A DNA stretch of 64,000 nucleotides from contig CANLEQ010000021.1 in the NCBI GenBank assembly GCA_947489705.1, positions 1 to 64,000 on the forward strand, in the 5' to 3' direction. Each line of letters starts with the position of its first letter. Within the stretch, counting starts at the first letter, position 1. The notes below the pieces were generated by a model, which saw nothing but the letters and a program-made list of their open reading frames with translations, did no database searches and was not told the origin of the DNA. This document shows positions 1-64,000 of this stretch, one piece after another. Made by a program: the position numbers and the translations under genes. The stretch is from an uncultured Paracoccaceae bacterium (GTDB lineage Bacteria > Pseudomonadota > Alphaproteobacteria > Rhodobacterales > Rhodobacteraceae).

Positions 1-25
1 GATCGCTCATGTAATCGCTCCGTTT

Positions 26-316
26 TCAGAGGCGTGAATCACGCAGCGCAACTGAGATCAATGCATCCTGACCGTAACGCCCACGGGTGTTTCGCCGGAT
101 GTAATCCACCCACGAACTGAATTTGATCAATCTCATTTTCTCTGACATTTCGACGTATTCTAGCTCATCCTCATCCATGAGGCTTCGGATCCTGGACACA
201 GAGATACCGACACGTTTGGAGAGTTCGTCCGGAGTGAGGTACTCTTCTCCGTCTCCAAGCAAGTCTCTCGTCATATTGAGATATCCATTGTTTTGCCGCA
301 TGAGGTGAGAGATCAT
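26..316 (-). CDS. small helix-turn-helix DNA-binding protein
   Basis: About 96 residues if read from the ATG at 316; a GTG at 370 and an ATG at 301 are alternatives. The middle (TPDELSKRVGISVSRIRSLM) has the look of an excisionase/MerR-type helix-turn-helix, followed by a short wing-like stretch and a basic C-terminus. It is divergent from the XRE gene beginning near 353, so the two probably share a control region. Such small HTH proteins near an integrase often act as recombination directionality factors or repressors; that role is inferred from context, not shown. No specific family recognised. Confidence 0.55.
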   Translation of the reverse strand: MISHLMRQNNGYLNMTRDLLGDGEEYLTPDELSKRVGISVSRIRSLMDEDELEYVEMSEKMRLIKFSSWVDYIRRNTRGRYGQDALISVALRDSRL

Positions 317-352
317 ACCTGCGCTGAGATATGTCCCTATAGCCAAATTTAT

Positions 353-832
353 GTGCAGAATCGTACACACTCGACCGTTAGTGAGGCCGATCTGAGAAAG
401 TTCCGCAATACTGAAGTTGCAGGTTTCGACCCTTCGCCCAAGGCGATCGGAGCGCGGCTTGCTCTTGTCAGAATAGAGGCGGGCCTAACCCAGGCAGAAT
501 TCGCGAAGCGCTTGGGCGTCTCGCTCCGGAGCTACCACTTCTACGAGAAGGGTGACCGGAGCCTCTCGCATGCCAATATCGTCACGCTGGGGGATGAGTT
601 CGGCGCCGATCTGAACTGGCTATTCCTGGGACCCGAGGTGGCGCCACACTCGTCGGAAGCAGAAGCTCTCGAGGAGTTTGAAGCATCTTTGGATCAATAT
701 CTGTCGGAAAATCGCATTGACCTTTTACCGGAAAAGAAGCGCGCGATCATTGCCACTTGGTACCAAGGTCGTCGTCGAAAGTGGCCGTATGTGCAGGACA
801 AGGTCACTTTTTGGATCGAAATGCTGAGGTGA
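353..832 (+). CDS. XRE-family transcriptional regulator
   Basis: A Cro/C1-type helix-turn-helix occupies roughly residues 28-95 of this reading (IGARLALVRIEAGLTQAEFA, then the recognition-helix segment RLGVSLRSYHFYEKGDRSLS), followed by an acidic linker and a basic C-terminus. The frame has no ATG start; candidates are TTG 293 and GTG 353. I use 353 because 293 would put the start deep inside the divergent gene. It lies 3 bases before the membrane-protein gene at 836, so they are probably co-transcribed. Likely a local repressor of the island; targets unknown. Confidence 0.72.
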   Translation: MQNRTHSTVSEADLRKFRNTEVAGFDPSPKAIGARLALVRIEAGLTQAEFAKRLGVSLRSYHFYEKGDRSLSHANIVTLGDEFGADLNWLFLGPEVAPHSSEAEALEEFEASLDQYLSENRIDLLPEKKRAIIATWYQGRRRKWPYVQDKVTFWIEMLR

Positions 833-835
833 GAA

Positions 836-1222
836 ATGACATTCACGGATGTGACCGAGACCGAATTGCGTCGGGAACTGCTCCTTCAGGACAAGCTGCT
901 CGGTGAGCAACGGCGGCGCGGGCAACCGGTGGTCTACTTGCATTGCACCGCCGCCGTGACCTTTCTTATCGGGCAGATCTTCTACGCGATCTTTCCTTTG
1001 CACCTGAGCACGATGGATCTCCGGTTGGTATTGTTCGTCGTCTCCGGATTAGGCGTGGTACCACTCAGTCTCATCGTTTGCGTCAACTTCGTAAGGGAAG
1101 CGCGCCACGCGGCTAGAATGGTCAGATTGCGGAATGGGTTGGCTGATGGCTCCTTCCAGACCTCGAGATCGAGATATTCGTGGCCAATCGACGTAGTCCG
1201 GCAGCTGCGTGAGGCTGCCTGA
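836..1222 (+). CDS. hypothetical two-helix membrane protein
   Basis: 128 residues. A charged N-terminal helix (about 1-32) precedes two hydrophobic segments at about 36-56 and 62-84, then a basic cytoplasmic-looking tail. The start is 3 bases after the XRE stop, with a GAGGTGAG ribosome-binding site inside the end of that gene. No family recognised. It is near a second two-helix protein (1304-1522); small membrane partners are common in island operons, but nothing in the sequence fixes a function. Confidence 0.6.
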   Translation: MTFTDVTETELRRELLLQDKLLGEQRRRGQPVVYLHCTAAVTFLIGQIFYAIFPLHLSTMDLRLVLFVVSGLGVVPLSLIVCVNFVREARHAARMVRLRNGLADGSFQTSRSRYSWPIDVVRQLREAA

Positions 1223-1303
1223 TGCGGTCAGGAAAGAATCACGTGAAGCTGCAGGTGTCCGCCCAAGCGATCTGGAAGCGAGATCCCCATTGAGGAGCTA
1301 TTC

Positions 1304-1522
1304 ATGAAGCGGAAGCAAAGCCTCGCCGCTTACAATGAACGTGTTAAACTCGTGGCGAAAACGGTAAATCTGATCGCTATCGCCCTGATGGTACTTGCGA
1401 TCTGGCCGTCGCTATTCCCCCACGCGGAGACGGGTCTCGTCAGGGTCGGTTTGGCAGCCGGTGGCCTAATTCTCTTTTTTGTCGCGTATTTAATCCTCGG
1501 GTTCCTGATGATCGACAGGTGA
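1304..1522 (+). CDS. hypothetical small membrane protein
   Basis: 72 residues with two predicted transmembrane segments (about 19-36 and 46-68) and a basic N-terminus (MKRKQSLAAYNERVK), suggesting both ends inside. A good Shine-Dalgarno sequence (GAGGAG, 6 bases before the ATG) supports translation. It follows the 836-1222 gene by about 80 bases in the same direction. Function not recognised. Confidence 0.55.
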   Translation: MKRKQSLAAYNERVKLVAKTVNLIAIALMVLAIWPSLFPHAETGLVRVGLAAGGLILFFVAYLILGFLMIDR

Positions 1523-1564
1523 GGCGCTCCGGAATAATTCCGGCGCGCCTATCCGATCTCCAAA

Positions 1565-1594
1565 CTCTTTACAGAACGTGCCTAGTGTAAAGAG
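1565..1594. repeat. perfect 9-bp inverted repeat upstream of the integrase
   Basis: CTCTTTACA (1565-1573) and its exact reverse complement TGTAAAGAG (1586-1594) flank a 12-base spacer, about 50 bases before the integrase start. It could be an integrase or regulator binding site, or a weak hairpin ending the upstream transcript; there is no T-tract. Confidence 0.45.
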
Positions 1595-1646
1595 ATGCGC
1601 TGAGCCAAGCTAAGCGAGGCAGTGACTTACAAGGGGCGACGGACCC

Positions 1647-2234
1647 ATGCCCGACCGGCGAAGTGTCAAGAGTGCCGACGACCGTGCGGCAGATGCCCAT
1701 GTTCGCGGCCGGGATTACCTTGGTCAGCCAGATGTCGACCGGCTCCTCGCCGCGAGCAAAAAGAGCGGCCACAGCGTCCGGGACCACCTCCTGATCCGGA
1801 TGATGTTCCGGCACGGGCTGCGCGTCTCCGAAGCGATCGCGCTACGCCGGCAGGACGTCGACCTCGCCCAGTCGCGGATCTGGATCACCCGGCTGAAGAA
1901 CGGGCTTAGCGTCGAGCAACCGATTGCCGGCGACGAGCTGCGCGCTATCAAGCGATGGCTGGCGCGGCGGGATGATGCGCTCCCCTGGTTGTTCGTTTCC
2001 GAGCGGAAGCAACCGCTCACGCGGCAGGCGGTCAATTACATCATCGGAACAGCCAGCACCCGTGCCGGTCTCGGCCGCGTCCATCCCCACATGCTGCGTC
2101 ATTCCTGCGGTTTTGCCCGAGCGAACATGGGCCGCGGCCTTCGGCTGATCCAGGATTACCTTGGCCATCGAGATCCCCGCCATACGGCGCACTACACGCG
2201 GACGGCGGCGCACCGGTTCGACGACCTGTGGTAG
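1647..2234 (+). CDS. short tyrosine recombinase/integrase
   Basis: 195 residues, consisting almost only of the catalytic domain, as in FimB/FimE-type recombinases. All expected catalytic residues are visible: Arg59 (HGLRVSEAIALR), Lys84 (RLKNG), His148 and Arg151 (HMLRH), His174 (YLGHRD) and the nucleophile Tyr183 (HYTRT). It therefore should be able to cut and rejoin DNA through a 3'-phosphotyrosine. It lies in the island that ends at the tRNA-Pro gene and is convergent with the large defence-like genes. The missing N-terminal core-binding domain argues that it may invert or excise local sites rather than act as a typical phage integrase. Confidence 0.88.
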   Translation: MPDRRSVKSADDRAADAHVRGRDYLGQPDVDRLLAASKKSGHSVRDHLLIRMMFRHGLRVSEAIALRRQDVDLAQSRIWITRLKNGLSVEQPIAGDELRAIKRWLARRDDALPWLFVSERKQPLTRQAVNYIIGTASTRAGLGRVHPHMLRHSCGFARANMGRGLRLIQDYLGHRDPRHTAHYTRTAAHRFDDLW

Positions 2235-2401
2235 CTGAACGCTGCATTTGCGGCGAAAAGCAGGAAGGGCGGAAAGCGGAAGTTCGCCGCAGTCGTGAGG
2301 GCTTCGCGGACCGATGGAAGGAGCGGACCTTGAGCGACTAGTTTGGCTGAATCCAGGCAGCTTCGGATCGCACGCCAAAAAATGGATGCTCGCCTGCCAA
2401 A

Positions 2402-5400
2402 TCAGTTCCCGTCCTCTGCATCGGGATCGGGCTTCAAGATCGGCCAAGGGCGCCCTGACCCAAGATCTGGATGGCGTGGCTCCGATTCTGGAGCGCCGTA
2501 CTTGTCCCGGAGCTTGTCTATAAGATTGAGACAGCGGGGAGCGGGGTCATTCTGGCTGCCGCTGTCCGTCATCGCCAGCAGCTTCCGGCGCAGATCGACT
2601 GCCGGGACGGGCACGACATCGTAGGCACCCTCCCAGTTCTCTACCGGGACGTGCTCCGTGACAGCGCTTTGAATCGACTGATAGGTCATAAACGAACGTC
2701 CAGTTTTCTTCTCAAAATCGATCAGCATCAGTATGCCTCTCGTGCCAGGGTCTTTGGCGACTGCGCCAGCTAGCAAGGCAAGCTGCTTCGTTGTCGGCCC
2801 ATCCTTCAGGAGGTCGTGGACATAGGAGCGGATCTCGGAGAACTCCGAAATCAAGCCACCTAATTCGCGTTGCCACCGCCACCCGTCATATGACTTGCCG
2901 TCGAGCGCACCGCTGACGGTCAAGTCGACAAGGCGATGCGCGGCGGATACGGTGCCGAAGCTCAGCGCAGTCGCGCGCCACCCGTCATTCTGGTAGAGAC
3001 GCGGGTCGTCTTCGGCGAGCTTGAAAGTCACGCTTTCAGCATCGTCGGAGGACGAACTGCCGAGTCCGCGGACCATCTCTTCGAGCATTCGTGGATGGCG
3101 CTGCGCGTCCGGCATGCCGCGCACGATGGCGGGCAGATCGGTAACAGGCGTGGCGAATGGCAAAAGGCGCAACCAATCGCGTAGCTGATACGCGTCGCCC
3201 TGTGTCAGAATCCACGTTTCCTTCTCGGTCGCCTCAAAGGTCTCAGCTATGCCGTCGGCCACGAGCTCGATGTCGATATCCTCGCCAGAGATGACCAGCG
3301 ATAACAATAAGGCTGCGCGCGCCTGCCTCGGCGCGAGAGAAATGAGCTTCTGGATCGTCGCGTCACGCTGGCCGTGGGGGAGTCGTGCTCCAACAATGCC
3401 GAGCGCAACCGCCAGCTTCACTTGCGCATCCGACGAACCATCGACAATCAAGGTCTCGATTGCGCTGAAGATCGCCTCCGCCTCGATCGATGTCGCGGCG
3501 GGATCGGCGGCGCGGGCCTCCCGGCGCGCTTCCACGCGCGAGAAGTCTACGCCAATGCGGAACTTTCCGTCGTCCTTGGGCTCGTTTGCTTCGAACCATT
3601 GAGCAGCCAGCACACGCGCCGCCAGCTCGCCAAAATGCTCATCCGTCAAGTATTGACGCATCAGCGCAGCGGTCTGCGGCGCATTGATTGCCAAGAACGC
3701 ACGTTGGTACTCGTGCATGTGCGGATGCTGTGCTTCGTGTACAGCGTCGCGATCCTTCCCGCCGCTCGCGGTTGCTTTCTCACGGGAAGCACGGTAACGA
3801 CGTAAGTTATCGTCAAGCATCCTTTCCAAGAGAGGAAGGTGTGCGACGGACGGTGCGCGGCTTATCATCGTTGCAATGGTAGCCACTCGCCGGCGCTTCT
3901 CATCCCCAGCAGCGAGCATGTGCTCGGCCCATTCGTGCGCTAACACCCCGATTGCAGCCAAACCTTCCTTATTGAAGGGCCGCGCCCGATTTTTGTTGCC
4001 AAAGGTCACGCGGGAAAATAGCTCGGCCAGCTGGACGATTTCCTCATATTCGGCGTTTGCCGCCCGCGCTTGAACGGCGGCTATTAAACTTGCGCCCGGC
4101 GTCTGGCCGATACGGTCGCGCAGACTGTGATAGCGATCACCCGCAGCCTGATTGTATTGCCCGCTGGCGTCGCGCATGACTTTTCCTGCGGCAAGATACG
4201 CGTCGATCAGCTTGCCAACAGCGTTTGGTCCCAGCACTGAAGCAGCGGCCTCGGCGCGATCGTCGTGGCGGCTTGTTTCTTCGAGGGCGATTCCGAGCAG
4301 TGCGTCGTCCTCAAGCGCAAACCCCGCGGCCGCAAGAATATCGTCCGCGCCGAAGAAGAGCTCGTGATGCTCGCGCAAGCGGCGCAGCAGCCCTTCAGCT
4401 AGGGCCTGCGGCCAACGTCTTCGCACCTCGTACAACAGGTGCCTCCCGCCATCGGTCTTCCGGTCAATCTCCATGTTAGCGATGAGTTCGGTGACCTCGG
4501 TTTCATGGCCTTTCGCACTTGTCGCATTGAGTAGCGAATGCAGCCGCTGAAAGGGCGACAGGCCGGTGGCTTCGCGGCGTCCACATGCTCGCCGTAGTTC
4601 TTGCTGAACAGCATCAACTGCAATGTCCTCAAGGTGACCCTTTTCGGCGAGGATGTCATAAGTCGTTTCGCTCGCATCCGTGAGTAAGTCAGCAACGTGA
4701 CGATCCGCCCGCCGAAATACGATGCATCGACCACCGCCGCTTTCACCTCCGGATCGCCGTCGATCCTCGCGATCTCAGTCGCAAGGTCGAGGCCGTCAAT
4801 CCCGCCATTCGATGCAATTTCGCAGAGTACGTTCTTACGAATGTCCGGAGGCAGCGCTGTGATGCGCGTCTGCGCGTTACTTCCAAGCACGGACGGACGA
4901 AACTGCCGCGCTGCTCGAAGCGCGTGCAAGTGTACTTGATCCTCGGCATGCGCAATCAGTGGCCAAATAAGATCGGCGAATTCCGGTCTTCCGGACGCGA
5001 CCATGAAGTGAACCGCGCGATCCACCTTGCCTGGCGCGTGCCACTTCTCGGCAAGGCTCCGCATCTCAGTGCCGATTGGCACCCATACCTCGTCGGTGGC
5101 GCGGAAGATCATCTCGCCCGAGAGGACAGGATCAACGTCAAAAGCTGCTCGGATGGCAGTGCGGCATGCTTCCCTCTGCGCAGCGTCGTCGCGCGCACTC
5201 CGTTCGACGGCGAACATGACCGCCTCTTCCCACGGGCGCTGATTGAGTATGTCGGCCATCAGTTTCTCAAGCGCTGCCGGATCGCTGACAGCCTGCAGCA
5301 TCAGTCTTTCGACGTAGTGCGAGGCGTACCATTCTTGAAATTGCTGGTGCTGGAACGAATAGCCCGGCGTGTCGCCGGAGCGCGTAAGAACATGATTGCT

Positions 5401-6780
5401 GACGAGCGTGTCGAGCAGCGTGCCGGGCTGTATGGTGACGGTCATCTGTCCATCGGTCATCAGAACCCGCGCGGTCTCGGCAACCGATTTGCGCGCGTTG
5501 CTGTCCGTGATCGCCGTGTTGGCCGTCGATGTGGCGAACGCCGCGAGCTTGTCCAAATAATCCTGCTGGAAGCCGAGGGCCGCGGCATGAAGCGCCGCCG
5601 CACGGCGGGGTTCCTGCTCGTGCGCTGCAACAAAGCGACGTAGCACTTCTTCCTTTGTGGTCGGAAAAGGCGCGCCCTCTGGCAGTGACAGCAGTGCCGT
5701 GAGATAGAGAGGAATGGTGACGAGTTCGCGGACGCCTGCTGTCCGCCAGGCCTGATCGACGAGCTGTGCTCCAACCTCGCCGCGCATGCCGCGCGCAATC
5801 TCCATTTGCTGTTCGGCGTCAAGCGGCAGTAGATCGACCCGCGTCCCACCGAAAGGAATGCCGAATGCCTGCCTGCGCGTGGAGATGACAAGACCGAGTT
5901 CCGGCAATTCAGCCTTAAGGGCCGAGATTTGCACGCGCGCGCGTTCACGTGCGGCGGCATCCAGTTCGTTCCAACCGTCAAGAAATAGCACAACACCGGG
6001 TTTCGCCGCGACGGTGCGGAAATCCTGTTCGGTAATTCCGTTAAACGCGGGGCGTTTCAAGATGGACACGAGCAACCCGTCGCCTCTAGTGGCCCAATCT
6101 CCCAGTGGCACGACAAACGGTGTGCCATTGCCGATCTCCAACACGCCTTCGGCGACCTGAAAGAGTGTCGTCGTCTTTCCCATTCCGGGTGCCGCGACAA
6201 GGATGAGATCACCCAGCTTGGTCACGGCGTTGGCAAGCGCACGCGTGCTCAGCGCCTCGTCCACGTGTTTCACCTTCAACGTCAGCGTGAGCTTTACGGT
6301 TGTGCCCGGCCATTTGGGTGTGCGGCGAAACACAGCGAGATCGGCAGCGGCAGCCTTTCGTACGCATGCGCCTATTTCCAGATCAGTCGGCGGCATGGTC
6401 GGGCCGAAGGTAACCTTATCTATTATGCTGCGCCACATGTCATTGGAGTGCCTCTGCTTCCAAAATTGCAGGAGTGTCTCGGAAAAAGTGGGATCATCTG
6501 AATCAATCGCTTTGGCACAGTCCTGGCAAAGCCAAATCCCGTTCTCATCCGATTTTCGTTGTTCGGACGTCATATCGGCGCGATAGCGGCGCGCACCGAG
6601 TCCGGGGGCTGCTGCACAGATATGGGCGGCAACCCCAATATTCATTTCCTTTGAGCCATCGCTGGTTGGCGCTGACGTGAGCTTCCTGCAACTAGGATTG
6701 CTACAATGATACCGGGCTAGCTTCGCGAGGCGATTCTTGGTTGCCTGAGTGAAGTCGTCCCTATTATTACTTTTGGTCAT
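2402..6780 (-). pseudogene. HNH-NACHT NTPase with long C-terminal repeat region, frameshifted
   Basis: Two overlapping frames join into one protein of about 1,460 residues. The 5' part (6780 to about 4706) starts MTKSNNRDD. It has a zinc/HNH-like module with Cys26/Cys31, a GVAAHI box (His53) and a C-x-x-C at about 85-88, then a NACHT-type ATPase with Walker A PGMGKTT (about 198-204) and Walker B VVLFLDGWNEL (about 263-273). The 3' part (about 4705-2402) is a long helical region of HEAT-like character, the usual position of the sensor. Past about 4706 the first frame turns into nonsense, while the next frame reads on sensibly (DLLTDASETTYDILAEKGHL), so one base is missing. Its start overlaps the upstream nuclease-STAND gene by 14 bases. 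Probably an anti-phage effector now inactive, unless the shift is a sequencing error. Confidence 0.75.
4700..4715 (-). other. frameshift site in the HNH-NACHT gene
   Basis: Reading the minus strand, codons for YFGG at 4719-4708 are in the first frame. From GAT at 4705 the sensible protein (DRHVADLLTDASE) is in another frame, leaving two orphan bases at 4707-4706. One lost base here restores an uninterrupted reading frame to 2402. Confidence 0.7.
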
Positions 6781-9700
6781 CGACGATCTGCTCGGATTCG
6801 GTAGTGTGAACACGTTTAATAATTTGCCCGTCGATGGACATATCGCCGATCTCGGATGACATCAAAAGTAGAGCCACATATTCCGCTGCCTCTGCGATAT
6901 TACTTGAAGCACCGCCAATCGCAGCCTGCGCTTCTGCGGCGAAATCAACGTCTCCAGTTCGCAGATGCTCGATCAATTCGGACACATCCGATCGCATGGC
7001 TTGATCAAAATCACTGAGCCGTCGGGTCAGTTCCTCGTGCTTTCTTTTAAAGGCAGCCTCCAAGCTCCGACGAGCAGCAATCTCTTCTTCGGGACGAGTC
7101 TCATTGCCGAGCCGCTTTTGATCCATTGCCCCAAGTTCGCTGGCGAGGCTCAGTACCTCCCCAAACATGCTTGCGATAACAGATGGGGCTTGTGGCAATC
7201 CGAGTTGTTCAGCCCAGAAGGCAGCACCTTCCACGTCAGGAAGGAGGGTCTGGTAACCAGACTTTGCGAGCGCCGGGAACGCGACATCCTCAATGTAAGG
7301 CATGATTGTCAGATGGATAGACGAGTCCACCAACGACCGTACGAGTTCGGCTTGTTCAGCGAGCGCGACCACCGCATCTGCAATGTTGGGCACGGGCAAC
7401 AGAGCGAGAACGTCTGCTGGCGGCCACGGTAAAATACCACTGGCGTTAATACGAACGTGGAACTGCGCGACGATCCCAGCTTCCTCTGCCCGGCGCTCAA
7501 TTTTTGCCTTTCGCTGAGCTAGTCGCGTTTCCCCGGCAGCTTTGGCAGAGAGGGATACGAGCCAAACGGAGTTGCCTACTCGCGCGCCTTTGCCGCGCGC
7601 CGCCCAAGTTACCGCTGGTGCTTGCTTCCTTTCATGGGCTTCTCCGGCAATAAGTCGCAACGTCTCCAATAGCGTCTTAAGTCGGGTAAGTATTAGTGGA
7701 GGACCGTCGGCGACGAGATGCCAAGGTTCTTCGGCAATTGCAATGTCGACATCGGCGATGAGGTCGCTCAACCAGGCAATGTATGCACCAGCTTGGTCGG
7801 GCAGTATTGCGAACCTCTTGACAAGATTGACGCTTACGCTGTGCAGGAGGTTCTGGAACTTGGTGACGGCGGTGTTAGCCTCTCGGCGCCCCGCGCCTGA
7901 CGCTTCCAATGATGAAACAGCGGGAGGCGTCAGTTCTTCGGTATCCGCATTAATTGAATTCAGCTTGTCGGCGAGGTTGCCGAGTGCATCCTTTCCTCGA
8001 AAATGCGCGTCGAAGACCTTCTCCAACGTCGGCACAAGGGCATCGAGAATTGCTACGCCTCTGGCAAGATAGTCGCTATAGCTCGGAGCGGCGACGCGGC
8101 GGGAAATCAGATGACCCCACCGCTGATTCCACTGAGGAATTGACGGTGGTGGAAGATTTTCTCGGGGAATTCGCTTTGTTGCAAGCGGCAACTGGGCAAC
8201 ACCTGCCAATTCGCCACTTGCAGTAATAGCGTTGGACACCGCAATGTCAGCCGGCGGACATAGTGCCAATATCCGCTCACACAAACTTACAACCGCGTCG
8301 TGCGGATTTTTCTGTACAGAGCCGGCAACGTACCAAAGATCGCAACGGACGATCATTTCATCATCGGCATCTTCGATTGTTACAGGCCCGGCCCAAGCTG
8401 TCTCTGCCTGAACCCGAGCGAACAGCGCCTCTTGCCCGACCTCGGCGACCCAATCACTGGCGATCTCACGATCCAGGGCGGACAGGGTGCCCATCAAAGA
8501 CTCCAAGAGATCGAGATCGGCATTCAAGAGGCCTTCGGGAGCCTGCATGAGACTGGTCCGCACCGCGGCTGGCAATGGCATTCCGACCAATGCTGCGAGA
8601 ATCTCATCTAAGCTCGCCAAATCCGCCGTCTCGATCAGGCCAGACAAGACAGAGGGTGACATACGCTCCATCAGCAGGCGGCGAGGGTCATCTTCCGGCG
8701 AACCTTTGATCTGCGAGAGTCGATCCGCCGCGGCCTGGACCTCCGGGATGATGCTGAGACTACTCAGATCAATACCCGCGATCCCGAACATTGCGGCGCT
8801 TCCGACTTGCGTTCGCGGCAGCGCACGCGCTTCAGGCGTGTCCAGCCATTCGTCAACGCCCGAAGAAACCCGGCCCGAGCCCAGCCCCCGGAGCGCTGAC
8901 GCAAACGCCCGCGCGTCCTGTTCGCCCTCCACGCGGGTTATCAAGCCATTGAGCACGGCCGGGACAGGCAAGCGCCGCGCAGATAGCGTGTCCGCGACCA
9001 ACGGCTCGAGATCGGCGGCGGGCACACTTACGATCGTCTGTTCGAAACTCGTTTTGAGTGTCGGCAATGTTGTCTTGTGCGTGAGCTGCAGCAATTCTTC
9101 GGATCGAAGCTGGTGTAGGCCGGTGACGGCGCCCGGAGCAGGCGAACGAACTAGATGTTCCTGGATGAGGCGCTGTAAGGCGCGTGAAAGATCGGCCTCA
9201 CTGACCGAGAGAGCGCCCGCCAATCGCGATGCATCAACTTCAGCATTTGCTGCGCCTGCCCGGGCGGCCGACCGCAAAATATCAAGTTCGAGGGAACGCT
9301 TCGGATCTGAAATCCTGGCCGCGACTTGATCGGCGAGGAGTTCGTGCATCCTCTGTCCGCGCGTCAGGATATGGACATATTCTAGAAGAAGGCCGTTGCT
9401 CATCTTCCACGGCTCGCGCCAACCTACCCAGTCCGTCTTTTCGACTTCGCGCAGTTCTCGCCAGAGTCGTTCTGCAAGTTCATCGTCGGGATCGGCGCGT
9501 ATTTCAGCTGCACGGGCGCGCTCAGCAATCAGCGTGACATCTTCTTCCCGGACCGAACCGAGTAGGACGACGCCTGGCACAGACATCGCTTGTTTGAGCA
9601 AGGCGCCCCAACTTTCCGGCCCATTCCGGCCAACATCATCCATGACAAAGCCCAGGGGACTGTCTTCTGAAGCGCGAAACGTCCGGATCAACTGGCGCAG

Positions 9701-10714
9701 AGATGGAATATCCTCCGCGTTCAGTCGACGGATGCGAAACCAACGCACCGTATGGCGCAAAGTGTTAGCGGCCTCCCACATCAAAGCGGATTTTCCAGCC
9801 CCAGATGGTCCAACGATCAACGCTGCCCGGCGTTGCTCAATACCTTCCACCAAAAACGACCTGCTTCGTGGGCGTTCGGCCACCAAACCCGCCGCGATGT
9901 GACCAGGTTCTACATCGACCCCGAGATAGAAGTTCGGCTCGTTGAGAGGTGTAAGGAAATCGACCGGTTCGCAGACGCCATCCCTGAGAGCGCGTTCGAT
10001 CACGTCAATGTCGATCGCGGTCAAGACATCGCGGATTGATGTTTCCGTGTCAGAGATCGAAAGGCCACGATAGTTGTTCGGTGCCAACCGGCCATTGGCG
10101 TCTGCCAAGGTGCCCACGCGGAATAGCAAATCGGCAAAGCACATCTGGGCTGCGATCGGGGCGCAGTTCAGCCGATCTACAATCAGCTTGATCGCCCATT
10201 CCTGCGGCGAGGTCGCGACGATGATTGATGTTTTTGGGAGAAGATCAGAGGCCGTACTGAACTCCGAAAGCCTGCTGCTGATCGGGCCATCGATTGAGCG
10301 GACTGCGGGATGGTCGTTGAGAGGCCGTAGGCCTGCCACCTCCCGCTCAACAACGAGTTCCAGTTGTTGCGGCCGCGGCGCAGAGCCAAGCGCCCGGTTC
10401 CACAGATCTTCTATGTGCCTGACTGTTTCGCCTTCCGTATACTCTCCGAGGTACTCACGTCGGCTCTTGACTTGGACAAAACTAGTTGCGTCGCCACGCA
10501 GCTCAATATCGTCGCCACCTTCCGGAATCATAATGGCGGGCGCTCGCTGACCAACCCATATTTCTACCGCTAACCAAGCGGAAACGGCATCCTGAAAACG
10601 AAAGCCCCGGCCTGCATTAGACCCAGCTCTGGATGCTGCTTTCTCCGATTTGGTCTGCGCCTCAGAGGCACCCAGCCTGCGTTTTCTCTTTGTTTTCGGA
10701 GCCAAATATACCAC
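6767..10714 (-). CDS. nuclease-like (DUF4297/Cap4-type) domain fused to a STAND-like P-loop NTPase
   Basis: About 1,315 residues. Near the N-terminus (about 37-85) the order GRGFRFQDA, PEGGDDIEL and FVQVKSRRE gives the spaced Q, E, DD and QxK residues of PD-(D/E)xK endonucleases of the DUF4297/Cap4 type. A Walker A motif (GPSGAGKS, about 302-309) and a Walker B-like LGFVMDDV (about 354-361) follow, then about 900 helical residues that could sense a trigger. The start is uncertain: an in-frame TGA lies just upstream and only TTG 10717 or GTG 10714 precede the conserved part. The next gene (HNH-NACHT) overlaps it by 14 bases, so they form one operon. Cleavage of nucleic acid in response to an invader is inferred from domain logic. 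Confidence 0.72.
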   Translation of the reverse strand: MVYLAPKTKRKRRLGASEAQTKSEKAASRAGSNAGRGFRFQDAVSAWLAVEIWVGQRAPAIMIPEGGDDIELRGDATSFVQVKSRREYLGEYTEGETVRHIEDLWNRALGSAPRPQQLELVVEREVAGLRPLNDHPAVRSIDGPISSRLSEFSTASDLLPKTSIIVATSPQEWAIKLIVDRLNCAPIAAQMCFADLLFRVGTLADANGRLAPNNYRGLSISDTETSIRDVLTAIDIDVIERALRDGVCEPVDFLTPLNEPNFYLGVDVEPGHIAAGLVAERPRSRSFLVEGIEQRRAALIVGPSGAGKSALMWEAANTLRHTVRWFRIRRLNAEDIPSLRQLIRTFRASEDSPLGFVMDDVGRNGPESWGALLKQAMSVPGVVLLGSVREEDVTLIAERARAAEIRADPDDELAERLWRELREVEKTDWVGWREPWKMSNGLLLEYVHILTRGQRMHELLADQVAARISDPKRSLELDILRSAARAGAANAEVDASRLAGALSVSEADLSRALQRLIQEHLVRSPAPGAVTGLHQLRSEELLQLTHKTTLPTLKTSFEQTIVSVPAADLEPLVADTLSARRLPVPAVLNGLITRVEGEQDARAFASALRGLGSGRVSSGVDEWLDTPEARALPRTQVGSAAMFGIAGIDLSSLSIIPEVQAAADRLSQIKGSPEDDPRRLLMERMSPSVLSGLIETADLASLDEILAALVGMPLPAAVRTSLMQAPEGLLNADLDLLESLMGTLSALDREIASDWVAEVGQEALFARVQAETAWAGPVTIEDADDEMIVRCDLWYVAGSVQKNPHDAVVSLCERILALCPPADIAVSNAITASGELAGVAQLPLATKRIPRENLPPPSIPQWNQRWGHLISRRVAAPSYSDYLARGVAILDALVPTLEKVFDAHFRGKDALGNLADKLNSINADTEELTPPAVSSLEASGAGRREANTAVTKFQNLLHSVSVNLVKRFAILPDQAGAYIAWLSDLIADVDIAIAEEPWHLVADGPPLILTRLKTLLETLRLIAGEAHERKQAPAVTWAARGKGARVGNSVWLVSLSAKAAGETRLAQRKAKIERRAEEAGIVAQFHVRINASGILPWPPADVLALLPVPNIADAVVALAEQAELVRSLVDSSIHLTIMPYIEDVAFPALAKSGYQTLLPDVEGAAFWAEQLGLPQAPSVIASMFGEVLSLASELGAMDQKRLGNETRPEEEIAARRSLEAAFKRKHEELTRRLSDFDQAMRSDVSELIEHLRTGDVDFAAEAQAAIGGASSNIAEAAEYVALLLMSSEIGDMSIDGQIIKRVHTTESEQIVDDQK

Positions 10715-10717
10715 CAA

Positions 10718-11082
10718 AATTCAGTGTTTTCTGTCTCGAAGTATACAGGTTTTTTCTTGCACGCACACTTCCCCCAGCCTGAGGCCAAGGTGAACATTGC
10801 CAAAGTAGCGAATGACAGGTTTGACGTGCCGCACCGCAGCTAAGGTCGAGCCAGGCGAACGGCGGCTGCGGGCCGATCGCAGTCCTGCTAACCGACGATA
10901 AGAGCGACCATCACGCCCCGCGTTCGCTGTCAGAATTGAGGAAATTGCAGCGCCACTGATCTGGATGCGGGGCGGCAGTCGCACCTCCGCTCGCCACCGT
11001 CTTGCACTCGCTCGATCCTCAATTTGAGGAAAAATAGTGACCGACGAGGAAGACTATCGTGGCAATCCACAAATTTGAGATC
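10718..11082. other. gene-free, AT-richer stretch between the defence-like operon and tRNA-Pro
   Basis: No frame here looks coding. It must carry the promoter of the operon reading leftward. A short palindrome CCTCAATTTGAGG lies at 11017-11029 and could be an operator. The right edge abuts the 3' CCA of the tRNA-Pro gene and probably marks the island boundary. Confidence 0.5.
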
Positions 11083-11159
11083 TGGTCGGGCAGAGAGGAT
11101 TCGAACCTCCGACCCCCTGCTCCCGAAGCAGGTGCGCTACCAGGCTGCGCCACTGCCCG
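11083..11159 (-). tRNA. tRNA-Pro (anticodon CGG)
   Basis: 77 nt on the minus strand. The acceptor CGGGCAG (5' end at 11159) pairs with CTGCCCG at 11093-11087; the anticodon arm is CCTGC-TTCGGGA-GCAGG with anticodon CGG; the T-loop is GTTCGAATC; ACCA is encoded at 11086-11083. The 3' end faces the accessory island, as expected when a tRNA gene serves as an attachment site. Confidence 0.95.
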
Positions 11160-11174
11160 ACCGTGGGATGTGCC

Positions 11175-12185
11175 CTATTGCTTTGGAGCGCGCTTGGCAA
11201 GGGCTTCGTAGCCCGGCGGCATGCGGTTTGCCTGCAGGCGCAGGATTGCGGGGATCCGCGGCACGGCGACGTTCTCCATCCGGGTGCTATAGGCGCCGAC
11301 GGGCGTGGTGTTGGAGGTTCCGCCGATGCTCTCGCGCACCACGATATAGAGGCCGGAGGCGATGATGATGCCGGCGCCGATCCAGGTGGGAAGGTCCGGC
11401 CGCTCCTGGAAGAAGAGCGCGCCGAAGATCGCGGCCCAGATGATCTGGGAATACTGCATCGGGGCGACCACCGCCGCCTCTCCCAGCCGATAGGCCGAGA
11501 TCATGATGAGGCCGGCGGTGAAGGCCAGCAACGCGACCAGTGCGACCATGCCCAGATGCACCGCCTCCATCGGCCGGTAGACTAGCGGCATCAGCGCGCC
11601 CGTCAGGACGAAGTTGGCCACCATCGGGTAGAGGAGCAGCACGACACCGCGCTCTTCGCGGCCGATCTTGCGCACGATGACGGAGGCGGTCGAACTGCCC
11701 ACGGCGGTGACGAGGGCCGCCGCATGCCCCAGGCTCAGCGCGTCGACGTTCCAGGGGCGCAGCACGACCAGGACGCCGACGAGCCCCGCGATCACCGCCC
11801 CCCAGCGGTGCAGACCGACCTTTTCGCCGAGGATCGGGATCGACAGGACCGTCACCAGCAGGGGCGACGCGAAGATCAGCGCGTAGACCTGCGCAAGCGG
11901 CAGGTTCGAGAAGGCGTAGAACGCGCCCATCAGCGCCGAGACCCCGGCGATCGTCCTGAGCGCGATCCACCACGGATGGACCGGGCGCAGCGTGCCGGAG
12001 CGCGGGTCGCGCATCAGCATGACGGTGGCCAGCGGAAACCCCAGCAGGACGCTGAAGAAGATGATCTGGAACGACGAATAGGTCTCGCCCAACGCCTTCA
12101 CCAGGACGTCGTGCGACGCGAAGAGGGCGAAGGCCAGCAAGGCGAGGCCGGGACCGATCAGCGCGGGAGGAAGACGTTGGGGCAT
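11175..12185 (-). CDS. EamA/DMT-family transporter
   Basis: 336 residues with about ten hydrophobic helices in two repeated halves, as in drug/metabolite exporters (RhaT/EamA). The first half begins [20 protein letters not shown] and includes an EamA-like end-of-helix [12 protein letters not shown]-type segment. The second half contains [20 protein letters not shown], typical of the repeat. The C-terminal 40 residues are a polar tail. Substrate cannot be told from sequence. It ends 15 bases from the tRNA-Pro gene and is divergent from the DUF421 gene. Confidence 0.88.
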
Positions 12186-12271
12186 GCGGGAACCGTGAAC
12201 GCCTGTCGATTGCGCTCGTCAAGGGGGAACTGAGACCTTAGGGACAAGCTGTGGTGAAAAGGGGGCGGGGG

Positions 12272-12763
12272 ATGGACTTCATCGATACCGTGTTGCGCGC
12301 ATTCGCCATCGTCGCGGTGATCGTGGTGATGGTAAGGCTCAACGGGCTGCGCAGTTTCTCGAAGATGTCGGGGTTCGATTTCGGGATCACCGTCGCCAAG
12401 GGCTCGGTCCTGGCGAGCGCCGCGATGGCGCCCGACTGGGAAGCCTTTGTCGAGATCGCGGTCGCGCTGGTGGCCCTCTTCGTCGTCCAGGGGACGGTCT
12501 CACGGCTGAGGGCCCATATCGCGCCGTTCAAGTCCGCCATCGACAACACGCCCCTCATGCTCATGCGGGACGGCGAGATCTTCGGCGGCAATCTCAAGCG
12601 CGGCAATATCAGCCACGACGACCTCATGGCCAAGCTGCGCGAGGCGAATGTCCTCCGCCTGAGCGAGGTGCGCGCTGTCATCCTCGAGGAAACCGGCGAC
12701 GTGAGCGTCCTGCACGGTGAGGCGAGCGTCGACGACGCGCTTCTCGACGGGGTCCGGCGCTAG
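12272..12763 (+). CDS. DUF421 (YetF-like) membrane protein
   Basis: 163 residues from ATG 12272; a GTG at 12251 is in frame, but the purine-rich AGGGGGCGGGGG just before 12272 fits a ribosome-binding site there. Three hydrophobic segments (about 5-90) are followed by a soluble domain ([20 protein letters not shown]) characteristic of DUF421 proteins. Members are of unknown function, often linked to envelope or stress phenotypes. Its last four bases overlap the end of leuB on the other strand. Confidence 0.82.
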
Positions 12764-13854
12764 CCGAGCGCGGCGATGATGGCGTCGCCCATCTCGGCGG
12801 TCGTGACCGGTTCCTTGCCCTCGTCTCCCAGAAGGTCGGCGGTGCGCAGTCCCTGCGCCAGCACGGCCTCGACGGCGCCCTCGAGCGCCAGGGCGTCCTC
12901 GCCGCGATCGAACGAATAGCGCAGGGCCATGGCGAAGCTGAGGATGCAGGCGATCGGGTTTGCCTTGCCCTGACCGGCGATGTCCGGCGCGGAGCCGTGC
13001 ACCGGCTCGTAGAGCGCCTTGGGCCGGCCGTTTGCCATCGGCGCGCCCAGCGAGGCGGAGGGCAGCATCCCGAGGCTGCCGGTCAGCATCGCGGCCGCAT
13101 CCGACAGCATGTCGCCGAAGAGGTTGTCGGTGACGATCACGTCGAACTGCTTGGGCTTGCGGACGAGCTGCATGGCCCCGTTGTCGGCCAGCATGTGCGT
13201 CAGCTCGACCTCGGGGTAATCCTTGGCGACCTCGGTCACGACCTCGCGCCAGAGGACGCCCGATTCCATCACGTTGGATTTCTCCATCGAGCAGAGGCGC
13301 TTGTTCCGGCGCATGGCCAGCTCGAACGCGCTGCGGGCGACGCGGTCGATCTCGCTTTCGGTATAGCGCTGGGTGTTGATACCGACGCGTTCGTTGCCTT
13401 CCTCGAAGATCCCGCGCGGCTCGCCGAAATAGACGCCGCCGGTCAGTTCGCGCACGATGACGATGTCGAGACCGGTGACGACCTCGCGCTTGAGCGACGA
13501 GAAATCGGCCAGCGCGTCGAAGCACTGGGCGGGGCGCAGGTTGGCGAAGAGGTCCATCTCCTTGCGCAGGCGCAAAAGCCCGCGCTCGGGCTTCACCGAG
13601 AAATCGAGCTTGTCGTATTTCGGCCCGCCGACGGCGCCGAGCAGGACGGCATCGACCCTCTGCGCCTCGGCCATGGTCTCGTCCGTGAGCGGCGTGCCGT
13701 GGGTGTCGTAGGCGATCCCGCCGACCAGATCCTCGACCACGTCGAAGCTCACGCCGCGATTGGCGTCGAACCATGCGATGACCTTGCGGACCTCGGCCAT
13801 GACCTCAGGGCCGATGCCGTCTCCGGGCAGGATCAGAAGGGATGGGTTTGCCAT
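12760..13854 (-). CDS. leuB: 3-isopropylmalate dehydrogenase
   Basis: 364 residues, the usual length. It oxidises and decarboxylates (2R,3S)-3-isopropylmalate to 4-methyl-2-oxopentanoate with NAD+, the third step of leucine synthesis. The start [18 protein letters not shown] carries the family N-terminal motif. Later visible are the substrate-binding arginines ([29 protein letters not shown]) and the metal/NAD region ([35 protein letters not shown]). The longer upstream reading of the same frame is an artefact across the neighbouring gene. Lies with leuD and leuC on the same strand, separated by inserted genes. Confidence 0.97.
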
Positions 13855-13937
13855 GACGGCCTCCGTCGGATTGCGTTGCCGGCGGGGGTATAGCGGGGGG
13901 CGTGTTGCGTCAAGTTGACCGCGTCGGCGGGCCGCGT

Positions 13938-15089
13938 TCAGTCGGGCAGCGTGATGTCGACCCAGACCATCCGGTGGGAGGGCCAGGTCTCGTCTGGCGC
14001 GAAATCGGCCTCGGGCTCCGGCCAGAACACGCCCGACGCCCGCACCGCGATGTCCGACGACGGCAGAACGTAGCTGACGCGCAGGTTTCCGGGGCCATCG
14101 AAATCGGCGGTGTCGAGGGCGGGATCGCCGCGATGGCCGGGATCCGCCGCCGCGGAGCCGCCGGGGCTGCGCGGCTCGGGATCCTGCACGCGCGGATCGG
14201 CGAGCAGCGTGTCGAGCGCGTCGCGGATGCCGTCGCCATCCTCGGGATCGAGATTGGCATTGCCGAGGATCACGAAGGGCGCGTCCGGCACCGGGCCGAG
14301 CGCGCCGTCGAGCAGCCGCGACCAGATCGCCGTCTCGTCGTGGTTGCGCCGCCCGTTGAGATCTTCGGGCCCGTCGAAGATCGGCGGCGTCGCGCTCCAG
14401 GTCAGAAGGCTGAGCGTCGCGTCTTCCACCCTCACCGGCACGACCCAGTGTGCGACCGACGACAGGCGCCGCGCGGCGTGTGCCTGCGGCGTCGGAAAGG
14501 GCGGGTCGGGCGCGATCTGCCCCGGCAGATCGACCCAGAGCAGGTCCGACAGATCCCGGATCTCCCCGGTTTCGATCGGAAAGCGCGACAGGACGGCCAT
14601 GCCCCCGTCGCCGCTGAAATTGCCGTAGCCCTGCGCGTCGCGCGGACCGCGCAGCAATCCGTCGCCATCCATGTCGAGATCGGTCAGCATGCCGGAATTT
14701 GGGCGTGCCGCGAAGAGATGCGCGTACTCCGGACCGCCCCCCGCCGCGATCGCCTCGGCGAGGCTGCCGATACCGGCCCCGCCCGCATCCCAGTCCACAT
14801 CCTGCAGGACCAAGATGTCGGGGGCCACCGTCGCGATCGTGCGGATCACGACCGCGCTCTCGGGTGTCCCTTCGATGATGTCGCGCAGCATCAGACCCGG
14901 CCCGCGTGCCGACAGGTCGGTATGGTAGGTCGCCACCCGCAGATCCCGGGCCTCGGCCGCGCAAAGACCCAAGGCGGATGCGACGACGGCGGCCCATGCG
15001 CGCTGTCGTCGTCGACCCCGCAATCCGGATCGCCGCGGCCCGAATGTTTCGCGCGCGAAACATTTCGGCCCGCCGTGCCCGGTTTCCAT
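13938..15089 (-). CDS. exported endonuclease/exonuclease/phosphatase-fold protein
   Basis: 383 residues from ATG 15089. A basic N-terminus and a hydrophobic run ([17 protein letters not shown], about 32-48) look like a signal peptide. The mature part shows the EEP fold landmarks: [11 protein letters not shown] near its start, [11 protein letters not shown] (metal-binding Gln/Glu-Asp region), [11 protein letters not shown] (the D/N-x-N motif) and a C-terminal [13 protein letters not shown] (the SDH-like end). Members hydrolyse phosphodiesters or phosphomonoesters; substrate unknown. It sits between leuD and leuB, 17 bases after leuD, so it may be read with the leu genes although it has no obvious role in leucine synthesis. 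Confidence 0.8.
15045..15062. repeat. 18-bp perfect palindrome
   Basis: TGTTTCGCGCGCGAAACA reads the same on both strands. It lies in the first codons of the EEP gene, about 45 bases after leuD ends. It resembles a ParB site (TGTTTCACGTGAAACA) but with two extra central bases. Confidence 0.5.
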
Positions 15090-15106
15090 GCTGCCGCCGG
15101 AGCGGG

Positions 15107-15712
15107 TCAGACCCAGGGACGCGCCTGGCTGGCGCTCGCCTCGAAACTGTCGATGGCCGAAGCCTTCTCGAGCGTCAGACCGATATCGTCGAGCCCTTCC
15201 AGAAGGCAGTGCTTGCGGAAGGAATCGACCTCGAAGGCGACGGTCTCGCCGTCCGACATGGTGATCGTCTGGTTCTCCAGGTCGATTTCCATCCGCGCAT
15301 TCGCGCCCTTCTCGGCATCGTCCATCAGCCGGTCGACCTGCTCCTGCGGCAAGGCGATGGGCAGGATGCCGTTCTTGAAGCAATTGTTGAAGAAGATGTC
15401 GGCGAAACCCGGAGCGATGACGCAACGGATACCGAAATCCTTGATCGCCCAGGGGGCATGCTCCCGCGACGAGCCGCAGCCGAAATTGTCGCCGGTGACC
15501 AGGATCTCGGCGTCGCGATAGGCGGGCTTGTTGAGTACGAAATTCTCGTTCTCGGTCCCGTCGTCGTTATAGCGCATCTCGTCGAAGAGGTTCACACCGA
15601 GACCCGAGCGCTTGATCGTCTTCAGGAACTGCTTGGGAATGATCATGTCGGTGTCGATGTTGATCAACGGCAACGGCGCGGCGACACCCGTCAGTTTTTC
15701 AAACTTTTCCAT
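15107..15712 (-). CDS. leuD: 3-isopropylmalate dehydratase small subunit
   Basis: 201 residues, typical length. With LeuC it isomerises 2-isopropylmalate to 3-isopropylmalate. The N-terminus ([17 protein letters not shown]) and the swivelling-domain signature [17 protein letters not shown] are clear, as is [17 protein letters not shown]. leuC lies upstream but separated by a vWA-protein gene, so the two subunits may not share one simple transcript; an AT-rich 240-base gap before leuD could hold its own promoter. Confidence 0.97.
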
Positions 15713-15952
15713 CAGTCGGCTCCCTGAGTCTTCGATTCCACGAAGACCTACACCGGGCTAGCCCGAGAGGTACAGACCGAGTTCCTTATCCTACCATATG
15801 ACAGCAAGAAAGTAGGATGCCTACCTCGACTCGTATCGATAAGATGGGTGCTCTATCGGCCTCGCGGGAGCCTTTCCCGCGAACCACGGGCCATCGGGCG
15901 ATAAGGGCCGTCCATGCGATGGCCGGCCCTTCCGCAGTCGGCCTCGTGTACC
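15713..15952. other. intergenic region upstream of leuD with inverted repeats
   Basis: No coding frame. ATCCTAC (15788-15794) and GTAGGAT (15812-15818) form an inverted repeat with a 17-base loop. A stronger hairpin lies at 15903-15931. The region probably holds the leuD promoter and the end of the vWA transcript. Confidence 0.4.
15903..15931 (-). terminator. hairpin terminator after the vWA gene
   Basis: AAGGGCCGTCCAT and ATGGCCGGCCCTT pair (one mismatch) around a 3-base loop, 22 bases past the stop of the vWA gene. Only a weak T-rich tail (CTTATC) follows on the minus strand. Confidence 0.5.
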
Positions 15953-16783
15953 TTAGGCGGCTCGCCGGCGACGCCGGCTAATAGCGTTTATCCCACCGAT
16001 ACCGGCGAGCAACAGCCAACCTGCAGCCGGAAGCGGAACGACTCCCATATCCGATCCGCCGGTCTCCGTACCGACCGTGGTAAGCTCACCCAACTTCGAG
16101 GATGCGAAATTCGACAGGAAAACGCTTGAATCCGAGCCCGGTCCGGTGAAATCGGCGATGTCGAAGAGTGCCTGATACTCACCGGCCGTGCCGCGCGGCG
16201 CCGAGGCAGGCTCGAATGACGCAAACAAGCTGGACGTCGTGATGATGTTGTTGAGGTAGCCCACATCGTCGAGCTTCGCTCCCAGAGCCGCATAGCCGGT
16301 GCCGAAGCTATTAGAGTAGATGGACGCATCATCCGCATTCTCATCGGTGATCAGGATCACGGATTTCACGGTGTCATTGCGCCAGGCAAGCTGCGTGAAG
16401 AGTTCACCGCCGGGCAGGACCGCATCTACCGCGCTGAGCGCGTCCTCGGTGCCGCCGAAGACTCCTACGGCGGCGAAGGCCGTCGAGAGATTGGCGGCGT
16501 CGCTGTCGAGTGATTGCTGTAGTGTCAGGCCGGTCGTACTGGCACCGTTCCTGGCCGCTTCGTAGGTGACCAGCCCCGCAGAAACCGAAGAGACTTCCGA
16601 CGAACTCAATAGCCCGTTGAAAAGAACATCGATGTCAGACGCGAGCGTGGCGAATTCGTTCGCCATGGATCCGCTTTGGTCGATCACGAAAACCAGATCG
16701 ACATCCACTGTATCGGCCGTGGCGGCAATCGGCGCAGACACTGCAAACAAACTTGCAGCAAATAGCTTTCTAACTAAATGCAT
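15953..16783 (-). CDS. secreted von Willebrand A domain protein with VPLPA-CTERM sorting tail
   Basis: 276 residues from ATG 16783, preceded by GGAG. A signal peptide (MHLVRKLFAASLFAVSAPIA, cleavage near ATA-DT) leads into a vWA domain beginning VDVDLVFVIDQSGSMANEFA; DQSGS is the D-x-S-x-S of a metal-ion-dependent adhesion site, and ILITDENADD is its distal acidic part. The C-terminus VVPLPAAGWLLLAGIGG plus RRRRR is a VPLPA-CTERM sorting signal, recognised by an exosortase and lost on processing. The AT-rich surroundings and the position between leuC and leuD suggest later insertion. The exosortase at 57001 is of another (VPEID) class, so its own sorting enzyme is probably elsewhere. Confidence 0.85.
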   Translation of the reverse strand: MHLVRKLFAASLFAVSAPIAATADTVDVDLVFVIDQSGSMANEFATLASDIDVLFNGLLSSSEVSSVSAGLVTYEAARNGASTTGLTLQQSLDSDAANLSTAFAAVGVFGGTEDALSAVDAVLPGGELFTQLAWRNDTVKSVILITDENADDASIYSNSFGTGYAALGAKLDDVGYLNNIITTSSLFASFEPASAPRGTAGEYQALFDIADFTGPGSDSSVFLSNFASSKLGELTTVGTETGGSDMGVVPLPAAGWLLLAGIGGINAISRRRRRAA

Positions 16784-16965
16784 AATTTTCTCCGAGTTGT
16801 GTAGTGGCGGTTCAAAAAAGTGAATCGCCCGAATAAAGAATGCATAAAATATGGTTAACGGCAAAGAACCGAGATCCGAGTTATCAAGGATCCCGGCGTT
16901 TTTCAACTTTAGCGATACGTGCGCGATGACAACTGCCGATAAAAACGCCGTCGGCAGACCTGTCG

Positions 16966-18384
16966 TCAGATTACGGGTTCAACCATCAACTCGCGCACAT
17001 CGGTGAGGCGGCCGGTCACCGCCGCCGCCGCCGCCATGGCGGGTGACATGAGGTGGGTGCGCCCGCCGCGTCCCTGGCGGCCTTCGAAATTGCGGTTCGA
17101 CGTGGCCGCGCAGCGTTCGCCGGGGGCGAGCTGGTCGGGGTTCATGGCAAGGCACATGGAACAGCCCGCCATGCGCCATTCGAAGCCCGCATCGATGAAG
17201 ATCTGCGCAAGACCCTCTTCCTCGGCCTGGGCCCGCACGAGCCCGGATCCCGGCACCACCATGGCGCGCAGGCCGTCCTTGACCCGCTTGCCCTCGAGGA
17301 TCGCGGCCGCGGCGCGCAGATCCTCGATCCGGCCGTTGGTGCATGACCCGATGAAGACGGTGTCGATCGGCACGTCGCGCAGTTTCGTGCCGGCTTTGAG
17401 GCCCATATATTCCAGCGCACGCTTGACCGCCGCGACCTTGCCGCCCGAAAAGCTCGAGGGATCCGGCACTTCGGCGGTGATGGGCAGCGCATCCTCGGGG
17501 GAGGTGCCCCAGGTCACGACCGGGGCGATATCCTCGCCCTTGATGGTGACGACCTTGTCCCAATGGGCGTCGTCGTCGGATTTCAGCGTCTTCCACCAGT
17601 CGAGCGCGGCTTCCCATTGCGCGCCCTTGGGTGCGTGGGGGCGGCCCTTCACGTATTGATACGTCGTCTCGTCCGGCGCGATCAGGCCCGCGCGCGCGCC
17701 GCCCTCGATCGCCATGTTGCAGACCGTCATGCGGCCTTCCATGCTGAGCGCGCGGATCGCCTCGCCGCAATACTCGATAACGTAGCCGGTGCCGCCCGCC
17801 GTGCCGGTGCGCGCGATGACCGACAGGGTGATGTCCTTGGCGGTGACGCCCGGGGAGAGCCGGCCGGTGATCTCCACCTTCATGTTCTTCGATTTCTGCT
17901 GGATCAGCGTCTGGGTCGCCAGCACATGCTCGACCTCCGACGTGCCGATGCCGTGCGCGAGTGCCCCGAACGCGCCGTGCGTCGCGGTGTGGCTGTCGCC
18001 GCAGACGACCGTCATGCCGGGCAGGGTCCAGCCCTGTTCGGGGCCGATGATATGCACGATGCCCTGGCGCACGTCGCTGACCGGGTAATAGTGGATCCCG
18101 GTCTCGCGCGCATTGGTGTCGAGCGCCTCCACCTGGATGCGGCTCTCCTCGTTCTCGATCCCCTTGGCGCGATCGATCGTGGTGGGGACGTTGTGGTCGG
18201 GCACCGCGATGGTCTTGTCGGGCGCGCGGACCGAGCGTCCGGCCATGCGCAGGCCCTCGAAGGCCTGCGGGCTCGTCACCTCGTGGACCAGATGGCGGTC
18301 GATATAGAGCAGGCAGGTGCCGTCATCGGCTTCGTGGACCAGATGGGCATCCCAGATCTTGTCGTAGAGCGTCTTGGGGGACAT
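16966..18384 (-). CDS. leuC: 3-isopropylmalate dehydratase large subunit
   Basis: 472 residues, full length. It is the [4Fe-4S] aconitase-type subunit that, with LeuD, interconverts 2- and 3-isopropylmalate. Visible signatures: [21 protein letters not shown], the first cluster cysteine in [14 protein letters not shown], and the other two in [20 protein letters not shown]. The start [16 protein letters not shown] matches the family. It is separated from leuD by the vWA gene and is divergent from the mscS gene, with about 190-260 bases between them for promoters. Confidence 0.97.
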
Positions 18385-18648
18385 GTCGTCCTCTCCTTGG
18401 CTGTATGTCTCGGCTACATGGATCGGCGGAAGGCGCGCGATCTATAGGCGCGCAAGTACGCTGCGCCGCGCACCGAAGAAACGCTCGCGAAGCCGTGCGT
18501 GGTCGCAGATATCGAAGACTCGGCTCATGGCGCATCATCTTATCCAACCCATTGGCGGGAATAAAGTCCCGCGATCGTGACGCAGGCGATCGGGGCGCGG
18601 ATCAACGCAGACTTGTCCGCGAGATCGGGCGGCGGCATTCTCGCCCGC

Positions 18649-19977
18649 ATGGAAACCGAAATCTCCACGGTCCTCGAAGAGATCCTCCAGATCTGGAGCC
18701 TTCTGCGGCTCCAGGTCCAGAACATGGCGCTGCCGTCGCGGCTCTGGCAGATCGCGATCATCGCGGTGCTGATCGTGCTCGCATGGGTGTTCGACCGCTG
18801 GGCGCAGCCGCGCATGCGGGACTGGCTTCGCAGCCTCGACAACCGCCCCACATGGCAGTTGCGCATCCTCCTGACGATGAACCGGCGGCTCAAGCTCATG
18901 TCGTTCACGGTGATGATCTGGGTCGCGCTCTGGACCATGCGGACGATCACGCCGTTTCCCTCGCGCAGCTACATCCTGGCGCTGGTGGCAAGCCTCTCGA
19001 CCGCCTGGCTCGCCGTGGTCTTCGGCACGCGCCTCGTGCGCAATCCGGCGGCGCGCTGGGTGGTGCGCTGGGGGCTCTGGATCTGGGTCACGCTCTTTTT
19101 GCTCGGGATCACGGACGAGGTCGGGCAGGCGCTCGACCGGATCGCGTTCACCCTCGGGGAGTTCCGGCTGAGCGCGCTGACCTTCCTCAAGGCGGTGGTG
19201 CTGATCGCGGGGCTTCTGACGGTCGCGCGTATCGTCTCGTCGTCGAGCGCCGAGCAGATCCGGCGCAACGAGGCGATCAGCCCGTCGATGCGCGTGCTGC
19301 TGGTCAAGGTGTTGCAGATCCTGCTCTTCGGGGCCGCGTTCTTCGTGGGGCTCAGGGTCGTCGGAGTGGACCTCACGGGCCTCGCGGTTCTGTCTGGCGC
19401 GATCGGCGTCGGACTCGGCTTCGGATTGCAGAAGGTCGTGTCGAACCTCGTCTCGGGGGTCATCATCCTGCTCGACAAGTCGATCAAGCCCGGCGACGTC
19501 ATCAGCCTCGGCGAGACCTTCGGCTGGATCAACACGCTCGGGGCGCGCTACGCGTCGATCACCACGCGCGACGGCAAGGAATTCCTGATCCCGAACGAGG
19601 ACCTGATCACGGGGCAGGTGGTCAACTGGTCCCATTCCAACAATTTCGTCCGCATCGACGTCTATTTCGGCACCGCCTACGACAACGATCCGCATGCGGT
19701 GCGCCGGATCGCCATCGAGGCCGCAAGCGGCGTCAAGCGGGTGCTGAGCTCGCGGCCGCCGGTCTGTCATATCGTGGGCTTCGGCGATTCGTCGGTCGAC
19801 TACATCCTGCGGTTCTGGATCACCGATCCGTCCGCGGGCCTCACCAATATCCGCGGCAATGTCTATCTGGCCCTCTGGGACGCGTTCAAGGCCGAAGGGA
19901 TCACGATCCCCTTCCCGCAGCGCGAGGTCAGGGTGATCAACGAGGCGGTTCCCGTAGATGTCTCCGGGGGCGACTGA
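18649..19977 (+). CDS. MscS-family mechanosensitive channel
   Basis: About 442 residues from ATG 18649; a GTG at 18577 extends it without adding a recognisable feature. Several hydrophobic helices precede the pore-lining segment LAVLSGAIGVGLGFGLQKVV, whose Gly/Ala pattern is the MscS TM3 signature. Then come NLVSGVIILLDKSIKPGDVI and the beta-domain (TRDGKEFLIPNEDLITG). These channels open under membrane tension and release solutes on osmotic downshock. It belongs to the longer MscS-like group, with extra N-terminal helices compared with E. coli MscS. Confidence 0.92.
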   Translation: METEISTVLEEILQIWSLLRLQVQNMALPSRLWQIAIIAVLIVLAWVFDRWAQPRMRDWLRSLDNRPTWQLRILLTMNRRLKLMSFTVMIWVALWTMRTITPFPSRSYILALVASLSTAWLAVVFGTRLVRNPAARWVVRWGLWIWVTLFLLGITDEVGQALDRIAFTLGEFRLSALTFLKAVVLIAGLLTVARIVSSSSAEQIRRNEAISPSMRVLLVKVLQILLFGAAFFVGLRVVGVDLTGLAVLSGAIGVGLGFGLQKVVSNLVSGVIILLDKSIKPGDVISLGETFGWINTLGARYASITTRDGKEFLIPNEDLITGQVVNWSHSNNFVRIDVYFGTAYDNDPHAVRRIAIEAASGVKRVLSSRPPVCHIVGFGDSSVDYILRFWITDPSAGLTNIRGNVYLALWDAFKAEGITIPFPQREVRVINEAVPVDVSGGD

Positions 19978-20029
19978 GCGCCCCCGTGCCGCACTTGCAA
20001 GTCGCCCCCGGCGCCCGCATCTTGGCACC

Positions 20030-20353
20030 ATGTCATGGCTCGCCCGCATCGCCGAACGTCTGATCGAATCCTCGCGCGATGCGGGGGATCTGCAGGGACT
20101 CGCCGGCGAGGGCAAGCCGATCGAAAGGATCGAAAGCGGCCTCGATCCGCTGGAAGAAGCGGGATTCCGGCTGATGAAGACCGAAGGCGTGGTGCCGCCG
20201 GAGGTCGCGCTGATGAACCGCGCCAGCGTGGAGCGACAGGCCCTCGCCGCCGCGGCGACGCCGGAGGAGCGGCGCAAGGCGATGTCGGCGCTGGGCGAGA
20301 CGCAGATGCGGCTCGCCATGCTTTCGGAGCGGCGGCGCGGTTTGCGGTACTGA
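20030..20353 (+). CDS. DUF1992 (DnaJ-homologue C28-like) protein
   Basis: 107 residues from ATG 20030. The sequence SWLARIAERLIESSRDAGDL, then LQGLAGEGKPIERIE and a later LMKTEGVVPPEVALMNR, is the conserved core of DUF1992 (in some eukaryotic relatives attached to a J-domain). Function unknown. It follows mscS by about 50 bases and precedes tspO by about 40, same strand. Confidence 0.85.
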   Translation: MSWLARIAERLIESSRDAGDLQGLAGEGKPIERIESGLDPLEEAGFRLMKTEGVVPPEVALMNRASVERQALAAAATPEERRKAMSALGETQMRLAMLSERRRGLRY

Positions 20354-20395
20354 TCGGACTGGATCCGCCGGCGGCGCGATCTATCTGCCCACGTC

Positions 20396-20863
20396 ATGGA
20401 CTGGACGCTCTTTCTCATCTTTCTGGCCGCCTGTGGCGGCGCCGCAGCAACGGGCGCGATGTTCGGCCCCGGCCGTTGGTACGACGCGCTGGCCAAACCG
20501 GCCTGGACGCCCCCGAACTGGGTCTTTCCGGTCACGTGGACGGTGCTCTACCTCTTCATCGCCAATGCCGGGGCGCGCATCGCCGTCGAGGAGTACAACG
20601 CCTATGCGATGGCGTTCTTCGCGGTGCAGATCGCCTTCAACACCCTCTGGACGCCGGTCTTCTTCGGGCTACACAAGGTGAAGGCGGCGATGGTGGTGAT
20701 CGTGCTGCTGTGGATCGCGGTCTTTGCCACCACAGTCGCCTTCTGGGAAATCGACCTGATCGCCGGGATCCTGTTCATCCCCTATCTCATCTGGGTCAGC
20801 ATCGCCGCCGCGCTCAATTTCGAGGTCTGGCGGCTGAACCGGCATACGCCCATCACGACCTAG
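20396..20863 (+). CDS. tspO: TspO/MBR-family tryptophan-rich sensory protein
   Basis: 155 residues with five hydrophobic helices. The family signature is clear: KPAWTPPNWVFPVTWTVLY, and later QIAFNTLWTPVFFGL. In Rhodobacter, TspO (once called CrtK) is an outer-membrane protein that binds porphyrins and tempers expression of photosynthesis genes in response to oxygen. Here too it borders the carotenoid genes, converging on crtC with a 4-base overlap of the ends. crtI/crtB, its usual other neighbours, are absent from the window. Confidence 0.93.
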   Translation: MDWTLFLIFLAACGGAAATGAMFGPGRWYDALAKPAWTPPNWVFPVTWTVLYLFIANAGARIAVEEYNAYAMAFFAVQIAFNTLWTPVFFGLHKVKAAMVVIVLLWIAVFATTVAFWEIDLIAGILFIPYLIWVSIAAALNFEVWRLNRHTPITT

Positions 20864-21789
20864 CCGCGCCATCGCGCCCGGCGCGGCACCCGCACCGCCA
20901 GCAACGGCATGAGCCACGGGCCGCGAAACCGGTCGAGGTCGAGCGCCTCGTGCATGCCGACGCTTTCCTGGCCGTCGATGCGCGTCCTGACCGAGGCGCG
21001 GGTGTAGAAGGGGGTGTCGAGCATCGGCAGAACCTGCTGCGGCCGGTAGCCTTCGTCCGCGCGGGTTTCCCGGCGGACCCGCCATCCCGAGCGCGCCAGC
21101 GGCGCGACGGGCGGGGCGTCAACCTCGATGACGGTGCCGTCGCGCGCGATGCCGAGGGCGGCGCCGGTTCGGGTGCCGTCGCGCAGCGTCGCGTCGTAGA
21201 ATATCTTGGTGCCGTCGGAGAGCGGATAGCGGCCCCAGGTCCAATAGCTGAAATCGGCCTCGAGCGCGCGGGTCCCGGCGTTGAAATCGTGATACCCGTG
21301 GCCCGTCCAGGTGCCGCCCGGGCCCAGATCGACCTCGATCCGGCCCGAGGGCGCGACCGGGCGCCACAGATGGGCCCGGTCGGGCGTGAGGGCGATCTCG
21401 GCGCCCGTCACCGCATCGGGGATGAAGGTGATCCGGCCCCGCATCCGCGAGACGCGCGGCGGCGAGCTGATCTCGTCGACCTCGACGATCAGCCGGTCGC
21501 CGTCCCACCGCATCGAGGAGGGGCCCACCGTCAACGTCTCGGGCGTGCGGTCGAGCGCGCCGCGCCCGCGATCGGTCATCGCGAAGCGCCCGCCCGGCCC
21601 GTAGGTTGCCACGTTGATGCAGCAATGGTTCATCGGATCGCGCCGGCCCGACCAGCGGTACCAGGGCGAGAAGACCGACCCTATGAACCCGATGACCGAG
21701 ACGGCGCGGCCGCCATCGTCGGAGATTCCGTCGAGATACCACCACGCATAGCCGTCGGGCGCGACCTGCCGGTCGAAGCCCGGTCCTCG
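20860..21789 (-). CDS. crtC: hydroxyneurosporene synthase (carotenoid 1,2-hydratase)
   Basis: About 305 residues in the recognisable frame. CrtC adds water across the 1,2 double bond of neurosporene/lycopene-type carotenoids on the way to spheroidene or spirilloxanthin. The conserved N-terminal region GFDRQVAPDGYAWWYLDGIS, then FIGSVFSPWYRWSGRRDP and WTGHGYHDFNAGTRALEADF, are typical. Odd: no ATG, GTG or TTG occurs in frame ahead of the conserved N-terminus; the first ATG (21633) would remove about 50 conserved residues. The boundary at 21789 is therefore an estimate. The 5' part overlaps the 3' end of crtD, so translation may be coupled, use a rare start codon, or the sequence may hold an indel. 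Confidence 0.85.
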   Translation of the reverse strand, partial: RGPGFDRQVAPDGYAWWYLDGISDDGGRAVSVIGFIGSVFSPWYRWSGRRDPMNHCCINVATYGPGGRFAMTDRGRGALDRTPETLTVGPSSMRWDGDRLIVEVDEISSPPRVSRMRGRITFIPDAVTGAEIALTPDRAHLWRPVAPSGRIEVDLGPGGTWTGHGYHDFNAGTRALEADFSYWTWGRYPLSDGTKIFYDATLRDGTRTGAALGIARDGTVIEVDAPPVAPLARSGWRVRRETRADEGYRPQQVLPMLDTPFYTRASVRTRIDGQESVGMHEALDLDRFRGPWLMPLLAVRVPRRARWRG

Positions 21790-23237
21790 GCGATGGCGCG
21801 CGCCGCGTGCAGGCCCGAGAGCGTCGCCATCGGCACGCCCGCCCCCGGATGCGCCCCCCCGCCCGCCAGATAGAGCCCCGCGATCCCCGTCCGCGCCGTG
21901 GGCCGTTTGAGCCCCGCATTCATCCCCGCCGGCGACCGCCCGTAGATCGCGCCCCCCGATCCCGGAAAGAGGCGCGCGAAGTCCCGCGGCCCCGTCAGGG
22001 CCTCCGGCCCCGGAAGCGGTGCGAGGCTCAGCCCACGATCTGCCAGTGTCGAAAATGTCCTTTGGCGGCATTGCGAAAACTCCTCCGATGGCCCGTCTGC
22101 GGCCGCGTTCACGATGATCTCGAACCGCTCCAGCGGCGGCGGCGTCCGGCCCGTCCCGCGATCCTGGGCGCAGATATAGATGGTGGGGTCCTCGGGCGGC
22201 ATGCGGCGCGCGATGGGGTCGAATTCCGTTCGCGGGTCGCGCCCGAAGAAGACGTTGTGATGGGCGAGATCGGCCCCCCGCGCCTCGGCCGCGAAGGCCC
22301 AGACCTCCGCCGACAGGCTGCGCGGCGCGACCTCGTCGCGCGAGACGGCAGCGGCGACCGGAGCGCCCAGCATGCCGTCGTGCAGCGCCTTCGGGTCGCC
22401 GTTGAAGACGACCCGGTCGCACGCGACATGCGTGCCGTCCCCAAGCTCGACGCCCCGGATCGTGCCAGCGTCGCGCGCGATCCGCGCGACCGGCGTGCCG
22501 TAGCGGATCCGCACGCCCAGATCCGCGGCGAGCCGTGCCATGCCCGAGGCCAGCGCGGACATGCCGCCCGCGACCCGCCAGATGCCGCCCGCTTCGGCCT
22601 GCCAGATCAGCGACAGCAGGGCGGGCACCTCGTAGGGCGAGCCGCCGACATAGGTCGCGTAGCGCCCGAAGAGCTGGCGCAGCCGCGGATCGGTGAAATC
22701 CCGCGCGAGCTGTGCCGCGAGCGTGCGGCCCGGCGCCATGGCGCGGATCAGGCAGGGCGCGCGCGCGACGACCCGCGCCATGGAGACGGTCGTGGGCACG
22801 GAGGCGCGCATCATCGGCCCCTCGAACGCGGCGAAGAGCCGGCGCGCCCGCGCCGAGAAGCGGCGAAACTCTGTCGCCGCCGCGGATCCCGCGAAATCCG
22901 CGATCGCGTGCGCGTTGGCCCGCGCGTCGGAGGTGAGGTCGAGCCGGCTGCCATCGGGCCAGAAATGCCGCGCAAGGACGGGCTCGGGCGTCAGGTTCAC
23001 GTAATCCTCGATTGCCGCGCCGGCCTCGGAGAAGAGCGTGTCGAACACGTCCCGGAGCGTCAGGACGGTGGGTCCTGCATCGACCGGCCCGGCGGCACTG
23101 GGGCAGGTACGCATCTTGCCGCCCGGCCCCGGCGCCGCCTCGAGGAGCGTGATGTCGTAGCCCGTCCGCGCACATGCTATGGCGGCCGCGAGCCCGCCCA
23201 TGCCCGCCCCGACGATGATGATCCGCTCGACTGTCAT
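21681..23237 (-). CDS. crtD: hydroxy/methoxyneurosporene desaturase
   Basis: About 518 residues from ATG 23237. It introduces the 3,4 double bond in the acyclic xanthophyll pathway. The N-terminal FAD-binding fold is clear (MTVERIIIVGAGMGGLAAAI, then LLEAAPGPGGKMRT), and the C-terminal amine-oxidase/phytoene-desaturase signature GLYLAGGGAHPGAGVPMATLSG is present. Homology ends near HAARAIAEDRA; the last 30 or so residues (to 21681) are unlike the family and lie over the start of crtC. This could mean the true stop was lost by a small indel. Divergent from crtE across a PpsR-type site. Confidence 0.93.
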   Translation of the reverse strand: MTVERIIIVGAGMGGLAAAIACARTGYDITLLEAAPGPGGKMRTCPSAAGPVDAGPTVLTLRDVFDTLFSEAGAAIEDYVNLTPEPVLARHFWPDGSRLDLTSDARANAHAIADFAGSAAATEFRRFSARARRLFAAFEGPMMRASVPTTVSMARVVARAPCLIRAMAPGRTLAAQLARDFTDPRLRQLFGRYATYVGGSPYEVPALLSLIWQAEAGGIWRVAGGMSALASGMARLAADLGVRIRYGTPVARIARDAGTIRGVELGDGTHVACDRVVFNGDPKALHDGMLGAPVAAAVSRDEVAPRSLSAEVWAFAAEARGADLAHHNVFFGRDPRTEFDPIARRMPPEDPTIYICAQDRGTGRTPPPLERFEIIVNAAADGPSEEFSQCRQRTFSTLADRGLSLAPLPGPEALTGPRDFARLFPGSGGAIYGRSPAGMNAGLKRPTARTGIAGLYLAGGGAHPGAGVPMATLSGLHAARAIAEDRASTGRSRPTAMRGGISTESPTMAAAPSRSSGS

Positions 23238-23264
23238 GCGGAAGAGTTGACTCATCCAGATCCG

Positions 23265-23286
23265 TGTGTCCAGATAAGTTGACACA
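23265..23286. promoter_or_regulatory. PpsR/CrtJ-type operator between crtD and crtE
   Basis: TGTGTC-N10-GACACA, containing the consensus TGT-N12-ACA at 23267-23284. It lies about midway between the divergent crtD and crtE starts (roughly 30 bases from each), where one bound dimer could repress both directions under oxygen. PpsR itself is not in this window. Confidence 0.75.
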
Positions 23287-23314
23287 ATCGCCACTTGCCG
23301 GACGAGGCCCGCCA

Positions 23315-24193
23315 TTGCCCCTGTCGATTTCCCGCCGCATCGATGCCGCCGTGACCAGAGCGATCCGAGGGGGGCAGGGCGGCGACGCGCCGGCCAAGCT
23401 GTCCTCCGCGCTGCATTATGCCACGACGCCGGGGGGCGCGCGGATCCGGCCCACGATCTGCGTCAGCGTGGCGCTCGCCTGCGGCGACGATCGCCCGGCG
23501 TTGACCGATGCGGCGGCGACCGCGCTGGAGCTCGTCCATTGCGCGAGCCTCGTCCATGACGACATGCCATGCTTCGACGATGCCGATCTCAGGCGCGGCA
23601 AGCCGTCGGTGCACCGTGCCTATTCCGAGCCTTTGGCGCTTCTGACGGGCGACAGCCTGATCGTCATGGCGTTCGACACGCTGGCCCGCGCGGCCCCCGA
23701 GGATCCGCTGCGGGCGGTCGAGCTGATCCGCATCCTCGCAGCGCGGACCGGCATGCCGCAGGGGATCTGCGCCGGACAGGGCTGGGAAAGCGAGGCACGC
23801 ATCGACCTTGCCGCCTATCACCGCGCCAAGACCGGCGCGCTCTTCATCGCCGCCACGCAGATGGGCGCCGTTGCCGCGGGGCAGGAGGCCGAGCCGTGGC
23901 AGGAACTCGGCGCGCGGATCGGCGAGGCGTTCCAGGTGGCCGACGACCTGCGCGATGCGCTTCTCGATGCCGAGGCGCTGGGCAAGCCCTGCGGTCAGGA
24001 CGACCTGCACGGCCGTCCCAACGCGGTGGCCGAGCTTGGCGTCGACGGGGCGGTGGGGCGGTTGACCGATACCCTCGGCGGGGCGATCGCCTCGATCCCG
24101 TCCTGCCCCGGCGAGGCGTCGCTGGCCGCATTGGTGCGCCGCTATGCGGAACGTCTGACCCCGCTGACCCATACCGCCCAGGCAGTCCACTAG
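23315..24193 (+). CDS. crtE: geranylgeranyl diphosphate synthase
   Basis: About 292 residues from TTG 23315, which gives MPLSISRRIDAAVTRAI, the family-like start, with GAGG upstream; the GTG at 23264 would put the PpsR-type site inside the gene. It condenses isopentenyl diphosphate with allylic diphosphates to C20 GGPP for carotenoids and the bacteriochlorophyll tail. Both aspartate-rich motifs are visible: HDDMPCFDDADLRRG (first, DDxxxxD) and FQVADDLRDALLD (second, DDxxD). crtF follows after 3 bases. Confidence 0.93.
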   Translation: MPLSISRRIDAAVTRAIRGGQGGDAPAKLSSALHYATTPGGARIRPTICVSVALACGDDRPALTDAAATALELVHCASLVHDDMPCFDDADLRRGKPSVHRAYSEPLALLTGDSLIVMAFDTLARAAPEDPLRAVELIRILAARTGMPQGICAGQGWESEARIDLAAYHRAKTGALFIAATQMGAVAAGQEAEPWQELGARIGEAFQVADDLRDALLDAEALGKPCGQDDLHGRPNAVAELGVDGAVGRLTDTLGGAIASIPSCPGEASLAALVRRYAERLTPLTHTAQAVH

Positions 24194-24196
24194 CCC

Positions 24197-25339
24197 ATGC
24201 CCGATGCGGGGCCGCAGGGGCCCGGAGGGCGGCCGTGGCTGGGTCAGGGTTGGCGCAATCGCGTGGTCCGGTCGCCCGCGTTTCGCCGCTGGGCTGCGAA
24301 TTTTCCCCTGACCCGCCGATATGTGCGAAACGAGGGCGAGGCGCTTTTCGATCTGGTGGCGGGCTTTGCCCAGAGCCAGGTTCTGCAGGCGCTGGTGGAA
24401 TTGCGGGTCCTGCATCTGGTGCTCGACGATCCCCTGCCTATGGACGCTCTGGCCGCGCGGCTCTCTCTGCCCGAGGATCGGGCCGAGATCCTGATCCGTG
24501 CGGGCGTCGCGCTGGGCCTGCTGCGGCTCGGGCGCGGCGGGGTGCAGACGAGCATGCGGGGGGCGGCACTTCTGGGTGTGCCGGGGCTCGAGGACATGAT
24601 CCGGCACCACGACATCCTCTATCGCGACCTTGCCGATCCGGTGGCGTTCTTCCGCGGGGAGGTGGCAACCGAGCTTGCCGATTTCTGGCCCTACGTGTTC
24701 GGCACCGGGTCTGGCGCGTCGCCCGAGCAGGCCGCCCGGTATTCGCGGCTGATGGCAGAGAGCCAGGATCTCGTGGCCGAGGATACGCTGGCCCGCATCG
24801 ACCTGCGGGGGATTCGGCGGCTGATGGATGTGGGCGGCGGGACGGGCGTGTTCCTGTCGCATGTGGCGGCGGCGCTGCCGCGGGCGGATCTGGTCCTCTT
24901 CGACCTGCCGCAGGTGATGGACGGGGCGCGCGCAGTTCTGGAGCAGCGCGGCCATGCCGGGCGAATCGATCTCGTCGCCGGCAATTTCCGCACCGACGCC
25001 TTGCCCGAGGGGGCCGATGCGATCTCGCTCGTCCGGGTGCTCTACGACCATCCGGACGACGAGGTACACGCATTGCTCGCGCGCGTGCGGGCGGCCCTGC
25101 CGGCTGGCGGACGGTTGATCGTGTCCGAGCCGATGACCGGGGGGGATCGCCCGCATCGCGCGGGCGACGTCTATTACGCGCTTTACTGCATGGCGATGCG
25201 GACGGGCCGCGCGCGGAGCGCCGAGCGGATCGCCGGCATGATGCGCGACGCGGGCTTCGACGCGATCGAACGACCCGCGCCGTTGCGGCCGTTCGTGACC
25301 AGCGTCGTCACCGGGCGCCTCCGCGGCAAGAGTGTCTAA
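24197..25339 (+). CDS. crtF: demethylspheroidene O-methyltransferase
   Basis: 380 residues. It transfers methyl from S-adenosylmethionine to the 1-hydroxyl made by CrtC, giving the methoxy carotenoids typical of the spheroidene series. A winged-helix-like dimerisation region ([20 protein letters not shown]) precedes the SAM fold: [20 protein letters not shown] (motif I), [17 protein letters not shown] and [11 protein letters not shown]. It starts 3 bases after crtE. Its stop codon lies inside the first of two PpsR-type sites that control bchC. Confidence 0.93.
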
Positions 25340-25350
25340 TTATATTGACA
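25333..25350. promoter_or_regulatory. PpsR/CrtJ-type operator, distal bchC site
   Basis: TGTCTAATTATATTGACA fits TGT-N12-ACA and covers the crtF stop codon. Together with the next site, 8 bases away, it matches the paired arrangement known for aerobic repression of the Rhodobacter bchC promoter. The AT-rich centre could also hold promoter elements. Confidence 0.82.
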
Positions 25351-25358
25351 GATCGATA

Positions 25359-25376
25359 TGTAATTATAAACTGACA
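25359..25376. promoter_or_regulatory. PpsR/CrtJ-type operator, proximal bchC site
   Basis: TGTAATTATAAACTGACA fits TGT-N12-ACA. Eight bases separate it from the distal site, so two dimers would lie on the same helical face about 26 bases apart, which allows cooperative binding. Confidence 0.82.
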
Positions 25377-25436
25377 ACAGGGCGCCACGCGGTCGGACAT
25401 CCGATCCGGCCGGCGCAGGGAGAGGGATTGTCACTC

Positions 25437-26378
25437 GTGACCGACACCGCCGCCATCATCCTCGAAGGGCCGCGCGCGCTGGATTTGGCCACGCTCCCCA
25501 TCGACGATCCTTCGGATGGCGACGTGGTCGTCGAGATCACCCATTCCGGCATTTCCACGGGCACCGAGAAGCTCTTCTGGTCGGGCGACATGCCGAACTT
25601 TCCCGGCATGGGCTATCCGCTGGTGCCGGGCTACGAATCGGTGGGCGAGGTGGTCGAGGCGCGGCGCGGCGCGGGGATCGCGGTCGGCACGCGGGTCTTC
25701 GTTCCCGGTGCGGATTGCTACGGTGCGGTGCGCGGCCTCTTCGGTGGCGCGGCCCGGCGCGTGGTCACCTCCGGGGCGCGCGTCACGCCGATCGATGCCG
25801 CGCTCGGGGCCGACGGCGCGCTTCTGGCGCTCGCCGCGACCGCGCGCCATGCGATCGCGGGGCTGCGTACCGAGCTTCCCGACCTGATCGTCGGCCACGG
25901 TACGCTCGGGCGGCTTCTCGCGCGGCTCACGGTCGCCGCGGGCGGACATCCGGTCGTCTGGGAGATCGACGCGGCGCGGCGGGGCGGGGCGCAAGGCTAT
26001 GACGTGCTCCATCCAGATGCCGACGAAACGCGGGATTACGGAACCATCTTCGACGCATCCGGCCGGGCGGACCTGCTTCCGGACCTGATCGCCCGGATCG
26101 CCAGGGGCGGGGAGATCGTCCTTGCAGGGTTCTATACCGACCCGATCAGTTTCGCGTTTCCGCCGGCCTTCATGAAGGAGGCGCGGCTGCGGATCGCCGC
26201 CGAATGGACGCCGCAGGACATGCGCGTGACCGTCGACCTCGTGCGGTCCGGCGCGCTGAGCCTCGGTGGGCTGATCACGCATACCGAACCGGCGGGCAAG
26301 GCGGTGGCGGCCTACGAGACGGCCTTCTCCGATCCTGCCTGCCTCAAGATGATCCTCGACTGGAAGGACGTGGCATGA
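25437..26378 (+). CDS. bchC: bacteriochlorophyllide dehydrogenase (3-hydroxyethyl oxidation)
   Basis: 313 residues from GTG 25437, giving [20 protein letters not shown] like other BchC proteins; GGGAGAGG about 12 bases upstream supports it. Longer readings run into the operators. BchC oxidises the 3-(1-hydroxyethyl) group of the bacteriochlorophyll precursor to acetyl. It belongs to the medium-chain dehydrogenase family: [20 protein letters not shown] and [20 protein letters not shown] are the family N-terminal motifs, and the NAD-binding part ([18 protein letters not shown]) follows. The stop overlaps the bchX start (ATGA). Confidence 0.94.
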
Positions 26379-27379
26379 GCCTCGACGACGTTCCCAACCT
26401 GCGCGACTACGACGCAAAGCTGAAGGACGAGGCGACCGAGCCGACGCTCGAAGTGCCGCAATCCGAGCCGACGAAGCACACGCAGATCATCGCGATCTAC
26501 GGCAAGGGCGGGATCGGCAAGTCGTTCACGCTGGCCAATCTCAGCCACATGATGGCCGAGGAGGGCAAGCGGGTCCTGTTGATCGGGTGCGACCCGAAAT
26601 CCGACACCACCTCGCTGCTCTTCGGGGGCAAGGCGTGCCCGACGATCATCGAGACCTCGACCCGCAAGAAGCTCGCCGGCGAGGAGGTCGCGATCGGCGA
26701 CGTCTGCTTCAAGCGCGGTGGCGTCTTCGCGATGGAACTGGGCGGGCCCGAGGTCGGCCGCGGTTGCGGCGGACGCGGGATCATCCACGGCTTCGAGCTG
26801 CTGGAGAAGCTCGGGTTCCACGACTGGGATTTCGACTACGTGCTCCTCGATTTCCTGGGCGACGTGGTTTGCGGCGGGTTCGGCCTGCCGATCGCGCGGG
26901 ACATGGCGCAGAAGGTGATCCTGGTCGCGTCGAACGACCTGCAATCGCTCTATGTCGCCAACAACGTCTGCTCGGCGGTGGAATATTTCCGCAAGATGGG
27001 CGGCAATGTCGGTGTCGCCGGCCTCGTCGTCAACAAGGACGACAAGTCCGGCGAAGCGCAGGCCTTCGCGAAGGCGGTGGACATCCCCGTGCTGGCCGCG
27101 ATCCCCGCCGACGACGACCTGCGGAAGAAATCGGCCAATTACCAGATCGTGGGCACGGCGGCCTCGCCCTGGGGCGGGCTCTTTTCCGATCTGGCGAGCG
27201 CCGTGGGTCTCGCGCCCGGCGTGCGTCCCGCACCGCTCGACCAGGACGGGCTGCTGGCGCTCTTCGACAGCAAGGATACCGGCGGCGACGTGGTGCTCGA
27301 ACCCGCGACCGATGCCGATATGCGCGGCAAGAGGGGCACGCCCAAGGCGTCGCTCGAAGTGATCTACGATGAGGTCTGA
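26375..27379 (+). CDS. bchX: chlorophyllide a reductase iron protein
   Basis: 334 residues. This is the NifH-like [4Fe-4S] ATPase that feeds electrons to BchY/BchZ, which reduces ring B of chlorophyllide to make a bacteriochlorin. The P-loop [20 protein letters not shown] is at about 38-57, followed by [17 protein letters not shown]. Candidate cluster cysteines are in [13 protein letters not shown] and [13 protein letters not shown]. It overlaps the bchC stop by 4 bases. A strong hairpin separates it from bchY. Confidence 0.97.
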
Positions 27380-27386
27380 GTAGAGA

Positions 27387-27430
27387 GCGCCGGGGGCCAG
27401 CCCGTCACGCCGAAGGCGGGCCCCCGGCGC
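27387..27430 (+). other. strong hairpin between bchX and bchY
   Basis: GCGCCGGGGGCC (27387-27398) pairs perfectly with GGCCCCCGGCGC (27419-27430) around a 20-base loop. There is no T-tract, so it more likely protects the upstream mRNA segment or attenuates than fully terminates; bchY must be read through it or from another promoter. Confidence 0.6.
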
Positions 27431-27455
27431 AACCCCCCGGAGTATTTCAGGACAG

Positions 27456-29021
27456 ATGAAGGACGATATGACCCGCAAACCCGAATATGACGAAAGCCCG
27501 GGGGCGCATGAAGCGCCCGAACTCGCCGTCGATCCGGAAGTGGGCGACGGGATGGGCTGTCATGCGGGTGCGAACCGGATGGAGGCGGCGGCCCGCGCGG
27601 CGGGGCAGAGCGAGGTGCTCGACCGGTACGCGGCCGATTATCCCAAGGGTCCGCACGACAAGCCGCAGAGCATGTGTCCCGCCTTCGGCTCGCTCAGGGT
27701 GGGTCTGCGGATGCGGCGGGTCGCGACGGTCCTGTCGGGATCGGCCTGCTGCGTCTATGGCCTGACTTTCGTCAGCCATTTCTACGGCGCGCGACGCTCC
27801 GTCGGCTACGTACCCTTCAATTCCGAGAGCCTCGTGACCGGCAAGCTGTTCGAGGACATCCGGGAAAGCGTCCACGAGTTGGCCGATCCCGACCGTTACG
27901 ACGCGATCGTGGTGACCAATCTGTGCGTGCCGACCGCCTCCGGCGTGCCGCTGCGGCTCCTGCCGAAGGAGATCAACGGCGTGCGGATCATCGGCATCGA
28001 CGTGCCAGGCTTCGGCATTCCGACCCATGCCGAGGCGAAGGACGTGCTGGCCGGCGCCATGCTGGCCTATGCCCGCGCCGAGGCCCAGGCGGGGCCGGTC
28101 CCCGCGCCGGCGTCGGGTCGCGACGACCGGCCGACCGTCACGCTGCTGGGCGAGATGTTCCCGGCCGATCCGATGATGATCGGCGCAATGCTGGCGCCGA
28201 TGGGGCTCGCCGCCGGGCCGAACGTGCCCTGCCGCGAATGGCGCGAGCTCTATGCCGCGCTCGATTGCGGGGCGGTCGCGGCGATCCATCCGTTCTATAC
28301 CGCCGCGATGCGCGAATTCACGGCCGCGGGGCGGCCGATCGTCGGCAGCGCGCCGGTGGGCCAAGACGGCACGGCCGCGTGGCTCGAGAATATCGGCGCG
28401 GCGTTCGGCATCGCCGCCGACAGGATCGCGGCCGCGAAGAACCAGGTTCTGCCCGCGATCAAGGGCGCGCTTCAGGGCGCGCGGATCGACGGGACGATCA
28501 CGCTGTCGGGCTACGAGGGCAGCGAGCTTCTGGTCGCGCGCCTGCTGATCGAGAGCGGGGCGCGCGTGCCTTACGTCGGCACCGCCTGTCCGCGCACGCC
28601 GCAAAGCGATGCCGACCGCGACTGGCTCGAGGCGCATGGGGCGAAGGTCGTCTATCGCGCCTCGCTCGAGGACGATCTGGCCGCGATGGAGGGCGTCCGG
28701 CCCGACCTCGCCATCGGCACGACCCCGGTCGTGCAGAAGGGCAAGGAGCTCGGGATCCCGTCGCTCTATTTCACCAACCTCATCTCGGCGCGGCCACTGA
28801 TGGGCCCCGCGGGGGCGGGATCGCTCGCGCAGGTGGTGAATGCCGCGATGGGCAACCGCGACCGCCTGTCGAGGATGAAGGCTTTCTTCGAGGGAGTCGG
28901 CGAGAAGGACAGCGCCGGCATCTGGGAGGGGCTTCCCAACATCCGCGAGGATTTCCGCGCGACCAACCGCAAGAAGCTCGAGAAGCAGGCGCGTGCCCGG
29001 CAGGCGGAGCAGATGATATGA
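27456..29021 (+). CDS. bchY: chlorophyllide a reductase subunit Y
   Basis: 521 residues (a second in-frame ATG at 27468 gives 517). It is the NifD-like subunit of the BchYZ catalytic component. Cysteines likely to bind the shared [4Fe-4S] cluster are in [22 protein letters not shown] and [13 protein letters not shown]. Further family segments: [19 protein letters not shown] and [17 protein letters not shown]. It needs BchX-ATP for electron transfer. It lies 76 bases after bchX and 31 bases before bchZ. Confidence 0.96.
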
Positions 29022-29052
29022 CGCGGCCGGCGATCTGCGGAGGGCGGGTTTC

Positions 29053-30525
29053 ATGCTGATCCAGGACCACGATCGCGCGGGCGGATACTGGGGGGCGATC
29101 TATGCCTTCTGCGCCGTCAAGGGTTTGCAGGTGGTGATCGACGGGCCCGTGGGGTGCGAGAACCTGCCCGTCACGAGCGTGCTGCACTATACCGACGCGC
29201 TGCCCCCGCACGAATTGCCGATCGTCGTCACGGGTCTCGGCGAGGACGAGATGGGGGCGGGGACCGAAGAGAGCATGAAGCGGGCGTGGGAAACGCTCGA
29301 CCCGGCGCTGCCGGCCGTGGTCGTGACCGGCTCCATCGCCGAGATGATCGGCGGGGGCGTCACGCCGCAGGGGACCAGCATCCAGCGGTTCCTGCCCCGC
29401 ACCATCGACGAGGACCAGTGGGAATGCGCGGACCGCGCGATGACCTGGATCTTTTCCGAATGGGGCATGACCAAGGGACGCATGCCGCCCGAGAAAAAGC
29501 GCGAGCCGGGGGCGAAGCCGCGGGTCAACATCCTCGGGCCCATGTACGGCACCTTCAACATGGCCTCGGACCTGGCCGAGATCAGGCGGCTGGTCGAGGG
29601 GATCGGCGCCGAGCTCAACATGGTGATGCCGCTGGGCGCGCATCTGGCCGAGATGCGCAATCTCGTGAATGCGGACGTCAACATCTGCATGTACCGCGAA
29701 TTCGGGCGCGGCCTTTGCGAGGTGCTGGGCAAACCCTATCTTCAGGCGCCGATCGGCGTGGAAAGCACCACGAAGTTCCTGCGCATGCTGGGCGATCTGC
29801 TGGGTCTCGATCCCGAGCCGTTCATCGAGGCCGAGAAGCATTCCACGCTGAAGCCGGTCTGGGATCTCTGGCGCTCGGTCACGCAGGATTTCTTCGGCAC
29901 AGCCGAATTCGGCATCGTCGCAGGCGAGACCTATGCCCGCGGCATCCGGCATTACCTCGAGGACGAGCTGGGCTTTCCCTGCGCGTTCGCGGTGTCGCGG
30001 GTGGCCGGCAAGAAGACCGACAACGACGGGGTCCGGTCGCTCGTGCACGGCAAGCGGCCGCTCGTCGTCATGGGCTCGATCAACGAGAAGATGTACCTCG
30101 CCGAGATGAAGTCCGGCCACGGGCCGAGCCCGGCCTTCATTCCGGCGGGTTTTCCGGGTGCCGCGATCCGCCGGGCCACTGGCACGCCCTTCATGGGATA
30201 TGCCGGGGCGACCTACCTGCTCCAGGAGGTCTGCAACGGGCTTTTCGATGCGCTCTTCCACATCCTGCCGCTGGGCTCGGAGATGGATGCGACCGAGGCC
30301 ACGCCGACGACGCTGCGCCGCGATTTTCCTTGGGATGCCGACGCGCAGGCCGAGCTCGACCGGATCGTCGCAGAGCATCCCGTGCTCACCCGAATTTCCG
30401 CCGCCAGATCCCTGCGCGACGCCGCCGAGAGGGCCGCTCTGGCCCACGGGGCCGACCATGTCGCGCGCGAAACCGTCAGGGCGCTTGCGCCCGCATCCAG
30501 TTCCAACCCGGAGGATACCGCATGA
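29053..30525 (+). CDS. bchZ: chlorophyllide a reductase subunit Z
   Basis: 490 residues. This NifK-like partner of BchY begins [20 protein letters not shown] and contains [20 protein letters not shown], which carries a conserved cluster-ligand cysteine. [17 protein letters not shown] and [16 protein letters not shown] are also characteristic. A GGAGGG lies upstream of the ATG. The stop overlaps the pufQ start by 4 bases (ATGA), so bacteriochlorophyll reduction and the photosystem operon are translationally linked, as in Rhodobacter superoperons. Confidence 0.96.
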
Positions 30526-30752
30526 GCGATATGACGAACCAGATGGCCCCGATGGCGCAGGCCCGCGGTCACGTGCAGCCCAAGGCCGAGTTCTACGCCT
30601 ATTTCGCGCTGATCTTCGCGGCCACGCTGCCGCTGGCATGTCTGACCTGGGCGCTCACCGCGGGCCGGCAGATGCGCCTGCCCCAGAAGGGGCCGATCGC
30701 ACGGGCCTGGAGCCAGGCGCGGATCATCACGCCGATGATCTTCTCGGCGTAA
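30522..30752 (+). CDS. pufQ: PufQ, bacteriochlorophyll-related regulator/carrier
   Basis: 76 residues starting at the ATGA overlap with bchZ. One transmembrane helix ([20 protein letters not shown], about 24-43) is followed by a basic tail ending [19 protein letters not shown], which resembles the Rhodobacter PufQ C-terminus (ARAW..A..ITP.IF). PufQ is needed for normal bacteriochlorophyll levels and may carry pigment intermediates. The position between bchZ and pufB is the classical one. Confidence 0.88.
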
Positions 30753-30796
30753 GGCCGAGCACAGAATTCAACCGGGGTCACGGATCCCGGGCGATA

Positions 30797-30835
30797 TCCG
30801 GAAACCTTCCGGAACCCGGCCGCGGGGTCCCGCGG
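30797..30835 (+). other. two tandem hairpins between pufQ and pufB
   Basis: TCCGGAA-ACC-TTCCGGA (30797-30813) and CCGCGGG-GT-CCCGCGG (30820-30835), both perfect. In Rhodobacter, 5' structures ahead of pufB shape processing and stability of the pufBA mRNA; a like role is inferred here. Confidence 0.5.
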
Positions 30836-30865
30836 CGTCAGCTTGACGATCCGAAGGAGAGTTAA

Positions 30866-31015
30866 ATGGCTGATAGAACCGATCTGTCGTTCACAGGTCT
30901 TACCGACGAGCAGGCGCAAGAATTGCACTCCGTCTATTTGAGCGGGCTCTGGCTGTTCTCGGCCGTGGCCGTGGTCGCTCACATAGCGGTGTTCATCTGG
31001 CGCCCCTGGTTCTGA
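30866..31015 (+). CDS. pufB: light-harvesting 1 beta polypeptide
   Basis: 49 residues, beginning [20 protein letters not shown], with AAGGAGAG before the ATG. A single transmembrane helix contains His39, the axial ligand of bacteriochlorophyll, and His21 lies nearer the interface. The C-terminus FIWRPWF is the usual LH1-beta end and its tryptophans tune B875 absorption. Paired with PufA in the ring around the reaction centre. pufA follows after 13 bases. Confidence 0.96.
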
Positions 31016-31028
31016 GGAAGGACGCACA

Positions 31029-31211
31029 ATGGCAAAGTTCTACAAGATCTGGCTGATCTTCGACCCGCGGCGCGTCTTCGTGGCGCAAGGCGTGTTCCTG
31101 TTCCTGCTGGCGGCGATGATCCACTTGGTCCTGCTCAGCACCGACCGGTACAACTGGTTCGAGCAATCCGCAGCCAAGTACGGCACCGGCGAAGTCACCG
31201 TTGTCGACTGA
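31029..31211 (+). CDS. pufA: light-harvesting 1 alpha polypeptide
   Basis: 60 residues. [20 protein letters not shown] is the typical N-terminal amphipathic helix. The transmembrane helix [15 protein letters not shown] carries His32, which binds bacteriochlorophyll, and Trp43 follows in DRYNWFE. It forms the inner ring of LH1. It is followed by an intercistronic hairpin before pufL. Confidence 0.96.
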
Positions 31212-31226
31212 GACGATACCAACGTT

Positions 31227-31253
31227 GCGGGCGGCTCACCTGGAGCGGCCCGC
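31227..31253 (+). other. pufA-pufL intercistronic hairpin
   Basis: GCGGGCGGCTC (31227-31237) pairs with GAGCGGCCCGC (31243-31253) with one mismatch and a 5-base loop. In Rhodobacter, such structures stabilise the pufBA segment over pufLM and set the excess of LH1 over reaction centres; the same role is inferred here. Confidence 0.7.
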
Positions 31254-31318
31254 GGCGACCCCTCGGCGATCGCGACGGCACGTCATTTCGGCCGGCGCCT
31301 GACACACGGAGTAGCGAG

Positions 31319-32149
31319 ATGGCACTGCTCAGCTTCGAGCGTAAATACCGCGTGCCGGGCGGCACGCTTATCGGCGGCGACCTGTTCGATTTCTGGGTCG
31401 GGCCGTTCTTCGTCGGCTTCTTCGGGGTCACGACGATCTTCTTCGCGGGTCTCGGGACGATCCTGATCTTCTATACCGCCGCAATCCAGGGCGTCTGGAA
31501 TCCGTGGCTCATCTCGGTCAATCCGCCGCCGATCTCCTACGGGCTCGGGGCAGCACCTCTCCAGATGGGGGGGCTCTGGCAGATCATCACGATCTGCGCC
31601 CACGGCGCGTTCATCAGCTGGGCGCTGAGACAGGTCGAGATCTGCCGCAAGCTCGGCATCGGGTACCACATGCCGATCGCCTTCGGGGCCGCGATCGTCG
31701 CCTACACGACCCTCGTGGTGATCCGGCCCGTCCTGATGGGCGCGTGGGGGCATGCCTTTCCCTACGGCATCTGGAGCCACCTCGATTGGGTGAGCTATAC
31801 CGGATACCTCTACGGGAACTTCCATTATAATCCCGCGCACATGATCGCGGTGACGTTCTTCTTCACCACCTGTCTCGCGCTCGCGCTGCACGGATCGCTG
31901 ATCCTGTCGGCCGCGAACCCCGAAAAGGGCAAGACCATGCGCAATCCCGACCACGAGGACACGTTCTTCCGGGATTTCATCGGCTATTCGATCGGGCCCC
32001 TCGGCATTCACCGCCTCGGTTTCCTGCTGGCGATCAATGCCGGGCTCTGGAGCGCGATCTGCATCGTCATCTCGGGCACCGTCTGGTTCGACCAGTGGAT
32101 CGTCTGGTGGGACTGGTATCTCGAACTGCCCTGGTGGGCGGACCTGTAA
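31319..32149 (+). CDS. pufL: photosynthetic reaction centre L subunit
   Basis: 276 residues, normal length, with five transmembrane helices. It begins [40 protein letters not shown] and [20 protein letters not shown] carry bacteriochlorophyll-binding and structural residues, and [16 protein letters not shown] includes an iron-binding histidine. With PufM it holds the special pair, bacteriopheophytins and quinones. pufM starts 12 bases later. Confidence 0.98.
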
Positions 32150-32161
32150 GGAGAGCTGAAC

Positions 32162-33142
32162 ATGCCCAATTATCAGAATATCTTCACGCAGGTTCAGGTC
32201 CAGGGACCGCCCGAGCTCGGGATGGTCGAGGATGTCGACCTGCGCGACCGCGGCGACAGTGCCCGGTTCTCGCAATTGCTGGGATGGATCGGGAATGCCC
32301 AGATCGGGCCGATCTATCTCGGCCCCTACGGGATCGTCTCGCTGATCACCGGGGGGCTCTGGTTCTTCCTCGTCGGGATCAGCTTCTGGGTGCAGGTCGA
32401 CTTCAACCCGGCGGTCTTCATCCGCGACCTCTTCTATCTCGCGCTGGAGCCGCCCGCACCGCAATACGGCCTCGGCTTCGCGCCGCTGTGGGAGGGCGGG
32501 CTCTGGCTCATCGCCTCGGCGCTGCTGCTGGTCTCGGTCATCACCTGGTGGATCCGCTCCTACGTGCTGGCGCAGCAGCTCGGCATGGGCAAGCATGTCT
32601 GCTGGGCCTTCGGGAGCGCGATCTGGCTTTTCCTGGTGCTGGGCCTGATCCGGCCGATCCTGATGGGAAGCTGGTCGGAGGCGGTGCCCTACGGGATCTT
32701 CCCGCATCTCGACTGGACCAACCTCTTCTCGCTCACCTACGGCAACCTCTTCTACAATCCGTTCCACGCGCTTTCGATCGTGTTCCTCTACGGCTCGGCC
32801 CTGCTTTTCGCGATGCATGGCGGCACGATCCTGGCCGTGAGCCGTTACGGTGGCGATCGCGAGCTCGAACAGATCATCGACCGCGGGACGGCCGCCGAAC
32901 GGGCGGGGCTCTTCTGGCGCTGGACCATGGGGTTCAACGCGACGATCGAGGGCATCCATCGCTGGGCGTGGTGGTTCGCGGTCCTCACCACGCTGACCGG
33001 CGGGATCGGCATCCTGCTGACCGGCACGGTGGTGGATAACTGGTTCGTCTGGGCGCAGGAACACGGCTATGGTGCGGAACAGAACTACGTCCCGGCCCGC
33101 ACGCCCGAGGAATTCATGATCTATCAACCGCCGCAGGAGTGA
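32162..33142 (+). CDS. pufM: photosynthetic reaction centre M subunit
   Basis: 326 residues with five transmembrane helices. It begins [20 protein letters not shown], and the helix region [20 protein letters not shown] and [20 protein letters not shown] carry the pigment and non-haem iron ligands. Length is slightly above that of Rhodobacter sphaeroides PufM owing to a C-terminal tail ([18 protein letters not shown]). The pufX-like gene follows after 7 bases; no pufC cytochrome gene is present. Confidence 0.98.
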
Positions 33143-33149
33143 CCCGGAC

Positions 33150-33386
33150 ATGAACGAGAGCGATACGAATATGTCGGCCAGGCGCAAACTCTGGTTTCTC
33201 GACGACACGCAACCGTCGCTGCACATGTGGGTCTTCGCGCAATTGTGCCTCGGCGGGTTCTATGCGGCGATCGTGTTCTTCGGCGTGATCGCCTTTATCT
33301 TCCTGCTTCGGGCGGTGAGCACCTTGCTGCCCGAGGATCCCTATGCGGCGATCGACCTGCTGGACCAGGTGGTGCGGCTCGCCTGA
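33150..33386 (+). CDS. pufX: PufX-like core-complex protein
   Basis: 78 residues (possible internal start at 33171). A single transmembrane helix is flanked by polar ends. The pattern LHMWVFAQLCLGGFYAAIVF then FGVIAFIFLLRAVSTLLPED aligns with Rhodobacter PufX, which has [22 protein letters not shown], then FFRVVGRMLP. Shared points are the W-V, the Q, the glycine-rich helix start, V-F-F-G, R-x-V and L-P. PufX opens the LH1 ring for quinone exchange and orders RC-LH1 dimers. Position after pufM is as expected. Identity overall is modest, so the call rests on pattern, size and place. Confidence 0.82.
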   Translation: MNESDTNMSARRKLWFLDDTQPSLHMWVFAQLCLGGFYAAIVFFGVIAFIFLLRAVSTLLPEDPYAAIDLLDQVVRLA

Positions 33387-33436
33387 CGGAATTGGCCGGG
33401 CGGACCTCCCTCCGCGCCGGGCCAGGCCTTGTCGTG

Positions 33437-33466
33437 AGCCCCCAGGGGAGCATGACGCCGGGGGCT
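33437..33466 (+). other. hairpin after pufX
   Basis: AGCCCCC and GGGGGCT pair around a 16-base loop, without a T-tract. Possibly protects the 3' end of the puf message ahead of the stronger hairpin at 33503. Confidence 0.4.
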
Positions 33467-33502
33467 TCGACCCTCGAACCCTTCCTGTGGCTACGGGAAG
33501 CG

Positions 33503-33530
33503 CACCCCGGAAGTTATTCCGGGGTGCGAT
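33503..33530. terminator. terminator at the end of the puf operon
   Basis: CGCACCCCGGAA-GTTA-TTCCGGGGTGCG is a perfect 12-bp stem with a 4-base loop, followed by ATCGTTTC. It lies between convergent pufX and the lysozyme-like gene and could end both transcripts. Confidence 0.75.
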
Positions 33531-33541
33531 CGTTTCGGGGG

Positions 33542-34303
33542 CTATCCCGGGAAGAGCGCGGCGACCTCGGCATCGAAACTGGCCCAGGTCATCGTGGCCT
33601 TGTTGCCGGCATAGCCGTGATAATGCGACTGCCCCGACGAATTGGGCAGGCCGGCCCAGGTCTTGGCGAGGTTGTTCATGAAGGCATGGCGGCTCATCAG
33701 GCCCGAGCGGAAGGCGCTGAGCCCGGCATCCTCGAGCAGCAGGTTGGCCAGGCGATCCTGAAGCTCGGGCGAGAACCGGGTGTGCGTGTCGACGCCCGCG
33801 CGCTCCACCAGCCATTTGAGCGTCTTGGGGATGAACTGATAGCGGCCGATGGCATGGGGCTGGCCGGGCGTGGCAGCGATCCAGGCGTAGATCTCGGCGA
33901 CGCTCATCTGGGTCGGCAGTCTGGAGGGCTTGCGCGTCGCGCCGTATTGCACGGCGTCGTATCCCATCTGGCCGGCTTCGGCGCGGGCGATGATATGGCG
34001 CAGTTTGGCGACCGGCGTGCCGCCCATCGCCGGAAGATGCGCGGTCGTGGCGATCGCCTGCGTCACCCGGGCGGGTTCGCTGCGCGGCGCGAAGAGGCCG
34101 GTTTCCGCCTTGTCCGCGAAAAGGCTCGCGACTTGGATCCGGGCCTGGGGGACCGACGGCGTGTCGTCCATCTCGAACATTGGGGCCCTTGCCGAGAAGA
34201 GCGATCCGCGGGGCGCCATCAGCCCGTCCTGTGCAAGCGCCAGATGCGGAAGCGCCATGCCCGCGACGAGCACCGCCACCCGAAGCCCAAATCTCATCGA
34301 CAT
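33542..34303 (-). CDS. exported lysozyme-like muramidase
   Basis: 253 residues. A signal peptide (MSMRFGLRVAVLVAGMALPH, cleavage near ALA-QD) precedes about 70 low-complexity residues. Then comes a domain like phage lambda-type endolysins (GH104-like): LRHIIARAEAGQMGYDAVQY contains the probable catalytic Glu, and GQPHAIGRYQFIPKTLKWLV is the family's substrate-side segment. Likely cleaves or remodels peptidoglycan in the periplasm. Convergent with pufX. The next gene on this strand is also a wall enzyme. Confidence 0.72.
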   Translation of the reverse strand: MSMRFGLRVAVLVAGMALPHLALAQDGLMAPRGSLFSARAPMFEMDDTPSVPQARIQVASLFADKAETGLFAPRSEPARVTQAIATTAHLPAMGGTPVAKLRHIIARAEAGQMGYDAVQYGATRKPSRLPTQMSVAEIYAWIAATPGQPHAIGRYQFIPKTLKWLVERAGVDTHTRFSPELQDRLANLLLEDAGLSAFRSGLMSRHAFMNNLAKTWAGLPNSSGQSHYHGYAGNKATMTWASFDAEVAALFPG

Positions 34304-34387
34304 GCCTCACCGCTTCCGAACGAATTGGCCGCAGAGATGGCGCAGATCCGTTACGATTCGGTTTCCGGCATCACGGGAAGGGACGCG

Positions 34388-34951
34388 TCAGAGGTACGAG
34401 GTGACCCGGGTTCCCAGCGTCACGTTCGGGTAGAGCTCGCTCACGTCGTCGTTGGTCAGGCGGATGCAGCCCGAGCTCACGGCGGTGCCGATCGTCCAGG
34501 GCTGCGGCGTGCCGTGGATCCGGTAGAGCGTGTCGCGCCTGCCGCGGTAGAGATAGAGCGCCCGCGCGCCGAGCGGGTTGTCCGGCCCGCCGGGCATGCC
34601 CCCGGCATAGGGCAGGTAGAGATCGGGTTCGCGGCGGATCATGTTCTGCGTGGGGGTCCAGCGCGGCCATTCCTCCTTGCGGCGGATGACCGTCTCGCCC
34701 CCGAGATTGCGGCCCTGATCGCCCACGGCGATGTGGTATTCCCGCGCGAAACCGGGTGCGCGCACGTGATAGAGGGCAAAATATTCGGGAAAGATGTGGA
34801 TCGTGTCGACGTCGACATCTGGCCGGATCTCGACATTGCGCGCCGACATCGTCGCGCGCGAGGTATGGGGTAACCCCGCATGCCCGAGGACGGCGGTGGG
34901 CGTCGCGGCGAGCGCAAGGCCCGTGGCGATGAAATGACGTCTGGTCAGCAT
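34388..34951 (-). CDS. L,D-transpeptidase (YkuD family)
   Basis: 187 residues from ATG 34951. A twin-arginine-like export signal (MLTRRHFIATGLALAATPTA) leads to the YkuD catalytic domain: YRIHGTPQPWTIGTAVSSGC followed by IRL, with the His and the nucleophilic Cys in the S-x-G-C-I-R-L motif. These enzymes form 3-3 peptidoglycan cross-links or attach proteins to the wall. The upstream in-frame extension is not coding-like. Confidence 0.92.
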   Translation of the reverse strand: MLTRRHFIATGLALAATPTAVLGHAGLPHTSRATMSARNVEIRPDVDVDTIHIFPEYFALYHVRAPGFAREYHIAVGDQGRNLGGETVIRRKEEWPRWTPTQNMIRREPDLYLPYAGGMPGGPDNPLGARALYLYRGRRDTLYRIHGTPQPWTIGTAVSSGCIRLTNDDVSELYPNVTLGTRVTSYL

Positions 34952-35067
34952 GGCAGTGCTCCCGCAAGAGAAATTCGATGATACCAACGACTGGTGCCGA
35001 AGGCGAGCTCCCCCGGCGCCAGAACGCGCCGGACGTGGGATCGGTTTCCCCCGGGGGGGCGGGTCTC

Positions 35068-35601
35068 TCAGGTCGTGGCGGCGGTGCCGAAGATGGTTGC
35101 GGCGTGCCGGTCGAGATAGATCCGGATCCACGGCGTGAAACGCTGCGGCTCTGCCGCGATCTCGGCGCGAAGCTCGGCAAGCGTGGCCCAACGCGTCTCG
35201 GCCACTTCGGCGGGGTCGGGCGCGAGCGCGAGGCCGCGTGTCGCCGCGGCGGTGAAGAGCGCGACCACCTCGTGTTCGATCAGACCGTCGCCGACGGAGG
35301 CGCGATACTCGATCGTCGCACGGCGGACGAGGTCCAGGCCCTTTATCCCGAGCTCGTCGTCGAGCCGGCGGAGCGCGCAGGAATGCGCGTCCTCGCCCCA
35401 ATGGGGATGGGTGCAGCAGGTATTGGCCCAGAGGCCGGGCGTGTGATACTTGCCCGCCGCCCGCCGTTGCAGCAGGACGGCATCACCGTCCATGACGAAG
35501 ACCGAGATCGCCCGGTGCCGCAGGCCGCGGCGGTGGACGGCGAGCTTTTCGACCGGCGCGAGGGTTCCATCGACCCAAGCGGGGATCATCACGTCAGGCA
35601 T
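35068..35601 (-). CDS. idi: isopentenyl-diphosphate delta-isomerase, type 1
   Basis: 177 residues. A Nudix-type isomerase that interconverts IPP and DMAPP. The catalytic cysteine lies in LWANTCCTHPHWGEDAHSCA, and the Nudix-like helix is LRRLDDELGI; a later IEHEVVALFTA provides the second acidic motif. Its start overlaps the bchP stop by 8 bases, so it is co-translated with bchP. Its presence at the end of the bchG-bchP operon matches Rhodobacter and ties precursor supply to pigment demand. Confidence 0.95.
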   Translation of the reverse strand: MPDVMIPAWVDGTLAPVEKLAVHRRGLRHRAISVFVMDGDAVLLQRRAAGKYHTPGLWANTCCTHPHWGEDAHSCALRRLDDELGIKGLDLVRRATIEYRASVGDGLIEHEVVALFTAAATRGLALAPDPAEVAETRWATLAELRAEIAAEPQRFTPWIRIYLDRHAATIFGTAATT

Positions 35602-36769
35602 AGGTGCGCGGCACCAGCCCGAGCAGATGCGCCACGTTCTTGGCGCCGATGCGCATATGGGCCATCGGGCGGGCGCGGACGAGGCGCTTGTTCATGTACG
35701 CCTCGAAGGTCAGGCGCTGCACGTCGACATCGTGGCAGAGCGACACGAACCGTTCCCGGCGCTCGTCGGACTTGTAATAGGCGTTCTGCATGGTGCGCAG
35801 AACCCGGAAGACGGTCTTGTGTTCCTTCATGAAGAGCTTGCGCGCGATGCGCAGGTCGCGGGCCCGCCCCGAGGCGAGCGCCGCCTGCGCCGCGGTCGCG
35901 GCCACCCGTCCGCCGGTCATGGCGTAATAGATCCCCTCCCCCGAACTCGGGGCGACGACGCCCGCGGCATCCCCGGCGAGCAAGACGTCACGCCCGTTGT
36001 CCCAGCGCCGGAGCGGTTCGAGCGGGATCGGGGCCCCCTCGCGGCGCAGCGTCTCGCAGCCGTCGAGCCCGGCCGAGACGCGCAGTGCCGCGGTGGCCTT
36101 CTTCAGGTCGACCCCGTTGACGCCGGTCCCCATGCCGACGCTCGCCTGATCGCCGTGGGGAAACACCCAACCATAGAAATCGGGGCTGATCGCGCCGTCG
36201 TAGATCACGTCGCAGCGCAGCGGGTCGTATCCTTCGGTCTTGCCGGGCGACCGGATGATCTCGTGATAGGCGATGACATAGGGGATCTTGTCGCCGCCGG
36301 GCACTTCGCCGCGCGCCACGTTGGAGCGTGCGCCATCGGCCCCGATGACGAGCCGGGTGGGCAGGTGGCGCTCCTCTCCGGTGGCCTTGTCGCGATAGAG
36401 CACGGCCGTGGCGTCGCCGCGCAGGATCCGCAGGAACGTGCCCGTCACGCGCTCCGCCCCCGCATCGGCGGCGCGTTTGCGCAGGAACTCGTCGAAGGGA
36501 TCGCGGTCGACCATGCCGACGAAGCCGTTCTCGATCGGGATATCGACCGCCCGGCCGGTGGGCGAGATCATCCGCGCGGTGGTGATCCGCGCCACGATCT
36601 GGTCGTCGGGGATCTCGTAATCCTCGATCAGGCGGGGCGGGATCGCGCCGCCGCAGGGCTTGATCCGGCCGGCCTTGTCGAGCAGGGCGACCCTCAGCCC
36701 GGCCGTGGCCAGGTCATGGGCGGCGGTGGCTCCGGAGGGGCCGCCCCCGACGACGACGACATCATACAT
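35594..36769 (-). CDS. bchP: geranylgeranyl reductase
   Basis: 391 residues from ATG 36769. It reduces the geranylgeranyl tail of bacteriochlorophyll to phytyl in three NADPH-dependent steps. MYDVVVVGGGPSGATAAHDL is the FAD-binding start. KPCGGAIPPRLIEDYEIPD, YGWVFPHGDQASVGMGTGV and LAGDAAGVVAPSSGEGIYYA are characteristic of the family. It overlaps the PucC-like gene upstream by 8 bases and idi downstream by 8 bases. Confidence 0.96.
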   Translation of the reverse strand: MYDVVVVGGGPSGATAAHDLATAGLRVALLDKAGRIKPCGGAIPPRLIEDYEIPDDQIVARITTARMISPTGRAVDIPIENGFVGMVDRDPFDEFLRKRAADAGAERVTGTFLRILRGDATAVLYRDKATGEERHLPTRLVIGADGARSNVARGEVPGGDKIPYVIAYHEIIRSPGKTEGYDPLRCDVIYDGAISPDFYGWVFPHGDQASVGMGTGVNGVDLKKATAALRVSAGLDGCETLRREGAPIPLEPLRRWDNGRDVLLAGDAAGVVAPSSGEGIYYAMTGGRVAATAAQAALASGRARDLRIARKLFMKEHKTVFRVLRTMQNAYYKSDERRERFVSLCHDVDVQRLTFEAYMNKRLVRARPMAHMRIGAKNVAHLLGLVPRTYA

Positions 36770-38054
36770 CTCCGACGCTCCTCGATAGCAGGCGCGACGA
36801 CACCCGTGCGCGCCCTTCCATGATCCGTGCGGCCATAGCGGCGGCCGCGATGAAGATGCAGGCCTCGGCCGCGAAGACCAGGCCGAAGGCCGACGGCGCG
36901 TCGACGACGAGGCGCAGCAGGTCGACCGCCGCCGCGCCGGCAAGTCCGCCGAACCCCGCCGCGATCGCCTGCGCGCCGCCCCAGAGGCCCATCCGCGTGC
37001 CTTCGCGCGCGGACCGCCCTTCGCCGGCAAGCGCCATCATCGACCCGATCGCGGCGACGGCGAAGACGCCGTTGAAGATCCCGAGCGCCACGGTCGCGGG
37101 CACCAGCAGGCCCATGCCCATCTGCCCCAGCGCGCCGATGACGAAGAGCGCGACGGCCGAGCCGAGACATCCCGCCACCACCCAGTCGCGCAGCGCCCCG
37201 AGGCCGAGACCGGTCGCGGCGATCCCGACGACCAGCATGCCGACGAACACGCCGCCGTTCTGCGCGCCCGAGAGCTGCGTCGATTGGCCGGGGGTGAAGC
37301 CGAAGACCAGGCCCGCATAGGGTTCGAGGATGAGCTCCTGCATGAAATAGGCGCCCATGCTGAGAAAGACGAAGATGGTGAAGGCGCGGGCCTTGGGCTC
37401 GTCCCAGATCTCGGCGAGGCCCTCGCGGAACGGCATGGGTTCGGGCGCGGGCTGCGCCACGATGCCGCGCTCGATCCCCCATGTGGCGACGAGCGTCAGG
37501 GCGACCGCCCCTGCACAGACCACCGCCACGATCCGCAGCAGCAGTTCCGGCGAATACGGCGTCAGCAGCGCCCCCACCACGCCGGCAGTGACGGCGATGC
37601 CCGCGATCATCATGAGCCATGTGATCGTCGCGGCGGCCGGACGGCGGCGCGGCTCCGTCGCGGTCGCCAGCAAGGCCAGGAGCGACGTTCCCGAGGCCCC
37701 GACGCCCAGCCCAATCAGCGCATAGGCCACGACCGAGAGGACCAGACCCGCCGCGAAGCTCGTGCCGAGGACGACCACGCCGAACGCGGCCATGAGGCCG
37801 CCCGCGGCGAGCGCCCCCATCCCGCCGACGATCCACCGGGTGCGGTTGCCGCCGGTATCGCTGAGAAAGCCCCAGTTGGGGCGCGTGATCTGGATGCCGT
37901 AATGCAGCGCGACGAGCAGCCCCGGAAGCACGGCCGGCAGCGCGAGCTCGACCACCATCAGGCGGTTGAGCGTGCTGGTCGTCAGCACGACGACCGAGCC
38001 CAGCGCCATCTGTACCAGCCCGAGCCGCACGATCGACAGCCACGACAGCGTCAC
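36762..38054 (-). CDS. PucC/BCD-family MFS protein (Rhodobacter orf428 type)
   Basis: 430 residues from GTG 38054, which overlaps the bchG stop (GTGA). About twelve transmembrane helices. LVALHYGIQITRPNWGFLSD followed by TGGNRTRWIVGGM is the signature of the bacteriochlorophyll-delivery MFS group (PucC, LhaA, orf428). Members help deliver pigment to, or assemble, light-harvesting complexes. Its fixed place between bchG and bchP supports the orf428 assignment rather than PucC or LhaA. Confidence 0.9.
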   Translation of the reverse strand: MTLSWLSIVRLGLVQMALGSVVVLTTSTLNRLMVVELALPAVLPGLLVALHYGIQITRPNWGFLSDTGGNRTRWIVGGMGALAAGGLMAAFGVVVLGTSFAAGLVLSVVAYALIGLGVGASGTSLLALLATATEPRRRPAAATITWLMMIAGIAVTAGVVGALLTPYSPELLLRIVAVVCAGAVALTLVATWGIERGIVAQPAPEPMPFREGLAEIWDEPKARAFTIFVFLSMGAYFMQELILEPYAGLVFGFTPGQSTQLSGAQNGGVFVGMLVVGIAATGLGLGALRDWVVAGCLGSAVALFVIGALGQMGMGLLVPATVALGIFNGVFAVAAIGSMMALAGEGRSAREGTRMGLWGGAQAIAAGFGGLAGAAAVDLLRLVVDAPSAFGLVFAAEACIFIAAAAMAARIMEGRARVSSRLLSRSVGDV

Positions 38055-38956
38055 AGCGACAGCCCCCGGACCGCGAATGCCGTCACCATCATGCCCGCGA
38101 CATAGAGCGTGACACCCGTGGCGTTGTACCAGGGCGCGCGCCCTTCGGGATCGCGCAGGAGGACGCGCATCGCCGCGAACTGGCCCAGCAGGGCGACAGC
38201 GACCGCCAGAGCGAACCACGGCCGGCCCCAGATGACGAGCAGCATGACCACGATCGTCTGCGGGAGTGCCATCACGACGCAGGCGATCCTCGCGGCGATC
38301 GCGGGGCCCTTGACCGCCGGCAGCGACCGGATGCCCATCCGGCGGTCGCCCTCGATGGCCTTGAAGTCGTTGAGGGTCATGATCCCGTGCGCGCCGATCG
38401 CATAGAGCAGCGCCACTAGGATCACGAAGAACGAGGGCGCCCCGGCGGCCAGCACGGCGGCGCCGGTGAACCACGGCAATCCCTCGTAGCAGAGACCGAC
38501 GACGCCCGGCCCCCACCAGCCCGACCGCTTGAGACGGATCGGGGGCGCCGAATAGGCCCAGGCGGCCGCCACGGCCGCGCAGGTCGCGCCGAACCCCCAG
38601 GGCCCGAGCATCCAGCCCAGCGCGAGCGCCAGAACGCTCATCGCGATCGCGAGGACCAACGCCGCACGGGCCGGGACGCGGCCCGAGGGGATCGGGCGTT
38701 CGGGCTGGTTGATCGCGTCGACATGACGGTCGCACCAATCGTTGGCGGCCTGGCTCATCCCGCAGACAACCGGCCCCGCCAGAACCACCCCCAGGAGCAC
38801 CAGCGGCCAGTCCACGCCGGGCCAGACGCCCGCCGAGACGATCCCGCAGAGATAGGCCCACATCGGCGGAAACCACGTCACCGGTTTCAGCAGTTCCAGC
38901 ATCGCGCCGGGCCGCGGCCTCGACCGCATGGGGTGTAAATCGGAATTGACACTCAT
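38051..38956 (-). CDS. bchG: bacteriochlorophyll synthase
   Basis: 301 residues from ATG 38956 (MSVNSDLHPMRSRP); 38929 is an alternative. It attaches geranylgeranyl or phytyl diphosphate to bacteriochlorophyllide a. A UbiA-type membrane prenyltransferase: the first Asp-rich motif NDWCDRHVDAINQPERPIPS and the second, LNDFKAIEGDRRMGIRSLPA, are both intact. About eight transmembrane helices. The PpsR-type site overlaps its first codons, which favours tight oxygen control. Overlaps the PucC-like gene by 4 bases. Confidence 0.95.
   Translation of the reverse strand: MSVNSDLHPMRSRPRPGAMLELLKPVTWFPPMWAYLCGIVSAGVWPGVDWPLVLLGVVLAGPVVCGMSQAANDWCDRHVDAINQPERPIPSGRVPARAALVLAIAMSVLALALGWMLGPWGFGATCAAVAAAWAYSAPPIRLKRSGWWGPGVVGLCYEGLPWFTGAAVLAAGAPSFFVILVALLYAIGAHGIMTLNDFKAIEGDRRMGIRSLPAVKGPAIAARIACVVMALPQTIVVMLLVIWGRPWFALAVAVALLGQFAAMRVLLRDPEGRAPWYNATGVTLYVAGMMVTAFAVRGLSL
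38934..38951. promoter_or_regulatory. PpsR/CrtJ-type operator at the start of bchG
   Basis: TGTAAATCGGAATTGACA fits TGT-N12-ACA. It lies just inside the bchG frame if 38956 is the start and just before it if 38929 is. Likely represses the bchG-pucC-like-bchP-idi operon in air. Confidence 0.72.
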
Positions 38957-39076
38957 GCTTCGACAAAACACCACCCGCACGAGTCTCGCAAGCGTTTCGG
39001 CAGGCCGTCCTGCGCTTCGGTGCGTCGCCGCCCGCCGCCAGTCGGGTCGGCGCGTGGCCCCGGGGCGGTGGAACGC

Positions 39077-40513
39077 CTAGCGGTAGACCATGTCGAGCAT
39101 GTCGAACGCCCCGGCCGCGTGATCCTCGCAAAAGGCCGCGTGGTCGGATTTGAGCCGGTCGGCCGCCTCCTCGGCCCAGCGCACGATGTCCGCCATGAAG
39201 AGGGCGCGGGGCGAGGCGGCCTCGATGATCGACGGCTCGACGTCGTAATCGACCTTGCCCAGATCGTCGGAGAGGGCATGCGCCTGGGCGAGAGCCGCCC
39301 CGCAGGCCCGGGCGTAGTCCTTCCAGGTTCCGTAGCTGAGCTCGTCGAGGTCGATATCGTCGCGGAAGGACGCGCGCTCGCGGCTCATGAAGCTCTCGCC
39401 GTCCATCTCGACCGCGCCGTAGAAGATGTCGCCATGCGCGAGCTGAACCGCCTGGCCATGCGCGATGCGGTCGGCCTTGGAACCGGCGTCGAAATCCGAC
39501 GGCGGCACCAGCCCTTCGAGCGCCGATCGCCGGGCGCGCTTGAATTCGATGATGAGATCGTCGGTGGCGTTCTTCGACGGGCCCTCGAGGAGCACGTAGA
39601 AGCGCGGCAGGCCGAGCGACGCGGTGCCCTGGCCGTGCCGGACGCACACATCCTTGACCTTGAGGTCGCCCACGCGGGCATGCGAGCGCAGATCGTTCGT
39701 CTTGGCCAGATCGTCCATCGCCTTCTGGAACTTTGCGCGTTCGCTCGAGATCGGCTGCAGCTCGTCGTCGGAGCGGAAGCCGCGGCCATTGGGCTTGAGG
39801 TAATCGTCCCAGAGCCAGTCCTTGCGCTCTTCCCACGCCTCCTCGAAGAGCCGCCGGATCACCTTGGGCGAATTGTCCATGCGCCAGCTGTCGTTCTTTT
39901 CGGTCGAATGCTCGGCATAGCCCTGCATCGCGTCGAGATAGCCCGCGACGAAGGCGTTGACGACCTTGCGGCGCTTCTTGCGTTTCATCCCGCCGACCTG
40001 CTTGGCGGCGATCCAGAACCCGACCGCGCCGCGCTTGATGTCCCAGCTGAACGGGGCATAGATCACCTCGTCGAAATCGTTGACGCCGAAGATCGGCGCG
40101 CCGTTCTCGTCGGGCATGATGCCGAAATTCTCCGGATGCACGTCGCCGAGCGCCATCACGCTGGGCATGTGGGCATCCTCGCCCACCAGGTCGCGATAGA
40201 AGAGCAGGGCGGTTCCCCGGAAGAACTTGAAGAGATCGCCGGCCAGCGTGTCGAACTTGACCGCCGCGCCGTGTTCGCGGTTCTCGATCCGGGCCGCATG
40301 ATCCTCGCGCAGGGTCGAGCGGACATGCGAGCGCCTTGCCGTGCCGGTCAGCAATTTCGGCGGCACGATCAGCTCGCGTTCGGCGATCCGCGCGGCGAGA
40401 TCGCGAAAGTGTTCGACCCGCCCCTCGGCCCGCATGGCGGGCGGTGCCGTCTCGGCCTGGGTCTGCTGTTGCTTGGCGGAACGCGTCGCTTTCGTCTTCT
40501 TCGGGGCGGCCAT
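39077..40513 (-). CDS. DUF2252 family protein
   Basis: 478 residues. A basic, Lys/Gln-rich N-terminus precedes the DUF2252 core. ALGDVHPENFGIMPDENGAP and VNDFDEVIYAPFSWDIKR recall the catalytic-loop and metal-binding motifs of kinase-like folds (HxEN and DFDE). KADRIAHGQAVQLAHGD lies further on. Biochemical function of the family is not established. Single gene between bchG and pncB with its own spacing. Confidence 0.85.
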   Translation of the reverse strand: MAAPKKTKATRSAKQQQTQAETAPPAMRAEGRVEHFRDLAARIAERELIVPPKLLTGTARRSHVRSTLREDHAARIENREHGAAVKFDTLAGDLFKFFRGTALLFYRDLVGEDAHMPSVMALGDVHPENFGIMPDENGAPIFGVNDFDEVIYAPFSWDIKRGAVGFWIAAKQVGGMKRKKRRKVVNAFVAGYLDAMQGYAEHSTEKNDSWRMDNSPKVIRRLFEEAWEERKDWLWDDYLKPNGRGFRSDDELQPISSERAKFQKAMDDLAKTNDLRSHARVGDLKVKDVCVRHGQGTASLGLPRFYVLLEGPSKNATDDLIIEFKRARRSALEGLVPPSDFDAGSKADRIAHGQAVQLAHGDIFYGAVEMDGESFMSRERASFRDDIDLDELSYGTWKDYARACGAALAQAHALSDDLGKVDYDVEPSIIEAASPRALFMADIVRWAEEAADRLKSDHAAFCEDHAAGAFDMLDMVYR

Positions 40514-40588
40514 GAGCGGACTCCTAGCGGTGATTTCGATCGATGCCGGGAATGTTAGCCGTTCCGTCCTGCAAAGCGAGCGGCAAAA

Positions 40589-41881
40589 TCAGACCACCAC
40601 TTTCCGCCGTTCCTGGGGGCCGACATCGAAGACGCGCTTGTACCGGGCGACCTCGTCCTCGGGGCCCATGGCCTTTTCGGGATTGTCGGAAAGCTTGACC
40701 GTGGGCCGCCCGTCGGCCGCGACGGCCTTGCAGACGAGCGAGAAGGGGGCGAGGGCGTCGCCGTCGGTCAACCCGCGAAAATCGTTGGTGAGCAGCGTGC
40801 CCCAGCCGAAGCTCACGCGCACGCGGCCCGCGAATTGCCGGTGCAGCTCGGCGATCTTGTCGTCGTCGAGCCCGTCGGAAAAGATCACCAGCTTGCTCGT
40901 CGGATCCTCGCCGCGCGCCTTCCACCAGGCGATCGCCGTCTCCGCCCCGCGGGCGGGATCGCCGCTGTCGATGCGGATGCCGGTCCATCCGGCCAGCCAG
41001 TCGGGCGCGTGGCGCAGGAACCCTTCGGTGCCGTAGGTATCGGGCAGGATGACGCGAAGATTGCCGTCATGCTCCTCGTGCCAGTCGGAAAGCACCTCGT
41101 AGGGTGCGCGCGCCAGCTCGGCATCGCCTTCGGCCAGCGCGGCATAGACCATGGGCAGCTCGTGCGCATTGGTGCCGATCGCCTCCATGTCGCGGTTCTT
41201 GGCGATCAGGCAGTTCGACGTGCCGGTGAAGCTCTCGCCGAGGCCTTCCTGCATCGCCTGGACGCACCAGTCCTGCCAGAGATGGGAATGCCGGCGGCGG
41301 GTGCCGAAATCGGCGATCCGGAGCCCGTCGAGCCCGCGCAGCCTCTCGACCTTTTCCCAGAGCTTGGTCATCGCGCGGGCATAGAGGACCTGAAGTTCGA
41401 ACCGGCCCATCTCGTTGAGCACGGCGCGGCTGCGCAACTCCATCAGGATGGCGAGGGCCGGGATCTCCCACAGCATGACCTCGGGCCAGGCGCCCTGGAA
41501 CGTCAGCTCGTACTGGTCGCCCTTGCGCTCGAGCTGGTAGGGCGGCAGGCGCAGATCCTCGAACCAGTCCATGAATTCGGGCGTGAACATCTGCCGCTTG
41601 CCGTAGAACGTGTTGCCGCGCATCCACGTCGATTCCCCGCGGCTGAGCGACAGCGACCGGACGTGGTCGAGCTGCTCGCGCAATTCCCCCTCGTCGATCA
41701 GGCGCGCCAGCGGAACGGACGAGGTCCGGTTGATCAGGCTGAACGTCACCTGCGTATCGGGCCGGTTGCGAAAGACCGACTGGCACATCAGAAGCTTGTA
41801 GAAGTCCGTGTCGATCATCGACCGGACGATCGGATCGATCTTCCACTTGTGGTTCCAGACGCGGCTGGCGATATCGACCAT
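40589..41881 (-). CDS. pncB: nicotinate phosphoribosyltransferase
   Basis: 430 residues from ATG 41881. It joins nicotinate to PRPP, with ATP, to give nicotinate mononucleotide in NAD salvage. [20 protein letters not shown] is the family N-terminus. [20 protein letters not shown] and [20 protein letters not shown] are the active-site segments (TGTSN included), and [20 protein letters not shown] holds the PRPP-binding motif. Divergent from the histidine kinase. Confidence 0.96.
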
Positions 41882-42014
41882 TTCCGGGCTCTCTTCGCTT
41901 GGACTCGCGCATATGTGCACAGGGCACCGTATGGGGGCAAGGGCGGTGGCCTTTCGCCCTGCCGGTACGCATGGTACTGGACCGCCCGTAATCAAACTTC
42001 AGCAAAACTGTGAC

Positions 42015-43166
42015 ATGAACGCCGATCAGTCCATCTCCCGCGATATCGCCGATATCCAGTCGCTCGATCAGGTGCCGATGATCCTCGACGTGTGCGCCCG
42101 GGTGACCGGCATGCGCTTCACGGCGGTCGCCCGCGTGACCGATACCAAGTGGATCACCTGCGCCTCGGTCGATCATTCGGCATTCGGGCTGACGCCCGGC
42201 GACGAGATCGACCTCGACAGGACCCTCTGCGCCGCGGTGCGGAAGGGGCGCACCCTGGTCGCCGTCGACGATGTCGAGCGGGAGCCGGGCTTCGACCGCG
42301 ACGGGGCCTCCCGGCTCTACGGGTATCGCAGCGGCGTGTCGGTGCCGATCTTCCGCGGGGACGGGACTTTCTTCGGCACCCTTTGCGCGATCGACCCCGA
42401 ACCGCGCGTGCTCTCCGATGGCGGCATCGTGCCGATGTTCCGGCTTTTCGCCGAGATGATCGCCAACGCGCTCGACGCGAGGGACCACCTCAAGGAGGAG
42501 CGCGACGGCGCCGCGCTGCGCGAGGAATTCATCGGCGTCGTCGGGCACGACCTGCGCAACCCGATCGCGGCGCTGTCCGCGGGGGTGCGGATCATCGAGC
42601 GGACCGGGACCGCCTCGCCCGAGCTGGCCACCGAGATGCGCCGGGCCATCGACCGGTCGTTCAAGATCATCGACAACCTGATGGACCTGACGCGCGGGCG
42701 TCTGGGCAACGGGATCGACGCGGATCTCGCGCCCGCGGATCTGGGCGAGATCGTGCGCAACGTGGCCGACGAGCTTCGGATGGTGGGGCAGGCGGATATC
42801 CGGCTCGATGTCGATCTTCCGCCCGGGATCGTGTGCGATGCGCAGCGGCTGGGACAGCTGACCTCGAACCTCATCTCGAACGCGGTCGATCATCATCGTG
42901 CGGGAACGCCGATCGAGGTCGAGGCCCGCGCCGATGCGCGGCAGATCCGCCTGGCGGTCAGCAACCAGGGCGAGCCCATTCCTCCGCAGGAGCGAGCGAA
43001 ACTCTTCATGCCCTTTCATCGGGGCGAGAACGGCACGCAGAAGGGCCTTGGGCTGGGGCTCTATATCGCGTCGGAGATCGCCCGCGCGCATCGCGGCCGG
43101 ATCGACGTGACCTCCGACAGCGACGTCACCACCTTCACCTTCAAGATGCCGATCGACCCGCGCTAG
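42015..43166 (+). CDS. GAF-domain sensor histidine kinase
   Basis: 383 residues from ATG 42015. No transmembrane segment, so cytoplasmic. A GAF domain (about 20-160; CARVTGMRFTAVARVTDTKW, FFGTLCAIDPEPR) precedes the phosphoacceptor helix REEFIGVVGHDLRNPIAALS with the conserved His, and an ATPase domain with the N-box LISNAVDHHR and G-box KGLGLGLYIASEIARAHRG. No response regulator gene adjoins it. The GAF ligand is unknown. Ends overlap arfB by 4 bases on the other strand. Confidence 0.93.
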   Translation: MNADQSISRDIADIQSLDQVPMILDVCARVTGMRFTAVARVTDTKWITCASVDHSAFGLTPGDEIDLDRTLCAAVRKGRTLVAVDDVEREPGFDRDGASRLYGYRSGVSVPIFRGDGTFFGTLCAIDPEPRVLSDGGIVPMFRLFAEMIANALDARDHLKEERDGAALREEFIGVVGHDLRNPIAALSAGVRIIERTGTASPELATEMRRAIDRSFKIIDNLMDLTRGRLGNGIDADLAPADLGEIVRNVADELRMVGQADIRLDVDLPPGIVCDAQRLGQLTSNLISNAVDHHRAGTPIEVEARADARQIRLAVSNQGEPIPPQERAKLFMPFHRGENGTQKGLGLGLYIASEIARAHRGRIDVTSDSDVTTFTFKMPIDPR

Positions 43167-43585
43167 TCGGGATCGACGCGGCCGCGCAGCGACTTGACCT
43201 CGCCGCGGACCTTCTTGGCCTTCAGCCGCCGCTTCTTCGAGCCGAGGGTGGGCCGCGTGGCGATGCGCCGCTTGGGCCTGTGCGCGGCGTCGCGCAGCAG
43301 CGCGGCCAGACGGTCCCGCGCGATGTCGCGGTTGCGCGCCTGGTGGCGCGTCTCGCTGACCTGGATCAGGACCGCGCCGTCGCGGGTCCAGCGGCGCCCG
43401 GCGAGCCGGCGCAGCCGCGCCTTCACCGGGGCGGGAAGGTTGGGCGAGCGTTCCGCCTCGAATCGCAGCTCCACGGCGGTGGCGACCTTGTTGACGTTCT
43501 GACCGCCGGGGCCGCCTGACTGGGTGAACTGCTCGGTGATCTCCCAGTCCTCGATCGAGATCGTGTCGGTGATGCGCAGGGTCAT
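43163..43585 (-). CDS. arfB: ArfB/YaeJ-type ribosome rescue hydrolase
   Basis: 140 residues. The release-factor GGQ motif is at EQFTQSGGPGGQNVNKVATA (GGQ near residue 27), followed by a basic, disordered C-terminal tail (KRRLKAKKVRGEVKSLRGR) that enters the mRNA channel of stalled ribosomes. It frees nascent chains from non-stop ribosomes. A tiny open frame and a terminator-like hairpin lie directly upstream on the same strand and may matter for its expression. Confidence 0.93.
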   Translation of the reverse strand: MTLRITDTISIEDWEITEQFTQSGGPGGQNVNKVATAVELRFEAERSPNLPAPVKARLRRLAGRRWTRDGAVLIQVSETRHQARNRDIARDRLAALLRDAAHRPKRRIATRPTLGSKKRRLKAKKVRGEVKSLRGRVDPD

Positions 43586-43619
43586 GGGCGGCCATCATAG
43601 GGACGGGTCGGCAAACGAA

Positions 43620-43648
43620 AAGGGCCGTCGATCGTGTCGACGGCCCTT
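43620..43648 (-). terminator. terminator between a small ORF and arfB
   Basis: On the minus strand AAGGGCCGTCGA-CACGA-TCGACGGCCCTT is followed by TTCGTTTG. The 12-bp perfect stem, 5-base loop and T-rich tail fit an intrinsic terminator about 35 bases before arfB. Confidence 0.7.
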
Positions 43649-43718
43649 CGAATGTTCCGGAGATGGGCCCGGTTAGGACAGGTGCCCAATCATGAAGCTT
43701 TCGCCCGCGGGACTGCCC

Positions 43719-43775
43719 TCAGGCGACGACCCCCATGACTGTTCCGACCTCGTTCTCCACCATCATTCTAGACAC
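43719..43775 (-). CDS. 18-codon small ORF with a near-ideal ribosome-binding site
   Basis: GTG 43775 to TGA 43719 reads MSRMMVENEVGTVMGVVA; in-frame ATGs at 43766 and 43763 also exist. AAAGGAGGTGG ends 7 bases before the GTG, close to a perfect match to the 16S rRNA tail. A TTGACA hexamer lies at 43838-43833, though no clear -10 is seen. A terminator follows at 43648-43620. It looks like a self-contained tiny gene, or a leader peptide for arfB. Not a family I recognise. Confidence 0.45.
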   Translation of the reverse strand: MSRMMVENEVGTVMGVVA

Positions 43776-43844
43776 TGGACCACCTCCTTTCATTGATTTC
43801 CGATATCTGGACGTTGCCACAGATTTTGCGTTTGTCAAAACATT

Positions 43845-44465
43845 TTACGCAACCTGTGGGCGCCGTGCGGACACGATCATGCGGAACGGCACCAGGGCGA
43901 TCAGCGCGAGGGTGAGTTTCACACCCCAATCGGCCAGCGCGAGACTGGCCCAGAGCGGCGCCTCGGGGCCCAGACCCACCAGCGGCAGAACCTCGTTCGC
44001 CCAGGAGACGTCGTCCGCCGGATCAAGGAAAACAAAGGCCTGGCTGAAGGCGACGGTGAAGAAGATCGCCGTGTCGCAGGCCGATCCCACCACCGACGAG
44101 GCCAGCGGCGCCCGCCACCAGCGGCCCCCGCGCAGACGGTCGAAAACGGCGATGTCCAAAAGCTGGGCGATGAGAAACGCGGTGCCCGATCCGAGCGCCA
44201 CGCGCCATGTCACGAGCGGCCCGAACTCGCCCTCGATCCGGGTGCCGATGAGCGAGCAGACGATCCCCACGACGAAGCCCGCGAGGACCACCCGCCGGGC
44301 ATCGCGGGGCCCGTGAAGGCGGTTCATGAGATCGGTCACCAGAAAGGCCAGCGGATAGGTGAACGCGCCCCAGGTGAGCCATTGGCCGAACAGGATCTGC
44401 ACGAGGATGTTGGAGGCCACGACGATGGTGGCCATGGCGAGAATGCCGGGGAGAAGTCGGGTCAT
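43845..44465 (-). CDS. VUT-family queuosine-precursor transporter (YhhQ-like)
   Basis: 206 residues from ATG 44465. About six hydrophobic helices with the family's polar intramembrane motifs: ASNILVQILFGQWLTWGAFT, YPLAFLVTDLMNRLHGPRDA and GSACDTAIFFTVAFSQAFVF. YhhQ proteins take up queuine/preQ0/preQ1 for tRNA modification. The longer upstream reading in this frame is not coding-like. I see no preQ1 riboswitch in the 100 bases upstream, though a short one would be easy to miss by eye. Confidence 0.88.
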   Translation of the reverse strand: MTRLLPGILAMATIVVASNILVQILFGQWLTWGAFTYPLAFLVTDLMNRLHGPRDARRVVLAGFVVGIVCSLIGTRIEGEFGPLVTWRVALGSGTAFLIAQLLDIAVFDRLRGGRWWRAPLASSVVGSACDTAIFFTVAFSQAFVFLDPADDVSWANEVLPLVGLGPEAPLWASLALADWGVKLTLALIALVPFRMIVSARRPQVA

Positions 44466-44566
44466 GTGACGGGTTCCGTTTTGACAAGGTGGTCGGAAAC
44501 TTGGTGCCCCGATTGCCGGGGACGCCGCGCCATAGACCACAAGGGCGGCGAGGTGCAAGACCGGGC

Positions 44567-45430
44567 CTAGTCCGGAACGCGGTATTCCACGATCTCGGTG
44601 CGCTGCAGGAAGTTGAAGTTGTCGTCGGAGATCATGGTCAGGCGCAGGGCGCCTTCGGCGTCGCGCCAGACGGCCAGCCCTTCGAGATTGTCGTGCTGGC
44701 GCAATTCCGTCTCGAGCAGGACGTCGTCCGCCGTCGCCCGACCGTCGCCGATCGTCACGCGCCGCACCCGCGACTGGAACCCCACGCCCAGAAACCGCCG
44801 CTCCAGCAGGTAGAGCCGCCCGCGATCGTCGAAATCCGCGCCCGCGATGGCGTAACCTCCGTCGGGCAGGGTGAAGGCAAGCGCCCACGCATCGCCGTCG
44901 AGTCGCCAGACGGGAAAGGGCAGATCGCCCAAAGGCCGCTCGGGAAGGGTGTAGAGCCGTCCTTGCCCGTCGATCGCCAGCGCCTCGAGCGCGCGATTGC
45001 CCGCCAGGAGGTCGAAATCCGGATGCCGCGGCAGGCCGGTCGCGTCGTCCCCGTCATAGCGCCAGACGCGCGGCGTGCCCTCGAACGAGACGTAGAGGCC
45101 GCCATCCGCCGCCATCGCGAGCCCCTCGCTGTCGCCGTAATCCCGGTCCATCGGGCCGCCGCGAAGGTCGGTGAGCGGCATCATCGGGCCGGCCTCCACG
45201 CCCGTGATCGCGCCGTCCTCTCGACGGAACGTGCCGCGGACGATTCCCGTGCGATCGGAGAGGGCGACGAAATCGCGGCCGTCCGGACCCACCTCGATCG
45301 CCGAGAAGCCGCCGTGGTCCGACGCGTCCCGATCCCACGCGAACGCCCCGACGAGATCGGCCGCCCCCGCGGGGGCGGCCAGATGCATCGTCAGGGCGAT
45401 CGCGCTCAGCGGACCAGAACGGCCTGGCAT
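44567..45430 (-). CDS. esterase-like phytase-family protein (exported)
   Basis: 287 residues from ATG 45430, overlapping the end of mepA by 25 bases. A hydrophobic leader (PLSAIALTMHLAAPAGAAD) is followed by a beta-propeller-like sequence with repeated DGRDFVALSDRTG, DYGDSEGLAMAADGGLYVSF and NRALEALAIDGQGRLYTLPE segments, typical of the 'esterase-like activity of phytase' family. The final LTMISDDNFNFLQRTEIVEY is also characteristic. Enzymatic activity is uncertain. Translationally coupled to mepA. Confidence 0.83.
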   Translation of the reverse strand: MPGRSGPLSAIALTMHLAAPAGAADLVGAFAWDRDASDHGGFSAIEVGPDGRDFVALSDRTGIVRGTFRREDGAITGVEAGPMMPLTDLRGGPMDRDYGDSEGLAMAADGGLYVSFEGTPRVWRYDGDDATGLPRHPDFDLLAGNRALEALAIDGQGRLYTLPERPLGDLPFPVWRLDGDAWALAFTLPDGGYAIAGADFDDRGRLYLLERRFLGVGFQSRVRRVTIGDGRATADDVLLETELRQHDNLEGLAVWRDAEGALRLTMISDDNFNFLQRTEIVEYRVPD

Positions 45431-46320
45431 GCTTGCGGAAGGTCGGCCACGCGCAGATCGCCCCGGGGGCGGGAGGGAGCGGCATCGGGATCGGCGGGCG
45501 GCGCCGGACGTGGGTTGAGGATGTTGTCGACCCAGTCCTGCGCCTCGGCGCAGCCATCGCCGGGGGGCGGCGGGGCCTGGTCCTCGCATCCCTGCGCCCC
45601 GGCGGGGCAGGAGAGCCGCGCGTGGAAATGATAGTGGTGCCCGGCCCACGGGCGGATCTTGCGAAGCCAGTCGCGATTGCCGGTTTCCTCGCGGCACATG
45701 CGGACCTTCGCGCCGGGGAAGATGAAGATGCGCTCGACCCGCGGATCCTGCGCCGCGGCCTTGACGAGCTCGTGCTGGAACGGGCCCCAGAGATCGTTGG
45801 TGTAGGCACCCGCATTGCGGCGCATGGAGACGGCCGACAGCGCCTCGCGCTCGGCCCGGCTGAGGCCGAGCGTCGCGGGCATGAGCCAGATATCGGCGTC
45901 GAGGCCCGATTGATGGCTCGCATGACCGGAGGTCATCGGGCCGCCGCGCGGCTGGCTCATGTCGCCGACATAAATGCCGTTCGATTCCGGACGGGCCGCC
46001 GCCTTGCGCGACAGATCCTGGAGGAAATCGACCGTTTCGGGATGCCCCCAGTTCCGGTTCCGCCCCAGGCGCATGGCCTGCCAGGTGGGGCCCGTCTCGG
46101 GCAACTGCACGCCGCCGGCGAGGCAGCCGCGCGAATAGCCGCCATAGGGCGCGGCCGGCAGGCGCGACGCGTCGCCCGCCGCGCCGAAGAGCGACTTGGC
46201 CACCGCCGCGCGGTTGACCTCGACGCCCGACATGCTGGGCGCGGGGACGGGTGACGCGGTTCGTTCTCCGCAGCCGGCAAGAAATATGGCCGCCGCGGCC
46301 AGGATCATGGGGAGTTTCAT
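45406..46320 (-). CDS. mepA: penicillin-insensitive murein endopeptidase
   Basis: 304 residues. A lipoprotein signal (MKLPMILAAAAIFLAGCGER, lipobox LAGC) places it on a membrane facing the periplasm. The LAS-metallopeptidase zinc ligands are visible in GGPMTSGHASHQSGLDADIW (H-x6-D) and WAGHHYHFHARLSCP (HxH). It cleaves D-Ala-mDAP cross-links in murein. Its start overlaps the stop of the MFS gene by 4 bases (ATGA). Confidence 0.94.
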   Translation of the reverse strand: MKLPMILAAAAIFLAGCGERTASPVPAPSMSGVEVNRAAVAKSLFGAAGDASRLPAAPYGGYSRGCLAGGVQLPETGPTWQAMRLGRNRNWGHPETVDFLQDLSRKAAARPESNGIYVGDMSQPRGGPMTSGHASHQSGLDADIWLMPATLGLSRAEREALSAVSMRRNAGAYTNDLWGPFQHELVKAAAQDPRVERIFIFPGAKVRMCREETGNRDWLRKIRPWAGHHYHFHARLSCPAGAQGCEDQAPPPPGDGCAEAQDWVDNILNPRPAPPADPDAAPSRPRGDLRVADLPQACQAVLVR

Positions 46321-47666
46321 GCTGCTCGATCTCCGTCGGGTTCAACCCAGAGTAGCAGAAAAATTCCGATTGCGAAGAGCGCGATGAGCGGCGTGATGCC
46401 GAAATGTTGCGATCCGGTCAGTGCGGTCGCCATTCCGATGGACAAGGGGGCGACGAACGAGGTGGCCTTGCCCGCGAGCGCATAGAGACCGAACGCCTCG
46501 GTCATCCTGCCCGGATCGCCCTGCCGGACCATCATCGTGCGGCTGGCCGCCTGCAAGGCGCCGCCCGCGGCCCCGATCAGCGCGCCGATCACCATGAAGG
46601 CGGTGTCGGGCGTGGTGGAACTGATCCCCTGGGGCATGCCGAAGACGCTGTCGCGCGAGATGAACATGGCGGCGACGACGCAGGCCATGAGCACCGAGAC
46701 CGAAATCACGATGACCGGCAGCGGACCGAAGCGCTCGTCCGCGCGTCCGCCCACCCAGGCGAAGACCGCACCGGTGACGACGGCGATGATGCCGAACATG
46801 CCCGTCTGTATCACGCTCCAGTCGAGCACGCCGGCCGCGAAGATCGCGCCGAGCGCATAGGTTCCGTTGAGCGCGTCGCGATAGAACATTGAGGCCGACA
46901 GGAACGCGAATTGCGAACGCCTGCGCGGCAGGGTCCGCAGCGTCCGGCCGAGGCCTGCGAGTGCCGCGCCGATGTCGCGGGCCGATGCCGGTTTGCCCGG
47001 TCGGGGATCCCGCACCCAGAGAAAGAACGGCACCATGAAGACCACGTACCAGATCGCCGTGAGCGGCCCGACGAAGCGCGTGCCCTCGCGCGCCGCAGGA
47101 TCGAGCCCGAGGATCGGGGGGATGCCCAGAAGGGTGGTGCCGGTCGCCGCGTCCTCGGCAAAGAGAAAGAGCACGAGGATCAGCGCGACGAGCCCGCCGA
47201 GATAGCCGAAGGCCCAGCCGCTGCCCGAGATCCGGCCGAGCCGCGCGCGCGGGCCGAGATCGGGCAGCATGGAATTGGTGAAGATCGTCGCGAATTCCAT
47301 TCCGATCAGGCCGATGCCGAAGCCCGCCATCACCAAAACGAGGTCGATATCGCCCGGCGCCGCCCACCAGATCGACGCGGCCCCCGCGACATAGAGCCCC
47401 GAGAAGAGCACGATCCACCGGATCCGGCTGCCGGAATGATCGGCCACCGCCCCGAGGACCGGAGCCAGAAGCGCGATGACAACGCCCGCCGCCGCGATGC
47501 CGAAGCCCCAGACCGCCTGCGCACGCGATCCGTCGTCGAGCAGCGACTGGATGTAGGGGCCGAAGATGAAGGTGATGAGCAGCGTGTTGTAGGGCTGGCT
47601 CGCCCAGTCGAAGAAGAACCACCCCCAGATGCGTTTTCGGGCGGCTGTATCTGTTCCGTCGGCCAT
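46317..47666 (-). CDS. MFS transporter, UMF1/Atg22-like family
   Basis: 449 residues from ATG 47666. KRIWGWFFFDWASQPYNTLL is the hallmark N-terminus of the UMF1 group, and about twelve hydrophobic helices follow, with a central cytoplasmic loop (VRDPRPGKPASARDIG). QAASRTMMVRQGDPGRMTEA, ahead of FGLYALAGK, is also family-specific. Substrate unknown; yeast Atg22 exports amino acids from the vacuole. Part of an apparent MFS-mepA-phytase-like operon. Confidence 0.9.
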   Translation of the reverse strand: MADGTDTAARKRIWGWFFFDWASQPYNTLLITFIFGPYIQSLLDDGSRAQAVWGFGIAAAGVVIALLAPVLGAVADHSGSRIRWIVLFSGLYVAGAASIWWAAPGDIDLVLVMAGFGIGLIGMEFATIFTNSMLPDLGPRARLGRISGSGWAFGYLGGLVALILVLFLFAEDAATGTTLLGIPPILGLDPAAREGTRFVGPLTAIWYVVFMVPFFLWVRDPRPGKPASARDIGAALAGLGRTLRTLPRRRSQFAFLSASMFYRDALNGTYALGAIFAAGVLDWSVIQTGMFGIIAVVTGAVFAWVGGRADERFGPLPVIVISVSVLMACVVAAMFISRDSVFGMPQGISSTTPDTAFMVIGALIGAAGGALQAASRTMMVRQGDPGRMTEAFGLYALAGKATSFVAPLSIGMATALTGSQHFGITPLIALFAIGIFLLLWVEPDGDRAA

Positions 47667-47727
47667 CGTTCGATCCCGTCTTCGCATCGCGCGCATCAAA
47701 CAGCACATGTCGCCCCGCGGCCAGCGC

Positions 47728-48267
47728 CTAGTGCGGGGCGGCGTCCATCGGCGGCCAGGGGCGTTGCGCCTCGGCGCGGCTCCAGCTTTCGATCCACCCG
47801 GGCAGCGGCGGAGAGGCGGCCGCATCGAGGATCTCCTGCACCTCTTTCATCGGCACGAGGCCGGAGCGGTTCGTCACGGCGTTGCGAAAGAGGCCGTGCG
47901 AGGTGCAGGTGCCGCCGACCCACATGCCCTGTTCGAGATAGACGAACCGCGCATCCCAGCCGACCATGCGGCTGCGCATCTCGATCCGGTCGAACATCCG
48001 CACGCGCTTGCGGTAGCGCACCGAGCTTCCCGCGACGGTCCCCACCCAGCCGTGCTTGCGCATCACCTCGATCAGGCCGATCCGGTAAAAGAGCGCGACC
48101 CGCCCCAGATCGAAGAGCGTCAGCGTGCGCCCGTTGTTGAGCTCGCGCCAGAGGTCGAGATCGTGCGGCCAGCAGCGATGGTGGCTCACATGGGTGTCGA
48201 AGAGGTTCAGTCGCGGCGCACGGCGCGATATCGCGACTTCCTTGGCCATCCTGATGAGGGGATACAT
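47728..48267 (-). CDS. thioesterase-like (4HBT/hot-dog) protein
   Basis: 179 residues from ATG 48267. RCWPHDLDLWRELNNGRTLT contains the hot-dog helix with the D-x-x-x-x-LNNG pattern of thioesterase-like proteins, followed by YRIGLIEVMRKHGWVGTVAG and strands RYRKRVRMFDRIEMRSRMVG. Probably hydrolyses acyl-CoA or related thioesters; substrate unknown. Divergent from yggT. Confidence 0.83.
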   Translation of the reverse strand: MYPLIRMAKEVAISRRAPRLNLFDTHVSHHRCWPHDLDLWRELNNGRTLTLFDLGRVALFYRIGLIEVMRKHGWVGTVAGSSVRYRKRVRMFDRIEMRSRMVGWDARFVYLEQGMWVGGTCTSHGLFRNAVTNRSGLVPMKEVQEILDAAASPPLPGWIESWSRAEAQRPWPPMDAAPH

Positions 48268-48378
48268 GGGCGGTCTCCTTGCAGGGGCCGGGTTGGCCCC
48301 AAGCCGCGGCGCGGTCAAGGCTTGCCGCCGCGTCGCGGCATCATTAGATCCACCCCGAGCGCAAACGAAGGGATGCCA

Positions 48379-48666
48379 ATGACCTCGCTTTTCCAGATCC
48401 TGATGCTGATCCTCGATGTCGTCTGGTTCATCATGATCGCCCATATCGTCATGTCATGGCTGATCAACTTCCAGGTCCTGAACCTGCGCCAGCCGCTGGT
48501 GATGCAGATCTGGGATGGCCTCAACCGGCTGCTCGAGCCGATCTACGGCCCGATCCGAAGCGTGTTGCCGTCGATGGGCGGGCTCGATCTCGCACCGCTC
48601 GTGGCGCTCATCGCGATCTACGCGCTCAGGATCATCCTGATGAACAACGCGGCCGCCTTCTACTGA
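48379..48666 (+). CDS. YggT-family membrane protein
   Basis: 95 residues from ATG 48379 (GAAGGG 6 bases upstream; an ATG at 48373 lacks spacing). Two hydrophobic helices flank the conserved polar loop NLRQPLVMQIWDGLNRLLEP, ending IYGPIRSVLPSMGGLDLAPL. This is the YggT signature. Linked in some bacteria to osmotic tolerance or cell division, otherwise undefined. Confidence 0.9.
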   Translation: MTSLFQILMLILDVVWFIMIAHIVMSWLINFQVLNLRQPLVMQIWDGLNRLLEPIYGPIRSVLPSMGGLDLAPLVALIAIYALRIILMNNAAAFY

Positions 48667-48738
48667 CGCACGCGGAATGTCCGGGATCGCCGGGATGGCG
48701 AACCGGACCGTGATCGACAAGAAGGGCGGCGAGCACCG

Positions 48739-50778
48739 ATGACCCAGATGCACGAGATCCTGATGCGGGTGTTCGGATTTTCCGATTTCCGCCCCGGCCA
48801 GGAAGAGATCGTGCAGGCGGTCGCCGGCGGCGAGGACGTGCTCGCCATCATGCCGACCGGCGGGGGCAAGTCGCTCTGCTACCAGTTGCCGGCGCTCATG
48901 GGCGGCGGTGCCACGCTCGTCATCTCGCCGCTGATCGCGCTGATGCGCGACCAGGTGCGCGGACTTCAGGCCGCGGGCGTGGCGGCCGGCGCGCTCACCT
49001 CGGGCAATACCGGGGAGGAGACCGACGCGGTCTGGCGCGGCCTCGAGGACGGATCGCTGAGGCTGCTCTACATGGCGCCCGAGCGGCTGGCATCGGGCGC
49101 GATGGACCGGATCCTGCGTGAGGCCGGCATCGCCCGGATCGCGGTCGACGAGGCCCATTGCGTCAGCCAGTGGGGTCACGATTTCCGGCCCGACTATCTC
49201 AGGATCGGCGAGCTGCGCCGCGCGCTCGACGTGCCGCTCTCGGCCTTCACCGCGACCGCCGACGAGGAGACGCGGGCCGAGATCGTCGAGCGGCTCTTCG
49301 GCGGGGCCGCGCCGCGGCAATTCCTGCGCGGCTTCGACCGGCCGAACATCCATCTCGCCTTTGCCGCCAAGGACGGGCCGCGGCGGCAGATCCTCGACTT
49401 CGCGGCGGCGCGACGCGGGCAGCCCGGCATCGTCTATTGCGGGACCCGCGCCAAGACCGAGAGCCTCGCGCAGGCCCTGGGCCAGGCGGGACACGCCGCC
49501 TGCGCATATCACGGCGGCATGGAGGCCGATCAGCGGCGCGTGGTCGAGGGCCGGTTCGCGCGCGAGGACGGCCTCGTCGTCTGTGCCACGGTCGCGTTCG
49601 GGATGGGCGTCGACAAGCCCGACATCCGCTGGGTCGCGCATGCCGACCTGCCCAAATCGATCGAAGGCTATTACCAGGAGATCGGCCGGGCGGGCCGCGA
49701 CGGCGCGCCGGCCGATACGCTGACGCTCTTTGGCCCCGACGACATCCGGCTCAGGCGCACCCAGATCGACGAGGGGCTCGCCCCGCCCGAGCGCAAGGGC
49801 GCCGATCACGGCCGGCTCAACGCGCTTCTGGGGCTGGCCGAGGCGCTGGGCTGTCGGCGCGTGCAACTCCTCGCCTATTTCGGCGAGGAAGCCACCCCTT
49901 GCGGCAATTGCGACCTTTGCGACAAGCCGCCCGAGACCTTCGACGCGACCGAGGCGGTGCGCATGGCGCTCTCGGCGATCCTGCGCACGGACGAGCGGTT
50001 CGGGGCCGGGCACCTCATCGACATCCTGACCGGAAGCGCCACCGCCAAGATCAAGGAGCGCAATCACGACAAGCTGCCGACCTTCGGGGTGGGCAAGGGC
50101 CAGGACAAGCGTCACTGGCAGGCCGTGTTCCGCCAGATGATGGGCCGCGACCTCGTGAGGCCCGATCCCGAGCGTCACGGCGCGTTGCGCATGACCCATG
50201 CGGCGCGGCCGATCCTGCGCGGCGAGGACCGGATCGACCTGCGCCGCGACGCGATGCGCCGCCCGGAAGGCCCCACGCCGCGCGCCATGGTGGGCGAGGA
50301 GGACGCGCCGCTCCTGTCGGCGCTGAAGGCGCAGCGCCGCGCCCTGGCCGAGGCGCAATCGGTACCGGCCTATGTCGTCTTTCCCGATCGCACGCTCATC
50401 GAGATGGCCGAGCGGCGGCCGCAGAGCCTCGACGAGATGGCGCGGATCTCGGGGATCGGCGCGGTGAAGCTCGAACGGTTCGGCGCGGCGTTCCTGAAGG
50501 TCATCACCGGCGCGGGCGAGGAAATGCATCCCGCGCGCCGCAAGCTTGCCGGGAAACCGCAGGGCGCGCTCTACGACCGGCTGATGGAGGCGCAGGCGCG
50601 CCTTGCGAGGGGCGAGGACGGGACCGGCAAACCGCTGAGCTGCGGGTCGGGGACGCTGCGCTGGATCGCCGAGCGACGGCCCGCCTCGCTTGAGGAACTC
50701 GCGCGGGCGCCGGGCATCAGCACGCCCAAGCTCGACCGGTTCGGGCCTGCCTTTCTCGACGTGCTGCAGGACGGTTGA
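48739..50778 (+). CDS. recQ: ATP-dependent DNA helicase RecQ with two HRDC domains
   Basis: 679 residues. A 3'-5' helicase for recombination and replication-fork repair. Walker A is IMPTGGGKSLCYQLPALMGG, motif II is AVDEAHCVSQWGHDFRPDY, and motif VI is in YYQEIGRAGRDGAPA. The zinc-binding cysteines are in GCRRVQLLAYFGEEATPCGN then CDLCDKP. After the winged helix, two HRDC-like domains follow: ALKAQRRALAEAQSVPAYVV (about 530-595) and RLMEAQARLARGEDGTGKP (about 613-677), each with a WIAERRP/EMAERRP helix. E. coli RecQ has one. Confidence 0.95.
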   Translation: MTQMHEILMRVFGFSDFRPGQEEIVQAVAGGEDVLAIMPTGGGKSLCYQLPALMGGGATLVISPLIALMRDQVRGLQAAGVAAGALTSGNTGEETDAVWRGLEDGSLRLLYMAPERLASGAMDRILREAGIARIAVDEAHCVSQWGHDFRPDYLRIGELRRALDVPLSAFTATADEETRAEIVERLFGGAAPRQFLRGFDRPNIHLAFAAKDGPRRQILDFAAARRGQPGIVYCGTRAKTESLAQALGQAGHAACAYHGGMEADQRRVVEGRFAREDGLVVCATVAFGMGVDKPDIRWVAHADLPKSIEGYYQEIGRAGRDGAPADTLTLFGPDDIRLRRTQIDEGLAPPERKGADHGRLNALLGLAEALGCRRVQLLAYFGEEATPCGNCDLCDKPPETFDATEAVRMALSAILRTDERFGAGHLIDILTGSATAKIKERNHDKLPTFGVGKGQDKRHWQAVFRQMMGRDLVRPDPERHGALRMTHAARPILRGEDRIDLRRDAMRRPEGPTPRAMVGEEDAPLLSALKAQRRALAEAQSVPAYVVFPDRTLIEMAERRPQSLDEMARISGIGAVKLERFGAAFLKVITGAGEEMHPARRKLAGKPQGALYDRLMEAQARLARGEDGTGKPLSCGSGTLRWIAERRPASLEELARAPGISTPKLDRFGPAFLDVLQDG

Positions 50779-50835
50779 GGGTCCGGAGGAGGGTGCTATG
50801 GTGCCGCGCCCGATGAACTGCGCGAAGGTGCCCCC

Positions 50836-51606
50836 ATGCTGATCGTTCTGTCGCCCGCCAAACGCCTCGATTGGGACGTGCCCCAGGACGAGGTGCGCCA
50901 GCCCGCCTTCCAGCACGACGCCAACATCCTTGCGGGCCATGCGCGCCGGCTGTCGCTGGGCGATCTCAAGGCGCTGATGGGCCTGAGCGACGATCTGGCG
51001 CGGCTCAACCGCGACCGGTTCCGCGACATGGACGAGGCGTCCGATGCCGAAAACAGCCGCCCGGCCGCGCTGGCCTTTGCGGGCGATACCTATCAGGGGC
51101 TGGAGGCGAGGACACTCGACGATCCGGCGCGCGATTTCGCGGACGATCACCTGCGTATCCTGTCGGGCCTCTACGGATTGCTCGCGCCGATGGACTCGAT
51201 CCAGCCCTATCGCCTCGAGATGGGCTCGAAGCTCAAGTCGCGCCGGGGCGGCACGCTCTACGAATTCTGGGGCGACAGGATCGCCCTGGCCCTGAATGCG
51301 CAGGCCAAGGCGGTCGGGACGGATATCCTCGTCGATTGCGCCAGCCGGGAATATTCCGGAGCGATCGACCGTGACGCGCTGACGCTGCGGGTGATCACGC
51401 CCAGATTTCTCGAGGGCGGCCCGAAAGGGCCGAGGGTGGTGAGCTTCCACGCCAAGCGGGCCCGCGGGGCGATGGCACGCTACATCTGCGAGAACCGGCT
51501 CTCGGACCCGGACGATCTGAGGGGCTTCGACGCGGGCGGCTACGCCTACGATGCAGGTCTCTCCGAGGGGCCGGACGCGCCCGCCTTCCTGCGCAGGTCT
51601 TCCTGA
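50836..51606 (+). CDS. yaaA: peroxide stress protein YaaA
   Basis: 256 residues, like E. coli YaaA (258). LIVLSPAKRLDWDVPQDEVR and HLRILSGLYGLLAPMDSIQP, followed by YRLEMG, are the family signatures. VVSFHAKRARGAMARYICEN contains the basic C-terminal motif. In E. coli it lowers free intracellular iron during hydrogen peroxide stress and binds DNA. Follows recQ by 57 bases. Its last 61 bases overlap the response regulator on the other strand. Confidence 0.95.
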   Translation: MLIVLSPAKRLDWDVPQDEVRQPAFQHDANILAGHARRLSLGDLKALMGLSDDLARLNRDRFRDMDEASDAENSRPAALAFAGDTYQGLEARTLDDPARDFADDHLRILSGLYGLLAPMDSIQPYRLEMGSKLKSRRGGTLYEFWGDRIALALNAQAKAVGTDILVDCASREYSGAIDRDALTLRVITPRFLEGGPKGPRVVSFHAKRARGAMARYICENRLSDPDDLRGFDAGGYAYDAGLSEGPDAPAFLRRSS

Positions 51607-52019
51607 ACGCGGAGCACGTGGTCCGTCAACGCCTCGCGATCGACCGGTTTGGGCAGGAAGTGGTCCAGTCCGGCCTCCCTGATCTCCGCGCGGTCCGCGT
51701 CGCGCGCATGCGCCGTGATCGCGACGACGGGAATATGCGGGTGGCCTTGGTCCCGCTGCCAGTCGCGGATGCGGCGCGTGGCCTCCTTCCCGTCCATGCC
51801 GGGCATCGAGATGTCCATCAGGATCAGGTCCGGAGGATTGGCCTTGACCGCCTCGACGGCCTCGAGACCGTTCGAGACGATCTCGAGCCTGATGGGCAGG
51901 GGCGAGAGCATCTTCCGGATGACGAGCTGGTTGGTCCTGTTGTCCTCGGCCAGCAGCACGGTGACCGGAATGTCGTCGGGCCGTTCCTCGGGGTCGCGTT
52001 TCGGCGGAAAGTCAGTCAT
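51546..52019 (-). CDS. single-domain response regulator
   Basis: 157 residues from ATG 52019 (an ATG at 52043 adds eight). One receiver domain with no output domain: VTVLLAEDNRTNQLVIRKML (acidic pocket), PPDLILMDISMPGMDGKEAT (phospho-accepting Asp in LMDISMPG), VAITAHARDADRAEI (Thr switch) and HFLPKPVDREALT (Lys). Resembles receiver modules of hybrid kinases and phosphorelays. No kinase adjoins; the orphan kinase at 42015 is a possible partner, without evidence. Confidence 0.92.
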   Translation of the reverse strand: MTDFPPKRDPEERPDDIPVTVLLAEDNRTNQLVIRKMLSPLPIRLEIVSNGLEAVEAVKANPPDLILMDISMPGMDGKEATRRIRDWQRDQGHPHIPVVAITAHARDADRAEIREAGLDHFLPKPVDREALTDHVLRVQEDLRRKAGASGPSERPAS

Positions 52020-52378
52020 CGGTTCGGTCGCTTCGTGCAGCATGAAAGGCGTCTCGCGGGGACCCGCTGCGTCCTTGCCCAAGTCCACGGACGATCCATG
52101 ACGCAACGTGAGGTTCACGCGGATCGCGCGTCGGGGCAAGCCCGCTGTCGGTCCCGGCACCATGATTGTCGGATCGCTTGGCGCCCGACGGCAACACAAG
52201 CGGGATGACAGTGGCGCTTCGGCGTCGAAACGGGGCGCGGTTGCGGCGAAAAACCCACCGCGCGCGGAAATGTCAGACCGAAGGCGGAGGTTTGCTGTTC
52301 GCGGGAGCGGGCGATTCTGATAGGGTCGGACCGACCCGTTTGCGGTCCTGCCCCTCGCGTCCAATGACGAAGGTATCC

Positions 52379-53707
52379 ATGTCGACCTTTCTTCGCGGTC
52401 TTTTTCTCGCCTCGCTGCCCGTCATGCTATTGGCGCAAGAGGCGACGGCACAGGACGGGCAGGGCGATCCCGTGCCGATGGTGGATGCGACCCCTCCGAC
52501 GGTGACGCCGGATCTTCGGCCCCTGGCGCGGCCCGACGGGCTGGGCGAGCGGCGGGCGACGCCCACGCAGGGTCAGAGCCGTGCGCTCGAGGAATGGATA
52601 CGGAGCTTTCGCGGGCGCGCCCTGACCCAGGGGATCGCGTCGACGGTGTTCGATGCCGCCTTCGCGGATGTGCGCTACCTGCCGGAGGTGATCGAGCGGG
52701 ACCGCAACCAGTCGGAATTCACCAGCACCATCTGGCAATATCTCGACCGGGCCGCCTCCGAGACACGGATCGAGAACGGGCGCGCCGCCCTTGCCGCGCA
52801 TGCCCGGATCCTCGACGCGATCGAGGCGCGCTACGGCGTCGAGAAGGAGGTCGTCGCGGCGATCTGGGGCCTCGAATCGGCCTTCGGGGCGCGGCGCGGC
52901 GAGATCGACATCATATCGGCGCTGGCCACATTGGCCCAGGACGGCCGGCGCGGCGCCTTCTTCGAGGCGCAGCTCGTCGGTGCGCTGAAGATCCTTCAAT
53001 CGGGCGACGTGGCCCCGCGCCAGATGACCGGAAGCTGGGCCGGCGCGATGGGCCATACGCAGTTCATCCCGACCTCTTATATCGCCTACGCGGTCGATTT
53101 CACCGGCGACGGCAAGCGCGACATCTGGAGCGACAATCCCGCCGATGCCCTCGCCTCGACCGCGGCCTATCTGTCGAATTTCGGCTGGATCACCGGACAG
53201 CCCTGGGGTGTCGAGGTGCGCCTGCCCGAGGGGTTCGACTACAGCCAGGCCAGCCGGCAGACGCGCAAGATGCCCTCGGCCTGGGCGGAGCAGGGCGTGA
53301 CCATGCGCGACGGAACGGCGGTCGACGATTACGGCGAGGCGTCGATCCTGCTGCCGGCCGGCGCCGCCGGAGCGGCGTTCATGATCTTTCGCAATTTCGA
53401 GGTGATCGAGCGCTACAACACCGCCGACGCCTACGTGATCGGGGTGGGGCATCTGGCCGACCGTCTCGCCGGCGGCGGGCCGATCGAGGCCGACTGGCCC
53501 CGAGACGACCGCGCCCTGAGCTTCGACGAGCGGGTGGAGCTTCAGCGGTTGCTGACCGAAGCCGGCTACGACACGCGCGGGGCCGACGGGGTGATCGGAC
53601 CCCTGACGGTGGCAGCGATCCGCAACTTTCAGCGCGCGTCGGGCGCGGTTCCGGACGGCTACGCGTCGCTGCGCCTGCTCGATGCGCTGCGTTCCGGGGC
53701 GAGCTGA
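52379..53707 (+). CDS. lytic murein transglycosylase (MltB-like) with peptidoglycan-binding domain
   Basis: 442 residues from ATG 52379 (GAAGG upstream). A signal peptide (MSTFLRGLFLASLPVMLLAQ) and a Pro-rich linker precede the catalytic domain: YGVEKEVVAAIWGLESAFGA with the catalytic Glu in GLES, then RQMTGSWAGAMGHTQFIPTS. A C-terminal PG_binding_1 domain (RLLTEAGYDTRGADGVIGPL, then TVAAIRNFQ) anchors it to murein. It cleaves glycan strands to 1,6-anhydro ends. Convergent with aroC, 11 bases apart. Confidence 0.94.
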   Translation: MSTFLRGLFLASLPVMLLAQEATAQDGQGDPVPMVDATPPTVTPDLRPLARPDGLGERRATPTQGQSRALEEWIRSFRGRALTQGIASTVFDAAFADVRYLPEVIERDRNQSEFTSTIWQYLDRAASETRIENGRAALAAHARILDAIEARYGVEKEVVAAIWGLESAFGARRGEIDIISALATLAQDGRRGAFFEAQLVGALKILQSGDVAPRQMTGSWAGAMGHTQFIPTSYIAYAVDFTGDGKRDIWSDNPADALASTAAYLSNFGWITGQPWGVEVRLPEGFDYSQASRQTRKMPSAWAEQGVTMRDGTAVDDYGEASILLPAGAAGAAFMIFRNFEVIERYNTADAYVIGVGHLADRLAGGGPIEADWPRDDRALSFDERVELQRLLTEAGYDTRGADGVIGPLTVAAIRNFQRASGAVPDGYASLRLLDALRSGAS

Positions 53708-53718
53708 GCCTGGCGGCA

Positions 53719-54822
53719 CTAGCCGATCGTGCCGCGCGGCCCCGGGCCGACCTGACCGCGGTGCAGCAGGACGTGATCGAGCATGACCGCCGCCGCCATT
53801 GCCTCGGCCACGGGGACGGCACGGATGCCGACGCAGGGGTCGTGGCGGCCCTTGGTGACGATCTCGGTCGCCGTGCCGTCCTTGGTGATCGTCCGGCGGG
53901 ACTGGAGGATCGACGAAGTCGGCTTCACCGCAAAGCGCAGCACGATGTCCTGCCCGGTCGAGATCCCGCCGAGGATGCCGCCCGAATGGTTCGAGCCAAA
54001 GACGGGCCCGTCCTCGCCCATGAAGATCTCGTCGGCATTGTCGCTTCCGGTCAGCGACGCGGCGGCCATGCCCTCGCCGATCTCGACGCCCTTGACGGCA
54101 TTGATGCTCATCATCGCCGCGGACAGGTCTGTGTCGAGCTTGGCATAGATCGGCGCGCCGAGCCCCGGAGGCGCCCCGCGCAGGCAAAGCTCGATCATCG
54201 CGCCGACCGATTGCCCGTCCTTGCGCAGCCCGTCGAGATACTCGCCCCATTCCGCCGCGGCATCGGCGTCGGGAACCCAGAAGGGATTGCGCCCGATCTC
54301 GTCCCAGTCGAACCGGTCGCGGTCGATATGGCGCGCGCCCATCTGCACCATGTAGCCGGTGATCCGCAGATCCGGCATCAAAGCGGCCAGCGCCGCGCGC
54401 GCCACGCCGCCCGCGGCGACCCGGGCAGCGGTTTCGCGCGCCGACGATCGCCCGCCGCCGCGCGGATCGCGGATGCCGTATTTCTGCCAATAGGTGATGT
54501 CGGCATGGCCGGGGCGGAACTTGTCGGCGATATCGCCGTAATCCTTCGACCTTTGATCGGTATTCTCGATCATCAGCTGGATGGGCGTGCCGGTGGTGCG
54601 GCCTTCGTGGACGCCCGACAGGATCCGGACCGCGTCGGCCTCGCGGCGCTGGGTGGTGTAGCGCGACGTTCCAGGCTTGCGCCGGTCCATCCAGACCTGA
54701 AGATCCTCTTCGGTCAGGGCGATTCCCGGCGGGCAGCCATCGACCGTCGCCCCGAGCGCCGGCCCGTGGCTTTCGCCCCACGTGGTCACGCGGAAGAGAT
54801 GTCCGTAGGTGTTGAGGCTCAT
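53719..54822 (-). CDS. aroC: chorismate synthase
   Basis: 367 residues. It converts 5-enolpyruvylshikimate-3-phosphate to chorismate using reduced [23 protein letters not shown] (first signature), [20 protein letters not shown] (FMN/substrate site) and [20 protein letters not shown] are all intact. The ORF ends at the usual place. Convergent with the lytic transglycosylase gene. Confidence 0.97.
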
Positions 54823-54907
54823 GGGCGCGGGCTCCTTCTTGAGAGGTGGTGTTAGCGGTGCGCCCCCGTCCGCTCAACCCGTTTCACCCCAATGCCGCGC
54901 GCGTCGC

Positions 54908-54942
54908 GCCCCGGCCGGGTCGCATCCGCGTCCGGCCGGGGC
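54908..54942. terminator. GC-rich hairpin between aroC and the surface-protein locus
   Basis: GCCCCGGCCGG (54908-54918) and CCGGCCGGGGC (54932-54942) pair perfectly around 13 bases, followed by TCTTGG. No real T-tract. Placed to end the fragment reading leftward from 55055 before the aroC promoter. Confidence 0.5.
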
Positions 54943-54958
54943 TCTTGGCGGAGCCGCC

Positions 54959-55054
54959 CTAGAAGAGGTCGAGCGTCCCGGTCTGCCCGGCGAACCAGTG
55001 GACGTCCTCCCCGCCATGCAGGGTTTCGCCATCCGCAGACGTCTCCTCCTGGAC
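54959..55054 (-). pseudogene. C-terminal remnant of a repeat/RTX-like secreted protein
   Basis: On the minus strand an open frame ending at TAG 54959 reads ETSADGETLHGGEDVHWFAG then QTGTLDLF. The DGETLHGGED(V)xWFAG pattern resembles the last turns of glycine/aspartate-rich calcium-binding proteins. Upstream the frame runs into the coding strand of the next gene, so only the tail remains. Short, so the call is tentative. Confidence 0.35.
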
Positions 55055-55056
55055 AG

Positions 55057-56631
55057 CTGGCAAAGACGACGTTCGCGGGACAGGACGGCACCTACGACCT
55101 CAAGCTGTCGGTCCTCGACGAGAAGGACGGCCAGGGCTTCGTGCAGGTCTATGTCAACGGAAAGCTCGTCTCGTCCACGAAGCTCGACGAGGATTCGGGG
55201 GATGATTGGGGCAAGGCGGGGACGTACCGCGTCATCACGATCGACGATATCGTTCTGGGCAAGGGCGACCTCATCACGATCAAGGGCATCGGCGCGTGCG
55301 GCGAGTTCGCCCGCATCGACAAGCTCGAGATCTGCAAGGATGCGGCACCGCTGCTCGGTGCGCTGGGCGATCTGGTGTTTCTCGACGCGGACCGGGACGG
55401 GCTGCAGGATGACGGCGAAACCGGGGTGGAGGGCATCACCGTCGAGCTGAAGGATGCGTCGGGCAACGTCGTCGCCACGACCACCACGGCCGCGGACGGG
55501 AGCTATCTCTTCACCGATCTGGTGGCGGGCGACTATTCGGTCGCCTTCGTCCTGCCCGAGCAATACGCGTTCACCACGCAGGATGCCGGCGCCGACGACG
55601 CCATCGATTCGGATGCCGATGCAACGACGGGAACGACCGGGATTGTCTCGCTCGCCGCGGGAGAGACGATTCTCACCCTTGATGCCGGCGTCATCCTCAG
55701 AAGCTTCGCCGACCTTCACGACGACACGGCCAGGGGCTGTGCGGACGAGGTGATATCGGTCGACGTCCTCGCCAACGATACCAGTTCGAATGGCGGCGCT
55801 CTCGCGATCCACGCGATCAACGGGATCGCGATCGAAGAAGGGCAGACGATCGCCATTGACGGCGTTGAGGTCACGCTCTCGAACGGCATTCTCGACTTCG
55901 ACGGGGAAACCGCGTTCGCCGATCTTGATATCGGGGCGCGACAATCCGTCGACTACGTCTATACCGTGAGGGAGCTTTCCGGCGCGACGTCCGACGCGAC
56001 CGTCTCGGTGACGTTCTGCGGCGATGCGAACACGCTGGCCTCGCTCTGCGAAAGTCTCCCGGAGGTCGTCGAGTACCGGATCGTCGACGAATACGCGAAC
56101 GGCACCACCGACGCCTTTTCCATCCGGATCGACAATAGCGGCGACGCGCGGCTCGACGGGCTGACCTTCGAGGCGGCCTATTGCGTCAGCGTCTTCGACG
56201 CGGCGACGGGCGGGGCGGATTTCGCGTCGGCGCCGGTATATTCGGCCAATCTCTACTGTGCGGATGCCGATCTGCTGCCCGACGACGTGCTGGCGGGGCA
56301 GATGGGGCTCAACGGACAGAGCGCCGAGGACAATCTCGACCTCATCAACTGGATCCTGAATCAGGATTTCGCCTCGCAGGGCTATACGGATGCCGAAGTT
56401 CAGGCTGCGATCTGGAACCTTACCGACAGCATCGACTTCATCCCGTCGCAATACGGCGATCTCGACGACGTTCGCGAAATCGTGGCGCTGGCCGAGGCCA
56501 ACGGCGAAGGGTTCGTCGCGGGCGACGGGGATCTGATGGGGCTGATCATCGATCCCGACCCGGTGAGCGCGGATAACGAGCAGCCGTTCATCGTGGCGAT
56601 CGCCTACGACCAGATCGATTGCCTCTGCTGA
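55057..56631 (+). CDS. SdrD B-like surface protein, 5' end missing
   Basis: About 525 recognisable residues. The start is lost: the only upstream ATG (54892) would add an arginine-rich, non-export sequence through the 54908 hairpin. The order is: a Ca-dependent-carbohydrate-binding-like module (FAGQDGTYDLKLSVLDEKDG, VQVYVNGKLVSSTKLDEDSG); an SdrD B-like repeat (LGDLVFLDADRDGLQDDGET, ADGSYLFTDLVAGDYSVAFV); a cadherin/VCBS-like part (VDVLANDTSSNGGALAIHAI); and a thioester-domain-like segment (EVQAAIWNLTDSIDFIPSQY). The acidic composition is typical of exported proteins. The C-terminus (DQIDCLC) has no sorting tail. Probably a disrupted relative of VPEID-CTERM-system proteins. Confidence 0.6.
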   Translation: MAKTTFAGQDGTYDLKLSVLDEKDGQGFVQVYVNGKLVSSTKLDEDSGDDWGKAGTYRVITIDDIVLGKGDLITIKGIGACGEFARIDKLEICKDAAPLLGALGDLVFLDADRDGLQDDGETGVEGITVELKDASGNVVATTTTAADGSYLFTDLVAGDYSVAFVLPEQYAFTTQDAGADDAIDSDADATTGTTGIVSLAAGETILTLDAGVILRSFADLHDDTARGCADEVISVDVLANDTSSNGGALAIHAINGIAIEEGQTIAIDGVEVTLSNGILDFDGETAFADLDIGARQSVDYVYTVRELSGATSDATVSVTFCGDANTLASLCESLPEVVEYRIVDEYANGTTDAFSIRIDNSGDARLDGLTFEAAYCVSVFDAATGGADFASAPVYSANLYCADADLLPDDVLAGQMGLNGQSAEDNLDLINWILNQDFASQGYTDAEVQAAIWNLTDSIDFIPSQYGDLDDVREIVALAEANGEGFVAGDGDLMGLIIDPDPVSADNEQPFIVAIAYDQIDCLC

Positions 56632-56741
56632 TCCCCGCCCGGCCCGTTCGCCGACGGGCCGGACGGGTGCCGGAACGATGCGCCGTGTCCATTCCCCGGA
56701 TCGGGGGGTGCGCATGCCCCCAGATCCCCTCAAGGAGATCC

Positions 56742-56939
56742 ATGATGATCAGATCCATTGCCGTCGCCATGACCGCGTTGGGCGCGACGGCGACCAGTGC
56801 ACTCGCGAATACGAACTGTGCCTATTCCGGTACCTGCGCCGCGGTTCCGGAAATCTCCGCGCTGGAAGGGACGGCCGCGATCGCGGCGGTCTTCGCCGTC
56901 GCGGCCCTGCTGTGGGAACGTCGCCGGCGCGCCGCCTGA
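56742..56939 (+). CDS. small VPEID-CTERM-type protein
   Basis: 65 residues, with AAGGAG just upstream. A signal peptide (MMIRSIAVAMTALGATATSA, cleavage near ALA-NT) leads to a very short mature part (NTNCAYSGTC) and then VPEISALEGTAAIAAVFAVA, a VPEID-type sorting motif, a hydrophobic helix and RRRR. Exosortase E should cut near VPEIS. With only about 13 residues between the two signals and two cysteines there, it may be a structural or modified peptide rather than an enzyme. The exosortase gene follows after 61 bases. Confidence 0.8.
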   Translation: MMIRSIAVAMTALGATATSALANTNCAYSGTCAAVPEISALEGTAAIAAVFAVAALLWERRRRAA

Positions 56940-57000
56940 CGCCCTCAAACCGACCGGCCGGGTCCCCCGATGGCCCGGCCGGCCCATCCGAGGAACAGCC

Positions 57001-58605
57001 ATGTCCATGCAGTCCGCCGGCGCCGGGCCGGCTTCTTCACGGCCGCGGAACCTGCTTCTGGCCTCGCTCGTCCTGACGGCCGGCCTGACGCTGACCAGCC
57101 TCGTCTTCGATGGAGTCTACCGCGAAACATGCGCGATCTCGGCCTCCTGGAAATTCTGCGCCTTCTCGGGCCAACTCGTCGCCCGGTCGCTGGCCGTGCT
57201 GCTCTTCGCGGGCCTTTATACCGCGGCGCTTCCGGACCGGGTGGCGCCGCTGCTCCGGGCCGGCGGTGCCGAGCCCTTGGGGAAGGCGGGCCTGATGATC
57301 ATGTGCGGCGTGCTGCTCGTCGCCGGTCCGGCGGTGCTGCACGGGCCCGACACGCGTCTGGTGGCGGTGACGTCGTGGGCGCTGGGTACGCTCATGCTGG
57401 CCTGCGCATTCCTCCGGTCGGTCGCACCCTGGTCGGCATGGGCCCGCGCCGCCGCCGGGGTGGGGCCGCTCTTCTGGATCCTCTGCGCCCTCGGCCTCGC
57501 CCTGCCCGAGCTCGGCGACATGCTCTTTCCGCTCTGGCACGTGGAGGCCTTCACGCAGGTCAGCTTTGCGGCGGTCCAGTCCGTCGCCGCGACGATCGGG
57601 CTCGTCCTCATGGCGTATCCCGAAACCTACGTCCTCCAGCATGGCGATTTCGGCATCCGGGTCGGACAAAGCTGTTCCGGGATCGAGGGCTTCGTCCTGA
57701 TCACCGTCTTTCTCATGGGCTATGCCACTCTCTTCCGTCGCCAGATCCTCGTCTCGCGCGTCATGTCGATCCTGCCGCTCGCCCTCGCGATCTCGTGGGG
57801 GCTCAACATCGTGCGCATCGTGGGGCTGATCTGGATCGGCGTGAACGTCTCGCCGACGCTCGCGGTCGAGGGCTTCCATTCGCATGCCGGCTGGCTGATG
57901 TTCACGCTGCTGTCGGTCGGCCTGATCGCCGCGATCCACTGGACGCCGTGGTTTCATCGCGATCGCACGGCGCCGGCGCATCGGCCTTTGCCGCCGCTGC
58001 GGCAGGACTGGAACGCAGCCAGGCTTCTGCCCTTTGCCGTCTTCATGTTCAGCGCGCTGGTCGCGTCGACCTTCTGGCAGGATCCCGCGCTCGCCTATCC
58101 TCTACGCGCGGTGGCGATGGGCCTCGTATTGTGGGCGTTCCGTGACCTGATCTTTTCACTGCCGTGGCGGGTCGATGCCGGGGCAGCGGCGGCCGGCATC
58201 GCGATCGGGGTCCTGTGGGTCGTGACCCATACGCCGTCCACTGCAGAGGCTGCGGGCCTCAACGCTCTCGGGCCGCTTGGCTTCGGAATATGGGTCGTCG
58301 CGCGCGTCCTCGGCACCACGCTCCTCGTGCCGGTGATCGAGGAATTGTTCTTCCGATCCTATCTGCTGGAACGCTTGGCTCCGAACCGGGGAGGCATCGC
58401 GTCATTCTTCGCCGTGATCGCCAGCACGGCCTGCTTCGCCGCACTTCACGACCGTTGGATGGCGGCGGCCTTGGCGGGGCTGGTTCTGGCCTGGCTGGTT
58501 CTCAGGAAAGGCGGACGCGTGACGGATGCGATACTGGCGCATATCGTTGCCAACGGCCTCATCGCGCTCTGGGCGCTCTCGCAGGGCGACTGGTCTGCAA
58601 TCTGA
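57001..58605 (+). CDS. xrtE: exosortase E fused to a CPBP-type protease (VPEID-CTERM system)
   Basis: 534 residues from ATG 57001. The N-terminal half (about 1-320, some eight helices) is an exosortase: catalytic Cys in IRVGQSCSGIEGFVLITVFL, Arg in LNIVRIVGLIWIGVN and His in EGFHSHAGW. The C-terminal half (about 335-534) is a CAAX-protease/bacteriocin-processing (CPBP) enzyme with EELFFRSYLLERLAP (EExxxR), FAALHDRW (FxxxH) and HIVANGLIALW (HxxxN). This fusion defines the exosortase E/VPEID-CTERM class. The adjacent 56742 gene is an obvious substrate. Role of the protease half is unknown. Confidence 0.93.
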   Translation: MSMQSAGAGPASSRPRNLLLASLVLTAGLTLTSLVFDGVYRETCAISASWKFCAFSGQLVARSLAVLLFAGLYTAALPDRVAPLLRAGGAEPLGKAGLMIMCGVLLVAGPAVLHGPDTRLVAVTSWALGTLMLACAFLRSVAPWSAWARAAAGVGPLFWILCALGLALPELGDMLFPLWHVEAFTQVSFAAVQSVAATIGLVLMAYPETYVLQHGDFGIRVGQSCSGIEGFVLITVFLMGYATLFRRQILVSRVMSILPLALAISWGLNIVRIVGLIWIGVNVSPTLAVEGFHSHAGWLMFTLLSVGLIAAIHWTPWFHRDRTAPAHRPLPPLRQDWNAARLLPFAVFMFSALVASTFWQDPALAYPLRAVAMGLVLWAFRDLIFSLPWRVDAGAAAAGIAIGVLWVVTHTPSTAEAAGLNALGPLGFGIWVVARVLGTTLLVPVIEELFFRSYLLERLAPNRGGIASFFAVIASTACFAALHDRWMAAALAGLVLAWLVLRKGGRVTDAILAHIVANGLIALWALSQGDWSAI

Positions 58606-59465
58606 CGCAGTCCGCAACGGAACGCGATTGCTATGGCGTGGTGCGTCCCGTTCGACCCTTCACGTGATGCCGAACACGTGGAGATCCTCCGCCGGGGCGG
58701 GGCGCCCGTTTGGCAAGCAACCGCTCATTCCTGCTCCGGCGGTGTTTTGACTTGCGGCTTGGCCCGTCGCCCGAAAAATATGGTCCGTAAAGAAAATAAG
58801 GTGCCCGCCAAAGCGGACACCTCACTTGTACGAAATGTATTTTTGTTCAATCCGCTGCCGAGCGCGATGTCGGTATTCCCACAGGCGCCCTCCGGTAATT
58901 GGAGGCGGAGCGAAGGAGCAGGTCGAGCGACAAGTCCGGTGCCTCGCTGACCTCAACAATTTGTCATATTTCCGGCGCAATTGCTCATGAAATTTCGTCA
59001 CGTCATCGAGTTTCTATCGATTAACACCCATAGGTTGTGATCTCATATCCGAATTCCACCGAGATGCTTTCTGGTGCAACTTCAGATTGTGGATTTCTGA
59101 CTTCAGACAATTTCTTTCTGTGCGGTTTGAGCGGCGTTCCAACTGGGAACTTCTCCAAGCGGAGCAGCGATTCTGTTCAATTGCATCAATCGAACAATCA
59201 ATCATGAAAATCATTCAATTCGGAAATCGAGAAAGACGTCTTCTCCCTGCATGGAACGAAAGACGCACCGCATTCTCTATTCGAATTCCCTGTATTTGCG
59301 CATAGTTGTTTTCTTTCTGCGCTCGAGGGTCACCTGGACGTTCTCCGTCGGCGCGTTTGAGCCGTCTCATACCTACGATCGCGCTATTCCGCAGCCACGG
59401 TACGTCCCGGTGGACTTCGCTGTACGATGCTCTGGATAGGCGGGGGGGGGCGTGGAAAACGCATT
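58606..59465. other. AT-richer region with no convincing gene
   Basis: Open frames here are short and have poor composition. A hairpin AGGTGCCCGC-CAAA-GCGGACACCT (58799-58822, one mismatch) has a T-rich tail on the minus strand (TTATTTTCTTTAC), so it could end a leftward transcript. From about 58960 to 59300 the DNA is markedly richer in A+T than the flanks, with small inverted repeats such as GTTCC-AACTG-GGAAC. It may be a remnant of inserted DNA or hold an RNA gene. Confidence 0.4.
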
Positions 59466-59491
59466 GGGGCCGGTCAGCTTCGACCGGCCCC
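59466..59491 (-). terminator. terminator of the pet operon
   Basis: GGGGCCGGTC and GACCGGCCCC pair perfectly around 6 bases, 19 bases past the petC stop; on the minus strand AATGCGTTTTCC follows. Confidence 0.65.
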
Positions 59492-59509
59492 GAAATGGCA
59501 TCGCGGCGA

Positions 59510-60325
59510 TCAGCGGGGCGCCGGCGTGTCCTTGAGCTTGCGCTTGTGCGGCGCCCAGATGCGCTTGTTGGTCAGGTAGAGAAGCACGGCGAGTACGCCC
59601 AGCATCAGCACGCCGGTAAAGCCCGCCTGCTTGCGTGCGCCGAGCTTGGGTTCGGCCGTCCACATCAGGAACGCCGCCACATCCTTCGCGGTCGATTCGA
59701 GATCGGTGGGGCTGCCGTCCTGGAAGCTGACATCGTCGCCGTAGAGCGGCGGGGCCATGGCGATCCAGCCGCTCGGAAAGGCCGTGTTCTCGTAGAGCAC
59801 CGCACCCGCTTCCTCGCGCTGCTCGCCGGTATAGCCGGTCAGCACCGACGCGATGTATTCCGGGCCGCCCATCCCCTTGAGGAACTGATTGATCCCGAGG
59901 CCGTAGGGCCCGTGGAAACCGGCGCGGGCCTTGGCCATGAGGCTCAGATCGGGGGCGTTCGACAGCGAGGATTCGGGAAAGTGGTCGGTCGGAGTCGCTG
60001 GGCGGAAATCGCCTTCGCCATCCAACAGCGTCTCGTCGAAGACTTCGTAGAAATCCGCATAGGCGCGCACCTGCGGCTCGGGGAGTTCGGGCCCGCCCTC
60101 GTATCCGAGGGAGCGGTACGCGACATACCGCAGGCCGTGGCACGCCGAGCAGACTTCGGTGAAGACCTGCAGACCGCGCTGCAGCTGCATCTGGTCGTAG
60201 CTGCCGAAGGGCCCTTCGAACGAGAAGTCGAAATCGACGACGTGACTCTCTTCCTCGGCGGCGAGCGCAGGGCCGGTCGCCAGTCCGCAGACGAGCAGGG
60301 CGCCGAGGGCGAGTTTCTTAAGCAT
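59510..60325 (-). CDS. petC: cytochrome c1 of the bc1 complex
   Basis: 271 residues. A cleaved signal peptide ([26 protein letters not shown]) precedes the haem site [20 protein letters not shown] (CxxCH). The probable axial Met is in [13 protein letters not shown]-terminal membrane anchor ([20 protein letters not shown]) holds it in the membrane. Transfers electrons from the Rieske protein to soluble or membrane cytochrome c in respiration and cyclic photosynthetic flow. Last gene of petA-petB-petC. Confidence 0.97.
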
Positions 60326-60337
60326 CTTGTTCCTTTC

Positions 60338-61681
60338 TCACTCGGCCGGGTTCACGACGGTCGTGGTGCCACCGGTATTCGGGGCGTAGTGGGTGGCGTA
60401 ATCCTCTTCGATCGTGCCCGGCTGCGGCAGCGGCTTCTCGAAGACCCCCAGAAGCGGCAGGACCACGAGGAAGTACCCGAACCAATAGGCCGACGCGATG
60501 AGCGAGATCGTGGCATAGGGCTCTTCCGCGGGCATGGCGCCGACCCACATCAGGACGAAGAAATCCACGACGAGCAGCGCGAACCACCACTTGAACATCG
60601 GGCGGTAGCGCCCCGACCGCACGCTCGACGTGTCGAGCCAGGGCGCGAGCGCCATCACGATGATCGCGCCGAACATCGCCAGCACGCCGAAGAACTTGGC
60701 GTCGACGATGCCGCCCGTGACGAAGCTCGCGATCTGCACGACCCAGACGTCGCCGGTGAAGGCCCGCAGGATCGCGTAGAACGGCAGGAAGTACCATTCG
60801 GGAACGATATGCGCCGGCGTCGAGAGCGAGTTCGCCTCGATGTAGTTGTCGGGGTGCCCGAGATAGTTGGGCATGAAGCCGACGATGGCGAAGAACACGA
60901 CCAGGATCACCGCCAGCGCGAAGAGATCCTTGATCACGAAATAGGGCCAGAAGGGCAGGGTGTCCTTGCGGGCGTCCTCCTTCGACGTCCGGCGCACCTC
61001 GACCCCGGTGGGGTTGTTGTTGCCCGTGGTGTGGAAGGCCCAGATATGGACCATCGTCAGCCCGGCGAGGATCATCGGCATCAGGTAATGCAGCGAGAAG
61101 AAGCGCGTCAGGGTATAGCCGCCGACCGCCGGACCGCCCAGCAGCCACGTCTGGAGCGGTTCGCCCACGAACGGGATCGCGCCGAAGAGGCCGGTGATGA
61201 CCGTTGCACCCCAGAACGACATCTGACCCCAGGGCAGGACGTAGCCCATGAAGGCGGTGCCCATCATCAGCAGGTACATCAGGATGCCGATGATCCAGGT
61301 GACTTCCCGCGGTTCCTTATAGGAGCCGTAATAGAGGTTGCGGAAGATATGCGCGTAGACCGCCACGAAGAACAGCGACGCGCCGTTCGCGTGCATGTAG
61401 CGCAGCATGAATCCACCGTTCACGTCGCGCATGATGTGCTCGACCGAGGCGAAGGCCTGTTCGGTCGAGGGGATGTAATGCATGACCAGAACGACGCCCG
61501 TCACGATCTGCAGGACCAGCGTGAAGGTCAGGACGATGCCCCAGATCCACATCCAGTTGAGGTTCTTGGGCGTCGGGATCATGATCGTGTCGTAGAGCAG
61601 GCCTACGACGGGAAGGCGCTTGTGGAGCCAGCGCTCGCCACCCGATTTGGGCGTGTAGTGATCGTGGGGAATTCCGGCCAT
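60338..61681 (-). CDS. petB: cytochrome b of the bc1 complex
   Basis: 447 residues, full-length bacterial cytochrome b with eight transmembrane helices. [20 protein letters not shown] and [20 protein letters not shown] carry the haem bL/bH histidines. The quinol-oxidation site PEWY motif is in [40 protein letters not shown] is also diagnostic. Lies 12 bases after petA and before petC. Confidence 0.98.
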
Positions 61682-61693
61682 GATGAAAGCTCC

Positions 61694-62269
61694 TTATCCC
61701 AGAACGATGGTGGATTCGTCGGCGAACTCGGCCACCGGAATGGGCAGGTTCTCCGGCGCGGGGCCGCGGCGGATGCGGCCGGCAGTGTCGTAATGGCTGC
61801 CGTGACACGGGCAGAACCACCCGTCGAAATCACCCGCATTGCCCAGGGGAACGCAGCCCAGATGCGTGCAGACGCCCATCATCACCAGCCATTCCTCCGA
61901 CCCTTCCGCGCCGGGGGCTGCCAGCGCCCGGTTCGGGTCGGTCGCGGGCGCCTCGCCGTCGATATTGGCGTTGCGCGCCAGCGGATCGGGCAGAGTGCTC
62001 ACGTCGACGGCATTCGCCTCCTCGATCTCCTCCGCCGTGCGGCGGCGGATGAAGACGGGCTTGCCGAGCCATTGCACGGTCAGCTGCGTGCCGGGCTGGA
62101 CGCCGCCGACATCGACGCGGATCGACGACAGCGCCTGCACGTCGGCGGTCGGGTTCATCTGGTTGACCAGCGGCCAGACGGCGGCGCCGGCGACCACGGT
62201 GCCCGCACCGGCGGTGGCGTAGAAGAGAAAATCGCGGCGTGTGCCGGTGGGATCATCTGCATGGGACAC
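61694..62269 (-). CDS. petA: Rieske iron-sulfur subunit of the bc1 complex
   Basis: 191 residues. An uncleaved Tat-type anchor ([20 protein letters not shown]) is followed by the flexible hinge and the [2Fe-2S] domain. Cluster ligands are in [20 protein letters not shown] (C-x-H) and [20 protein letters not shown] (C-x-x-H). First gene of the operon; about 165 bases to the left-facing GST gene can hold its promoter. Confidence 0.98.
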
Positions 62270-62434
62270 GGGGATCGTTCTCCTGTCTGTCAGCTGCCCG
62301 GACGGTAGAGGGGTCGGGCGATTCGCGCAAAGCCGGTCGGGGCCCGGCCGCTTTCGGCGGTGTCTAGCGCCTCGACGCTGACGGGTCCAGCGGACAAAGC
62401 GGCGCAGACCGGGCCAATGTGGCCCGTTTGCACG

Positions 62435-63037
62435 TCATTTCGGGACCGTGGCCTCCATCGCGCGGCGCTGTGCGAACCGTTCGAACCAAGCGGCCAGCGG
62501 CGCGCGTCCGGTGCGCCAGTCGCGGCTGCCATGACGGAAGTCGAGATAGCCGAGCGCGCAGGCCACCGTGATCTGGCCCATGTCGAGCCGGCCCGAAAGA
62601 TGGCTCATCCAGCGATCGCCGAGCGCGTCGAGGGCGCGCAGCACCTTGGTCCATTGCGCCTCCACCCAAGGGTCGTAGCGCAGCTCCTCCGGCCGCACGC
62701 GCCCCTCGTAGACCATCAGTACCGCGGCATCGAGGATGCCGTCGCCGAGCGCCTCGAGCGTCAGGGTTTCCCAGAGCCGCGGCTCGGGGTAGAGGCCCGC
62801 GCCGAAACGGGCATCGAGATAGCGCGTGATGACGCGGCTGTCGAAGATCGCGGGCCCGTCGGGCCGGGTGAGCGTCGGGATCTTGCCCAGCGGCGCGAGG
62901 GAGGCGTGGCCTCCGTCGGGCGCGAGCGGGGTGATCGACACGGGCCTGATTGCGACGGCGTCGATCTGACCGGCCTCGTGGAGAAGCACCATGACCTTGC
63001 GGACGAACGGCGAGGCGGGGCTGTAATAGAGTTCCAT
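62435..63037 (-). CDS. glutathione S-transferase family protein
   Basis: 200 residues. The N-terminal thioredoxin-like domain starts MELYYSPASPFVRKVMVLLH (Ser-rich active-site turn), with the cis-Pro and glutathione-binding region in GKIPTLTRPDGPAIFDSRVI (the E/D-S motif as FDSR). The C-terminal helical domain ends WFERFAQRRAMEATVPK. Substrate unknown. Same strand as the pet genes and mtaB, but with its own gaps. Confidence 0.92.
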   Translation of the reverse strand: MELYYSPASPFVRKVMVLLHEAGQIDAVAIRPVSITPLAPDGGHASLAPLGKIPTLTRPDGPAIFDSRVITRYLDARFGAGLYPEPRLWETLTLEALGDGILDAAVLMVYEGRVRPEELRYDPWVEAQWTKVLRALDALGDRWMSHLSGRLDMGQITVACALGYLDFRHGSRDWRTGRAPLAAWFERFAQRRAMEATVPK

Positions 63038-63107
63038 GGGTCATCCTTCGCGGGCGTGAATGACGCCACTCTAGCGCGGCCCGCCCCCGGCGAAAGGCCC
63101 GATCGAC

Positions 63108-64000
63108 CTAGGCCGCCACCAGATGCGTATCCTCGTGGCCCGCGATCCGGCAGGCGACGATGCGCCCCTCGGGCTGGTCGCGATCGAACCGCACCTCCGC
63201 GAACTGGGCCGTCCGCCCCATCCGGGGGCTCTCCATCAGGACCGAATGCGCCCGCCCGGTCTGGGCCGCGAGATGGCGCTCGACCGCCTGGCTTCCGACG
63301 GCGCGAAGCCGCGCGGCCCGCTCCTTGATGACGGCGCCGTGCACGGGCGGCATCCTCGCCGCCGGAGTTCCCTGGCGCGCGGAATAGGGAAAGACATGCA
63401 GCCATGTCAGGTCGCATTCCTCCACCAGCCGCAGGCTGTCGGTGAAATGCGCCTCGGTCTCGGTCGGGAATCCGGCGATGACGTCGGCGCCGAACGTCAT
63501 GTCCGGCCGCAGCCTGCGCGCCTCGCGGCAGAAGGCGATGGCGTCGCCGCGCAGATGGCGGCGCTTCATCCGCTTGAGGATCATGTCCGCGCCATGCTGC
63601 AACGACAGGTGCAGATGCGGCATCAGCCGTTCCTCGTCGGCGATGGCGGCCATCAGGGCGGGGTCGGCCTCGATCGAATCGATCGAGCTGATCCTGAGCC
63701 GCGCCAGCCCCGGCACCAGCTTGAGAACCCGCCGCACCAGATCCCCGAGCCGCGGCGTACCCGGCAGATCCGCGCCCCAGGAGGTGAGGTCGACGCCGGT
63801 CAGGACCACTTCGGCATAGCCGCGATCCACGAGCCGCGCGATCTGGTCGACCACCACGCCCGCGGGAACGGAGCGCGAATTGCCGCGGCCGAACGGGATG
63901 ATGCAGAAGGTGCAGCGGTGGTCGCAGCCGTTCTGCACCTGCACGTAGGCCCGGCTGCGGGTACCGAACCCGTCGATCAGGTGCCCGGCCGTTTCCGTTA
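63108..64000 (-). CDS. mtaB: tRNA methylthiotransferase MtaB, truncated by the window edge
   Basis: About 297 C-terminal residues; the frame stays open to 64000, so the N-terminal part is outside. It adds a 2-methylthio group to t6A37 of tRNAs. The radical-SAM cluster motif is VQNGCDHRCTFCIIPFGRGN (CxxxCxxC); LTGVDLTSWGADLPG and LSLQHGADMILKRMKRRHLR are typical of the methylthiotransferase family. The start in the visible piece (GTG 63944) is internal and not the true start. Confidence 0.9.
   Translation of the reverse strand, partial: TETAGHLIDGFGTRSRAYVQVQNGCDHRCTFCIIPFGRGNSRSVPAGVVVDQIARLVDRGYAEVVLTGVDLTSWGADLPGTPRLGDLVRRVLKLVPGLARLRISSIDSIEADPALMAAIADEERLMPHLHLSLQHGADMILKRMKRRHLRGDAIAFCREARRLRPDMTFGADVIAGFPTETEAHFTDSLRLVEECDLTWLHVFPYSARQGTPAARMPPVHGAVIKERAARLRAVGSQAVERHLAAQTGRAHSVLMESPRMGRTAQFAEVRFDRDQPEGRIVACRIAGHEDTHLVAA

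Follow-up and report, generated by a model that had tools for sequence, protein, structure and literature searches.

Bacterial immune proteins built around STAND or NACHT ATPases have mostly been treated as single-gene sensor-effectors, and Avs genes are usually single. In plants, paired NLRs consisting of a sensor and a helper or executor provide a model for receptors that cooperate. One report describes nuclease-protease gene pairs, in which the protease activates the partner nuclease, as having been recruited by several unrelated defence systems including Avs and Lamassu (PMC12799240). Among the matches listed from the open-licence literature, we found no description of a pair like the one reported here or of paired bacterial STAND/NACHT genes, and no PADLOC or NCBIfam model covers the whole of either protein. 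A first-pass annotation had presented the two genes, A and B, as a candidate undescribed defence system. Within the scope of the search, 'undescribed' is right for the pair, whereas each single protein is built like known Avs or bNACHT sensors.

The locus looks like a two-barrelled anti-virus system that would move between bacteria as one overlapping unit. Its features in the window, i.e., the whole stretch of 64,000 nucleotides that was analysed, are the following:

6767..10705, minus strand: gene A, nuclease-STAND protein (open reading frame, alignments, AlphaFold2 model)
10178..10630, minus strand: Cap4/LmuA-type PD-(D/E)xK nuclease domain of A, approximate (profile matches, conserved residues)
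9038..10015, minus strand: STAND ATPase region of A, bounds approximate, P-loop at about residues 303-311 (Pfam, conservation, structural match to Avs3)
6770..9037, minus strand: C-terminal region of A, mostly helical, presumed sensor (secondary structure of the model)
6767..6780, minus strand: 14-nt overlap between the stop of A and the ATG of B at 6780 (reading frame coordinates)
4714..6780, minus strand: first piece of gene B with HNH and NACHT, residues 1 to about 687 (open reading frame, profile matches)
6436..6780, minus strand: Cap5-type HNH domain of B, approximate (PDC-M68A, PDB 9om4)
5311..6288, minus strand: NACHT region of B, approximate (Pfam, P-loop, NLRC4)
4714..4723, minus strand: reading-frame break inside B (comparison with an intact relative)
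2402..4723, minus strand: second piece of gene B in another frame, residues about 686-1457, helical repeats and NCAB2
2441..2674, minus strand: NCAB2 (NACHT C-terminal alpha/beta 2) of B (Pfam PF22726, strong)
1647..2234, plus strand: tyrosine integrase reading frame of 195 aa, convergent with B, a neighbour outside the unit (Phage_integrase, 9.4e-41)
293..832, plus strand: XRE-type regulator, neighbour (HTH_3, 3e-9)
11083..11159, minus strand: tRNA-Pro(CGG), located upstream of gene A, may mark the edge of an island

Gene A is a single open frame (6767-10717) for a product of about 1312 aa, and the start positions of its relatives point to a TTG at 10705 as the probable start codon. Its N-terminus matches Pfam Cap4_nuclease weakly (15.7 bits, cut-off 26.2) and the PADLOC LmuA model at 9.1e-4, while a profile built from eight homologues finds the solved LmuA 9ux7 at 2.7e-5. 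Residues Q42, E66, D70 and K84 of the nuclease, the P-loop residues G306, G308, K309 and S310 and the acidic D360 are identical in 36 of 36 aligned proteins. These are the window protein and 35 from the scan, which gave 39 loci; L042, L047, L051 and L078 were omitted. The Pfam families AAA_16 (5.5e-5) and nSTAND5 (2.7e-4) match the ATPase region, both under their cut-offs. An AlphaFold2 model of residues 27-1222 (pLDDT 86.4) retrieved Avs3-terminase (8dgc, 1.1e-9), human SAMD9 and Avs4-portal (8dgf, 5.4e-6) as the top Foldseek matches, with TM-scores of 0.14-0.21, which means that the proteins are alike in parts and not superposable as wholes. The C-terminal region is less conserved than the STAND part. 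Judged by profiles and model, A consists of a predicted N-terminal effector nuclease, a central STAND ATPase with an intact P-loop and a helical C-terminus. Since none of the Avs sequence models matched A (PADLOC up to an E-value of 1, NCBIfam up to 0.1), we call it Avs-like and assign no Avs type. Membership in Avs1-5 or Lamassu by sequence was rejected, as there was no whole-protein match. In viral contigs, 55 stretches matching the search pattern contained no true relative of A.

In B, the N-terminal HNH domain is matched by the PADLOC model PDC-M68A (1.2e-19), as it is in all 12 aligned relatives, and also by Cap5/SAVED-HNH effectors and solved HNH/SAVED proteins (PDB 9om4, 3.2e-12). The SAVED-HNH matches stop by about residue 135, and the NACHT region comes next. 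This region matches Pfam NACHT weakly (0.011, 16 bits, cut-off 26.7) and resembles NLRC4 weakly (0.035), and its P-loop and an LLLDGWNE motif are conserved among relatives. At the far end lies a NACHT-associated domain, NCAB2 (6.3e-29). B was modelled with low confidence (pLDDT 62.8), and its N-terminus, with most values below 50, too poorly for use; the Foldseek matches of this model, to be taken as a hint only, are HEAT-type repeat proteins first, with Avs4 and NLRC4 lower. The first-pass annotation was right about two adjacent, overlapping genes with unlike nuclease-like N-termini and about long helical C-termini, the latter seen in the model of A and as helical repeats plus NCAB2 in B. Its P-loop ATPases are borne out for A by the invariant P-loop and the structural match to Avs3, whereas the NACHT match of B is weak.

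The same annotation had taken B as one gene, which proved wrong for the window: residues 1-688 of an intact relative lie in one frame and residues 686-1457 in another. The full B of 1458 aa is present in M. algicola, and B reads through in one frame in ten close relatives. The frame also shifts in two other loci (L055 and L045), at positions differing from that in the window, and a programmed frameshift was therefore rejected. With B interrupted, A is probably the only one of the two that can work in this genome, barring an error in the assembly. Separately from what the family does, there is an even chance that the window copy is a decayed remnant that no longer works as a pair, with B as a pseudogene. 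The break itself speaks for this, as do decayed copies elsewhere (a remnant in G135, fragments in G121 and G097, a stop in A of L047), but A is intact in the window, the family has intact members, and dN/dS of B against nine relatives is similar before (0.15-0.25) and after the break (0.20-0.28). Because the latter values are still so low, the break is either very recent or a sequencing or assembly error.

The junction between the genes is conserved. Of the 14 junctions that were measured, 11 show an overlap of A and B, and in the other three the genes are separated by 16-30 nt. A genome scan yielded 13 A homologues with more than 79% identity to A of M. algicola, and in 12 of them the sequence extends far enough to show the next gene, which is B in 11. 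Whole or partial B directly follows close A homologues in 17 of 18 determinable loci, a count made up of these scan loci plus the window, M. algicola, G183, G058 (at the end of a contig), Ruegeria (where the record stops within B) and G135 (a remnant). An Arthrobacter A fragment, three further Agrobacterium copies, an A gene of Sphingopyxis into which an IS has inserted (L011) and the control match G383 were left out of the counts. It had been stated beforehand that the proposal would fall if the genes almost never co-occurred or the folds were missing. The folds are supported, and among 291 other Rhodobacterales genomes A occurs in five, a long B in five and both in three (hypergeometric P 2.4e-5), always adjacent, with one decayed remnant and one pair at a contig end among the three. 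In 13 pair loci, shared DNA mostly stops within about 140 nt of the start of A and the end of B; in exceptional cases it continues upstream for 0.6-1.9 kb or more, or downstream for 0.3 kb. Gene order is kept, and the overlap mostly so, across several families despite differing flanks. The M. algicola pair adjoins genes annotated as a KAP P-loop protein and a Mg-dependent DNase, which we take to be a Qat system. As the pair is known only in one A clade (about 80% identity and up), part of this synteny may reflect recent common descent.

Both genes are under purifying selection: the median dN/dS is 0.21 over 66 pairs of 12 A sequences and 0.195 over 55 pairs of 11 B sequences. Distances of A do not correlate with those of B over the nine genomes that share them (Pearson r 0.14, P 0.41), and by this measure tight coevolution was not found. 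This result would suit mere stacking, i.e., two functionally unlinked defence genes that mobile elements have brought next to each other in islands, and so would the occurrence of each family alone or beside varied defence neighbours (AbiE, a Qat-like block, integrases) and a locus that retains A at 94% identity without B (L054). Given a gene order and overlap that persist while the flanks differ, a co-occurrence far above chance and one apparent loss of B in 18 loci, we nevertheless regard stacking as very improbable. Neither gene is obligate to the other, because each family is also found without the other.

Conserved two-gene adjacency is a feature expected of an NLR-like sensor/helper pair, and A is found with other partners as well. 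Of the 31 A loci outside the B clade, six lie within 400 nt of a further giant (at least 1000 aa) on the same strand: a full-length Avs3a-like protein (L061, 1409 bits), a HyoA-like protein that occupies the place of B with a 1-nt overlap (L050, 565 bits), a weak partial Avs4-like one (L059, 36 bits), two weakly PDC-M54A-like ones (L062 and L069, 32-38 bits) and one left unscanned against models (L035), all matches lying under the curated cut-offs where such cut-offs exist. Two more loci (L048, L049) carry Avs4-like or Avs3a-like giants past an AbiE pair. The remaining 23 of the 31 loci lack such a neighbour; where at least 3 kb is available on both sides, a partner giant is present in 5 of 21. 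Control loci (NACHT/Avs3a/nSTAND5) have a neighbour of at least 700 aa in none of 14 cases, although three of 11 NACHT controls have one of 553-674 aa. The size limits were chosen after the data were seen, and 6/31 does not differ significantly from 0/14 (Fisher P 0.16). In G079, B overlaps a different LmuA-like-NACHT giant, in place of A, by the same 14 nt. Together with the conserved overlap and the unit borders, these observations raise the possibility of a cooperating or obligate pair, in which sensing falls to one protein and the part of helper or executor to its partner, partners are swapped in evolution and the A family is a general helper for several STAND sensors. We consider it unlikely, if worth keeping in mind, in view of the many A loci without a giant, of B relatives without an adjoining giant in Methylocystis, R. 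phaseoli and four viral contigs, and of the uncorrelated distances. A more specific version, by analogy a bacterial counterpart of paired NLRs, is doubtful: A would be a helper STAND nuclease with interchangeable sensors (B, HyoA-like, Avs3a-like, Avs4-like), B could take another helper through the same overlap, as in G079, and its HNH effector would be exchanged as a cassette.

The defence-island setting proposed initially stands in part. Integrase, XRE regulator and tRNA-Pro are present and GC is lower over positions 1-10,000 (0.56-0.61) than beyond 10,000 (0.61-0.72 per 2-kb step), but the tRNA-Pro region (10951-11200) has no exact repeat of at least 14 nt elsewhere in the window, which gives no support for the tRNA as an attachment site.

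Our preferred reading, with a probability of about 0.6, is that A and B form a mobile anti-phage cassette of two Avs-like sensor-nucleases that would be co-expressed and would sense and act against phages. Computation bears out the domains, the conservation of catalytic and P-loop residues and of the overlap, the presence of both genes together between differing flanks, and purifying selection. In each protein, the C-terminal helical region would bind a phage component, the STAND ATPase of A or the NACHT ATPase of B would then oligomerise, and the nuclease at the N-terminus, of PD-(D/E)xK type in A and of HNH type in B, would be activated, cut DNA and abort infection. The 14-nt overlap would couple translation of B to that of A, and one locus would thereby gain two triggers and two unlike nucleases. 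If this is true, a mobile locus with two STAND/NACHT proteins, unlike nucleases and swappable partners would make it possible to ask whether bacterial immune receptors work in pairs, how a cell keeps two suicide nucleases in check and in what way escape by phages drives the exchange of partners. Intact A-B pairs in relatives are usable for testing.

Compared with Avs3 and Avs4, A shares the N-terminal Cap4-type nuclease, the central STAND ATPase and the long helical C-terminus, and Avs3 is the best structural match of its model; it is shorter (the Avs3a model has 2083 positions) and is coupled to a second nuclease-NTPase. With Lamassu LmuA and Cap4 it has the nuclease domain in common (PDB 9ux7), but the match stops there, and in the window no SMC-like LmuB partner lies beside A, its partner being B. 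B resembles Cap5, the HNH-SAVED effector of CBASS, in the HNH domain alone: a SAVED domain is absent, and NACHT and repeats take its place. In its order of effector, candidate NACHT region and long helical C-terminus with NCAB2, B is like bNACHT proteins, including HyoA and EruA, which are known here by NCBIfam name alone, with no defence paper naming them among the matches listed; it differs in carrying a Cap5-type HNH. Finally, as a gene pair the locus is like the nuclease-protease pairs that several defence systems have recruited (PMC12799240), but A and B are both nuclease-ATPases.

The first-pass annotation had described two adjacent, overlapping genes, and this arrangement is borne out across genomes. 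Gene A, the nuclease-STAND gene with a Cap4/LmuA-type N-terminus, and gene B, the HNH-NACHT-NCAB2 gene downstream of it, lie in the window as follows:

10717 to 6767, minus strand: gene A, open frame
6780, minus strand: ATG start of gene B, within the end of A (ORF reading)
4714-4723, minus strand: frame change in B (alignment to the intact M. algicola protein)

A scan with the profile of A retrieved at least 39 loci, and 13 among the matches listed exceed 79% identity to A of M. algicola. B directly follows A in 11 of the 12 of these with enough sequence, including one partial B that reaches the contig end (L051); locus L042, whose sequence stops 244 nt past A, was left out, and L054 is the sole case in this group without B next to A. 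When the window, M. algicola, genomes G183, G058 and G135 and a Ruegeria plasmid are added, B is present, whole or partial, in 17 of 18 loci, with G135 holding a remnant and the plasmid keeping about 128 aa of B up to the end of its record. These 18 loci are partly dependent, as L009 and L041 carry the same A and the B genes of G058 and M. algicola share 99% identity; G611, apparently the same genome as that of L053, was excluded from the count. Of 14 junctions, 11 are overlaps of 8-26 nt and three are gaps of 16-30 nt. Among 292 Rhodobacterales genomes, A occurs in six, a long B in six and both in four, this genome included; without it the numbers are five, five and three (co-occurrence P 2.4e-5). 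In 385 class-level genomes, again including this one, A was found in three, B in two and both in two. A quick tree places the B carriers in a single clade, with L054 inside it. The Ruegeria plasmid record stops inside B (L009 12316, L016 1), the identical stretch continues in L041, and the closure of the record may be faulty.

In the window, A is one open frame, but B is split between a frame encoding HNH and NACHT and another that encodes its C-terminal half and NCAB2. The intact M. algicola B aligns to the two pieces with its residues 1-688 and 686-1457. In a piece-by-piece comparison to nine intact relatives, dN/dS comes to 0.15-0.25 before the break and 0.20-0.28 after it, so the break either is young or reflects an error of assembly. 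Other B genes change frame at different places (near residue 734 in Roseitalea, L055, and near 1275 in Arenimonas, L045). Median dN/dS is 0.195 for B and 0.21 for A, and each protein is best conserved in its ATPase part. Two kinds of HNH exist among 11 B sequences, one in L008, L046, L047 and L060 and the other in the remaining seven; between the kinds, the HNH (residues 1-115) is 55-59% identical versus 85-95% for the NACHT region. This pattern points to exchange of the effector, as if the HNH had been swapped on a conserved NACHT backbone. Relatives of B (29-62% identity) are also encoded on four IMG/VR contigs (L094, L095, L096, L097), without an upstream giant.

In blastn comparisons of 13 pair loci, similarity mostly stops at the start of A or no more than about 120 nt from it and, downstream, within about 140 nt of the stop of B. 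Longer upstream similarity extends over at least 1.9 kb between M. algicola and G183, where the fetched stretch ends, over 1.8 kb between L053 and L055, over at least 1.1 kb between L044 and both of these, up to the L044 contig end, and over 0.6 kb between L045 and L047; downstream, L044 and L055 have 0.3 kb in common. Most carriers are alphaproteobacterial and span several families, a single MAG named Arenimonas being a further carrier; integrases lie nearby at L043, L060 and L055 and a VirB8 gene at L053. Because the window begins at a contig end (contig of 65,868 bases) and the integrase ORF in 1-2400 is short (195 aa), the island may be cut off there. The most economical reading of these sequence comparisons is that A and B, as two Avs-like sensor-nucleases, would travel in a single mobile cassette that is probably directed against phage. 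Cooperation of the two proteins is an attractive possibility, but A and B distances over nine shared genomes are not correlated (r 0.14, P 0.41), and this, together with solo homologues of both, counts against strict dependence.

In some hosts AbiE-type genes extend the unit to a three- or four-gene operon:

L053 8243-10008: AbiE-type toxin-antitoxin genes, AbiEii by Pfam
L055 8174-10008: AbiE-type toxin-antitoxin genes, AbiEii by eye
L054 4094-5931: AbiE-type toxin-antitoxin genes, AbiEii by Pfam
L044 3-1124: AbiE-type toxin-antitoxin genes, AbiEii by eye

At all four loci the upstream gene ends 8 nt inside the start of A. Pfam names it AbiEii in both cases tested (L053, L054), and the L055 and L044 genes resemble these by eye only; the gene preceding AbiEii in L053 is DUF6088 by Pfam, which we read as AbiEi-like. 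Similar genes, again judged by eye, precede A at G135 and L048, AbiEii lies downstream of A at L049, and the window contains no AbiE-type genes.

Other giants also stand beside A or B, two of them in overlap:

L050 8411-12727: HyoA-like NACHT gene, overlapping the end of A by 1 nt, 565 bits
L032 7021-10605: LmuA-like-NACHT giant coupled to B in genome G079, 14-nt overlap, LmuA match 3.9e-4

Outside the B clade, a same-strand giant of at least 1000 aa lies within 400 nt of A at 6 of 31 loci (26 among the scan matches plus G158, G198, G451, Agrobacterium and Caulobacter). Besides that of L050, these are an Avs3a-like giant at L061 (1409 bits), a partial, weak Avs4-like match at L059, weak PDC-M54A-like matches at L062 and L069, and a giant at L035 resembling that of L069 by eye only; all partner matches score under the curated cut-offs, where these are given. 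Beyond an AbiE pair, L048 has an Avs4-like giant (partial, 91 bits) and L049 an Avs3a-like one. Such a giant occurs at 5 of the 21 A loci with at least 3 kb on both sides, and a neighbor of at least 700 aa at none of 14 control genes (11 NACHT, two of them without room downstream, two full Avs3a-like and one nSTAND5; G013, with the focal gene at a contig end, and G369, with a short focal gene, were dropped). The contrast between 6 of 31 A loci and none of 14 controls does not reach significance (P 0.16). The size limits were chosen post hoc, and three of the 11 control NACHT genes have a neighbor of 553-674 aa. In the quick tree partner types are scattered over several lineages, some long branches being placed unsurely. 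The G079 B is 80% identical and overlaps its upstream giant by the same 14 nt as in the window pair; no A was found in G079. At L050 the opposite strand holds B-like C-terminal fragments about 7 kb away, and A homologues at L063, L072 and L078 are near apparent restriction-modification genes, by eye.

The N-terminus of A matches Cap4/LmuA nucleases weakly from the single sequence and more strongly in a profile search (PDB 9ux7, 2.7e-5). Q42, E66, D70, K84 and the P-loop lysine and serine are invariant in an alignment of 36 proteins (the window and 35 of the 39 scan loci, omitting L042, L047, L051 and L078). An AlphaFold2 model of residues 27-1222 from these 36 sequences (pLDDT 86.4, pTM 0.70) was ranked by Foldseek closest to Avs3 (1.1e-9), followed by SAMD9 and Avs4. 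As the TM-scores are low, the modeled likeness to Avs3, the top structural match, and to SAMD9 and Avs4 is one of domain order and of parts.
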